From Gossypium raimondii (Eukaryota > Streptophyta > Magnoliopsida > Malvales > Malvaceae): 64,000 nucleotides of DNA. Position 1 is the first letter of the stretch. Every line of letters starts with the position of its first letter. Positions 1 to 64,000 of the stretch are shown in pieces. The position numbers and the translations under genes are program-made. The stretch lies in the NCBI RefSeq assembly GCF_025698545.1, contig NC_068566.1:27134444-27198443 (forward strand), given 5' to 3'. The notes beneath the pieces are model-generated. The model was not told where the DNA came from and made no database searches. It saw only the letters and a list, made by a program, of their open reading frames with translations.

Positions 1-764
1 CGCCCCTGAAAATGATCCGCTCCTATTAAGGGTTTGTGAGTCCTAAAGTGATAGGGACCACATTTCAGTTGGACAGCATCAATACCCCAAACTTAATTTC
101 AACTATAATACAAAACTTAAGGAACCTAATTCAAAATTTATTTTTTAGAATTAATTATTTTATTCACATTTTCTCAAATTTTTTAAAAAACCCTAACAGT
201 CCCCTTCAAACTACAAGTTAAAAGAAATGGAAATTGATAAAATCAATAAAAAAATTATATATTTCAATTGGTTTGGAAATATTGATTGATCTATATATTA
301 TTCATCGAATTGCAGTTTGTCTGATGTTGTTGTCACATATGTAGGGTGATCAATATCATGTGAAAAAAGAGGATCTAAATCAGGTTTTTGGATCTTAATT
401 TTTGACTTTTTTTTATCCTTACATCTTCATTTCCCCATTTCACATTTTCTTTTGTTAACTTTGATTTCGAATATACGAGATATGGAAATTTTAGTTTAAA
501 AAATCATAATTATTTTATTCAAATATTTATTCAATTTAAAAGATTTAGTGTTTTTACTTATCCAAACCTTGGTAGATCTACACGTTCTCCCTTTGAGCTC
601 TCCATAAAGTAGGGAGACAAAAACCCAGACATAAAACCAAGCATATACATTTCGGGCACAATACCTCCACCGTTTGAGGGTTTATTCGACTACTAAAATA
701 ATAGCATTTTCAAAACTTCTCCAAATATGTTATAAATATTTGTATATTTCGTAAGTTCGGAATT

Positions 765-1050
765 TAAATTTTCCACTTTTATTTTTAGAAATGTATTCTC
801 TATTTTTCATATTTCAAAATCCAAGTCCAACTATTAATATGTTAAAATTATTTTGTTGAATTGAGATTCATTACAATGTCATTTTTAATTACATTATTAT
901 CGAGTGAGTATTTTTTATTTCAAATGTCATACCAACAAATTTAACAATGTTAACAATTGGACTTGAATTTTAAAATTTTAAAAGTAAAAGGACTAAATTA
1001 ATTGAAATAAAAATATAGGGGCTAGCATTTAAATTTGTAAAGAGTACATG
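765..1050. repeat. MITE-like inverted repeat
   Basis: The two ends are imperfect inverted repeats: the left arm around 825-845 (CAAAATCCAAGTCCAACT) pairs with the complement of the right arm around 955-980. No coding capacity was seen. A related single arm occurs near 59330-59490, so this is a dispersed family. Arm similarity was judged by eye and no target-site duplication was fixed. The rest of 1-1542 is AT-rich upstream DNA with no gene; a G-box-like CACGTG lies near 1213. Confidence 0.45.
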
Positions 1051-1542
1051 GACCTATATTATATTTTAACCTAATAATTATTACAATTGATGGGTATCCC
1101 CCAAACTGATGGTCTAACAACCATGTTTAATTCCCATCAGAAACATCTAGATTTTGATATTTTAAAAAATAATAATAAAATAAATATTTAATACAAATCA
1201 CCTGCTCACTGCACGTGTGAAAATAATATTAGTCGGTTTATATCAATCACGAGCGTCTTCATCAAGAAAATCAAACGGTCGTCAATCTCCAACATGTGAA
1301 ACGGTTCAGATTTGAAACACCTTCATTAAACGGTCTAGATTAAATCTAACGTGTACACACTCACGCTCTCTATAGCCACAAAACCCGATACTAAGAGCTT
1401 CAAAGAAAACAAGTCAAACAACACTCAAATCTTACATTTCTCCGTTTTTTTTCCTTCCAATCTTCAAAAACGTTTCAAAGCGAGTAGTTGGGGGGTTTTT
1501 TTTTTCTTTTAAGAATTTGTGTGGAAAAAAAAAAGGAAAAAA

Positions 1543-3028
1543 ATGGCTGAGCACGAAGAGAAGAAGCAGGAGGAATCTTTGATGGAAAAGATAGCGGAGA
1601 AGATCCATGGTCATGATTCGTCGTCATCGTCGTCGGATTCCGATGACGACAAGCCATCGGAATCTTCGATCAAGGACAAGGTGTTTCGTCTCTTTGGAAG
1701 AGAAAAGCCCGTCCACCATGTTTTCGGTGGAGGCAAACGTATGTTATAAGGACCCTCCTTTTTCTTCAGTTCTTAAATTATGGTCTTTTACAAGTCTGGG
1801 TTTTTAAATTTTCTGATTTTCATTTAGAATCAGATGTTATTTTTATTTTGTGTCGTGAGAGAGTAATAAGATCTGACTTAGTGATTTGCATCTAGCTTTT
1901 AATTTGATTAATTAGTGATATTTGAGCTTAATTATGTTTTTTGATCAGTGAATCTGTAGATCTTGAAGTGAATTTATGGATTAATTTTGGTAAAGTTCAT
2001 TTTTATTTTTTTTGCTTTGTGAGTGTGCACAAATTCTAGGTTTATCTTATTTTATTATAAATTTCAATACTTGGTATTATTGATTATCAATAGCCCCCTC
2101 CGATGATATAATTATGTGATGAAATTGGTATATGTGTGTGATAGCGGCCGACATTTTACTGTGGAGGAACAAAAAGATCTCAGCAGGAGCGCTTGGTGTT
2201 GCAACTGTGATTTGGGTTTTGTTTGAATTGCTTGAATATCACCTGCTCACTCTAGTGTGTCACTTGTTGATACTTGCTCTTGCATTGCTCTTCTTGTGGT
2301 CAAATGCTACTCAGTTCATCAACAAGTAAGCTGTTGCATTTATTTTCCATATTGGGTTTTTATTCGGACTCAGGTTTGTTTGTTTCTGCTCATAGTAGTA
2401 ATGTAAATGGTTTTTTTTTTCTTGAATAGGTCTACACCGCACATCCCGGAAGTTCAAATCCCTAAGGAACCAGTTTTAGAGTTTGTCATGGCACTTAGGT
2501 TTGAGATTAACCGGGCTTTCGCTGTCCTGCGGGATATTGCATTAGGAAGAGATCTTAAGATGTTCCTCTCTGTATGTTATTTTCTTGTTTCTCTTATACT
2601 TAATACTAGGTTTATTTGCTTGGCCATCATTTGCCATTATTCATTCATGATAGTCCATTTCATTTATATGAAAATACTGGAACGGCGTTGTGATTGTTCA
2701 GGTTATTGCTGGATTATGGGTCTTGTCTATTGTGGGAAGTTGGTGCAACTTCTTGACTCTGTTCTACATAGGTATTGAAGTTGCCTTCGAGCGCTTTGTT
2801 TTCCCCCCTTTTAAATGTTCTAGTTTCCTGGTTTAATGTAAATGCTTTTGCAAAACAGTCTTCGTACTACTTCACACTGTACCTGTGCTGTACGAGAAGT
2901 ATGAGGACAAGGTGGATCCCTTTGCCGAGAAAGCAATGCATGAGATTAAGAAGCAGTATGCAGTGTTTGATGCAAAAGTTCTAAGTAAGATTCCTAGGGG
3001 ACCGTTAAAGCAAAAGAAGAAGGATTAG
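1543..3028 (+). CDS. Reticulon-like protein B (RTNLB), 5 exons
   Basis: An endoplasmic reticulum membrane protein of the plant reticulon family, which shapes and constricts ER tubules. Exons are 1543-1738, 2145-2325, 2430-2571, 2702-2771 and 2859-3028, giving 252 residues, typical for RTNLBs of this class. The N-terminus is acidic and Ser-rich. The reticulon homology domain starts at [19 protein letters not shown] (formed across the exon 1/2 junction). It has two long hydrophobic hairpins, around exon 2 ([20 protein letters not shown]) and exons 4-5 ([18 protein letters not shown]). The protein ends in KKKD, which fits a C-terminal KKXX ER-retrieval signal. ATG 1543 is the first in-frame ATG; the upstream in-frame codons lack one. 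The best relatives are the Arabidopsis RTNLB1-8 type, but the exact orthologue cannot be told here. The gene converges on the AAA-ATPase gene. Confidence 0.93.
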
Positions 3029-3444
3029 CTTACCGGTCAAGATGTTGATGCTGCTAGGTTCAGAGGTTAGAAATACATCTGGTAGCTGTATTTCATGAAG
3101 TTGTTGAGTTTTATCCAGTATCAGTTAGAACCCTGCTTTTATCCTTTACTTTTGTAGTAACTGGGTTCACAATGATGATGAAAATGGGAAACTTTTTTTT
3201 TCTTAACATCTTTGGTTCTGCTGCCGTACATGGGAGCTGTCCCATGGATTTATATGCTATGTGAGACAATATGTTATTGTATTGCATGTTGATTAATGGA
3301 TTGTACACCGAATTGCAAGTTCTTTGGAAATTTTTCTGGTTATCCTACTGAATAATTCACTTTGCTTGTATGTTTGGGGACTGTTTGACCCCGTTATCTT
3401 TTATAGACTGCTATTGCTTTCGTTAGAAGGTTAATATAGTATTT

Positions 3445-3625
3445 TAGTTATTCTGGTTCTGGTCAGTTTTGGATTCACGTAAATTTGGATTCAGAATGTT
3501 TCAAGTTCAGGTCATTCTGGGTTTAAGTCAGATCATTAGGTGTTCAGGCCATTTTAGGTTTTGGTCACTTTCGGTTCATCGGATCAGTTTTCAGGTTTGG
3601 CTTAGAATTGTCAGGTCTAGTTGTA
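3445..3625. repeat. Degenerate TTCAGGTCATT/TTGGTCA simple repeat
   Basis: A TG-rich stretch that repeats variants of GGTCA(T/G)T(C/T)(T/A)GG(G/T)TT several times without a fixed period. It lies between the 3' ends of two convergent genes. No conserved protein is visible; the open frame here looks incidental. The remainder of 3029-4199 shows only UTR-like sequence. Confidence 0.35.
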
Positions 3626-4199
3626 TGTTCTTCCTAAACAATCTCACAGCACACTTAATTCCACTGGATTAATGCCTGTTTGCCTGTGTGTAAAAAAATT
3701 AAATCGAACAAGCCTTTTATAAGGATGATAAGAACGAAATCAATTGGTTTGTTTTGAGTATAATATCTGCCCAGGGATGTCATAGGAACTTCTGGAAGGA
3801 TACTGCAAATTATATCATCTATAAACGGAATCAAAGCTGTTGATATAGACTCGATTTCCACGCCTCTGTTTTGGCTTGAAATATAACAGACACTAATGGT
3901 ATGTAGTACTTTATGACTCTAATCCCTTTAACAAGCTCTTTAAGTTACTACACTCGTACGGGTACAACACAAACCACCGTAAAATAATATTACAAACCTT
4001 TTCTTGTATCATTACAGGACTTGGCTAGCAACAAGGATAGATAGATTCTCAGGTTGGCTTTTGCTTCTCCCGGTTAGCATCGATTTGCTTGCTTGTTCTT
4101 TACTAGTATTTCATCTGGTCGTCAATGGAGGATGACTTCAATCATGGTTTCTCTGTTAAAATTCTTCTTGAGGTGTCTGTAACTGTAAAACGAATCCCT

Positions 4200-7100
4200 T
4201 CATAGGAAGTAAGATAGCTGCTCCTTTTTTCTTGAACCCCCTTCTCCGTACAAGTCATTCCACTGTTTTAACTCATTCATTCCAGCTCCCTCAGATGCGA
4301 AGCTAGCCGCCACCTGCCCAACCAGAAAATGGAGCATAAATAAAACAATCGACAGATAATTTTCTTGGCAATTTTAACATGCTATTATAGTCATTCGACT
4401 ATGATTTTGTTTAGGGGTTACCTGATTCTTTGCTTGCCTGAAATCTTCCATAGATAATGGCCTTAGGGTAATGACTCTTTCTTCTGTACCATCTTCTTTG
4501 TTTTGTACTTCAACAACTCTTTGTTTTCTCTCCTGCAAAGGGAAATTTATTAGAGAACAAAAAGTGCATTTATTTTCCGGGCACTTGAAAAGGAAATTAT
4601 GCACTCACCAGATCTTTCAAGCTCTCTTGCTGTATTAACTCTCTAACTGGCCGATAAGCCGCGGTTGTGCATAAATTCTGTTTTAAACAGGAAATGGCGG
4701 TGATTATACTTTTACACTATTCATCTAAAAACTATCATCCTCTCAAAATGCTAACCTTAAGGTCACTTCCGGTATATCCTTCTGTCATTAATGCCAGCTC
4801 AGTGAAGTCTAGACCATTTTCTACTTTTTCTTTTCCCAAAAGAGTTCGAAAAATCTTTTCCCGGTTCTCTGCACCCGGAAGTCCCACCATGATTCTGTTA
4901 GAATGACTCAAGGGTTAGTAAATAACACCACAATTAAGTGTTCCAATCTTGTTAGAGATGCATAGAACTTGATCCTTATCTACCTTCTCTCAAAACGCCT
5001 AATTATGGCTTCATCGAGGTCAAATGGCCGATTGGTTGCAGCAAGAACTAGGATACGTTCATTTTGCCTCGTCAAGAGGCCATCCCAGTGAGCCATAAAC
5101 TCATTTTTTATTTTTCGCATGGCTTCATGTTCTCCGACTCTAGTCCTCTGCCCTAGCATGCTATCTACCTCATCAACGAATATAATAGTAGGTGAGACTT
5201 TGGCTGCCAATGTGAACAAAGCTCGGACATTCTTCTCATCTTCCCCGAACCATTTAGAAGTAATAGTAGACATGGATACATTAATGAAGCTTGCACCAGC
5301 TTCTTTAGCAATGGCCTTTGCTAACATTGTCTTTCCAGTGCCCGGAGGACCAAACAACAATATTCCCCTGCAAGGCTTTAGGAGACCACCTTTGAAAAGG
5401 TCTGGCCTTCGGAGAGGAAGCATCACCAACTCCTGCAGTGATTCTTTGGTCTCTTCTAACGCACCAATGTCTGCAAATGTAACGTCGATCTCTTTCGCCG
5501 GTATGACCTCAGGCCTTATTCGCTTTTCAAATTCATTGTCTGGAGGAACTTCCTGAGCAATTAGAACAAGTACAAAGTGACACAAAAAGAATTAGAAAAT
5601 GGGATACCGAAGGAACTGGATATCAGAGAAAATTTTATCATGCACAAAATGTATCTAAAAGGAAGAAAAAAAACTCACCGGAACTTTTGAGGCTGGAGCA
5701 GGATTTTCACCCTCGGTCTTCGTTGCCGGAAGGGTTGTTTCACTCTTCTTTTCAGGATTTTTGCTGCTGGATTTTGATTCCGGCTTCATGCCTACTGAAC
5801 CAGCTCCTGCTTCCTACAGTTACACAGAGACCAATATGGGCAGGTAAGCTTTAGTAACCTACCATTTAATTCCTCCTTGAGATAATGTAAAAGGCAGGTA
5901 GCTAAGTATAAACACCTTCAATGTTTCGGATTGTGCTTCCCATTTTAGTGTGTCTTTACCAGTGGACTTCCCTTCCTGGAATATACTCAATCCATGCGAC
6001 AAACTGCATCAAAATGACCAAATCAAAAAATGCAACGTTAATGGTAACAAAAACTGAGCATGAGAAACTAATCTGACCTCTTCGATGATATCACGAGTTT
6101 CCCATTTCTGTATTCGGGGTCCTTATTATTCATCAAATGATAAGAAATGGCGGATACGACAACCTCCTCTATGTATCTACTGAGGGCCATTGTATCTGCA
6201 ATGCAGATTGAATCTAGATCATCGCAGTCGAGATCATTCGCCGAGAGCACCTCCATGATGTGATTTCTATTATCCTGAGCTTGGATCATCTTCATGTCCT
6301 TTTCTAGCTGAGATTTCCAGCTTACAAGATGTTTTTCATCTGCTGGGGGCCTGATCTCAATGTTGTAAGGGAAAATGGCTGATAGCCTGTCGTCAAATTC
6401 CCTGTCATCATTATTCAGGTCAACAACGCGTGACCCGAGGATCAAAACGTTCCCGGAAAGTTTCTTTAACATCTTTTGGAACAAATTATAAATCCTTTGT
6501 GATCTAGACAAGAGCTTGTCGACGTCCCTAAGATAAAGCACAATGGGACTGGCTTTTGATACATATATCAACACCTGCATTTAAACAAGAGATGATTTCA
6601 TACATACATAAATAAGATTGTTCATTGTTGCAACTAGCATGCATTCCAAATGGCAATACCTTGTAAAGAGCCTGTATAAGAAGCTTCTCATCAAAAGACA
6701 AACTGCTTGTTCGCCTCAGAGGAGCTACAAAAAGGAGGAAAAAAGATTAGATCGGTTATACGAACCTGGAAAATTTTACATAATTGATTGAAGAAAGGTC
6801 AAAGCGGAGTTGTTTAACATCTTCCAGCTTCAACTTAAGATTTCTATATTATTCATTAAGGATTGTAAGACGATTCCGAAGCTCTTCAACTGCAACAACT
6901 CGCATTTTTAATAGTTTCAGCTCTACGAAGCATCAGATCACTTGAGAAGAACCCCGTTACAGTCCACTAGAATTTTCTTTTACTGTTTTCTCATACAGAT
7001 GACAGCACTGTTTGTTAGCTACTTCTAATGAAGGGTATAGAAGAAAGAGATATTTATTGGTTGTGAAATAAAAATTAGTGGCTTACAGTGTTGATCTTGC

Positions 7101-8493
7101 ACTTAGGGGTTAAACTTCCGATAGCTTTGCCGAGAATTTCTATTCCTAACCATAAAAGGACTAGATCATCATTAAAAGAACTTCAATTGTACCTGGATTT
7201 CCTGGACTGCATTGAGAAGCAAGGCTATTGATATTCTCTGATACAGATGCATATCGACGTAGCTTAGGAGGACCTTCTGTTCCCCTGCAATTACAACAAC
7301 CAGAAAGATTGAATAAACAGAATACTCCTGGATATGAAATTTCTCAAAAGATAAATCGACAATATATGTCGCAATACCTTGACCCAATATCCACACCGCT
7401 GCTCTGCCGCCTCAACGTACCTGTAATATAACTTATGGTTCATGGTCACAGAGATATACACACAAACACTGTACACAATACCATGGAAACCAGAACATTT
7501 CCTGCCATACCTTTGGGCTCTTCCTGAGAAAGGAGTGAAAATGAACCAAATAAGCCAGACAATCGCTCGAGTGTCTCCGAAGTGGATCTTTTGAAAGACT
7601 GCATGAGAGAATCAACGGTTAGGGAAAGCTCTAAAGCAGGGTTGAACTGAACTATTTCGATGTGTCATCCTAAACAAAAAGAAGAGAGAATCTTACAGAT
7701 TCTTGGCCACTTCCATATTTACTTTGAATCTGTAACAAAAGTAAATCACTTAAATGTCAGATGTTAAAACTTGAAGCTTAATGGTGAAGGAAGAAGAAAA
7801 TGAGTAACATACTCACTTTTAAGGAAAAATCAGTTGCATCCAAGAGCAGCAACTTGGATTCAAAGAAATGGGCTAAAGCTTTGGCAAGCATTTGTTGGTA
7901 AAGTTCTACCAAGGAAAAAGAAGAAGAAATAACACAGACACAGTCAGTAGCAGCCTTATAGAGACAGCCCCATGAACACCAAAAAAACATGTCAAGTATA
8001 GCCGCCTGTGATTTCAGGCAATCAACCTGCAGGTCCCGATAGTAATATAGCTTGACTAGCAGGAGAAAGGTTCCTTGTGTACTTGGAAACATCAGCATGT
8101 TTCAAATGGACATAGGCAGCACTGGTTAGCAATGCTTGAGTTTGTTCACTGCCACATAAAATTAAACATCATTCCAACAATTAAAAAAATTTGTATAAGC
8201 AAGTTAAAAATATTCATATAGGTGATTCAAAAATCTCTTGTTTTCCAGCCAATAGAGCTCAAAAAATTGGGAATTTACCTGAGGTAGTAAGGGAACTCAT
8301 CGAAGGTGACTTGGCTTTCTCTGCCATCAACGATTTGGCGAAGTAATTCTTTCTCTATCCTCTCCAAAGTGATGCCGGTTGATGAATTGGAACCGCTTCC
8401 GGTCCATTTGTTCTGACCCGAAGCCAAACCTAGCCCTACCCCTACCCCAACACCCACACCCAACGCCGATAACAGTAAGCCTTTTTGTTCCAT
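4200..8493 (-). CDS. AAA-type ATPase, DAA1/At1g64110-like, 16 exons
   Basis: A P-loop AAA ATPase of the spastin/katanin/Msp1-like (meiotic) group, similar to Arabidopsis At1g64110 (DAA1). Hand-splicing gives 16 exons and 822 residues; coding exon 1 is 8279-8493, the AAA exon is 4984-5552, and the last exon is 4200-4313. The N-terminus has a Gly/Val-rich hydrophobic stretch that could anchor a membrane. An N-terminal ATPase-like region has the degenerate P-loop remnant ILLSGPAELYQQML and no Walker lysine. The C-terminal AAA domain is complete: Walker A GPPGTGKT (about 557-564), pore region [10 protein letters not shown], Walker [10 protein letters not shown], sensor-1 AATNRP, and arginine fingers RRFERR. 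The C-terminus [18 protein letters not shown] is typical of the family. The biological role is not settled by sequence; ATP-driven remodelling of protein or membrane complexes is the family expectation. Confidence 0.92.
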
Positions 8494-8680
8494 TTGCTTT
8501 GCCTACAATTTTTTTTTTTAATTTTTTATAATTAAAATGAAAATTGTTTTGATCTGCAACTGTTTTCGTGGCTGATTCAAAAACGAAACGAGAGATGCGG
8601 ATGCTTTGACAGCGAGGCGTCGCCGGTAAGGGGAAAGAGCAGCGGATGGCGGCGGATGAAGAGCAGTAGAGTCGGTTCCC

Positions 8681-8690
8681 GCTATTTATG
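8681..8690 (-). promoter_or_regulatory. Possible TATA box of the AAA-ATPase gene
   Basis: On the minus strand this reads CATAAATAGC, about 190 bases upstream of the ATG at 8493, a plausible core-promoter position for a plant gene. It was inferred from motif and distance only. Confidence 0.3.
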
Positions 8691-8759
8691 GAGTCTCTAT
8701 CAGTTCGTTCGTTTTTTGAAGTTTTTAAAGAGGAAATCAACGGGGAGAGATGAATAGAT

Positions 8760-10799
8760 TTAATTTATGCCCCAGTCCTTGTAATCTTAAGAATTTTAAA
8801 ATATTATCCCTCTATTTATAATTCAAATCAGATACCTCTCACAATAAACTTTCATTAAATTTAAATGTACATCATTCTAATTTAAAATTTAATAAATTTT
8901 TATTGAATAATTGTATAAAAATAATCTATTAAATTTTAGTAATTTTATAAATAAATTGAACATATTTTATATATAAGAATATATTTTAATAAATTCATAA
9001 TTAAATTAGTGGGTGGTGGGTGATACCATTAGCATGGTTTATTAGATAGAGTAGTAAAGGATTAAAATCTAAAAATATGAAAGCGGCTAGGTAGTGAGGA
9101 ATAGTAAGAGGTTAGCATAGGTGGCAGTAATTTGACGGTTTATGAATCGGTTGGACAGTTTGTTTATAATTTGTGGGAATACTTGGCGCAAAACTGCGAA
9201 GGGAGTTGTGCATGAAATGAAACGGTCGCCCAAGTGTGGTCAGCTTTGGATCCTGTCCGGTTCCTACACGCGTCCGGTTCTGTCAGTACCCATTTAAAAG
9301 CAAGTTCCGCCTTCCGGATCAAGATATTGGGTGGTACCATATTGCTGTCAGCAGATTATCAAATTTCAAGATAACGACAGATAATTTTTCATACCATTTA
9401 CTAGGTATTTTATCCAATTGTATAGGATTTATAATAAATTATTTCTATTAGTTTTTTAATTAATTTTTTATTAATTATTTATATTACAGTAAGTCTACTT
9501 TTAAGGTTAAAAAATCAATAATCTAATAAATATGGAATGTTAGAGTAAATTAGATGAAAATTAAGTACAAATTACAACAGGTGCGATTTTTTTATATTAA
9601 ACATAAATTAAAACTTTATAAAAATGTATCACTTATTTTATAAAAAGGAACAAAAATTCAATAACTATTCATCCCGATCATCGACTCTTTAAATATGGTA
9701 TATATCATGGGGTTGAAATCCAGAATTAAATATTAATAGCATAGATATATGAAATTTTCCTTAAAAAATATTAAATGAGGGCAGCGATGTGATGGAGGTA
9801 TGGGCGAAGGGGGACAGAATCAAATGGGGGCATTGTATCTGTAACAACCACACTGGGCAACCTAAAAAGAATGTGCTGAATTTGGTGCTTCGAACTTCAA
9901 AGCAGCTGCTTTAACTACATTACAATCAAACAGCTGTGAAAGGCACGTGAGAAGTAGACAAGAGCACCACCATTTGTACCAATCACAATGTGCCTGACGA
10001 CTGACGAGGTTCATCAACATAATTTTATATCTGCCGTGTACATATGTGTGTGATTGCAAGTTGCAGCTTGGTTCAGTGTTCTGACGTCTTTTCTTAACCA
10101 TGAAACCTGGACCTCCAAATCCATAGGATCTGATCTATTGCCGCCCGCTTTTACTTCACCACCACCCTTTTCTCCTTTAAACCACCTTTCATTTCTATTA
10201 CCACTTTTAATTTTGATATTCACTACTTGCTTTTTTTTACCTCTTAAATTATCATTTTTATCTCAATTTCTTAATATACAACTTGTTGATATTATAAATC
10301 ATAATTCATTTATTTAATTTTTTCATTTATTTTTGGGTGATTTGAACAAAAAAATACAAGTTTAAAGGTTAAAAAGATAAAAAAATTTAAATGGGTACTA
10401 AAATAATTTTTTATAAAGTTAGAGAGTAAAATAAATCATTATGCCTTGTATTTATTCTTATTCATATATTTATCTTATAAAAATAAAAACGTGTGATATA
10501 CAGTGAAATATTTATCTACTTGATATCACACACTTAGAAAATTCCAAAATGAAAGAGTTTGATGCTAAATATGACTTGAACGATTCTTATTTTTATATCA
10601 TAAGGTAATTTGGCAACTAGTTTTGAAAAAGTCCTAGTTCAAGTATGAGACCTAAAGTTGGAGATAAACCTTAGAGATATTAAAGATTTGAACATAATTT
10701 ATTTGAAAAGGCTTGGAACTAAAACTACAAGATAAAGTTTTTGAAATTAAAAGAATTTATCTCATTTTACATGGAGATAATTTTGAGATTAATTGAAGT
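8760..10799. other. Gene-free AT-rich intergenic stretch
   Basis: Several short open frames are present (for example 9236-9451 and 10054-10317), but none shows a recognisable domain, plausible splicing or protein-like composition. A CACGTG G-box occurs near 9943. No repeat termini could be fixed. Confidence 0.5.
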
Positions 10800-12110
10800 G
10801 TATATACATGCAATTTGTGGGTTGCAAATCGCAGATCAAAGCCGTGACGAATGCGTACAGAGTGTTCTATAAAGTTCAATTGATAAAATGAGGCTCATTG
10901 GACCTACTTGAACTAACTCAATTTGTGAAACATATGAAGAAACCTATTTACTTGAGGTTTTGGTGGCCTAGTGAAAGACTTAAGGAAAATTATGGTTACT
11001 TTGATAAATATGGAAAGTAATCTTAGAAGATATGTAATCTGAGAAAATTTGATTTTGTAATATTAAAAAATTGAATTAATCCTTTAAGAATCTTAATTGT
11101 AGATAGGCTTCAATATTGACTGTGGATGTAATTCAATATGTACGGTTGATTTTGGGGAAGTTCAACTATAGATAGAGGTCTTCCCCTCGTTTGTAATCAC
11201 TCAATTATAATCCTCCATAGTAGTTGAATACTATTGAGAACATTTACTAAAACACCTTGTGCATCGCTTTCTTATAGCATTTTTTGTTCTTTCATTTTGA
11301 GTTGCTTCTACTTTATTTTCAGTGTCTTACAGAATTTCTACGGAGAATTCTCATGTTGCGAGAGTTAGGCTGACTTAGGAGGATTTGAATCTAAGAAATC
11401 ATCTAAGGTAGCACGGATTGTGAGACTAAAGTTCTAGCTTCATAACACTTACAGAGAGTTTATATGTCCATAATTAAAGAACTTTTATTGAGGGCATTTT
11501 ATTGTTTATTCAATTTTGAGTGATTAGTTAACATCCTTTAGTAGGAGGGTTGGGGAGAGTTCTTACTAAATGTACTAGAGTGAACTCGCAATTATCCAAG
11601 GGTTAGAGTGGATTAGGTTGCTTTGTTTGTATTGTTGTGTTAGTACTTGTGCCAAAGTTTGTGGTCACATCTTATACCATAACCTAGTTAGACAATTACA
11701 ATTGGTATTAGGGTCTCCCACCTAACATAATTGGTGAAATCATATGTTTGGTAGTCAACAATGGAGTCTACAAAGAAAGACAATTCAATTGTACATTTGC
11801 CACTTTTGGATGAATCTAATTATGTCTATTGGAAATCTTGAATAAGAGTTTTTTTATCAAATAAATTAATGAATTAATGGAGGCTAATATGAACTTTGGC
11901 CTGCCTTTCAAAAAGAAAGATGCCATTGTTATTGATTATGAGGTCAAATTGTACACGGACAAAATTAAATGCTATTTAGAAGGAGTTTATATAAGTTCAA
12001 ACCATCCCGAAAAAATGGGTTTTAAAAATGAGAAATTTGATAAGATTTTAACTATTGGAAGAAGGAAATTGGTAGGGGTGAAGTTGGAAATTTTTTCTGG
12101 GGGCTAGAAT
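10800..12110 (+). mobile_element. Decayed Copia-type 5' end (LTR, primer site, gag N-terminus)
   Basis: Around 11700-11720 the sequence TTGGTATTAGGGTCTC resembles the initiator-Met tRNA primer-binding site (TTGGTATCAGAGC) that follows a Copia 5' LTR. About 45 bases later, at 11762, an ATG opens a frame starting MESTKKDNSIVHLPLLDESN then YVYWKS. This is the L-x-G/E-x-NY-x-x-W pattern of the Copia gag N-terminus (DUF4219/UBN2 type). It is soon broken by a stop, and reading resumes weakly to about 12105. The upstream 10.8-11.7 kb is LTR-like, but its start could not be located. No protease, integrase or reverse transcriptase follows, so this is a truncated old copy. Confidence 0.5.
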
Positions 12111-13385
12111 TAAGTTAATATTTTTATGAGAGATAAAATGTATTTTTACTGTTCCTTTAGCTTATAACCTTATAGTTTTTAAAGAATTAAATAAAATTAT
12201 TATTTAAGGGTAAAACGCAAATTTACTATTTACTAACTTATAATTTTATAAAATTTAAAAGTTTAAATTTTCATTTTAGGGTGATAGTGATCCTATACAT
12301 AGAGGGCTAAGCTATATTAATAATGGTGAGAAAATTTAAATTTCAAAAGCCTATTTCAATTTTGATTTAATGAAATTGTTCGAATTTCGATTCAATCAAA
12401 CCGAAATTTCTTATATTCTCCTAATTTCATCTTTGTGTTCCAAGGAAATGCATAAAAAAACTCTTTAGTTCAAAAAAGAAAAAAGTAAAATGCAATCTCC
12501 TAGGATAGGAGGATGCTGCAAAAAGCTAACATGTTAGATTGATGGTGTCCAACCACTGCCACACTGCATTGCATGCTTGCCTCCTCTATAATGCGTAGGT
12601 TTTGAAAACAAGTAAGACAAATAAACTTTTATGTCAAAACACATTTCGTAAGTGGTTTGCGAAAGGCAATGTTAGGGCAAAAGTAGCCACCCCAATTACC
12701 ATTTTTATTATCAAGTTAAAAAAAAAAAAAGGTGGAAGAATCTCCATGCAGATTGCAGATGCTGATATAAATGGAAAGTAGGCACATGGATCTAGTTCTT
12801 TAATTCTTTCTGCATTATTTTTATTCCATAATTGTATTTAGAGTCATATAATTATTTTAATTGGTAAAAGTACTTGTTGAGTCTTGGATTAAATTAGTCA
12901 TCAATTTAATTCTTATATTATTAAAAAAATCAATAATATTTATTGTTAAAAAAAGATAACATGAAAATTATTATTTTTAAATAGTAAATATTAATATTGT
13001 TACATTTTTATTATTGTATCATTTTAATTGTGTATGTTCCAACGACATTTCCAAAGCAACCAATGAAAAAACAAACAATCAAGAATTGTTATTTACCATA
13101 ATGAAAAAAGATTAAAACAGGTAGTTTTACAGTACAATGATGGGAGATTTTGCCTTAGGCCAAAATGGAGTTATAATCTGCATTCTCTTTGCTTCCCTAA
13201 CTATTATTAAATACCAAACAGAAATAATGAAGCAATTCTCTTAAGCTATGCACAACATATATGAACTGATAGCTGGATCTGTATCTGTACAAATTTTCTA
13301 GGCATTTCATTGTGTTGCGAGAATATGCTTAAGACCCTTGCCAGAAGCATCCCCGAAACCTATGTTTTCACTTGCATGATAGAGC
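12111..13385. other. AT-rich intergenic DNA
   Basis: No coding region, RNA gene or bounded repeat was recognised. It is 3' flanking sequence of the CPBP protease gene together with older repeat debris. Confidence 0.4.
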
Positions 13386-16300
13386 TTATCTCATTAAATC
13401 CAAGAATACAAAGCCATTCCAAAGGCTGTGGAGAAGCATGGATGGCAATAGATTCCTCGTTCGTGCGAAAACAACACCCATCACCATTCCTAGGAAAATA
13501 AGTGGTAGCATTCTCTGTACGTTAAAATGTGCCAGTGCAAAGGCAACTGAACTCACCGGTATAGCACACCATACAGGCATGTATTTGGTCAACGAAGGAA
13601 GAAGGAAACCACGGAAAATTATCTCTTCCCATATCGGAGCACAGACTGAAACTACAATTGCGTATAGTGCCATGGCTACTGGATCCCTTGCTAAGATTGA
13701 CTGCTCAACGCTTGAAAGTGTTACAGGTGCAGAGGGAATAACAGGCAGCAAATTGAGGTTGAATTGCGATAATCTGTTGATGATGGGAAACATGAGGCAT
13801 CCTAGCGCAACATCGAAAACCCACTTTCCTCTCAAGCTGAATTTAAACCAATCTGATGGAAGGGGATGAAACTGAGACAGACAGTGGTGAAGTATTGCCA
13901 TCCCTGTAAGGCCTTCACTTACATCTGTCACAAGGCTGAACAAGGCTTGTCCCCTGAATGTTAGAGAATCCTTGCTCAACCCTGCCATGTGAGCAGCAAA
14001 AGGAATTATCCAAGACCCCATGAACCAGAATGCTGCTACCCAGAGAAGCATAACCTGTGTGAGCACAGAAAATAGGGATTAACATTCACTACATGTCATT
14101 TCGGCAGTTCCCCGTAGGCAACTTTACCCCATATGATGTTCGTGGTCAGATTTCATGGACTTACGTGCTTATTTCTGTATAAATCATTGAAAAACAAGCT
14201 TAACATCTATAAAAGCTAAGAACGCAGTTGCATATGGCAAATATGTTACAACCAAATATGAAGTAAAACAAACTAACCTTCAGAATGGTCTCTGCGGTCC
14301 ATGGTACAGTCCACCTGCTGCCAACTGCCCTTAAAACTGCATCTGCAGCCTGCATCATAACCAACCAACTTCATAATTTTCCCTATAAAAATAAAATGAA
14401 AGAAGGGAAAAGAAAATGTAAAGAGATTAGCAAACATGTAGAAATTCCAAATAATCACAATTCTGCACTACACTTGGATTCTATATCCCTTGAACCTATA
14501 AAATTCTCTGTATTAATAAGCTATTTTGATTTTCAAACAAGACATTGAAAAAATAAAATAAAACAAACATCTTAAACCCAATTTAATAAATTATTTGATA
14601 TGGCTGATAAGGCCTCAGCTTAATGGCAAGGAGAATACCCTAGGAGCTTTGAGGCCCCATGTTCACGTCCCACCATTTGTGGGTTTAGTATTTATATTGG
14701 TTGTCATAATGGTTTTTGACTCTGCAAGATAAATTTTGAAAAACAATGGATGGAGTTGCCATCAATCTTTTATTTTTCTTTTAGGTTTGATTGATGTGTT
14801 CTTGGTAGCGACGTAGCGTTTTAGAGTGCTATTATTTTGGACTGATGGTGGAGGTGAGCAAAGGGTTTAGAGTTGTGTTGATGATATAGCTAGTCTTGGA
14901 TTGACAGACGGGTTGTTAGGACAGAGAAAAGGAAGATGGTTGCCGTGGGGTTCAGCTAGCTTGTTGGTTTCATTGGTGGGAATCGGGTTTAGTGAGGGGT
15001 TGTAAAGGGACAGTTTTATGTGGCTTGGTGATGGTGAGCCGTGGCCTGGGTTGACTATTCAACTTTAATTTGGGTTATAGAGAAGCAAGAGCTTCAATTA
15101 TGGTGGGACTGTGATGAATTTAGGTGGCTGTGGGGGGATGAGTTTAAAGGTTTAGGTTGTTTCGATTATGAAATCTGTTTTGGTAAGGGAAGCATTAGTG
15201 TTGTCCAAATATATTGTGGTTTGTTAGTTTGATAGTTTATTTCGTTATTCAATGATATATGGATGAAATAATTGATATAGTTTCAATAGTGAGCTTAGAC
15301 ACTAAATTGGTTATAGACGAATCATTAACTCAAAACTACTAAATACAACTACATGAACCAAACCTACTCTACCAGTTCCATGATCTGAAACCACCTAGTT
15401 CATATGCCAAGAGACAGATGATTCAGTTGAATAGCCCACAACTAATTCTCACGAGTTGCCGGTAAGTTCACCTAGGACACATGATCAACGCCTAAATTGT
15501 CCCACAAATATTATACCAGACTGAACCATCAGCTGACAAATTCATCGTCCAGCGTATAAAGAAACTGGCATAACAGATTCATTGATCCAGTAATGGCTGG
15601 TAGTGGATGTACGGATTAAATTGAATGCAATATTGATTGCACACATAAACAAATAAACATAGAATCCAGTTAAAATAACGCATTACCTCCGGAAGAGTTG
15701 ATTTCCAATCTCTTTTGTGAGGGCTAGACTTATCAACCTCGGGCTGTACTGTTTCCTCAGGCAGAAAATGATCAATATATTCGGATTTCGGATTTTCTGG
15801 GGAGAACCCATCATACCTAAAGCATGAAAATTTCCACTTCTGCAAATCAAAGCCAAAATAAAACAAAACCAGAAACTGATTTTACAATAATGGTATACAA
15901 CTATAGATAGTAAACCAAAAAAAAAAAAAGGAAAGAGATTTTCAATTGAAAATTTGAAACCTTAAAACTCCACCAACTAAAGCTACTAACTTTCAGGGTT
16001 TACATCAAATTCCCTGCTACATAATTTACTCTTTTAACTGTTTCCTCCATTTTCTCAGCAACCAAACATAGTGAAACTTACCATAATTCAGCTTCAGGGT
16101 AAAAACTAGCCAATTAAACAAAATTTTCATTTAGGTAAAAGTTAAATTAACCAAGAGAGGGTATAAAAGGGATTAAACTTTTCAACTTTATAACTTCCAA
16201 TTAACTTTTTCCTTCATTTTCTCGGTAACCAAGTATAATCCACTTCAAATTTGAACTCCAGAGTCTAAAAAAACCAAAATTGAATATTAAAAATAACTTT

Positions 16301-16506
16301 TTCAAAACATGGAAACAAAAAAAAAAAAAACCGGAAGCTTGTGAATTTATACTTACGTTCTTTGTGAGCTTGAAATTGGATTCAAAGACCCGGGAGCTCC
16401 GGTTTAAAGAAAAGATACAGGGTCGGGTCTGAACACGAAATTTGGAGTAAGAAAGTGCAAGAACTGGGCACTGAGTGACACAGTGGAAGGAATAGGAGCT
16501 TAACAT
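13386..16506 (-). CDS. CPBP-family (CAAX/Rce1-like) intramembrane protease, probably plastid
   Basis: A polytopic membrane protein of the CPBP/ABI family, close in layout to Arabidopsis CAAX amino-terminal protease-like proteins such as At5g60750. Exons are 16357-16506, 15687-15839, 14278-14349 and 13386-14054; all introns are phase 0 and the product is 347 residues. The last exon carries the catalytic core: EEIIFRG (the EExxxR motif), a conserved His in FALAHFN, and LLHSLWNG (HxxxN). Several hydrophobic helices surround these. The first exon is basic, hydroxylated and lacks acidic residues near its start, which fits a chloroplast transit peptide. A TATATAAG on the minus strand at 16535-16542 lies only about 30 bases from the ATG, so the 5' UTR would be very short or another promoter is used. 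The substrate is unknown; prenyl-protein processing is not shown for plastid members. Confidence 0.9.
14600..14690 (+). repeat. tRNA-like (SINE-type) promoter segment in intron 2 of the protease gene
   Basis: The run CTCAGCTTAATGGCAAGGA, followed about 35 bases later by GTTCACGTCCCA, resembles pol III A and B boxes as found in the heads of plant SINEs. No tail or target duplication was found, so this is a weak call. Confidence 0.22.
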
Positions 16507-16769
16507 GAGGACCTAATATCAAGAACTATAATAACTTATATAAAAAAAATCATAAATTTTACAAATAATAAGGGAACAATGATTTAAAAAAAAACCCCTT
16601 TTATTTTGTGAATTTGGGTTTTGAGTTTATGGGGGGTGAGGGAAGCTGCTTTCCAGTTTCGTTGCAGTGATATTTTTTGGAAACGAGGATTACATTTTCT
16701 TATTGCTAAGTTCCCGGAAATGATATTTTTTTTCTTCTCAAAAACATGAATTTTTTAGTGTAAATTCTG

Positions 16770-17190
16770 TTATTAGTCCCTATAGTTTACGAAAGTTGTA
16801 GATTTAGTAAATTTTATTCCTGACTCAAATAGTAGCAATTAAATTTGTTGGATTAAATTCAATTATTAGTCTTGTAGTATGAGTACAATTGTAGATTTAA
16901 TCAATATTCTCCAATTGGGTCATTCTAAATCTTTATACTTTTTGAATTTTGAAATTTTAATCTTGATAAAATGTCATTAATTAGATTTTATTGGGTAATA
17001 TGTAGAAATAACAAGCTAAGATGGCATTACACATATGATAATATATTTGCCACATCGATTTTAGAAATAACAGAACTTAATGAATTTTAAATCACATTTT
17101 GGTGAATGCTAAAATTTTAAAATTTGAGAAGTATAGAGACCAAAAAGGACCAAATTAAAGTATAAGGATTAAATCCAAAACTTTCATTAC
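16770..17190. repeat. MITE-like element with imperfect inverted arms
   Basis: The left region around 16930-16965 (CTTTATACTTTTTGAATTTT) and the complement of the right region around 17105-17135 (CTCTATACTTCTCAAATTTT) match as inverted arms, with more distant outer similarity (ATTAGTCCC versus TTTAATCC). It has no coding capacity. Confidence 0.35.
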
Positions 17191-17224
17191 CAGAAAATTT
17201 TAACATTTGTTGCCGATAACCAGG

Positions 17225-17880
17225 TTTTTTTTGCTTAATATAATATTTGGTACTTTAACTTAATACTTTTTTCTAAGTTGGTACTTAATTTTTTTTGGTC
17301 CAATTTGATACATGAATTTGACACTTTTTCGTAATTTGGCACCTAAGCTTTTTTTTGCCTAAATTAGTACTTGAACTTGATACTTTTTCTTAATTTGGTA
17401 TCTAAGCTTTTTTTTAGTCCAATTTAATACCTAAACTTGTCAAATGTTACCAATTTACCCCAAACACTAATTGTGATATTTTTTTAAGGAGATAAAAATA
17501 GCTAATGTATTATCAGCATGTGATGATAACATGAAACTTAATGACAAAATGATACTAATCCGTGCAAATTTTGTACTTTGAGTTATGCTTAACAAAGAAG
17601 AAAATAAGAGTTTTAAAAACTAAAATAAAAAAATTCATTATGTTAAATTAAAATAAATTTATGAAATTAAATTAAAAGTAATTAAACATTTAAAATAAGA
17701 AAAGAAATCTAATGTCATCTATCATATATCACCATACATTGATTGTTTTTGCTTTATAAAAGTAAAATATATAACATTTGACAAGTTTAAGTATCAAATT
17801 GAACAAAAAAATATAAGAAAATTTATCAAGTTAAGATACCAAATTAGATCCAAAAGAATTTAAAACGTTATATTAAACTT
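17225..17880. repeat. Inverted-repeat element with a tandem 'AATTTGGTACTTAA' left arm
   Basis: The left 240 bases hold about four degenerate units of a 50-60 base motif built on (C/T)AATTTGGTACCTAAGCTTTT. The right end (about 17770-17880) carries the complement: AAGTTTAAGTATCAAATTG and GTTAAGATACCAAATTAGATCC. The arms therefore form a long imperfect terminal inverted repeat, as in nonautonomous MULE-like elements. No protein-coding frame is present. Confidence 0.45.
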
Positions 17881-18584
17881 TTTTATAAGAATAATCAAGT
17901 TGTTTAATAAATAATAAATTTAAATATTTATATTTTAAAAATCTTGGTAGGCAATAGAGAACGTTTTGCACATGTAATTTATTCTATAGTTTTTATCGGA
18001 ATAAGCTAACAATATATTATCTTTATTTTGAAAAGGAAATTAATAATAGATTTATTCAGTTTTATTAAACACGTGTTTCTTACTATTTTAATTAAAAGTT
18101 ATATAAAAATAAAAATATCATCATAAAAATAAATATATATTAAAAGATATTTAAATATAAAAATGAAATTTATTACATCAAAGAATCAAAGATACGGCCA
18201 GGTGGGAAAATCTAACCTTTCGGCTCTTCCTAAGACACAAAAAAGATGAAAGAAATTTAGGATTTAAAAAAAGAAGTTATAGATTCCAACACTTCAAAGA
18301 TTAAATATTTACATTAAATCCAACACATTTAAACCCACTCATTATTTTTTATAAAACAAATATGTTATTTTTATTTAATATTTAGCAATTATATGTGTTT
18401 TTCTATAATATTATATAGAAAGAATGAAGAACATGCATACAATTGAAGAAACAAAAATAATTCCCTATAATTTTGTTTTAAGAAGATATTGCAAAAAGAA
18501 TTTGTAGACACAGCTAAAACTTCCTCAACATCTCTTATTGGAAACTAAAAAAAGAAACAATTATTTGAGAAGAAAGTAGTAGTT

Positions 18585-21500
18585 CTACAGATAATAGTTC
18601 ATGCCAACCTCAATCAAACATGTCTGAGGAATGTTGAGAACCACGGCAGGTGCCCTGCAGTTTTTACGTAAGAATAAATAGGCAACATGGATCATAAATC
18701 TCTTCAAGCATGGTGCATTCATTTTTGCTTTTATATGAGAGTGTCCTAATACGTATGCCACCCCAGATTGCTTAGCTTCTACAAGCTCCAACAGCTCATC
18801 CTTCACGTTCGGGTCCCTGTAATTCATGTCTGGTTGCAGCTTGAATCGGACACGCCGCCTTAGGGTGGATCCAGGTGATTCCATCTCGTATGTGGATTGG
18901 AGGTACTGTAATATGTGTGACTTGCTGCTATTCAAAATGGTAGGGGGCATTGAACTGCTAGCTTCTCCATTTCGTTCGAGTTCGGATATTTCTAACCTTT
19001 TGCCGAATTTTTCGGATGTCCTTACAACAGCCATTCGTCCGTCGACAGATCCTTCGAGTGTGCCAGAGCCTTCAGCTTCTAGTTGGATAAACTCTGCTAT
19101 GCTCATGATAAGGTCGTTCTCAAAATCATCTTCGTTCTTTTGCACGTCTTTGTAACCATTTCGAACAATGCAGCGGTACATTCGGAAAGATTTGGGACCA
19201 ATACGACCTATGAGGTACCGTTCTTTTTGAGGGACATATGGTACAAGAACAGTCTTCTCACAGACAAAGACAGCCACTTGATAAAATGTCGGTAGATTGG
19301 TTAAAAAACGGGTAAATGTGGCTGGAACTCCGCTAACCAACGCAGTGAAAATAAGGCCTATCCCTGGGACTCGGACAATTCCGAGACTAGGACCCAGTGT
19401 CAGGATTTGTTTCATGGGTACTTTGTTGTGAAAATCATATAAATACTTTTTCCTAGAACCATAATGCCAGACGAACATGATGAGCATGAAGATCACAGAG
19501 AGAACAAGAGGAACCCATCCGCCTTTAGAGATTCTTATAAAAGACGACGATAGGAAGATTATCTCGATTGACCCAAAGAAGAGGGCAAATAGTAGAGCAA
19601 GCACAAGACTCTGACCCCACACGAAATTAATTATCAATGCTGTCAACCATGTTGTCAGAAACATTGCAGACATGTAGGTGAGTCCTGCAATTAAGATTGC
19701 AATCATATTCTCAGATAAGAACGATAACGAGGAAAGACATTATCTATGAATTGAAAGCATTCAATCTCACCCCTTCAAAGCAAAATGATATAACTTCACA
19801 ACTTTCACTTTGTCTTCGTAAACTAATATTCGATAGATCTAACTAATACAAAAAGCATAGTAAATTGCTTATCAAAAGGCAAAAGACAAGAAGAAAAAAC
19901 ATTATAAACTATGGTTTCCCACCATTTCTAAAACAAATACGAAGAACATACACCATGCATCGGTATGAATTTTTTGCCAGGATAAATGATTACTATTTTT
20001 AAGGCAAATATAATCAGTTGAAGCAGAACAGACGCGTCGCATTTTAATCCAATATTTGAGAGTATACTTTAAAATGAAAACAACTTACCATAAGCGTTTC
20101 CCAAATGATTAATGTCTCTAAACCCAACTGTGACTGCCAGACAGAGAACCAGAAGGACCCAGTTGATCTCTGGAATGTATATCTGACCACGGAACCATTT
20201 CGATTTATGTACAACTTTGACACGAGGGAAACATCCTATGGCATAGCATTGTTTGACGATAGAGAATGTGGCAGAGATTACAGACTGGCTAGCGACGATT
20301 GCAGCCAAAGTTGCCATCACAAGAACTGGCCAAAACAAAGAATCTACAAACATGGAAAGAATATTCTGTAAACAATAATAACGAAATAAATTTTTAAGTG
20401 ACTCTAGGAGAAGGATATACATCTTTCTTGTTTAATAGTGATCAAATACAAGAATTGGAGTGGCTGACAGTCCATAAATTATAGTAGAATTGTACGGTTA
20501 CGACTTACAAGTCCTATCGGAAGGATATTGATGAGATGGTGTAAGCATAATATACACATAAAAGAAATGTTTTGGTCTTTTGGATTGTGCTTAGAATTTC
20601 ATAAAGTATAAATGCTATGGAAACCTTTATGCATATTGCAAATAGAAACCTTATAGCCCCGATTTAGAAGAGTAGAATGTAGAAGCTTACCTGGAATAGA
20701 AGCATAGAAGCTTGTGGATACTGCGGCAAAATTCTTCGAAAGAAAAGCAGCCTGCCCCATGTATTGAAGCACTAGACAAGGGTAAATTATGCAGAAAAAA
20801 GATAACTGCATACAGAAACAAGCTTTCAGAGTTTTTCTTGGACAATATATCGAATTATATGAAAAAGAAGCTGCAAGCCAACTAAGAGATGCTTATAGAA
20901 AACCGATCAGAACTCTTAACCTTGCATCAATAATAAAATGAACATTTCAACAAACTCAAAAAGCTTAGGTAGATTCAAGAACTGCAAGACTAAGGATGAA
21001 TTACAACATAATGGCCACCAATCTGCTCAGTTGGTTAAAAAATGAACAGATAAACAGTGTTCTAGTTATGCTTTTATGAAAAAAGACTTCCTTTCTTTCC
21101 ATAATGGGCCAAAGCCTGAATAAAATTTTTCCTCAAGAGCCCTTATTTCTTAATTATGCCAGCAAGAAGCACTAAATGCATTAAGTTCTCTTTGATAGTT
21201 GGTCTACATACCCTTATTGATGCAGCTGTGTACTGGCCAAGGTCAGCAAACATAGCTTCAGCTCCTGCAGTTGACAAGAAAGGCAGGCATGAATCTAGAA
21301 AACAAAGGTACTGTCAATTTAACTTCTATTGAATCCCAGATCTCGAGTTTACCAGTGACACACAAAAGAACTCCTCCAAGAGAAATCCAACCATCATATC
21401 TAGTGTCCCTAAAGAATGTGTAGATATAATAAGGAGAAAGGGCCTTGTAAACTCTTGGATTCCACTTAAGGATATTGTAAACACCAATAGCCGCAATGGA

Positions 21501-22783
21501 CAATGACCATAAAATCACAATGGGGGCAAACATGAAGGCCACTCTATAGGTGCCACGGTGTTGCAAAACAAAGAGGCCAACCAACAAAATACAGGCTATG
21601 ATAAGCACCACACCTGTGTATAGACAAAATTGTTAGCAGCTTAAATGGAAAAATATGCATACAAACAGGTTAAAAAATCAATATTATTTTCCAGAGAGCT
21701 GTACTTACCATAATGCAGTTCGCTTGATCGAACTTTGACCCCTTCAATGGCCGAACGAACTGAAAATTGCAAGTAATAACGATTAGCACTGAAATTAAGC
21801 AATGATGATGACTAGCACTAGGAAAAGTTATAACAGGAAAACAAAAGCACATACTGGAAATTGCCGGCGTGAGAAAGCCAACACAAATAAGCAGGCAAGT
21901 ACCAAACAAAACTAGAAGAAGCAAAGCAGTTTTTGCCTTTTTATGCCTCTCAGCAAACCTTTTGACTGTCAGAGACTGCGGATTTCTGTACGAGTAACGG
22001 GGATTGTGATACGTAGAAAGCTCTTCATCTGCTGTTTGATGATTGGGAAGCAGAGAAAACTTGGCGTGCCTACAAAGGAGCGAATACAAAGCAAAAATTC
22101 CTCCTGAAAATGAGCCCGGAAGGTTTATCACTAATCAACTACAGAAAACTCATAACATTGTAAATATATGATAAAAAAAGTCAAGCCTTACCTTCACCAT
22201 TATCATCTGCATTTAACAAAATAATGACATGTTTGAACAAGGAAAGAAGTGTCAAAGTCCAAAAAATCAAAGATAGGGCCCCAAAGATGACATCTTCAGA
22301 TTGATAATTACTCAAATTCCCAGAGAATGTGCTTTTAAAGACATAAAGTGGTGAAATACTTAGGTCACCAAAGAGTACACCAAAACTCTGATAAGCTAAG
22401 ATTAGCACATCTTTGCATTGATAGCTTCTGTCAACCTGCTTTCAAGACAAAAAAAAAACAGATTTGCATGAAATATTTTATGGGGTTGTTCATTAATTAT
22501 CACAAGATCAACTTCCATTAGATCATCAATCAAAAACATTCATTAAAAATGAAAAAAATCCGACACCGACTTCATAACCTTTCATTTGCTACAGTAGATC
22601 ACAGTTGATCGCTTAAATTGAAAGGCAACAACTTTCCACATTGTTCAAAACGAAATCAACATAGAAATCACAACAAACACATAAATGGGTTCTTCATAAT
22701 AAAGCCTAAATTGGGTTTTTTTTTCTCTTAAAATTTTTTCTCGAGAAACAAGCAAAAAAATTGGGACTTTATAAACTTACCAT
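18585..22783 (-). CDS. HAK/KUP/KT potassium transporter, group II-like
   Basis: A K+/H+ transporter-type membrane protein expected in the plasma membrane or tonoplast. Exons are ATG-only 22781-22783, then 22192-22435, 21855-22103, 21709-21759, 21353-21613, 21212-21264, 20691-20805, 20089-20343 and 18585-19684; they total 2331 bases and 776 residues, the normal family length. Recognisable blocks include [95 protein letters not shown] and [14 protein letters not shown]. These resemble the KUP1/KUP2/KUP6 clade. Oddities: the start codon sits alone at the 3' end of coding exon 1, and the normally invariant IGDG before LTPAIS reads ICVG. Upstream ATGs in frame were not seen, so this start is the best choice. 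Confidence 0.93.
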
Positions 22784-23027
22784 AATTTGCCGTGTGGATT
22801 CTCGTGTTCTTTGTTTAAAACCCCTAAAAGAAAGTCGAAAGCGAAGGGGAAGAAGATGCGTTTTCTAATTAATCAAAGTCCCTATTTTTCCTTTCTTCGT
22901 TTGAATTTTCATAATTAAACCGAGACTGCACTTAAAAGCTGGAAATCCCAGACAGAAAATGACCAAAAACATAAAAATAAGAACTTTATTCAGATTGACC
23001 CAAAATTTTTTTTTTTCATATAGTCAG

Positions 23028-23056
23028 CTTTATATATATACCACTAGATTGGCCAA
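23028..23056 (-). promoter_or_regulatory. TATA and CCAAT-type promoter elements of the potassium transporter
   Basis: On the minus strand, a CCAAT motif (inside TTGGCCAATC) is followed about 10 bases downstream by TATATATATAAAG. This lies about 250 bases upstream of the ATG at 22783, leaving room for a 5' UTR of roughly 200 bases. It was inferred from motif and spacing. Confidence 0.35.
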
Positions 23057-23059
23057 TGT

Positions 23060-24699
23060 ATTTTTCTATATAATACCTTAAAAAAATAATTATCCTTATT
23101 TAAATAGAAAAGAATTTCATGGCTGTGGGACTGTGCATCTCCAATAATTAATCAAAGATCCGGACAAGAGTGATTAAATTTGAAAAATGAGAAAGATTGA
23201 TGCCTAGATTAAGACATAGTTTATCTTAAAAATATATTTTTCATATCATAATTATGGACATGATAAGATTAAATTAAAACATATAACAGAAAACAGAAAA
23301 TACTATATAATATATACAAATTAAGATATGTAGGTGTTAAATTAACATAATTTAAATTATCATGATAAAATGTATATATATATATATATACCACTTTATA
23401 ATATATAAAAAGTAAGACAAATTCTAATATTAACTATTTTAGACAACTTTGGTCCTAGTTATTCACAATCTATTAACATTATTTTATATTTATATATTAT
23501 ATATAGCATATGTGGAATTATATTTAACTTTTAAGTAAAATATGCTATAAATCAATATATTATTTATAAATTTGAAATTTAATTTTATATTTTTATTTTA
23601 AGAATTTAATTCTTCTAATTTTAAAATATTAAAATTTAAATCAAATTATTAATATTTTCAATTTTTATTAAATTTGTTAGTGTAATTAAACAAATGGCAA
23701 TATGAATTTAACAAAAAATTTTAATTGTATTAGTAATTAAACTTAAATTTTAAATCCGAAAAGTAAGATAAAATTCTTTGAAACAAAAGTAAAGAAAATT
23801 AATTCCAAAACATACAAAAGTACATGTACTCAAAGCATTTTTTTATAAGTACCACTCTTGAAAGATTATATTCACTTAAGCACACACATACTCACATCCT
23901 TTCACATATTGCAACACCGATACCAATTGAACTAAAATTCATTCGACTTTTAAGTTTACTTTTTAAATACATACAATTGAATCAAAATAAATTTCGTTAT
24001 AAAATTGAACCAAAATCAAAATTCCATACATATAATTTCACCAAACCAAAATTAATATATCACAAAGCAGGCTTGTGTTTGAAATTTATCCCTTCCAGAA
24101 ATAAAGCCATGTTCTCTGCCGTCTACTTTGGGCATGGGGGTGGATTTGTTTGAACAAAAGCAAGGCGAAACCCTTGTTCTGTATAAAACTAACATCCGAG
24201 AAACATATTAAATTAACTGGTTGAAACTTTAGCATCTGCAAGAGTTCATTCAGTTCCTAGCCACGAGCTGATTTGCCCGACACGGAAAGGATTTGCAGCA
24301 GCAGTTTTCTGGAAGCGTCAAGTCAAGTAGCCAAACTTCAGTGGTATAATCGTGGTCTAGCAATGGCGCAATGCACAAGTAAGCACAAAACTCAACAACG
24401 TGTCCAAGGAAAGTTTGAAGTTCGTTTTTAGTTTCGGGACTCCAGCATTCTACCAACAAATCAGTTGAACCTCGATACAGAAAAGTTCTCTTGCAGTTTG
24501 AGGGCAATCTAGTCTATTTCGATAGCAAAGGCAGGACTAGACAAACCATTAATGATTTTGAAACCCGAGGACTACCTAATGATCCCAAGCATGGAAACCA
24601 AAAAGGGACGAGATTGTGGTCATAACAAAACCATACAAATTAACACACCAGTTGAGACATGAATTAGAAGCCAGCAGACGTGCAAGCTTTGCATTTAGC
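23060..24699. other. AT-rich intergenic stretch
   Basis: A TA microsatellite lies near 23366-23390. A MITE-like inverted repeat may cover about 23570-23770 (AAATTTAATTTTATAT versus its complement near 23745). The open frame at 24250-24507 falls in the likely 3' UTR of the CDPK gene and has no recognised domain. Confidence 0.4.
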
Positions 24700-25800
24700 T
24701 TACTTGCGACATCGACTACCAACCAACTCTGGATTGCCTTTTCTCATCATGGCAACGAACTCATCGTAGTTAATTCTCCCATCCTGTGGGACAAACATGA
24801 CATCTTAAGAATAGCATGTTAAGATATAAGAACAGATACTTGTCTTCTAGAAAGGAAGAAGTATACCCTGTCAGTGTCAACTTCTGCAATTATCTCTTTT
24901 ATTGTTTTCTCGTCACCCATATTATACTTCCTAAGGGCCTGCTCTAGCTCTTCCATTGTAATAAACCTAAATTCGAGTAGCAAATAAACACATTCAGTTA
25001 TTACATGGGCAGATATGATTAAGGAATGGAAATTACACGAAAATGGTTATGTAATATAACAGATGGTAAGACATATTACCCGCTATTGTCCTCGTCAAAG
25101 TATTGAAAGGCAGTATAAAAGTGGTCTTCTCTTTCTGTTCTATTCATGTGCATGGTAGCTGTTATAAACTCGATGTAATCAATTGCTCCATTTCCATCAA
25201 AGTCAGCCTGGGAAATTAATAAAAGGTTATATACCATAACAAAGTTCTGAAGAATGTTTTGCGCAAGATAATCATCTATGCTTTTTCCGGTTATTGTCAA
25301 ATTCTTATTATTCAAGTAATAGCACATTTAATGAACAATACCATGCTTGGATGCTGAAATGGAGTGTTGCAATGCATAAAATGACATGTTGAGCATACTT
25401 TTTAATCACATATTAGCTTACTGTCAGATATCTAACCAGCCCCTAGTGACCATTTCTACAAGGAAAGCAATGTTGTCCCGTCGAGATAATAATTGTGCAT
25501 GGTTAGATTGGAGTTTCAAGTAAATTGTTTAAAAGCATAGTGATTAACTGATTATCAGGCCGGATATTTATAAAAGAACCAAGACATACCGCTCCCATTA
25601 ACTGCCTCACTTCAGACTCGGAAAGCTTAGTACCAAGTTTAGGAAGTCCCGTTTTTAACTCCTCGAAGCAGATTGTTCCACTGTTGTCGGTGCCCATGGA
25701 TTTGAACATCTCCTTCAAACCAATAATTTCTTCTTCAGATAGATTCTCGGCAATTACCTGAAAGGAGAGAAAGAAAAAGAAAATAACTAATAATGATGGA

Positions 25801-26244
25801 TGTTAGGATCGTCCCGATTAAGCAACAAACAAGTAAAAATAGCAGAAGAAATTGAGAAGATGAACACACAAATTTAACGTGGAAAAACCTCTCCAAAGAG
25901 GATAAAAAAACCACGGGCAAAAATAATTTTACTATAATGGCAAAAGAATGAAGAGTACAAAAGATGGAGATAAAACTAAACCCTAAAAACCCGAAAAAAA
26001 AAGAACCCTCAAAATGTAAACACAAAATTCTCTAAATGTGTTATGAGTTCTAATCTAATGGGTATTATTTCTAAGATTGTAAAAGACCCTATTTATAAGC
26101 TAAATTAGTAAGTCAAATAAACTATACTAATAAATGCTAAATATATTATACTAATAAATACTAAATCTTCTAGAAAAAAAATATATTTTTGTTTAACTTG
26201 ACTTGCAAGCAATCTCTTAGAATTTGGGTCACACAACTCTAACA
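25801..26244 (-). repeat. 3' LTR of Copia-derived copy 1
   Basis: 444 bases, TG...CA ended, about 95% identical by eye to the partner LTR at 27589-28032. It lies nearest the downstream CDPK exons. Confidence 0.9.
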
Positions 26245-26301
26245 ATCTCTATATTGACACGAATTCTTTCAACGCCATCTTTGCCAAAACCTGCCATGGG
26301 C

Positions 26302-27541
26302 CTATCTTGAACTATGCGGGGAATTAACTGAGTCGAATCTATGCTTAGAAGCTGGAAGACTTCTAGCCTTCGACTTGTGCACTGCCAAATCAAAACTAAC
26401 CCGGGTCTGATTTTCACGAACACAGTGCCTTAACTTTTCAAAATCTGCATCCACGAGAGCTCCACGAGATACTTTAATGTCGCTCGACTCGATATTGATT
26501 TTACATCCTTTCAAGTCTAAAATACTTAAGGAGATGAGATTCTTTCGTAAATCAGGTACATACCTGACATCTGAGAGTGTCCTAATCGTCCCATCGTGTA
26601 TTCTAATTTTAACAGTACCAATACCGATTATCTTACTAGATGAATCGTTTCCCATGTGTACAACTCCACCTTCAACCGAACTATATGTGGAGAACCATTC
26701 TTTATTGGGACACATGTGGAAAGAACATCCTGAATCTAGGATCCACTCAGACGTAAACTTGGAGTTATCGCTCGTTGACACTAACAAGAAATCATCACCA
26801 CCTTTATCGACAAATTAGCACCAACTACATCTTCCTCGTTACTCTCAGCAGCTATTTTATTTCGCAGTTTATAATAATCTGTTTCGACGTGACCTAACTT
26901 TTTACAATAGCGACACATTTTGTCTCGTTTCTTTGATGCTACCAAAACGGAAGCTTGCCTATCTGTTTTGCTATTCAAACCAAACTCATTGTCGAGTTTG
27001 TCTCTACTCAACAAATGACCCTTCACATCTTCGAACGAGAGTTTGTCTCTACCATAAATCAATGTCTCCCTGAAAGACTTGTATGAAGAGGGTAAAGAGC
27101 ACAATAATAGCATAGTTTGATCTTCATCGTCAATATGAACCTCAACATTCTTTAAATCATTTAAAACAGTAATGAATTGACTGATGTGATCTCTAAGAAG
27201 CTCACCTTCGTTCATGCGAAACGTAAATAAACGTTATTTCAACATTAAACGGTTAGCCAAAGACTTAATCGCATAAAGAGTTTCTAACCTTTTCCATAAG
27301 GCGAATGAGATCTTCTCCATCAATACCTCCTGCAATACTATATTCGTGAGGCACAACTGAATTGCAGACAAGGCCTTTTCATCAAGCTCTTCCCATTCTG
27401 CTTGATTTAGATTTTCAGGCTTTTTCCCTGTAACAACCTTTTTCAAGCCGTTTTAAACGAGAATTGCTATCATCCAAACTTGCCACAGATTGAATTTGTC
27501 TCACCATCGAACTTATCAATTTCAATCCTTGTCGCTGCCAT
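26302..27541 (-). pseudogene. Copia gag and protease remnant in copy 1
   Basis: Broken frames on the minus strand. The order is gag N-terminus; a UBN2-type gag core (about 26781-27446, with KKVVTGKKPENLNQ, NEGELLRDHISQF and MLLLCSLPSSYKSFRETL); the zinc-knuckle remnant; then the protease part (about 26302-26787) with WILDSGCSFHM and DVRYVPDLRKNLISLS. Stops and shifts lie between the segments, so no single functional polyprotein is made. Confidence 0.8.
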
Positions 27542-27588
27542 CTCTGAATGGGCTAATCTATGAAAATTGAACTAGCTTTGATACCACT

Positions 27589-28032
27589 TGTTAGGATCGT
27601 TCCGATTAAGCAACAAACAAGTAAAAATAGCAGAAGAAATTGAGAAGATGAACACACAAATTTAACGTAGAAAAACTCCTCCAAAGAGGATAAAAAAACC
27701 ACGGGCAAAAATAATTTTACTATAATGGCAAAAGAATGAAGAGTATAAAAGATGGAGATAAAACTAAACCCCGAAAACCTGAAAAACAAAGAAACCTCAA
27801 AACGTAAATACAAAATTCTCTGAATGTGTTATGAGTTCTAATCTAATGGGTATTATTTCTAAGATTGTAAAAGAGCCTATTTATAGACTAAATTAGTAAG
27901 TCAAATAAACTATACTAATAAATGCTTAATATATTATACTAATAAATACTAAATCTTCTAGAAAGAAAAAATATTTTTATTTAACTTGACTTGCAAGCAA
28001 TCTCTTAGAATTTGGGTCACACAACTCTAACA
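27589..28032 (-). repeat. 5' LTR of Copia-derived copy 1
   Basis: 444 bases with the same termini as its partner. The primer-binding site directly inside it (minus strand) fixes this as the 5' LTR. Confidence 0.9.
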
Positions 28033-30577
28033 ATGGATAATGATGATGCCAAGGCCCCCTAGATCTTACATATACTTAAATAGAAGACCAATTTTTCAAA
28101 TTTAGCACAAACAAAATGCACTTGGGCAACAAGGTCAACCAAAGAACAGTGTTTCAGAAAAGAGGCATATCACATTAACACAGCCATCTTTAGCTTTGTT
28201 CTATTGAAGATGGATCTTTTAAAACAATTTCCCTCTTTTTCACATTTATGAAGTTTTGGAGCTCGAAAGACTAATATTTCATAATGGTGACGGAGAGAGC
28301 ATTTTACCTTTAAAGCAACCTTTTTGAGTTTGTTCATTGCGCTGAATTGCTTCATTCTAGTTAAAACAGCAATATCAAGAGGCTTATCAGATGCATCACC
28401 GTCTTCACGCATCCATTGATGATCTGTGTGCAATTTGTAAATGAAGCTTCATTCTCTTTTAAAGAACTACCAAGAAACTTGAAGGAAAACTAAGATTCGA
28501 AATATGAATTTGGCAGGCAATTTGATAGTATTCAACTTTCAAGTCCAAGGCTTTTAACTTGCAAGAAACCATAATGAGTTCATAGGTCCTTGAAATTCAA
28601 TTAAAAAATTGACAGAAAAGGAAAAACTTACTTAAGACTTCAGATGCTGAAAGTCGTTCTTTAGGATCATCCCGTAGCATCTTCCTCACAAGATCTTTGG
28701 CACTGCTGGAAATGGAAGGCCATGGATCAGACGAGAAATAAATATTTCCACGAAGAATAGAATCAAAGATACTCTGCTCAATTTCTGCATGCAAAATCAA
28801 AAGCGGAGTTGTCAGATGTCTCACTCATCCACCACTGAGCAGAGCTCATTACCAATCAGCTCTTAATTAATATATTATATATACACTCAACTGGATATCA
28901 TCGAGATTTAAAACTACAAAGTTTCCAACACCTATAAAAGGAATATGGCTGTAGTACATTAAAATGAATATTTTATAATTAAGTACCTCCATAGAATAGT
29001 GGTACCCCACTAAGAAGAACGTAAAGAGTCACCCCAGCACTCCAAATATCAGCTTCAGGTCCATAGCGCCGACGCAATACTTCTGGAGCAACATAATAAG
29101 CACTTCCAACAAGGTCCTTAAAAACATATCCTGCATCAGTAGAGAAGCTTTCTAGTTGATACCCATCATTCGATAATAAGGTGAGGAACTACCTTACTCT
29201 GTTAGATGAACTGTGGCTAAAACATGAGAATTCAACATAAACTTTAAGTAGTAGCACTTTGTGCCTAGAAACATCCAAGATCAATAAAGATCTTCGATAT
29301 GAAGTTTCCATCATTTCAGTATTCCACAATACATAATGATTGACTATAGTTATAATTACTGTCCAGCACAATAAGTCTCTAGTCCCTATGCATCCTTACT
29401 CAATCGAGAGCCCACAAAATAGCTCACCTGGCTTGAAAAACACAGAGAGCCCGAAATCAGTAGCTTTCAATGGAGAATCCTCATCCTTATTCAAGAACAA
29501 GAAATTCTCAGGCTTCAAATCCCTATGCATTACCCCCATGGAATGACAATTATGCAGCATCATCACTATCTGCCTACACAAGTTAGCTGCTTTCCTATCT
29601 GAAAAATGACCTTTAGCTATAATCCGATTAAATAACTACCCTCCAGCACACAGTTCCATAATCAAATTTACTGATTGGTGATCCTCATAAGCCCCTTTCA
29701 GCTCCACAATATTCCTTTCAAAACCCATTTACTAAGACTTTTTTTTTTTAAGTTGCAAAATAAAAAATGAAAAGCTATAAAGTTTTTTATTAGGGGAAGA
29801 AACCTGTGGCCGGTGAGGTGGTACATAATTTGTACTTCTCGGCGGACATCTTCGATATCTTCACGGTTGATAAGCTTACGCTTGGTGATAGATTTACAAG
29901 CGAACTGCTGCTTGGTTTTTTTGTGAGTTACCAAGTAGGTAATACCAAACTGCCCACGGCCGAGCTCACCGCTGAAGACGTAAGTTGAACGGACGTCTTC
30001 CATGGGACGGCCGAGGACACGACCGACGGCAGGTGAAGGATGGTGGTGGTGGGTTGAAGATTGTTGAGGTCTTGGCGGTGGTGGGGCAGGTTGGATGTTG
30101 ATGCCACCATCGAGGAGACCAACGCCGGAGTCGGATAGTGGTTGGAACTGGTTACCAGTGGACGGAAGACCATTGCAGTTTCCCATAGTTTAAAAGAATA
30201 AATAACGGGAAACTCCGTTCCGTTTTCTAGGTCGAATGGGAGTCAAGGGAGTTGTTAAAAGGAAGACGGAAGGGACGAGACGTGTTTTATTTGTTTATCC
30301 GAAACTGAAACTGAAACTGAGCAGTCTTTTCAGGAAAAATTACAAAAACAATCACTTATGAATAACTTAAATTACATTTTGATGATCGATTTAGGATTTT
30401 ATTATGGTTTGTAGTTTCTCACATTTATTACATAACGTTCATTTTTTGCATATAGTTTGATGATATAGATTTAATGTAATAATTCAAGGCAATCCTATAT
30501 AGTTTCCCCTTAGCTTATAACCTCTTACTCTATCAATAAATGAGCTTTATTTGTATCTTCAATTTTAAAATTATTTT

Positions 30578-32186
30578 GGGTAAATTCACCAACAGTCACT
30601 TAACTTTAGGGTAGCTGACAAAACAATCACCTAGGTTTCATTTCAATCATTCAAATTTGGAAAAATAACAAAACAGTCTTTTTAACCATTTTCCGTTACA
30701 GACATAACAAAAAAGTAACATTGCATTTAACAGTGGGCTAGTTGTCGTTTGAACAGTCCTTTTTAACCCTAAACCCATTTAAGAGAACTGGGTAGTAGAA
30801 GAGGAAGAGAAAAAAAAGAAGAATAAGAGAAGAAATGGAGAAGAAGAAGAAGAAAAGAAGAAGAGAAGAAGAAGATGAGAAAATGGAAGGAGCTTCGTAC
30901 CAATGATTCCCAAGGGTCAAAATCCGGGAACTCAAAGACGACTACGCTTCCACGGTACCTACGCCTCCATGGCAAACGCCCTCCGCCGCACAAGTTGAGT
31001 GCATGTGCTAATGCACGTACGCAGTTTATGTATTGATTCTTAAGTTTTTATCTTCCGATGATAGAATGGACTTGATACCAAGGTTGAAAAGTCTAGAAAG
31101 CAGATGAAGGAAAGAAAAAACAGGGCTAAGAAAGTCAGAGGTGTAAAGAAGGTAATTGGGGTGTTTATTTTTTCAACTATTTTTTCTTGACTTTATTTTG
31201 TATATTATTTGTGACTTTGCCCACATTGCAGACGAAGGCTGGAGAGACTACCAAGAAGAAGTGAGATTCTCATAGACATGAACTAAGTTTCATGCAGCAA
31301 TACAATCAAGCCCCTACTTATTTACCTTCATTTATATTATTTTCCATTGAACTTCAAATGTGTAATGTTGAGTTCATTCTTCTTTTGAATATCCATTTGG
31401 ATTTTTGTATTATGGACCTATTTTACCTGTTTCTATAGAGATTTTAACTTGAAATGAATTTTTGGGGCTAGAAATTGAAATCTGAATCAGTACCATGTTA
31501 TCTCACCTAATGCTTTGAAATTTGCATTTACCAATTATTGGTAATTTCTTTTTCTTTGAATCCTATAGTCTATTCATGTTTGATTGGAACCACTGGCTTC
31601 CATGGTGCTTGAATGTTTGGTTTTTCAAGGATGCGGGTGGCTTAGGGTTGTTCAGCAGTTACTATTGTTGTTGTGGCTCCTGCTTTGTAGCCATTGTTCT
31701 GTTGTGGGTTTGACCCTTTGGCTTTTGTCAAGCAACAAACCATTTGGATTGAAAGAAAAAGACCCGAATTCAGGAGATGATAAAAGACAAGGTTGAGGGA
31801 GAAAGAAGATGAAGAGAAATGAGAAGAATAAGAAAAAAAAAGAAACATAAAAAAAAAGAGGTTGAGGGAGAAGAAGATAAAGAGAAAGATGAAAAGAAAA
31901 AGAAGAAAGACACAGAGAATGATGAATAATCTTTTCTTTTCTTTTTGACCCTTTGACTACTCGTCCAACGTGGCAAGTTAACTAGCCACATCAGCTAGTT
32001 AACTGGCCACGTCAGCTATCCCGTTAAGCTTGTGAAAGAAAATGTTAATGGGTGACTGATTTGTCACTTTTCAATAACGTTAGTGACTGTTTTGTTATTT
32101 TTTCAAAGTTGAGTGACTGAAATGAAACCCAAGTGGCTATTTTGTAAGCTACCCCAAAGTTGAGTGGTTGTTGGTGTAATTTACCC
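30578..32186. mobile_element. Long-TIR DNA element carrying a host gene fragment (Pack-type)
   Basis: The ends are imperfect terminal inverted repeats of roughly 150 bases. The left begins GGGTAAATTCACCAACAGTC and the complement of the right begins GGGTAAATTACACCAACAAC; both continue with matching TTTCATTTCA and AATAACAAAACAGTC blocks. No transposase is encoded. The interior holds an eS24 gene fragment (31065-31264), two purine-rich GAA tracts (about 30790-30880 and 31795-31920), and GC-richer segments. The long TIRs and captured exons fit a Pack-MULE, but no clear 9-base target duplication was found, so the superfamily is an inference. The left end is about 390 bases upstream of the CDPK start codon. 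Confidence 0.65.
31065..31264 (+). pseudogene. RPS24: Captured 3' fragment of ribosomal protein eS24 (RPS24) gene
   Basis: Two exons encode the last 39 residues of the 40S subunit protein eS24. Exon 31065-31151 starts [19 protein letters not shown] and ends RGVKK; exon 31232-31264 encodes TKAGETTKKK and a stop. The intervening 80 bases have GT/AG borders, and the sequence before 31065 ends in a pyrimidine-rich stretch plus AG, like an intron acceptor. The N-terminal two thirds of eS24 is missing, so this is a fragment with its intron kept, which points to DNA-level capture rather than retroposition. A 3' UTR-like stretch follows to about 31440. It lies within a TIR-bounded element. Confidence 0.8.
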
Positions 32187-32409
32187 ATTTGTTTTTTATA
32201 TTCGAGGTCTAATTATTTTTTAAATGTAAATTTTTAAAAAACTCTATTAAACACACAAACTACTTAAGTTAAACAGTAGTTTACAGAAATTCTATTCACT
32301 TATATATCTTGAATTCAAGTTTTTTTAAGTCAAGCCCTAATAGCTTACGAGTATTTTGTTTTTGTTTAATTACAAATTAAAAAAAATTCAAATATCCATT
32401 TTTTCCCTA

Positions 32410-32700
32410 TAGTAATAAAATAACAGATAAACTACATTTAAAATCACTCAATTATTAGTAAGCTTACACTTTGGTCACTCAATTTTAAAAAGTTACAAGT
32501 TGGTCACTAAACTACTTGAAAGTTACAAGTTGTTCATCAATTGTAATGGAAATCAAATATGGCCGTTAACTCACTATTCGTCATAGGGAAACTACACCCC
32601 AAGATCACTTAACTATTAGTAAGTTTACACTTTGGTCATTCAATTCAAAGATGTTACAAGTTGGTTATTGAACCATTCAAAAGTTTTAGGGTTTTAGGGA
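32410..32700. repeat. 'TTTGGTCACTCAA / GTTACAAGTTGGTCA' repeat, left arm
   Basis: Two partial tandem copies of a unit containing AGTAAG(C/T)TTACACTTTGGTCA and GTTACAAGTTGGT. The same motifs recur in the opposite orientation at 53930-54280 on the far side of the TE nest, as arms of one element or as two insertions. Confidence 0.45.
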
Positions 32701-34635
32701 TCTCATTTGTAGTTGTATTATAGTAATCTTGTCACTATCCAACCTCTTATTCCTCCAATAAAGAACACCAAATCAAAGATTTTTCCTTCTATTTCAACTT
32801 TAGGTTTAATTTTCCTTGAAATGGCCTGAAACTCTATTGATTTGACGAAAGTTCTAACAAAAAAGCTCTTCATCTCCATCCATCATCGTTTGATATCCAC
32901 TTGACTTCGATGTGTTCCTCTTCTGGAGACTTTCTCATTGACCTTTTGGATTGAGCCTTTGTCACTTTGAACTTTTCGCCTAACTCCTGACTGAATCTGG
33001 TACATTTGAATTATTTATATATATATATATATTAATTCTCTTCTCTAATTTTATTTTGTCCTTTTGATTCTACTAGTTCTTTTTACAGCTTGCTAAAACA
33101 TGAGACATTATTCCTTTTTTATTTAATTTTTGATAAGTGCTAAAGGTAACATATTTTAACCTCATTCTTAACTCGTTTTTGAGTGATTATCAGATGTTAA
33201 TTGTTAATTTTATACACCTAATTCTTTAAATTCATGTTTTAATGCTTAATAGAGTACTTGGGAAAAAAGAGCGAAAAACGAGTGAAAATCGGAGTGTCGG
33301 AGCAAGCTGAATGAGCCACACGAGTGGAATTATAAGATCCTATACCAGTCCGGTCGCCCAGTTCAAGCTATGAGATACTACAACCATAAAAATTTAACAT
33401 TGTTCACAATTTAATAAAAAATAACCAAATAATTCATTTGCAATCATTTCCATGCTATTCAATCAAAACGATACCTAACTCAAACTTACGAAACATTTAA
33501 AACAATCCGAGAACAATTTTGGATTAAAATGAAACTTTTACAAATGCTTTAGTAAAAAATGAAAATAGAGGTCACACGACCGTGTGACAGAGCTTAGCCC
33601 GTGTTGCTCAACAACATGGCCGTATAACTCTATGTGATCGTGTGAACAAACCTACACCAAAAATCAAAGAGGCCACATGATTGTGTCATGCAATCGTGTG
33701 AGACACACGGTCGTGTGGCAAACCTTGTCCCAGATTGTGTGTGCCCAAAATACCTTCAAATACAAGCCAATTCACCTACAATTTCTTAAACACTAAGCCA
33801 TGCATTTATATCCACATTAACCTATTAAAAATGTACCAAAACATGCCAAAATATACTAATTTACATTCAACCTATGTGTCTAACCAATATGCCCTCATTG
33901 GCATCACATTTCAATATAAACAATAATCAACAAATCAACCTTATTCAATTATCAAATAAATTCCAAATAACATATGCCATAATCAACCATTTATACCAAA
34001 CATTCTAATGCCAACATATCCCAACCAAAGTTCCAAAAGATTACCAAAACAAAATAGCAATTTCAATAACAAATCTCCAAGGATGACATCAAACGACAAG
34101 TTACCATTTCAAGATACAAAATACCAAAATCATGTTTACCATTCAAATGTCACAAATCATCATCTCACAAAATAGAATCAACATGATATACCTAATTAGT
34201 TTTACCACATTCATCACAAGTTGATCATGAAACATGAAACATAACATTATATACCAACTTTAACCACATTACAAATCTAACTAGAGTTTTAAATTCATTA
34301 ACTTCAACACCCCATATTTATGTCACAAAACTGGAAATACCGAAAATAACAAATTAGAAACTACCAAAACAAGAGTTTGATAGTGTGAGCCTAGATATTG
34401 ATCCGTCCAACCAGTTTCGTAAAACGTTAACTACAGAAAACAAAAACAAACCAAGTAAGCTTAAGTAAATTAGTAAGTTCATAGCTAAAATTCAAATCAA
34501 CTTACCTCAATTAAAAATTTGAAAACTAAAATAACTTAGATTAATTAAACTTGAAAATTATTTACGAGAACAAATAGAATTAGTACTGAAATAGTTCATC
34601 ATATACTTTATGTTCATCAATGGTTTAATCAAAAT

Positions 34636-34638
<3 letters not shown>

Positions 34639-34673
<35 letters not shown>
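34639..34673. repeat. (TA)n microsatellite
   Basis: About 17 uninterrupted TA dinucleotides inside repeat A. Confidence 0.9.
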
Positions 34674-34676
<3 letters not shown>

Positions 34677-35743
34677 CATTTCATTCCATCAACACCCATA
34701 TAAAACATTCTTGCATGATTATACTATGATACAAACCTTCTAATGGGTAAACATCAAAAAAATCAAATCATTATAAGATTAATCACAAATTTTTCATAGC
34801 TTGATGAACTATAGTAACATGACTCGGATACTCGGGTAACCATATCACACCAGAGAGCATTGGAATGCTAAGAGAGGCACCGAAGTGCAAACCCGTACAA
34901 TTGCGCGTTCAAACCCTATTGGCACGCCAATCGTATCCTAATTGTTTACTACATACAAACGAGCATTTTAACAGAATTTACCACATTTAATAATTTAGAG
35001 GCACTTCCAAAAATATATTCGTACGCATGGTTGCCAAACAACTAAGTTCATTCCAAAATCATAAAAATCATATTTTTCAAATGTTCAACAACTACCAAAT
35101 ATTCACTTTCTCAGCTGTACTTATTTGCAACAAGTTATAATTTCAATTTATAAAAAACTAACATCAAATACAATTAAATCAAATCATAATAACACATGTT
35201 ATAAATGTATATATATTTATTTATACTGTGAACTTACCTAGTATATTTGGCTATCGAGTAGATTTGTAGGGACTAATTTACGACTTTTCTTTTTCTCGCT
35301 TATCCTTCGTATGATTCCATTCTTGATCTATATAATGATTAAATTCACTTTATCAATTTCAAATGCACTATCAAACTCATTTCTATGCACATGACCTATA
35401 AATTTTATTTTACAAATCTTTCCTAAATTTTTACACTTAGTTTAATTTAGCCCTTAAAATTTCACATTTAACCCCTAATACTCCAAAACCGAATTTAATA
35501 GCATCCCAAATCAGCCTTTAACACTTGAAAATTTCACAAATTTACATGCTGAATATTTACATAATTTCATATTAATCCCTATATTTAGAACTAAAATTCC
35601 TTTACAAAATAGTCCTAAACAACAACCAAGTTTACTAATTCATCATTTAATCTCAAGAACACCTTGAATTCATTAATGATAAGCTTTAAAATATTTAACA
35701 GTTTTACAAAATAGTCTCTGGGTTAACTAGATTATGCTACAAC

Positions 35744-38700
35744 TGTAACACCCCTAACCCATCCCCGACGTCAGATTAGAGTTATAGAGCATTACAGTTC
35801 AAACCATAACCTTAAACATTGAAACATGGATCAACATGAAATTTACATAATTATATCTGATAACATAACTTAATTATGATATAAATACTTTTACGGACCT
35901 TAAATTGAGCTTGATTGGCCCTAAAAATAGTTTGGAAATAATTAGGGACCAATTTGAAACAAATTAGAAAGTTCAAGAAAAAACATGAAAAATTGTGAAA
36001 CAAGGGTCACATGGTCGTGTAGGAATCCGAACTATGGGACACATGGCCGTGTCTTAGCCCTTGTGCTAAACCGTGTAACTCTCTAACTTGGGTCACATGG
36101 CCATATTTCAAGACCTATGCATGCATACCAAGATACATCTTTCTTCCACACATTCACATGATCAAAACACACCTCAAACACATGCAAAAAAAACCATTTC
36201 AATCATCCCGTATATTCTAACCAATATGCCATTCAAAGGCACCACAATTCAATCATCAATTTGATACATGTCAAACCACTCACATACTTGAAACATTCAC
36301 CATACAAACATGTACATTATTGATTTTTACTCATTTCTAGAGGTAGTCAAAAGTCACCTAATTATATGTCACATAATATATCTTAGAAGCAAACACTTAC
36401 CTATGCATTTACAAATCAAAACATTAAGTTTTAAACATGCACAAGCTAGGATCAACTCAAACACTACCAAATCAACATCTAGACTTATACATACCAAATA
36501 ACCATATCACCACATATCACACAACCATCTTCTTCCTACTCACATGAGGGCATGCATAATTACTATCGTGTCATATGAGTACACATCATTTACAAGCCTT
36601 CAACAAAAGGCATGAACATAAATGAACTTGGCACCATTTGAAAACAAACCAATCACCAAGACTACATTTATAACTCTATTACATGTCATTTATAACCATT
36701 TCCTAGAATAACCAAAGTCTACCAAAATGGATTGATGGGTAGTGTGATCGTGCTCTGACACAATTCTAACCGATCGAGCTTTCCGATGACCTATAAAAAT
36801 AGAGAAAATCAACTACGTAAACAACTATTGCTTAGTAAGCTTGTATAAAGAACTTAAATTTACCAAATGCATTAAATTAAACAACCAAATATACTCTCAT
36901 CGTGTCATATGCAAAACTTCCTTTCCTATACACATCACCCCCTAAGGTTAGTAAATATAACATTTCATGTAAGTTCCAAGTAAATCATGGCATTAAAAAT
37001 TTAGGCTTTATATATATCATCCATCTCATATATATATATCCATTAAACATTCTTCTCATTTGAATTCACATAGTTAGAAGATAATAAGTAAATATAACAT
37101 CTACGAAACATAGAATATATTAAGAAATGAATTCCATGCATATTTCATTCATCACATGATAAATACTTACCCTTTTCATTTCATACATGCATATCCATTT
37201 TTCCATTTCATGTGAACATCATGTTTTTATACATGCCTTTCCATTAACCTTTACTTACCTGTTGAACCATATAGAATCACATCGAATATTCAGGAATACT
37301 TACACAAAGTGTGCCACCTTTCCAATAGTGCTCACACGAGTTGTGAAATGGGCTTGCTCATACGAGATGTGAGTCGACATGTTAGCTACATGATGCTGCT
37401 CACAAGAGCTGTGAAGAATTCACAACAAATGCAGGACCACAACCACAGGTAGGACATCAAGGACCAGCATTCGAAACTGTATAATCCAAGTTATCTGATC
37501 TATTACACCGGCACGAAACCTTCTAGGTCCAAGGGCCAATATAATTCACCGGCACAAAGCTTGCTAGGCTTAAGGCTTGATAATATACACTAGCACAAAG
37601 CCTGCTAGGCACAAAGCCTAATAATATACACCGACACAAAGCTTGCTAGACACAAAACCTGATAATATACACTGGCACAAAGCTAGCTAATATCTCATTC
37701 AACTCAATTTCAATATTAATTTTTCATCAACCACATTCAAAATTACAAACACCACAATTATTTGAACAAAAAAATTAACAAGGAATTTAATTTAACATAT
37801 TACACATGGTACGAACTTACCTGTACCAAAACGGTGCCCTAACATGATCTAACGACTAACCCGCTATTTTGGCTTTTCAGAGATTAGTGTTCGTTTGAGT
37901 CGTTTCTTTATCTAAATAGTAATTTAATTCAATTAAATAGTTCAAATAAATCAAAATATCTAATTTAAAATTATAATTCATATTATTATAAAATTAAAAA
38001 ATTACCCCAAATATTTTACCTCTTATGCATTTAGTCCCTAAACCTGAAACTTGAAATTTGCCATTTTTTAACCATCAACCAAACTAGCCAAATTTCTCTT
38101 ATTCACATATCAGCCCATAATCATCAAAATTTTACATTAAATCCCTTAAATTTTACTTCTTAATAAATTAATCCTTTAGCATTAAAATTACTAAAAATCA
38201 CATAACAAAATACTTCTATTTAACAACCAATCTTAACAATCTATCATAAAACTTCAAAAAGATATCAAATTCATCCATGGCGTAATCTATAATATTTAAC
38301 AGTTTTACATATTAACCCCCGGGTTAGCTAGATTAAGCTAATACGAGCTCGAAAAAATAAAAATTACTAAAAATAAAACAAAATTACTCGCCATGCATGA
38401 AGAATAAAGAATGACCGAATGATTTGGTTTCTTATCCATGGAGAATTCGGCTGCTCATTCCATTTGGGAAAGATGATATTGTTTTCATCTTTGTTTAAAC
38501 TTAATTTATTATTTAATTACCATTTTGTCTTTATAAAATGACAAAATCATACCCATAATTGCCCAGTATCAATATACATGGTATAGTTACCCACTAAGTC
38601 CTTTAATTTAAGATTTCATAGCCATTTAACCCTTTTAACATATAGAATTCAACTTTTACATCTTTTACAATTTAGTCATTTTCGCTAATTAACTATTTAA

Positions 38701-39012
38701 ACGTTAAAATTTCTTAACAAATTTTAATATAAATCTAATAAAACTCTGTAAATATTATATTTAATAAAATATTTACGGGCTCAGTTTATAGAAATGAGGT
38801 CTCGAAATCTCATTTTCCAAAACCACTTGACTTTAATGATTTACCACTTGAATCTAATTATTCATTCAAATAACATAAATGATCAAAGAAAAATTTATTA
38901 CAATACTATATTTGACTCGTAAATATTAAATAATAATATTTACGAATTCAGTCGTTGGTTTTGTGACCTCGAAACCACTGTTTCTAACACCACTGAAAAA
39001 TGAACTGTTACA
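35744..39012 (-). mobile_element. TGTAACA-family repeat B, nested inside repeat A
   Basis: It is bounded by TGTAACACCCC at the plus-strand left and CTGTTACA at the right. The flanks ACAAC (35739-35743) and ATAAC (39013-39017) fit a 5-base duplication with one change. It is 3269 bases long, noncoding, and in the same orientation as A. It inserted into A just after the GTTTTACAAAATAGTCTCTG block, and B carries the same block near 38300. Its interior has a 41-base tandem repeat and CTCACACGAG motifs. Confidence 0.7.
37506..37691. repeat. 41-bp tandem repeat, about 4.5 copies
   Basis: Units start CAC(C/T)(G/A)GCACAAAGC(T/C)TGCTAGG and end ATAAT(A/T). Four full 41-base units plus a partial one lie inside repeat B. 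Confidence 0.85.
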
Positions 39013-40703
39013 ATAACGATTTCAAAATTATAAAAAACAAAATAAAAATGCACTTACATGCAAGGGCTTTGTTTGACCGAACTCAAAGCTTCATCAATGG
39101 AGGTTTTTAGGTTGGTTTTCGGTGGAAGCTCAAACAAAAAGATGATATGCACCTTACTTTGTTTTATTTTACTTATTTAACTTTTAATTTAATGAATAAA
39201 ATGTTTACCAACAGTCCAAACTAAATAAATAATGGTCTATTTGCCTTATAAATCCTTAAACGTATCTTAGTTATGCATTTAAGTTAAAATAAATAGTGAT
39301 GAAGTTTTACATCTTTTATAATTTAATCCTTTTTCTTTAATTAATTAACCAAACATTAAAATTCCGAACCGAACCTTCACACACTCGATATAATAGCTCC
39401 ATAAATATTTAATAAAAATATCTATAGGCTCAGTTTACAAAAACAAGGTCCTAATACCTCATTTTCTAAAAACACTTGACTTTAAAGACAACCTACTAAT
39501 ACTTAGCTATTTGTTCAATTAACAAAAAAAATATCAAATCAAAATTCAATATAAAAATATATTTGATTCGCATGAATTAAATAATAATTGCAAATTCATT
39601 GGTCGGATTTGTGGTCTCGAAACCATTGTTCTGACATGACTGAAAATGAGTTGTTACATGAACCTTTTCACACGACCAAACCACACGACCGTGTGAACCT
39701 CCTATCTTCTATTGTAGGCTGTGTTGATTTCACAGAATTGTGCATTGAAAAGCGAATAATCACAGTTTTTAGGTTTTTCAGGCATGCTAAGAAGTATATA
39801 TGACAAAAATAAGAAGATAGGAGGGAGCCGTTGAGAATATTCAAGAAAACAGCTCGAAAAACACCATTGAAGTCGAATTTGAAGCAAATTTCTATCAAGA
39901 TTGAAGATTCCCAGTTGATTTCTTAGGAAGTTAGCATGAATTTCTTTATTTCTTTCCATTATATTGTATCTTGGATTTTTTCTATTTTCAAGCATGAACT
40001 AATTTTCTAAATACCTAAGGAGATAAACCCTATGATGGATTCTATCGTTTGATTTTTATTTTAGGCAATAAATACATAGTTCCTTATTTACAATTATGTG
40101 TGGTTTGATATTTCTAGAACATTAATCCATATCCGATGTGCTTAAGTAGGTGGTTGAATAAATATTGCTTAAGATTAGATCTTGAGTAATTGAGTGGAGT
40201 TGCATACAATCCTAGAAATAGGATGATATAAATCTATCCGATTACAGTAAAATAAAATAGGGGAATTCATAGCACAAGTTAATGATATAATAAGGGTTTT
40301 AATTAGAAAATTTTCAATTAATCAACCTAGAGTTAGTTGCTCTTATGCTGGAAAGAGATATTAGCATAATTTAGAGATCTAGGTGCTAAGTAAAGAAATT
40401 GCGTAATTTAGATTGATAGTGACAGATAAAATCTAGGTAGATTCTTTCCTAGTTATTGTTTGTTTCTTGGTTGTTATTCAATTATTTTCGTGATTTGTTC
40501 TTTGTTGTATTAGTTAGTAATTAAATTAGTTAACTTTAGTTTTTAATCGATCACTCAAATTAGTTGATTAAATAATAGAAAGACGAAAATTACTAGTACT
40601 TGTAGTACTCGTGGGAATGATATCTTTGCTCATTGTAACTATACTATTAATTGATAGGTGCACTTGTCTTAGTCAAATTTTTAGTTAGTTCCATGACCAT
40701 CAA

Positions 40704-40724
40704 ATTTTTGGTGTCGTTGCTTAG
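40704..40724 (+). other. Primer-binding site of the Gypsy element
   Basis: Just inside the 5' LTR end, TTTGGTGTCGTTGCTTAGGA is a decayed match to TGGCGCCGTTGCCGGGGA, complementary to the 3' end of tRNA-Asp. Confidence 0.6.
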
Positions 40725-40996
40725 GACTAGAATGTTAAGAAAACTTTATTTCTATTAATTTAGTCATTTTTATTTTAATACTTTTGTTTTTAATTTAATT
40801 TTTAAATTTTGATTCTTCTTTTATTTGATTCTTTCAGGTTCCCTTGGTCTATGACTAGAGGCAACCTGTTGAAACCATTAGTTTTTTTATAGTGAAATTG
40901 AAAAGATTTTTCATAGAAATTGGAAAGTGGTTAGAGAAACAATGCAAGGACAACAAAAAAAAATTCATAAACAATCAAGAGCAATAAGACATTGTT

Positions 40997-41619
40997 GTGG
41001 AGATAATTATTAATCTTGGTAATCCGCAACTTCTTGCACATCCTGCTCCTCAGACTATTTATGACTATGCTAAGCCCACTCTGATTAGGGCTAAATCGAG
41101 TATTATTAGATTGACTATTGCTGCAAATAATTTTGAAATTAAGCTGAACATAATTCAGATGGTGCAACAATATGTTCAGTTTGGTGGGTCGCAAGATGAA
41201 GATCTGAATGTTTATTTAGCTAAATTTTTGGAGATCTATGATACATTTAATATCAATGGCGTTACTGATGATGTTATACGATTATGGTTGTTCCTATTCT
41301 ATTTGAGGAACAAGGCGAAACAATGGTTGAATTCACTTCCATGAGGTGAGACTTGGGCTCAGATGACTGAAAAATTTCTGTTGAAGATTTTCCACCAGCC
41401 AAAACAGCCAAGTTGAGGAATAATTTCTCTTTTTTTTCTCAATTTGAGCTTGAGACACTATGTAATGCACGGGAGAGAGTTAAGGATCTTTTGAAAAGGT
41501 GTCCTCATCATGGGTTACCTTTGTGGCTACAAATTGAAACTTTTTATAACAGTTTAAATCCCTCAGCTAGACAGATAATTGATGCAACAATTGGCGGAAC
41601 ACTGAATAATTATCAGTGA
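40997..41619 (+). pseudogene. Gypsy gag remnant
   Basis: Two overlapping frames together give a retrotransposon gag capsid region. Motifs: ANNFEIKLNIIQMVQQ, then FGGSQDEDLNVYLAKFLEI, KAKQWLNSLP, then after a stop and shift PAKTAKLRNN, RVKDLLKRCPHHGL and FYNSLNPSARQIIDA. These blocks are standard for plant Ty3/gypsy Athila/Tat gag. A TGA after LNSLP and a frameshift near 41400 break it. Confidence 0.8.
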
Positions 41620-42589
41620 CAAGTTATGGGAACAAAGCTTACCAAGGCAATTAATGTTTTTAATATAGATGTAGTTGTTATATTGGCAAGTCAGGTTGAA
41701 GCTCTTAGTAAAAAATTGACGGTTTGAGTTTTAGTAAACAAGTGAATTCGGTAATGCAATGTGATGTGACTGGATTGGGGATGATCCATCTAGAATATTT
41801 TCCCTTCAAGTATAACATGGAGCATGAGCAAGTCGACTTTATAGGTAGTAATTCTAGACCTCAGAACAATCCCTATAACAATAATTATAACTCATGATAG
41901 AGGAATCATCTGAATTTTTCTTGGGCTGGTCAAGGAAATCAAATGTCACAACCCCTTCTGAGCTTTTAGTAACCTTATTAGTAAGAAAAGAAGCCAGATC
42001 TGGAAGAGATGTTGACTACATTTATTTCAGTGTCATAAACTAGATTCCAGAACACTTAAACAACTTTGAGGAATCAATATATATCTATTCAGGGTCTTGA
42101 GAATCAGATTAGCCAGCTTGTTAAATTGGTTCAGAGAGACAACAAGATAGTTTACCTAGTAACACTGAAACCAGCCCAAAAGAGTAAGTCCAAGCAATCA
42201 CTTTACGAAGTGGAAACGTGGTAGTCGAGCCTAAAAAGAACCTGAATCCAGAACCTATTGAGAAAATTGATGGGGTTGGGGAATGCAAGAAAGAACATAA
42301 GTCGGTGATCAGAGATTACAAACCACCAATTCCATATTTGACAAAGTTGAAGAAAAACTGCATGGACGAATAATTTGGTAAATTTTTTAAAATTTTTAAA
42401 CAATTACATAGTAACTTACCTTTTATTGAAGCTCTTTCGCAGATGCTCAAATATGCAAAATTTTTAAAAGAGATGTTAACGAATAAAAGGAAGTTAGAAG
42501 AGTTATCCATAGTGGAGTTGAGTGAGGAGTGCTCAACCATTCTCTAAAACAAAGTACCCACCAAGCTTAATAATCCAGGGAGTTTTACT

Positions 42590-43144
42590 ATCCCTTGTTT
42601 TATTGGTAGCTTAATTCTTAAAAAAGGTTTGGCTAATTTGGGTGCTAGTATAAATCTAATGCCTTATAAAATGTTCAAACAACTTGGTCTCTGGGAACCA
42701 AAACCCACTAGGATGAGGATTCAATTAGATGATAGATCAATTAAGTATCCTAGGTGTATTATTGAGGATGTGCTTGTTAAAGTAGATAAATTCATATTCC
42801 CTATTGATTTCATTCTATTGGACATGAATGAGGATATTGAGGTACCCATGATTTTAGGTCAACCCTTTTTAGCCACTGCCAGAACTATTATTAATGTGGG
42901 TAATGGTGAACTTGTGCGGAGGGTAGGTGATGAAAAGGTCACTCTTCTAGCATGTGATATTGTGAGAGTTTCTAGTGAGCGAGATGATACTCGTTATTTT
43001 GTTAATGTTAGTAATCATGTGGCTCAACATTCATTGCAAGAAATTACTCATGAAGACATGTTAGAACCGTGTCTTGTTCAAGGTGATAGAAATCAAGATA
43101 CAAGTGAAGAAGGAATGGTGCAGCTCGATAAACTTGATGAATAA
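42590..43144 (+). pseudogene. Gypsy aspartic protease region, catalytic Asp changed
   Basis: A 171-codon open frame holds a retropepsin-like domain: LANLGASINLMPYKMFKQL, then FPIDFILLDM and VPMILGQPFLATARTIINV. The active-site triplet normally reads DLGAS (Asp-Ser/Thr-Gly type in other families). Here Asp is Asn, which should abolish catalysis. It joins almost directly to integrase C-terminal sequence downstream, so the RT region was deleted. Confidence 0.8.
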
Positions 43145-43464
43145 CAAATACAGGCTTATGAGAACCTAAGAACGTATAAAGAAGTAACAAAACGACGTCG
43201 TGGTGAGAAATTAAAGAGGACACACCGATTCAAAGTTGGAGTCAAAGTGCTACTAGATGATTTAGATCCACGAATGTTCCCTAAATAGCTTAAGTCAAGA
43301 TGGTTGAATCCATTTATGGTAAAACAGGTATTTCCTTATGGCCTAATAGAGGTAACACATCCTGAATATGGAATGTTTAAGGTAAATAATCATTGACTCA
43401 AACTTTATCTTGGTGATGAATTTGATAACGAAAGAGAGGAGCTCCGACTCCAAAATTTGAATTA
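43145..43464 (+). pseudogene. Gypsy integrase C-terminal remnant
   Basis: Reading on in the protease frame through several stops gives QAYENLRTYKE, then FKVGVKVLLDDLDPRMFP, LKSRWLNPFMVKQVFPYGL and FKVNNH, followed by LKLYLGD. This is the typical end of Athila/Tat integrase (K-SRW-PF-V...FPYG...FKVN). Everything between protease and this point is absent. Confidence 0.75.
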
Positions 43465-43614
43465 ACCGTATGCTTGAAAAGAGAAGTCGAGCTTAGACTC
43501 TAAATAAGCTCTTCTCAAGAGGCAACTCGAGTGTTTTATGTTTATTATTTCATTTATTTGTGTTGCATGCTTAGTATGTTAATTTCTTACATATTATTTT
43601 TATTACTTAAAGAA

Positions 43615-44050
43615 AATAAAAAATAAAAAAGTGGACCACACCGGCCTAGCAACACGATCGTGTGGCCTACATAGCATGGGAACACGCCTATATGCACACG
43701 GGGAATAGAAAAACTTAGGAGCCATATGACCCAAAGAGTCACACAGCCTGGCGACACGGCCGTGTGACTCACATGTCTATAAACACGACCATGAGAAAAG
43801 CGAACGACAAGCTCATACGGTCTGAGTGAAGACACATGTCCTAGACATACGGCGTGTTACAGATCGTATGCATACTGGAACAATTTTTAAAATTTTCTTA
43901 GGATACACACGGGCTCAGAGAGATACACGACTGAGTGACACGATAGTGTGATCCACACGGCTTGGATACACGACTGTGTGACGACTGGAATAAAAAATTA
44001 AAACCACAAAGGCTCAGTGAGATACACGGTTGAACCACACGATCTCTTTT
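43615..44050. repeat. Cluster of CACACGGCCGTGTG-like palindromes
   Basis: In the 3' noncoding part of the Gypsy element, more than eight variants of CACAC-GG-(C/T)CGTGTG occur at irregular 25-60 base spacing. Examples are AACACGATCGTGTGG near 43650 and GACACGGCCGTGTGACT near 43755. They lie between the integrase remnant and the 3' LTR. Confidence 0.75.
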
Positions 44051-45469
44051 ATTATTAGTGTGCACAGAACTATGCACTTAGTTTAGGATCTCCTACGTTT
44101 CTAGATTTCACTATTCCGACACAATCATCCAAATTCAGGACAGTTTCAATTCTCTTCCTCCCTTTCTTATGATGCTTTTCTTATTATGACTAATTTTGTT
44201 TGTACATTGAAGGCAATGTACATCTTATGTGTGGGAAGGATTTTATATGTTTATGCAATATAGTTCCTGAATTGTTGTTTTGTTTAAGTAATTTCCTCAA
44301 ACCTTAAATTAGAGTTAGTTTTTCTAAATTTGGAGTCTTTATTGATTTTGATTGGGATTAATTTGTCGATTTCTATGCATGGTGTTATTTATACTTTAAG
44401 ACACGAGAGAGTAAAACATGATAAGCTATTTTCAAAAAAATTATTATTTTAGAATGTCTCCTTTAATTGAAGCATTACCTTTAAATTTTAAATTTACGAG
44501 TTTGACATCAAACCATAATTTTTGTGAGTTTTTGAGCTTATAGAGCATCTATTGTTCCGTGCTCATTTTATTTTTGGTTGTGAGTATGTTAACTAAATTT
44601 GTTATTCTAGAACTTGCTTTAATTATACATGCCGAGACCATATTATTGATTTGATATATTGAAATGATACAGACACTTAGGATTTAACTCATTTAGCCTT
44701 TAAATAGCTTACCCGTTAAATTACCCCCTAGTAAACCCCATTAATTCTAATCCATTTTTTGTTCACTTATCACCCGTTTATGCTAACCCAAAAGCACATT
44801 AATTTTGTAAATCACATTTTTATTGACTCTATTTTTTTCAAGATTTGATTTGGTTAGTTGTCTGGCTATGTTTTATCATTTGCATTATTGAAAAAAAATG
44901 ATAAAAGAGTTTGAATCGTTAGTCTCATCTTCTGTATAAAAGCTAACATCCAATATTTATTTATTGTTGATGTTAAATTATTGTAATTTTTTTTGTTTGG
45001 TAGCCTACCAATTCGTCTCTCGGTTGTAACCACCTTTTATGACCTTCTTCGAACCCTTAACCTTAGCCTTGTAATTACCTGTTGATTGGTGTGTCATATC
45101 ATTTTATAATGGTGGAAATTTGATTTTCAAGCAAGCCTATGGTAATAGAATTTCTTGTTTGATTGTTGAGTGGACAATACTTGAACTTTAAACACATTGA
45201 CTGCTTGAGTGACCTTTCGTGAGGGTGTTAATTCTTATTGAGTTTGAATTTCAAGTAATTACCTACGGGAGACGCCTATGTTTTTAAGCTTTAAAAATTT
45301 CTGCTTAGATTGCTTGTATTCTTTATTGTCATGTTAGTTTGAATTTCCAATGCATTATTATCTGTAGGTTATCCTAAGACATTGTCGATGAGAACAATAA
45401 ATTAAAGGAAGTTAACTTGAATATGGGTTGAGAATTTTGCTTGAGGATAAGCAAACGCTTAAGTTAATT

Positions 45470-46733
45470 TGATAAGTGCTAAAAGTAACGTATTTTAACC
45501 TCATTCTTAACACGTTTTTGGGTGATTATCTAATGTTAATTATGAATATTATACTCCTGATATTTTAAATTCACGTTTTAATTCTTAACAGAGCACTTGA
45601 GAGCCAAATGAGCGAAAAATGAGTGAAAATCAGAATGTTGAAGCAAGTTGAAGGAGCCACACAGGCTGAACATTTTCACACGGCCAAACCACACGACTGT
45701 GTAAACCACAAGGGTGTGTTGTAGGCCGTGTCAATTTCACGGGATTATACATTGAAAAGTGGAAAATCACGATTTTTAGGTTTTTCAGGCATGCTAAGAT
45801 GTATATATGACAAAAATAAGAAGATATGAGGGAGCTGTTAGTGAATACTCAAGAAAACAACTTGAAAAACACCATTGAAGTTGACTTTGAAGCATATTTC
45901 CGTCAATATTGAAGATTCCCAATTGATTTCTTAGGAAGTTATCATGAGTTTCTTTATTTCTTTCGGTTATACTATATCTTGGATTTTTTTTCTATTTTTA
46001 AGCATGAACTAATTTTATTAATACTTAGAGAGATGAACCCTATTATGGATTCTGCGTTTGATTTTTATTTTATGCAATAAATACTTATTTTCTTGTTCTC
46101 AATTATGGGTGCTTAATTCTTGATTTGATATTTCTAGAGTATTAATCCATATTCGATGTAGTGAAATCGGTGGTTAAATAGACCCTATTTAAGATTAGAT
46201 ATTACGTAATTGTGTGAAGTTGCATGCAATCCTAGAAATAAGATGATATAAATCTGTTGAATTAGAGTCAAATCTAATAGGGTAATTCATAGCACAAATT
46301 AATGAGATAAAGGAGTTTTAATTAGAAAGAAATTTCAATTAATCAACCTAGAGTTTGTTGCTCTTTTGCTCGAAATAGATATTAGCATAATATAGGAATT
46401 TCTACGGATCAAAATGCTAAGTAAAGAAATTGCGTAATTTAGATTGACAGTGACAGATAAAATCCAAGTGGATTCTTTCTTGGGTATTGTTTTGTTTCTT
46501 GATTGTTATTCGATTATTTTCATGATTTGTTCTTTGTCGCATTTGTTTATAATTATATAGTTAATTTTAGTTTTTAATCGGTCACTCGAATTATTCGGTT
46601 AAATAATAGAAAGAAGGTAATTACTAGTACTTGTAGTCCTAATGGGAATGATATTTTTGTTCACCGTAACTATAGTATTAATTGATTGTAGCACTTGCCT
46701 TAGTCAAAATTTTAGTTAGTTTCGTGACCATCA
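45470..46733 (+). repeat. 3' LTR of the Gypsy element
   Basis: 1264 bases from TGATAAGTGC to GACCATCA. It matches 33131-33330 plus 39659-40702 (the two halves of the 5' LTR) over its length. It includes CACACGG...GTGT palindromic motifs near 45670-45730. Confidence 0.85.
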
Positions 46734-46903
46734 ACTTTGGTATTTTTGTTTACTTTGATTGAGGTTGTGGTGATATTTAGTTATTGGTTCAGGGTAAGGA
46801 TATATGAATAATTTGATTGTGGATTTTCTTGGGTTATGGTTTGGTCGAATAGGAAATTGTGAGCGGGTTAAGAATGAAAGGTTGTTGAGTTAGTTGGGTT
46901 AAA

Positions 46904-49900
46904 TGTAACGATTCGATTTTCAGTGTATCAAAAAATGCGATTTCAAAATCTCATTTTTGTAAATTGAGTCCATAAATATAAAATAGAAATATTTACGAAG
47001 TTAATATAGATATATATTAAAGAATGGTCGAATAATTTCTCCGATTAAATAATTGATTAAGGCTCAGAGACTACATTGTAAAAGTCCAATCACTTTAGAA
47101 TTTTAATTGACAAAAGGCTTTAGGACCTAGAAGGCAATTTTCAGTGGACCAAAATGGAAATAAACCAATAATAAATATGAGTTAGTTGAAAACATTATAA
47201 AATATTAGTTGTTAATTAAGGAATAATAAAGTTTAATTAAACAAATTAGCCAAATTTAATTAACTTATAATCTTAATATAAAAATGAAGTAATTAGAGAA
47301 ACATCATCTTTTTCGATCATCCCACCCTCCACCATTGTTGAAACCAAAGAAAAACCTCCCAAGCTTTGAAAGAATTCGACCAAGCCAAATTAAGTCCTTT
47401 TTCATGTAATTTTTATAAATTTATGATCATAGGAGCTCGATTTAGTTAGCCCATGTATCAATTTGATCAATTGTTGAAATTTTAGCAAGTTTCCATTGTT
47501 GATTAATTGATGAATTTGGCTTGAAATTGATAGATATTGAGTTTATATTATAAAAAGACTAAATTGTAAATCTAGTTAAGCTTGTTTGTTAACTTCGTTT
47601 TCAGTGAAATCGGAATAGTGGTTTTGAGACTACAAATCCGATGAGTAAATTTTTATTTTATTATTATTTTAATTTCTATGGGATGTTATTAAGGTCGTAT
47701 TAAAATTTTTTAAGAAATTTTGATGTTTGCACGATTAATTAAGTGAAATGGACTAAATCATAAATGGTGCAAAAGTAGAGTTCTATTTGTTAAAAGGGCC
47801 AAATGGCTATAAAAATTTTAAGTGAGTGGACTTAAATGGTAATTATACCATTCATAATATTAGTGGACAACGATGGGCATGAATTTGGTGTTTTGTTTAG
47901 TTAATAACAAAGGATAAAATAGTAATTGAATAAATTAATGAAATTAAAATAATATAAAATGAGGTATCATCTTCCTAATGGGTTAGTTCCATTGAAATAA
48001 AAGAAATAAAACCTCCATTTTTACACCTTGAAGGTTCGGCTAGCTTAATGGTTGCATGATATGCGATTTCAAGCTTATTTTTAATAATTTCTAGGTTTTT
48101 TGAGGTCGTTTCAGCTTAATCTAGCTAGCCCAGGGATCAATTTGTAAAACTTTTAAATGTTGAGGGTTATGCAATGCATGATTTTGTATGATTCCATTTT
48201 GTATGATTCTTGATGTTTAATGATAGATTATGAGTCCTTATTGACAAATAAATAAATTTGTTAAAGGGAATTTTGATGAAAATTGCATTTAGGGACTTGT
48301 TTGTAAAAATAGTAAAAGCTTATGGAAAATTAATGAAATTATGGTTTGTATGGGTTGTTTTAAGTCCCTAGAGAAATCGACTAGCTTGAAAGGAGGATTA
48401 AAATGCTTAGATTTCAATTTATGAGCTTAAGGACTAAATTGTAAAAAGTTAAAATATTATGGCAAAAAGGTACTTTTGCATAAATATGAATTATGGACTG
48501 AATTGAATAATAGAAGTATTAAATAGATTAGAATTGTCTATTTAGATCAAGATAGACTACGTACAGATTTAGATAAGGGAAAAGTTAAGGCCTCAGATTA
48601 GCTCGATTTTGTTTCTACGTCCTAGTTGTCGAGGTAAGTTCGTAGGTACGAATTACTATATTCATTTTATTCAATTGTATGCTATTATGTATTTATAATG
48701 CTATTGAATGATGTATATCCAAATTAATGCCATGACGATTATCGAGTTCCGGTTGAACCTTAGAAATTCGTAGGATACAAATGACATGTCATTAGGGATT
48801 TCATGTTTCGGGTGCTGGTCTTGAATGTCCTACCAATGGCTGAGGTCTTGCATTTGTTGCAGATACTCCACAGCTTGTGTGAGCAACATCATGTAGCTTA
48901 CATTTCGACCCACAGCTCGTGTGAGCAGGCGCATTTCACAGCTCGTGTGAGCAATGATGTTAAAGGAAAGGTTACGATTATATGTTTAAGCACATTTCGT
49001 GTGAGCTTTCTCAAGTATCCGATGATATTCTAGATGGTTCAACAAGCAATGAAAGGGATTGAAATGGTAAGTTTCCAAATGGTATTATGCATATGTTCAT
49101 GGAAAGGATGAATGATTCAAATGATGTATTTCATACATAAATGACTTATCATGTGGTTAATCCAAATGAGTTATGTATAAATGCACTAACTTGTGTATTG
49201 ATGATGATGTTTAGGCTTGTGCCAAGCTTGTGGGTTGGGTTACATTATGTTTATACCTATTTTTATGTAATGAAATGGTAAGTTATGTTTTATTTTCTAT
49301 GAACTTACTAAGCATTATGTGCTTACGTAGTTCATTCCTATGTTTTATAAATCATCGGAAGCTCAATCAGTTTGGAAGCTCATCGGAGATCTATCACACT
49401 ATCCAGCATAAATATCGGTAGTTTTTGACTATTTTGGCTAAGTTTATAATGACATGTATAAGTGGACTTGTAATGGTGTTTAGTTGAATGTTTAATGGAT
49501 GAATTGGTATGTATAACTTGTGCAACTTATCTTGGTTGGTACCATTTGATACCTTGTTGGATTGTGTCATTTTGGGTACTTGTGATGCATGAGTGGTATG
49601 GCTCAAATGGTATGTTTGTAGTGATGTGTTAATGGTCATGTTTGTGGCATGATTTAAAAGAAGTTGAATTATAATTGATGATGGAAATGTGACGAAATAT
49701 ACATGTTTAGGTAAGTTTTGATGTTTACATTTGAGGTGCCTTTAATGACATATCAGTTAGTTGATTTTAGGACACAAGCTGGGACACGGTCGTGTGTTTG
49801 AAGGTTACACGGCCTGGCCACACGGTCGTGTGACCCTTGTAGTCAAATTCTTGTAACTTCTTCTTAAACTTTCCAAATGTTTCCAATTTAGTCCCGAATT

Positions 49901-50075
49901 ATTTCTAAGGTAATTTTAGGGCCTCGAGGGCTCTATTTTGGGGATGATATGTATGTGAATGATTTTTTTATAACGTGTTTATGATAATGTATGCAATGTA
50001 CGTTTAAAATTTCCCTTTGTTCGGTAATGATTCGTAACCTTAATCCGGCGACGGATACGAGTTAAGGGTGTTACA
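46904..50075 (+). mobile_element. TGTAACA-family repeat C, plus orientation
   Basis: It starts TGTAACGATTCGATTTTCAGTG and ends GAGTTAAGGGTGTTACA; 3172 bases, noncoding. A second start-like segment (GTTTTCAGTGAAATCGGAAT with ACAAATCCGATGAG) near 47598 suggests C may be composite. It includes four copies of CACAGCTCGTGTGAGCA (48869-49016). The flanks TTAAA and AAAAG do not form a target duplication. Confidence 0.55.
48869..49016. repeat. CACAGCTCGTGTGAGCA short repeats
   Basis: Four irregularly spaced variants in repeat C. The complement (GCTCACACGAG-TTGTGA) occurs at 37328-37410 in repeat B, so the block is an ancestral part of the family. Confidence 0.7.
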
Positions 50076-52867
50076 AAAAGCTTGACACAATTTCAAAACA
50101 TCCAAAGTTACCAAAATAACATACAACCCTATACATGTCAAAACACATATCACACACACACACACTCTATTTAGTTACTTCATTCTTAATTTATGCCACC
50201 TAGCCATACTTCTTCACAAGACACATAAAAAACCAAATTCATTTATAAACACAAACATGTACCAACTAATTTCAAAACATACATATACGCAAGTAAGTTA
50301 AGCATAGGCTCGAAACATATCAAATTAACATACAACCCTATACATGCCATTTATAACTATTAGCCCAACTTATTCAAAAGCTACCAAAATAGTCAATGGA
50401 TAGTGTGATTGTGCTCTGACAAAGATTCCAACCGATTGAGCTTTTCGATGACCTACAAAAATAGAGAAATCAACTAGGTAAGCAGCTAATGCTTAGTAAG
50501 TTTGTGTAACAGAACTTAAACTTACCAAGTGCAATAATTAAACAGCTATAAATGATTCCATTTAGCCGTAGTCCAAATTTACTTTTCCTATACACAACAC
50601 CTCACCAGATTAGTAGGTGAAACAATGCACATATAAATTTAACCAAATAAGGCATATAACATCTCAAGCTTTTCAAATCATCAATTACTTTCATCATATA
50701 CTATGTACTTTCATTTTCATTACCTTTCATACCTCAAATTTCATATATCATACATAATATGGCATAGTAAATCATGACAATTACCTAATAAGCATTTAGG
50801 TTTTATATATCATCCATCACACAAATATATATATATCCATTTCACATTCTACACATTTGAGTCCACATAGTTAGTAGATAATAAGTAAACATAATATATA
50901 TTAAGAAATAGATTTCATGCTTATTTCATTTGTCACATGATAAATTCTCATCCTTTTCATTGCATATGTGCATATCCATCTTTCCATTTCTTATGAACAT
51001 TAGTATATTAAATTTTTATATATGTTTTTCCATTAACCTTTACTTACTCGTTGAATCAAATGAAATAACATCAAATACTAGGAAAATACTAATATAACCA
51101 TTTAATTCTCTAAACACACAACATCACGATTTAACATATTTATAGACATATAAAGTATATATAATCACACCAAGGCATTAACATTCATTATCAAACTATA
51201 CTAGTCAAACGTTCAACTCGTATTCATACTTAAGATACATGCCTCACTTGAAACGTGTTATCTGAATAGAAAATGATCGGAGGGTGCCATGGTCTCTTTC
51301 AACCACGGTCTTATTTATTCTCGTCTTGATGCCATAGTGTCTTTCAACCATGGTCTTATTCATTTCCCATCGTGTTGCCATAGTGTCTTTCAACTATGGT
51401 CTTATTTCTTTGATTCGTGATGCCATAGCGTCTTTCAGCTATAGTCTTACTCGATAGAATCGTGATGCCATAATATCTTTCAGCTATGGTCTTACTCATT
51501 TCTAATATGGTGTCATAGTGTCTTTCAACTATGGTATTATCTATTCCCGGTATAGTGCCATAATATCTTTCAACTATGGTCTTAATCATTTCCTTCAAGC
51601 CAACGAACTCGTTAATATATAAACAATTAGATGTTAAACAACTCAAACAACAACTTATTGATTTAATCAAGTTAAGAACTTACCTAGATTGAATTGTAAT
51701 AGTTGCAGAAGTTTAGGGACTATTTTGTAATTTTCCCCTTTTCACGTAAGTCAACAGGGTCTTGACTAAAATATAAAATTTTCCCTTTATTAGCTTATAT
51801 TCATATGCCAATTAATTCTGCATTTTATACCCTTTTATTTTTGAAATTACATAATTGTCCCTAACTTTTACAACTTTTGCAATTTAGTCCCTTAACCGAA
51901 AATCATCAAATTAACCATTTTATCAAGTTAAAATTTACAGAATAATAATATAGGCCCTTAAATAGTCCCAATTACACCTCTAGTTCACCATCAAACCTTG
52001 AAATTTTGACATTTTAACAATTTAATCCTTAAATAAAAACTAATAAAATTACTTCACATAATAGCTAAATACCACAATCAAAGCTTCAAACACATAATTA
52101 TCATAAAAATCAACCAATATTAATCAATTAAAACTTCTAAAATTTTTAACAGATTCAAAAACGAAGGTATGAATTAGCTGGACCTAGTTGTAACGATATT
52201 AAAAACATAAAATTCATTAAAAACGACACTCAAAACTTACCCATGCAAGGCTCAAACCAGCTGAATGTTTAATATCCTCACCTATGATGTTTTCGGCCAA
52301 CCATGACAACAAATGGAGAGGAAGAAGCTATCTTTTTCTAATTATTTTGTTTTAATTTTATGTTAATTACCATTTTTCCATTAAAACATGTGTTATTTTA
52401 TTATTTTTATTTCAATTTCCGTCCAAAAATAATAAATAGGGTTTAATTGCTACATAGGTCCTCCATCCTATGGTATTTAAGCTATTAAATCATCTAAATG
52501 TAATAATTATCAAGTTTTGTATCTTTTACAATTTAGTCCATTTTCTTTAATTAGTTACCTAAACGTTAAAATTTCTTAACAAAATTTTAATATGACCCTA
52601 ATGATACTCCATAATTTTTAATAAAATATTTACGGGCTTGGTTTATAGAAACGAGGTCCTAATACCTCTTTTTTTAAAACCACTTGACTTTAAGGATTTG
52701 CCACTTGAACCTAATTATTCGTTCAAAAAACATAAATTGTCAAATAAAAATTTAATAATATTATATTTGAATCATAAATATTAAATAATAACATTTACAG
52801 ATTCACTCATCGAGTTTGTGGCCCCGAAACCACTGTTTTTGATAGCACTGAAAAACGGCCTGTTACA
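50076..52867 (-). mobile_element. TGTAACA-family repeat D, minus orientation, one end missing
   Basis: Minus-strand start TGTAACAGGCCGTTTTTCAG at 52867. The body parallels A and B, but the terminal few hundred bases including the TGTAACACCC end are missing where it abuts C. It contains the 45-base minisatellite at 51286-51590. It is noncoding. Confidence 0.55.
51286..51590. repeat. 45-bp minisatellite of hairpin units, 7 copies
   Basis: Each unit contains GCCATAGTGTCTTTCAACTATGG, where CCATAG and CTATGG can pair as a 6-base stem with a 10-base loop, followed by TCTTATT and a variable spacer. The period is near 45 bases, so the antisense frame reads as a repeated 15-residue motif (KTIAERRYGI type). 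That open frame is a by-product of the period. Confidence 0.85.
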
Positions 52868-53877
52868 TTTAAGGCAAGGTAAGTACATATTTTCCATTTG
52901 AACTTACTAAGCACTTATATGCTTACTCTAGTTATTTTTTCCTACTTGTATATCTTCATTTGCGGAACTCTCGAGTCCAGATCTTTACGGGCATCACACT
53001 ATCGTCGAAATGGTAAAAATGTATTCATTTTGGTTCTTAAAGTTGTGGCATGTATAGTATGATCATTATGTCATATAAATGATCAACCTAATGCGTGCGT
53101 TAAAGATGTAATTGTGGCTAAACTTGTGTTTGCATTTTAAGCTTAATATATGCCCAAATTGATGCTTAGTTTGATCAAGACAAATGCCATTTGAATTCAT
53201 GATCTCAAGCTTACTTATGTTTTATATGTCATAATTGGCTAAATGAGGTATCTTGGCATGTTAATGTGGAAATATGACTTGCAATGTTTAAATTGAGTAT
53301 GTGATTGTGATTTGCTATCCATGAATGCAAAAGTGTTGTAAATGTGATTTGACATAGTTGGTATAATGTTATGCATTGGTAAAATTGGTTAATTGATGTT
53401 TATTTGAATTTGGTATGTTCATATGGATGCAAAAACATGTTTGGTAGGGAGCTTGAATAAGTAACAATGTGATTTTTTGCCAAAACAGGGGCAACGTCGT
53501 GACCTTGTGACCCTAACGTTGCGACATAGTTCGACAGTGAGTGGCGTTGCGACGTCTAGATTCCTAAAGTCGCAACGTAACTCACTAACTATCAATGTCA
53601 CAACGTGGATACTATGATGTCACAATGTCAGCTCATAAGTTTAAAATCTTTTCAATTAAGTTCTTATTCGACCTTGGGTTAACAATGGAGCTTTCGTAAG
53701 CTCGTATAAGACCCCAAAATATTTTTATATCATATCAAAAAGTGGTTTATGCTAATGAACATGTTGGAATGGTTGAATTATATTGAAGTTTATTGTAGTT
53801 GCTCCGACAACGAATGTAGCATCCTATAGATTGGACCCAATGATATCGTCGGGTTAGGGGTGTTATATTAAAGGTGA
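52868..53877 (+). mobile_element. TGTAACA-family repeat E, right-end fragment
   Basis: It begins at the GCAAGGTAAGTACATA block found mid-element in the other copies and runs to TCGGGTTAGGGGTGTTATA. The left half is absent, or may be the first 0.7 kb of C (46904-47590) separated by later insertions. Confidence 0.45.
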
Positions 53878-53929
53878 GGCATGGATTTGATATGGACTTT
53901 GCTAAGGTTTGGGGCTTAAGTTGTTGTTG

Positions 53930-54280
53930 ATACTATTTATTTAGTTTATCTAGTTAAGGGGTAAGGGTGTAAAGGTTGAGTGACCAAAGCGTAAACTTGT
54001 AAACTCAGTAATAGTTTAATGAACAATTTGTATCTTTTTGAAAATGCATGACTAAATTGTAAATTTACACATTTCACATCTAAAGTTCGTTACCAAGTTA
54101 AAAGGCCAGTGACCAGCTTGTAACCGTTTGAAATTGAGTGACCAAATTGTAAATTTACCCATCACACACCTGACATCCGTTACAAAGCTAATAGGCCTGT
54201 GACCAACTTGTAACTTTTGAATTTTCGAAGAGTTCAATGACTAACTTGTAACCTTTTGAAATTTAGCTAAAATATTTTTT
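53930..54280. repeat. 'TTGAGTGACCAAA / CCAACTTGTAAC' repeat, right arm
   Basis: Three partial tandem units in inverted orientation relative to 32410-32700, with motifs GAGTGACCAAATTGTAAATTTAC and GTGACCA(G/A)CTTGTAAC. Confidence 0.45.
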
Positions 54281-54433
54281 TCTATTCTATTTTTTTGCAT
54301 AAATATAAAAAAATAAATTATATAAAAATAAGATGATTTAACTCTTTACCTATTTTTATTCTCTCTCTTTTTTTTTAAATTATACTTGTAGAAATTAAAA
54401 TTAAAGCAAGTAATGAAAAAGTTGAATTACAAC

Positions 54434-55439
54434 TAGGGGTGAATATTCGATCGAGTTGAGTCGAATCGAGTCAAAAAATTTTGAATTAGTCGAGTTGACG
54501 AATCCTATTTTAACAACCGAACTCAATTTGAATTTTTTCCGAATCGAGTCGAATCGAGTCAAAAAATTTCAAGTCGAGTTGAGTCGAATTAACGAATCTT
54601 ATTATTTATACTCAATATTCTGTTTACATAGATCGATTATCTTATTAGTAGACAAAGTATAAGCTTTTAGATTAATTTTGAATAAAGGAAAAAAAGGAGA
54701 GTGGGGCAATTCGGGAAGAAAAGTAAGACTAATGGGTAAATATTTATCAAAACAACGTAGCTTTGCAACTTGATATTTTTAACTTTTAACTTTAGAAAAT
54801 GTAAACATTTATCAAAACAATGTAGTTTTACCTTTTCTTTTTTGGATTTTCGGATAACTCGAATTAGGGGTGAGCGTTCGATCAAATCGAGTGAAACTGT
54901 TTGAGTTAAATTAGAAAAATTAATAATGTTAAATTAAAATTTTGTACAATATAACTATTTCCATGTTAGAACACATAAATTTGAAACAATATATATTTGA
55001 AAATTTTTAAAGCCAAATAAAAAAAATTTAGTATGATAAACTTGAATCATTAATCCCTTATTTTGATTTCATAATTATTATTTTATTAAATTATTGATAT
55101 ATTTTTTAGATTTTTTAAAATTTATAATTTTTTAAAATGAAAATTTTAAAATTTTATAAATATTTTGAATTTTAAAAATTATTTTCAAATTTTGAAAATT
55201 ATTTTGATCTTTTGTTAAGAGAGACCAATTTACTCATTTTTAAAATTGACAGGGATCAAAACAATATTTATACTAATATGTTATTCGAATTGTAAAAATT
55301 CAACTCGACTCGAACTCCGAAATTTCTTATTCGAGTTGACTCAAATAGTTCGAATAACTCGAATAACTTAATTCGATTAACTCAAAATTTAAAATTTTTT
55401 TTGATTTTTTCAAATCGAATAAAATTTTGCCCACCCTTA
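54434..55439. mobile_element. hAT-like nonautonomous DNA element
   Basis: Terminal inverted repeats TAGGGGTGAATATTCG (left) and TAAGGGTGGGCAAAAT (complement of right). The 8-base flanks are ATTACAAC (54426-54433) and ATTAGAAC (55440-55447), a one-mismatch hAT-type duplication. The subterminal regions are rich in TCGAGT/TCGAAT repeats, a common design in plant hAT MITEs. A second TAGGGGTGAGCGTTCGATC end at 54865 inside it suggests a nested or rearranged copy. No transposase is present. Confidence 0.65.
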
Positions 55440-55553
55440 ATTAGAACATCAACCCTAGAGAGAATTGGAGCACATGATATTTAGGCGCGGCACAACAGGG
55501 GTAAAAAGCTCCAATAAAAAGATTAATATTGTTAATTCCGTTTTCCTTCCCTC

Positions 55554-55560
55554 TATAAAA
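55554..55560 (+). promoter_or_regulatory. TATA box of the RLCK gene
   Basis: CTCTATAAAAAG lies about 250 bases upstream of the ATG at 55805, following a pyrimidine-rich tract. This fits a start of transcription near 55590 and a 5' UTR of about 215 bases. Confidence 0.5.
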
Positions 55561-55804
55561 AGAGAAGTCTCATTTTTCTCTGCTTTCATGCTAAAGAACA
55601 AGAAGAAGCAGAGACCTTGCTAGAAGGAGGCACTTCATCACTTGAACGTTCTTTAAAATGCTTCTTCTTTAAGTTTTTTACGCAAAACCCATATACAATA
55701 TTCGCCTTTCTTCTTCCTTTTTGCCTTCCATTTCTATTTCTCTATTGTTTATTTCGAAGGAAAAGAAAAAGGTAGATACTTGAGTTAAAGAAAGATAGTG
55801 AGAG

Positions 55805-58747
55805 ATGGGCAATTGCTTCCCATCATTATTCCATGCTCGAACAAGAAGACCTATCCAGTTCAGTGCTGCAGCTTTAGGTAATGTTTTAATGGGGGTCTTT
55901 TCCTTTCATGCAGTCGTTTCTTTCTTTCTTGAAAGCTTTCATTTAATTACTTCAGATAATGTTTTAGTGGTTTCTTTTCATTTCATGCAGTCGTTTCTTT
56001 TTTTTTTTCTTGCTTTCTTGAACGGTTTCCGTTTACTTTAGATAATGTTTTAATGGGGTCTTCTTATTTCATGCAATTTCTTTCTTTTTAAGAATCATGG
56101 ATGGCTACCTTTATCCTTTATATCTTTCAGGTTCCTTGTGTATGCTTTAAATTAATGGCTTTATCTAATAATTGTTACCGATTTATATTCAATTCATTAA
56201 TGGCATTCTTTTTGGTTTTTATACAGGATTTGTTGTTTTCTCTTTGTGGATTTCTTGATTTCAGGTTGACATAGAATCTTTAACCTAAACCCTCTACCCT
56301 TAAATTGTGTATTTGTTAATCACTTCAAGTGGTCTTAAAAACAAGTAGACAGGTACTAATGCTACCATCGGTTTGGTACTGTTTAAAATGTGAGCAAAGA
56401 TATATGCTTGCACTGGTAAATTGCCACTTGGAAGGTAGTAATCGATGGTGGCATGTTATAGTATAGAAATATGGAATTGTTTCCCTTCTTTGATAGTAAA
56501 TTCCTTGAATGAATTCAATTATTCATGTAGAAAGGTCCTTTTTTATGGTTAGAATTGTATGGTTGCATACATCACTGGGCTGTTTTTTCAGTATTTAGTT
56601 CATAAAGGCATCATTGTCAACTACTTTTAGAGTTTAGCATAAGATTGTTATGTATATGAACTGATATTGATAAGATTACTAAAATTTATAATTTATGTTC
56701 TTTGCTCAAGTTTCCCACCACTAATTCATAATCATATACATCTTATGTGCTTGAAACTTTCTTTCTTGGCCTGCTCCTATGCTAATCTGGTTTTTTTATT
56801 GAAAATGATATTTGAAGGTAAGCAATTAAATAACCTTTTTTTTTTTGTTACTTTTGGACAATCACACAATGTACCATTCATCACGCATTGTTCTAGCTCA
56901 TAGCAGGGAACCCTTTTTTTTTCTCTTTCAGTTTCAGGATTTCCAAACCTTCGCCTGAATGAAACAACCGGAAGTGGTTGTATATTATCACCCCCTCTTC
57001 TGAAATCATTCACATATTCTGAGCTAGAACAGGCTACCATGAACTTTAGTTCCCAGAATCTCATAGGGGAAGGTGGGTTCGGTTATGTTTACATGGGGTT
57101 CATTGATGAGCAGACGCTTAGTGCTGCAAGCCCTGAAAGTGGAATGGCTGTTGCTGTGAAGAAGCTTAGTCCCACTGGCACTCAGGGTCATGAGCAGTGG
57201 CTGGTTGGTTTCTTCATTCTATCATGTTCACTTTCTTTGAAAAATGTTCTTGGCTCATGTATCGATTGTGTTGACTGTAGACTGAACTTGGTAACCTTGG
57301 GCGACTTCGTCATCGGAACCTGGTGAAGCTTTATGGATATTGCTCGCAAGGGGAGGATAGGCTTTTGGTCTATGAATATCTATCTAAAGGCAGCTTGCAG
57401 GATCTTCTTTTCAAAGGTGAATTAATACCTTTTTCAACGTATGCTTTATTGCTTATGATTGCTTTTCGTATTATGCCGAAAGATGTGTGTTTGTTCATTA
57501 ATTTTGATGCTGTCTTAATTTCAGATTGTTCTCCACCGTTGTCATGGGAAACAAGGGTTGGAATTGCCATAGATACTGCTAGAGTCCTTTCTTTCTTACA
57601 TGAACTAGGGCTTATATTACGAGATATAAAGTCAGCGAATATCCTACTAGATTCGGTATGTTGCCTAAAAACCAAGTTGCAGTCTGCTGTAGTGCTGAAT
57701 CGAAGTTATATTCTACCAACTATAAATGATACTAATTAAAACCCATCTTAAATCATTGTTGCAGGATTTCAGTGCAAAACTTTCGGATTTGGGCTATGCA
57801 ATAGAAGGCCCTACTGGTGATCAATCTTATGTTTTAACTCGAGTCTTTGGTACTGAAGGATATACTGACCCTCAATATCTTGCTACAGGTTACTATGGTT
57901 GCCCTCTTATGCAATCTTTGTTTACCATAGTCTTTGGTAAAGCTCTTGGCCATCTTATTGTACGAATGAGCTCTTCCAATGTTGTGCAGGTATGCTAAAT
58001 ACAAAGTGTGATGTCTATAGCTTCGGGGTCGTGTTACTTGAACTGCTTTCCGGACGCCAGGCTGTTTGTCAAACAGCTGCTGGTATAATGGAATTTCTAG
58101 TGGATTGGGCTAAACCATATTTAGGCGATAAACGCCTGTTATCCCGAATCATGGATACCAAGTTAAATGGCAACTACTCCAAGAGAGAAGCTTATGGTGT
58201 TGCAGTCATTGCATTGCAGTGTGTAAGTGAAGACAAGGTCCGGCCCTCAATGGCTGAGGTTTTATCAGCACTCAGACGTCTTCGTCTTCTCTCGGGTTCG
58301 CATGCATCCCCAAGTGGTGTTCCTTCATCCTCCGTTGGGTTCAAAGTCGACAGGCCTTGGCTTCCCTTACCTCCACTAGACAGCGTTTCATCTCAAAGAT
58401 CAATTTCCCCTCTTTGCTCGTCTGACTTTTCGTCCCCAAGACATGTTCCTTCATCCCCAAGCAATGGTCCTCGGTCCTCCCTTTCGTCCCAAAGCGATGG
58501 ACCTCCCTTTAGCTTAAGAGAGTTACGCAGGCAACTCTTCTCTCGCCAAGACAGAGGTTCATCTGGAAGAACAATTTCCCCACCCTTGGCTTCCACTTTA
58601 TCCCCAAGCGATCTTCCTTTGTCCTTCCTTGGGTCTCCAAGCAATGTATCCGGGCTCGTCTCTCCCTCAAGTGATGTACCTCAAGTGAAGAGTTCCAAAT
58701 ACAATAACAAGTACCCTTTGAAGGGGGCTTTATGGAATTCATGTTAG
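55805..58747 (+). CDS. Receptor-like cytoplasmic kinase, RLCK-VII (PBL-type)
   Basis: A membrane-anchored Ser/Thr kinase of the PBS1-like family, which usually relays signals from receptor kinases at the plasma membrane. Exons: 55805-55877, 56938-57203, 57281-57416, 57525-57655, 57765-57888 and 57990-58747, giving 495 residues. Exon 2 could begin at 56932, adding two residues. MGNC fits myristoylation and palmitoylation. Kinase motifs: [13 protein letters not shown], glycine loop [10 protein letters not shown] (about 67-76), AVAVKK (Lys about 99), [34 protein letters not shown], and [16 protein letters not shown]. Unusual residues: HRD/YRD reads LRD, DFG reads DLG, and APE reads DPQ; the catalytic Asp and Lys remain. 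The C-terminus is a Ser/Pro-rich tail with degenerate SPSNGP/SSPS repeats. The start is the first ATG after the TATA box. Activity is uncertain because of the motif changes. Confidence 0.9.
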
Positions 58748-59577
58748 TTTAATGCAAGGTGCCAAAAACAAAGAAGTGGGGTAAAATTTGGTTAGGTAGA
58801 GGATTATTTGGATTTCGTATACAACATAATACCATTTGCAGAAGCTTTTATGCAACAAATTTCATGAATGGTTTCGTATAAGAAAATGGAAATCTTCAGT
58901 TGCTTGATATGTGGACAAGGAAGGTTTAATATTTTACATACTGAATCAATTAAGTCAAAATCATATTCCATTTATTTGGTGGTTTTTATTACTAATTCTG
59001 CTGAAAGTTGGATGATTTAGAGAATTCCACATATTCAATTTAAATCAAATGAAGCATTCTTAGAATATTTTTCAAAGAAATATATATAATGATTTAGGCT
59101 TTCAAAATTAATATTTGATTGGAATTACTATTTGATATACGGATACTCCACCCTTAAAAATTTGATTTTAAAAAAAAATTAACTAAACTTCCTCACTTGT
59201 AGGTTTAAAACTACTCACAACACATGAAATATTTTAGCTTTTCTAAAACTTAAGTCTCATTTGCTTTTATATATTCGTACATAATTATGAGAGTATAATT
59301 CTTCAAATATATGGAAAAACATAACTAAATTTTTTACTTTTATTTGCAAGAATTTAGTCCATTTACGTTTTAGATTTCAAAATTCAAGTCCAATTGTTAA
59401 CACCGTTAAATTTTTTCGTTAAATTTGTTGGTGACATTTTGAAATAAAAAATACTCACTTGTAACTAAAAATAATGTTGTAATGTACTACATGCTTCTTT
59501 TTGCTATAACTTTTTCGTGTTCAATTAATTGTTTTCATTAGGACAAAATGTAAATAGTCATTGAGTTTCATTGTATC
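58748..59577. other. 3' flank of the RLCK gene with a MITE-family arm
   Basis: AT-rich. At 59330-59490 a segment with TTTCAAAATTCAAGTCCAATTG and ATTTGTTGGTGACATTTTGAA matches the arm type of the repeat at 765-1050. No gene was seen. Confidence 0.45.
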
Positions 59578-60005
59578 TGTTGGGGATCAACCTGATTAAA
59601 CAACAAACAAGTAAAAAAAATAGTGGAAGAAATTGAGAAATTGAACACACAAATTTAACGTGAAAAAACCTCTCTAAAGAGGATAAAAACCACGGGTAAA
59701 GATAATTTAACTATAATGGTAAAAGAACGAATAGTACAAAGATAGAGATAAAAACTCAACCCTAAAACCCAAAAAATAAAAAACCCCCAAAATGTAAACA
59801 CAAAATTCTCCAAAAGTGTTATGAGTTCTAATCTCTAATGGATATATTTTCCAAGGTTGTAAAAGAGTCTATTTATAGATTAAATTCATAAGTCAAATAA
59901 TAATAAAATAATCTAGACTAATCAGAGTTTGATTGAAACAAATTAAAAGAGTTTAATTGGAAGATTATTTCTCAAATTTGACTGAAATAAGAGTCAAACT
60001 CAACA
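59578..60005 (-). repeat. 3' LTR of Copia-derived copy 2
   Basis: 428 bases, recognisably homologous to the LTRs at 25801-26244 and 27589-28032 in its first 250 bases (CAACAAACAAGTAAAAA, then AATTTAACGTG). Confidence 0.85.
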
Positions 60006-60225
60006 AATCTCCACATTGACTCATATTTCTACAACGCCATCTTTGCCAAAGCCCACCACGGGTCTATCTTGAACTATGCACGGAATTAACTAAGTCAAAT
60101 CTGTGCTTAGAAACTTGAAGACTTCTAGCTTTCAACTTGTACACTACCAAACCAAAACTAACCCAGATATGATTTTCACGAACACAGTGCCCTAACTTTT
60201 CAGAACCTACATCCAAACTAGAATC

Positions 60226-61453
60226 TCACTTCAACGAAATGGTTATACTTTTTTCCCTCCTATGACCAAGTTGTCTCCGCTCCAAACGAGTTGACTTCGA
60301 CTCCGTAACGGACGAGGGATGTCCGATTTCACCAGTCACTGCAGAACCTTCCAGAATATAAAGACTACTAGTTCTTTTACCTTTTAACAAAACGAGAGCC
60401 CCATGAGACACCTTAATGCCGCCAAGTCTAAAATACTCAAGGAGATGAGATTCTTTCGTAAATCAGGTACATACCTGTCGTTTGAGAGTGTCCTAATCAT
60501 CCCATCGTACATCCTAATTTTAACAGTACCAATACCAATTACCTTACTAGATGAATCGTTTCTCATACGCACAACTCCACATTCAACCGAACTATATGTG
60601 GAGAACCATTCTCTATTGGGACACATGTGGAAAGAACATCCTGAATCTAGGACCCACCCAGACGTAAGCTCAGAGCTTTCACTCGTTGACACTAATAAGA
60701 AATCATCACCGCTTTCGTCGGCCAAATTAGCACCAGCTATATCTTTCTCGTTACTCTCAGCAGCACTTTTATTTCACAGTTTATAACAATATGCTTTGAC
60801 GTGACCTAACTTCTTACAATAGCGACACATTTTGTCTCACTTCTTTGATTCTACCAAAGCAGAAGCTTGCCTATCTGCCTTACTATCCGAACCAAACTCA
60901 TTGTCGAGTTTGTCTTTACTTAACAAATGACCCTTCACATCCTCAAACGAGAGTTTATCTCTGCTATAAATCAGGGTCTCCCTTAAAGACTTGTATGAAG
61001 GGGGTAAAGAACACAATAATAGCATAGCCTGATCTTCATTGTTAATTTGAACCTCAACGCTATTTAAATAATTTAAAAGGGTAATAAATTGACTTATGTG
61101 ATCTTTAAGAAGCTCACATTTGTTCATGCAAACGTAAATAGACGTTGTTTCAACACTAAACGGTTAGTCAGTGATTTAGTTGCATAAATAGTTTCTAACA
61201 TTTTTCATAAGGCGGATGAAGTATTCTCCATCAATACCTCTTGCAATACCCTATTCACGAGGCACAACTGGATTTCAAACAAAACATTTTCATCAAGCTC
61301 TTCCCATTTTGACTTATTTAGATTCTCGAGTTTTTTCCTAGTAACAACCTTTTTTAGGCCGATCTAAACTAAAATTGTCATCATTCAAACTTGTCACAGA
61401 TTGAAATTTGTGACACCATCGAACTTCTTAATGTCAAACTTTGTTGTTGTCAT
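60226..61453 (-). pseudogene. Copia gag, protease and pre-integrase remnant in copy 2
   Basis: Broken minus-strand frames: gag start at 61453 with an early TGA, gag core (60837-61127; KDHISQFITLLNYLN, MLLLCSLPPSYKSLRETL), protease (60384-60725), and the pre-integrase segment (60226-60411). It keeps about 180 bases of pol beyond the point where copy 1 is deleted. Confidence 0.75.
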
Positions 61454-61500
61454 CTCTGAACGGGCTGATCTACGAAAATTAAACTAGCTCTGATACTACT

Positions 61501-61934
61501 TATTGGAGATCGAACCGATTAAGCATTGAACAAGTAAAAAAATAGTGGAAGAAATTGAAAAATTGAATACACAAATTTAACTGGAAAAATCTCTCCAAAG
61601 AGAATAAAAAATTATAGATAAAAATAATTTTACTATAATGAAAAAAGAACAAAAAGTACAAAGATGGAGATATGGAGATAAAATTAAACCTCGAAACTCA
61701 AAAATAAAGAACCCTCAAAATGTAAATATAAAATTCTCCAAAAGTGTTATGAGTTCTAATTTCTAATGGGTGTATTTTCTAAGGTTGTAAAAGAGTCTAT
61801 TTATAGGCTAAATTTATAGGTCAAATAATAATAAAATAATCTAAACTAATCGAATTTAATTGAAACAAATAAATATAATTTAATTGGAAAAAATATTTTT
61901 TTAAATTTGACTGAAATAAGAATTATACTTAACA
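61501..61934 (-). repeat. 5' LTR of Copia-derived copy 2
   Basis: 434 bases. The first dinucleotide on the plus strand is TA instead of TG, a terminal mutation. The primer site lies just inside it on the minus strand. Confidence 0.85.
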
Positions 61935-61939
61935 GTATC

Positions 61940-64000
61940 ATCAATATTTTATTGTATCAACATGCAAAATAGAAACGAATAAAAATTTAAAAGAAAAGCA
62001 AACCATTTTACAAACTTTGAAACCTCGTTTAATTTCTCCTAATATTTAAACAGTTGCATTCAACCTAAAGTAAGCTTTCATGACGTTGATGTTGCATCAA
62101 TTTCTCCGATGTGTAAACGAAGCTTTAAAAGTTGTGATTGCTAGGGTCCTAACGGCACAACATTCACTGTGGTGGACAGCCAATTTCAGGTTTGGTACTA
62201 AATGAGCATGAAATCTCAGAAAATATGTGTTTCCGGCCACTATTAAGTTGTTATGACATGTGACCTTCGTTTTAAATTATTTTTCAATTGCTGAGAAAGA
62301 AATAGTATAAAACTTATGTTTGGACTTTATTATAGTGTAATGGGTAATTAATATTATTTGCGTTAAAATAATTTTATAAAATAAAAAAATAAATCTCAAA
62401 TTAATATATAATGATATATTTGAAATTTAATTTTAGCTACTTTTTAATAAAATAAAATTTTAAAGATCTTAAATATGAATGAATGTATAATACTTTTAAA
62501 TATTTAAAATTGATGTTATAATTTTCAATTTTTCTATTTCTTTTCTAGTAGTATTTTAACTTTAATTGTTGGTTTTAGTTTTCGATTTTATTTTTCTCCT
62601 ATGATTTTTTATCAATTTTATGTTTTTTCCACACATGGTTTCAAACATGTTTTTCTTCTTCAAAGTTTTAATAATTTTAAATGATTTAATTAAAGTTAAA
62701 TAAAATTAGAGAAGACATCGTACATAAATGAACATACATTCATATTTTTATGTAATAAAATTTAATGATATGATACAATTTTATTAGTGCTTGAAAATTA
62801 TATATTTTAAAATGATGCTAATATAAGTTATTTTCGTAAAGTAAATAATTAAAGATGTTATAATCATTGTCCAACTACGTAAAACAAAATGCATTTTCCA
62901 TTCCTAATGTCATTGGTGGATGAATTCACATATATTATAGGGTAATAAGTGACAAAGCTAGGGGTTGACAAGCCCTGGTTCACCTTAAAATAATTTTTTT
63001 AATTTAGATCTTTTATAATTTATATAATTTTAAATTAGTAATGGTAAAATTACACTTTGACATCTCAAAAATGATAAAAATTAATTTACGCCTTTAAAAA
63101 CTATAAAAATATAAACTATTAAAATGATGAAATTATATTTTACTATCATAAAAATATAAAATTTAATTCTCGCACTCAAAATTTTTTTTTTTGGCTTCAC
63201 CCTTGAAGATAATTAATTGATATATAGCCGTAAATTCTTCAATTTTTTAATATAATGGATAGAGAAAATAGCACTGAAAAACTTTGTTCTCTGTTTATCA
63301 ATCTGACTTAGCTTGATTTTAAATTTCTTCCAAACTTAATAAGTTATCGGATACCAATTTTTTTTTTTAAAAAAAGGAAAAAACTGGATTTGTAACAGTG
63401 GTTTTTGATTCTTGGAAATTATCCCTTCCCCAATTAGTTTATTTGTTTATGGAGAACAAAGGTATCAAATATTTCAACTAGAAAAATTATGATTATGCAC
63501 GTCAACCTAGGGTTCATCTATGCTTTGAAAAATGTATAGTCAAAACTAAGATACAATTCCAGCATTGATTCGTCTCCAACGAATACAAGGAGATATAAGG
63601 AATACATGAAATATATATATATATCCTAATCATATATACATATATTAGTATTTTTCATGTTTATTTTACTATTTATATTTAAAGTTTGTGACTGCACTTC
63701 TTAACCATATCATCTCCGAAATTCAAATTTATATTCTCGTTTAAAAACACAATATATCTTGACAGTACATCTAACACTTATTGATAAAATATATATTATT
63801 TTAAAAACATTAGTAACATAACGGAATATGGGAGATAATGGAGGACTGACTAAATTCTAAGGCTAAATTAGCTAAATATATTGAAAAAATATTAATTGGC
63901 AAAATAGTTTTATTTTTTTTAAAATTTAAGGAAATAGGTCGTTTTTAGAGAGAGTGTGTGAAAGCACACCTAGTTGGATGAGCTTTTCTGCTAACATGTC
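61940..64000. other. AT-rich intergenic DNA
   Basis: No gene, RNA or bounded repeat was recognised. A short TA run lies near 63612-63625. Confidence 0.5.

Follow-up and report, generated by a model that had tools for sequence, protein, structure and literature searches.

The name Pack-MULE was reportedly coined in a 2004 paper. In the excerpted text of PMC3310237, Pack-MULEs typically have terminal inverted repeats (TIRs) of 100-500 bp and target-site duplications (TSDs) of 9-11 bp, and the tomato examples (PM-ZIBP) are 0.9-1.4 kb in size, with AT-rich TSDs and TIR identities of 87-95%. A TSD of 8-11 bp is given for MULEs in the portion of PMC6446971 that deals with them. Pack-MULEs are said to take up GC-rich DNA in the part of PMC8277862 drawn on here, where Pack-TIRs are proposed to acquire genes through gap filling or through template switching at stalled forks. 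Additionally, Pack-TYPE elements carrying DNA of several loci are already on record (PMC8903248, in its section 10).

The element described here has TIRs of 101 and 102 bp, a probable 9-bp TSD with two mismatches and fragments of host genes, and is non-autonomous. It is best explained as a Mutator-like TIR transposon of Pack-MULE type, non-autonomous and now decayed, that captured pieces of at least two unrelated host genes (probability about 0.85). The original prediction of a Pack-MULE-like capture is thus supported, the support consisting of anatomy and protein homology. No earlier report of this element was among the matches listed (titles and abstract openings).

Element extent and terminal inverted repeats

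Within the window (the whole 64-kb stretch of DNA that was analysed), the element is 1609 bp long and occupies 30578-32186, the coordinates originally predicted, with both ends read directly in the sequence (GGGTAAATTCACC at the 30578 start and GGTGTAATTTACCC at the 32186 end). The arms and flanks are arranged as follows.

30569-30577, no strand: left copy of the probable TSD, 9 bp (7/9 against the right copy)
30578-30678, + strand: left TIR, well-conserved outer part (blastn, pairwise alignment)
30679-30796, + strand: inner left arm, aligning poorly with its right counterpart (gapped alignment)
31951-32084, - strand: inner right arm, aligning poorly with its left counterpart (blastn, repeat search, gapped alignment)
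31968-32012: 45-nt inverted repeat, 80%, within the inner right arm
32085-32186, - strand: right TIR, well-conserved outer part (blastn, pairwise alignment)
32187-32195, no strand: right copy of the probable TSD (7/9 against the left copy)

The outer arms (30578-30678 and 32085-32186) match in 87 of 102 alignment columns, with 14 mismatches, 12 of which are transitions, and a single gap (K2P divergence 0.159), and blastn pairs them at 85% over 101 bp (E 4e-27). The concern that the arms might not prove homologous on alignment was thereby laid to rest. A gapped alignment over a greater length of the arms (223 vs 236 bp) scored 156.6, against a shuffle maximum of 50.2 (n = 200), with much of that total contributed by the outer part. 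Because the similarity inward of ~101 bp is weak and seen only with gaps, the length of about 150 bases first given for the inverted repeats is a slight overstatement, while their homology stands (blastn, alignment and shuffles).

Neither arm has a further strong partner in the 64-kb window (blastn, E up to 0.01), where the partners recovered were the opposite arm and the short inverted repeat at 31968-32012 inside the right arm. In a laxer repeat search, a 28-nt part of the right arm (32100-32127) paired at 79% with 32464-32491, and a 28-nt direct match at 75% connects 30345-30372 with the left arm. When viral and prokaryote contigs were searched with a degenerate pattern of the right terminus, 0 matches came up, a result that says nothing on plants. 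Beside the element, positions 32440-32524 and 32601-32685 hold tandem 85-bp copies (81%) of a different TIR-like sequence, with inverted relatives at 53976-54266, ~21 kb away; together these are probably another TIR or MITE family.

Immediately outside both arms, the flanks AATTATTTT and ATTTGTTTT are alike at seven of nine bases, with two mismatches and in a T-rich context. Among 200,000 random local pairs, a fraction of 0.0045 matched over 9-11 bp with two or fewer mismatches, and the seven of nine bases found here lie within the TSD filter used in PMC3310237 (9-11 bp, ≤2 mismatches, as given in the excerpted text). The near-repeat is probably a degraded TSD, which is suggestive and not proof.

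Gene fragments in the interior

Between the arms, the element is composed of the following segments.

30797-30882, + strand: purine-rich (GA) tract just 5' of the NRPB3-type ATG, possibly a captured 5' leader
30883-30948, + strand: first 22 codons, counted from the ATG, of a putatively captured RNA polymerase subunit 3 gene of NRPB3 type (phmmer, tblastn)
30957-30989, + strand: TYASMANALRR, the subunit-3 sequence resumed beyond a deletion and in a different frame (joined-frame search)
30990-31064, + strand: junction region, not eS24-coding, which may include the 3' end of one eS24 intron (30995-31064 tested)
31065-31151, + strand: putatively captured eS24 exon, 29 intact codons (protein homology)
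31152-31231, + strand: last intron of eS24, 80 bp, GT..AG (borders intact)
31232-31264, + strand: putatively captured last exon of eS24, 10 codons and stop (protein homology)
31265-31781, + strand: interior after the eS24 stop, its start probably eS24 3' UTR and downstream DNA
31782-31926, + strand: further purine-rich tract, imperfectly duplicated within itself at 83% (blastn)

The eS24 fragment consists of the C-terminal 39 codons and the stop, divided between two exons that are both in phase 0. The uninterrupted codons and the intact GT/AG borders of the original prediction were confirmed. Aligned with plant eS24 chains, the 39-aa peptide covers residue 96 through the C-terminus (best E 4e-14). 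In single-exon tblastn searches of the window, the E-values were 9e-14 for the first exon and 0.14 for the last. The first 33 residues of the peptide are identical to 7qix_U and 8auv_H, and 9h3g_Ka differs at three of them. Pfam returned no match for the eS24 tail, which is very short. Retention of the 80-bp intron with its borders intact argues for capture at the DNA level, as had been proposed, and rules out a retroposed pseudogene (an intronless copy).

No eS24 coding signal was detected in the 70 bases 5' of 31065 (score 12, equalled or exceeded by 291 of 300 shuffles), with a reference stretch that had been checked against PDB chains. A coding extension in this direction is rejected on that result, and a by-eye match to YRLIR codons was abandoned because of it. 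As these 70 bases lack an eS24 coding signal and their last two letters are AG, the fragment would begin in an upstream intron or at a capture junction, just before residue 96. The window contains no other convincing copy of either eS24 or subunit 3; a second eS24 match (E 0.75) falls inside a copia fragment and is ascribed to chance. Copia-type gag/pol fragments occupy 26302-27215 on the minus strand.

The guess that other interior segments were captured as well is borne out for one segment, where the beginning of an RNA polymerase subunit 3 gene was recognized at 30883-30989, on the + strand like eS24. The frame from the ATG at 30883 reads MEGASYQ*FPRVKIRELKDDYA, in which codon 8 is a stop. 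This first frame matches residues 1-23 of 7eu0_C ('DNA-directed RNA polymerases II, IV and V subunit 3') in phmmer at E 4.7e-6 and two further chains at E 1.6e-5 and 3.5e-5, one of which is subunit 3B of polymerases IV and V; tblastn within the window gave E 3.8e-8 for the same piece. The continuation at 30957-30989 is weak alone (E 0.20, within 30939-30989), and the two frames joined by seven X match residues 1-39 at E 1.2e-10. A frameshift-tolerant alignment scored 105, against a shuffle maximum of 35 (n = 300). Pfam had no match to the first 42 residues of the piece. Judged from its sequence matches, the source gene is NRPB3 or a close paralogue, NRPB3 being what we take to be the gene name for the matched subunit. 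Frameshifted, shortened by a deletion and interrupted by a nonsense codon, the piece is dead as coding sequence. Its GC content is 55%, compared with 36% for the element, and was counted in favour of a Pack-MULE in view of the uptake of GC-rich DNA described for these elements in the part of PMC8277862 drawn on here. In a cotton NRPB3 paper (PMC12389714), a search by term showed no printed gene sequence.

Coding capacity and neighbourhood

The element has 11 ORFs of at least 40 aa, the longest of 74 aa, and none of at least 120 aa. A fusion ORF is ruled out by this limit and by the stop that follows seven codons after the subunit-3 ATG. No transposase of its own was found among the ORFs (≤74 aa) or by Pfam in six frames of ~31265-31783; ORFs of this length cannot encode a transposase.

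In a search of the interior at ~31265-31783 for a third captured gene, no Pfam family was found in six frames (stops as X) and no PDB match in parts of two of the six frames, both at E up to 1. Among five pieces scanned with Pfam, a single one matched DUF2773 (E 0.049) and Ubiquitin_IARS1 (E 0.11), each below its cut-off, and both matches were dismissed as chance. The purine-rich tract at 31782-31926 resembles the GA tract preceding the subunit-3 ATG (74%, direct orientation), and one of its frames reads VEGEEDKEKDEKKKKKDTENDE and then a stop, perhaps a further captured tail.

The element starts 392 bp from the ATG (30186, minus strand) of a kinase copy at 29500-30186, presumably CDPK-like, the first exon of which (29698-30186) matches Pfam Pkinase at E 1.4e-9. 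Its second exon contains an in-frame TAG (CAGG*LFNRII), so that the copy is probably a pseudogene, and for that reason no regulatory effect of the element on the kinase is claimed. The window, which has the look of plant nuclear DNA, also holds a plant snoRNA R71 (41410-41516, minus strand, E 6.7e-7), the C-terminus of a K+ transporter and an AAA ATPase.

Discussion

The TIRs, both gene fragments, the intron, the common orientation and the lesions are observed directly, and the presence of two unrelated gene fragments inside one TIR pair favours a capturing transposon over an old eS24 duplicate. From the sequence we infer the superfamily, the insertion by transposition and the order of capture. 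Genomic DNA of at least two unrelated host genes would have been copied between the TIRs of the element, namely the beginning of the subunit-3 gene together with the final two exons of eS24, the intron between them and the stop. The copying-in may have proceeded by gap filling or by template switching, between which one copy cannot tell. Too small for a whole transposase and lacking a long ORF, the element would move by transposase supplied in trans.

The same architecture could stem from a gene-capturing (Pack-TYPE) element that belongs to a different TIR superfamily (hAT, CACTA, PIF or Mariner), but this is unlikely. That reading draws some support from the nature of the MULE assignment, which comes from neither transposase nor TIR homology, from an 8-bp flank comparison in which six of eight bases agree, and from matches of TT and TTT one base outside the ends and of TA five bases inside. 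Conversely, no matching 2- or 3-bp duplication abuts the ends, the ends read GGGTAAATT and not CACTA, and TIRs of >100 bp together with a best duplication of 9 bp fit MULEs as these are described in the excerpts of PMC3310237 and PMC6446971.

Within the Pack-MULE reading, the eS24 tail is cleaner than the divergence of the TIRs would predict. Half the TIR divergence would predict ~6.1 amino-acid changes over the first 32 eS24 codons, an estimate which assumes that the TIRs were identical at insertion and that eS24 was captured earlier than the insertion; the number observed is 0 relative to 7qix_U, the protein of another species (P about 0.002). The subunit-3 piece, similar in length to the eS24 stretch, carries several lesions. 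A single old capture does not explain eS24, as the decay is less than the TIRs predict, and the mismatch hints at a later capture, at arms that were never identical or at constraint. The simplest reading is unequal arms or stepwise capture.

Constraint in its stronger form, in which the eS24 tail was selectively kept, for example as an exon of chimeric transcripts or as a source of small RNA, appears improbable. The lack of changes across the 32 codons and the intact intron borders would be consistent with selection, but a later capture would yield an equal pattern, and the expected figure depends on the assumption of identical TIRs and prior capture. Further, the parental sequence may differ from 7qix_U, the same stretch departing from 9h3g_Ka at three residues, and the subunit-3 start codon runs into its stop after seven codons. 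A combined history is slightly more doubtful again: subunit 3 would be the older capture, now broken, and eS24 the later one, with its exons, possibly including the native 3' end, spliced as a terminal exon into chimeric transcripts and selected. The contrast between a broken subunit-3 piece and a clean eS24 tail would make stepwise loading of the element testable against the parental genes.

Least probable are two separate TIR- or MITE-like insertions around an old pseudogene block, without capture; arms with 14 differences in 101 compared sites and with diverged inner parts, an imperfect TSD and the brief, weak matches between the arms and adjoining sequence (28 nt, 75-79%) would suit such an origin, but neither arm has another strong partner in 64 kb, the 9-bp near-repeat lies exactly outside both arms, and two unrelated gene ends within ~400 bp would be an extra coincidence. 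Separate insertions flanking an old eS24 duplicate, a doubt attached to the original prediction, were not found and are disfavoured by the second gene fragment, the probable TSD and the lack of a further strong partner for either arm in the window.

With pieces of two genes for essential machinery, the ribosome and RNA polymerase, in one orientation and with an intron preserved, this element illustrates compactly how a TIR transposon can capture genes in a plant. Compared with Pack-MULEs as described in the excerpted text of PMC3310237, it is alike in lacking a transposase, in its outer TIRs of ~100 bp, in a 9-bp TSD with two mismatches, in carrying a host fragment and in its small size, and unlike them in having two captured genes, in its decay and in the one copy seen in the 64-kb window. 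The multi-locus Pack-TYPE elements in the cited section of PMC8903248 are from rice, maize and Arabidopsis, whereas the element here is from another plant. Animal Pack-TIRs, in the portion of PMC8277862 devoted to them, similarly carry partial genes between TIRs, with animals as the hosts there and a plant here. Gene-capturing TIR transposons are a well-known kind, and this element is a good but ordinary example of how it copies and shuffles the genes of its host.
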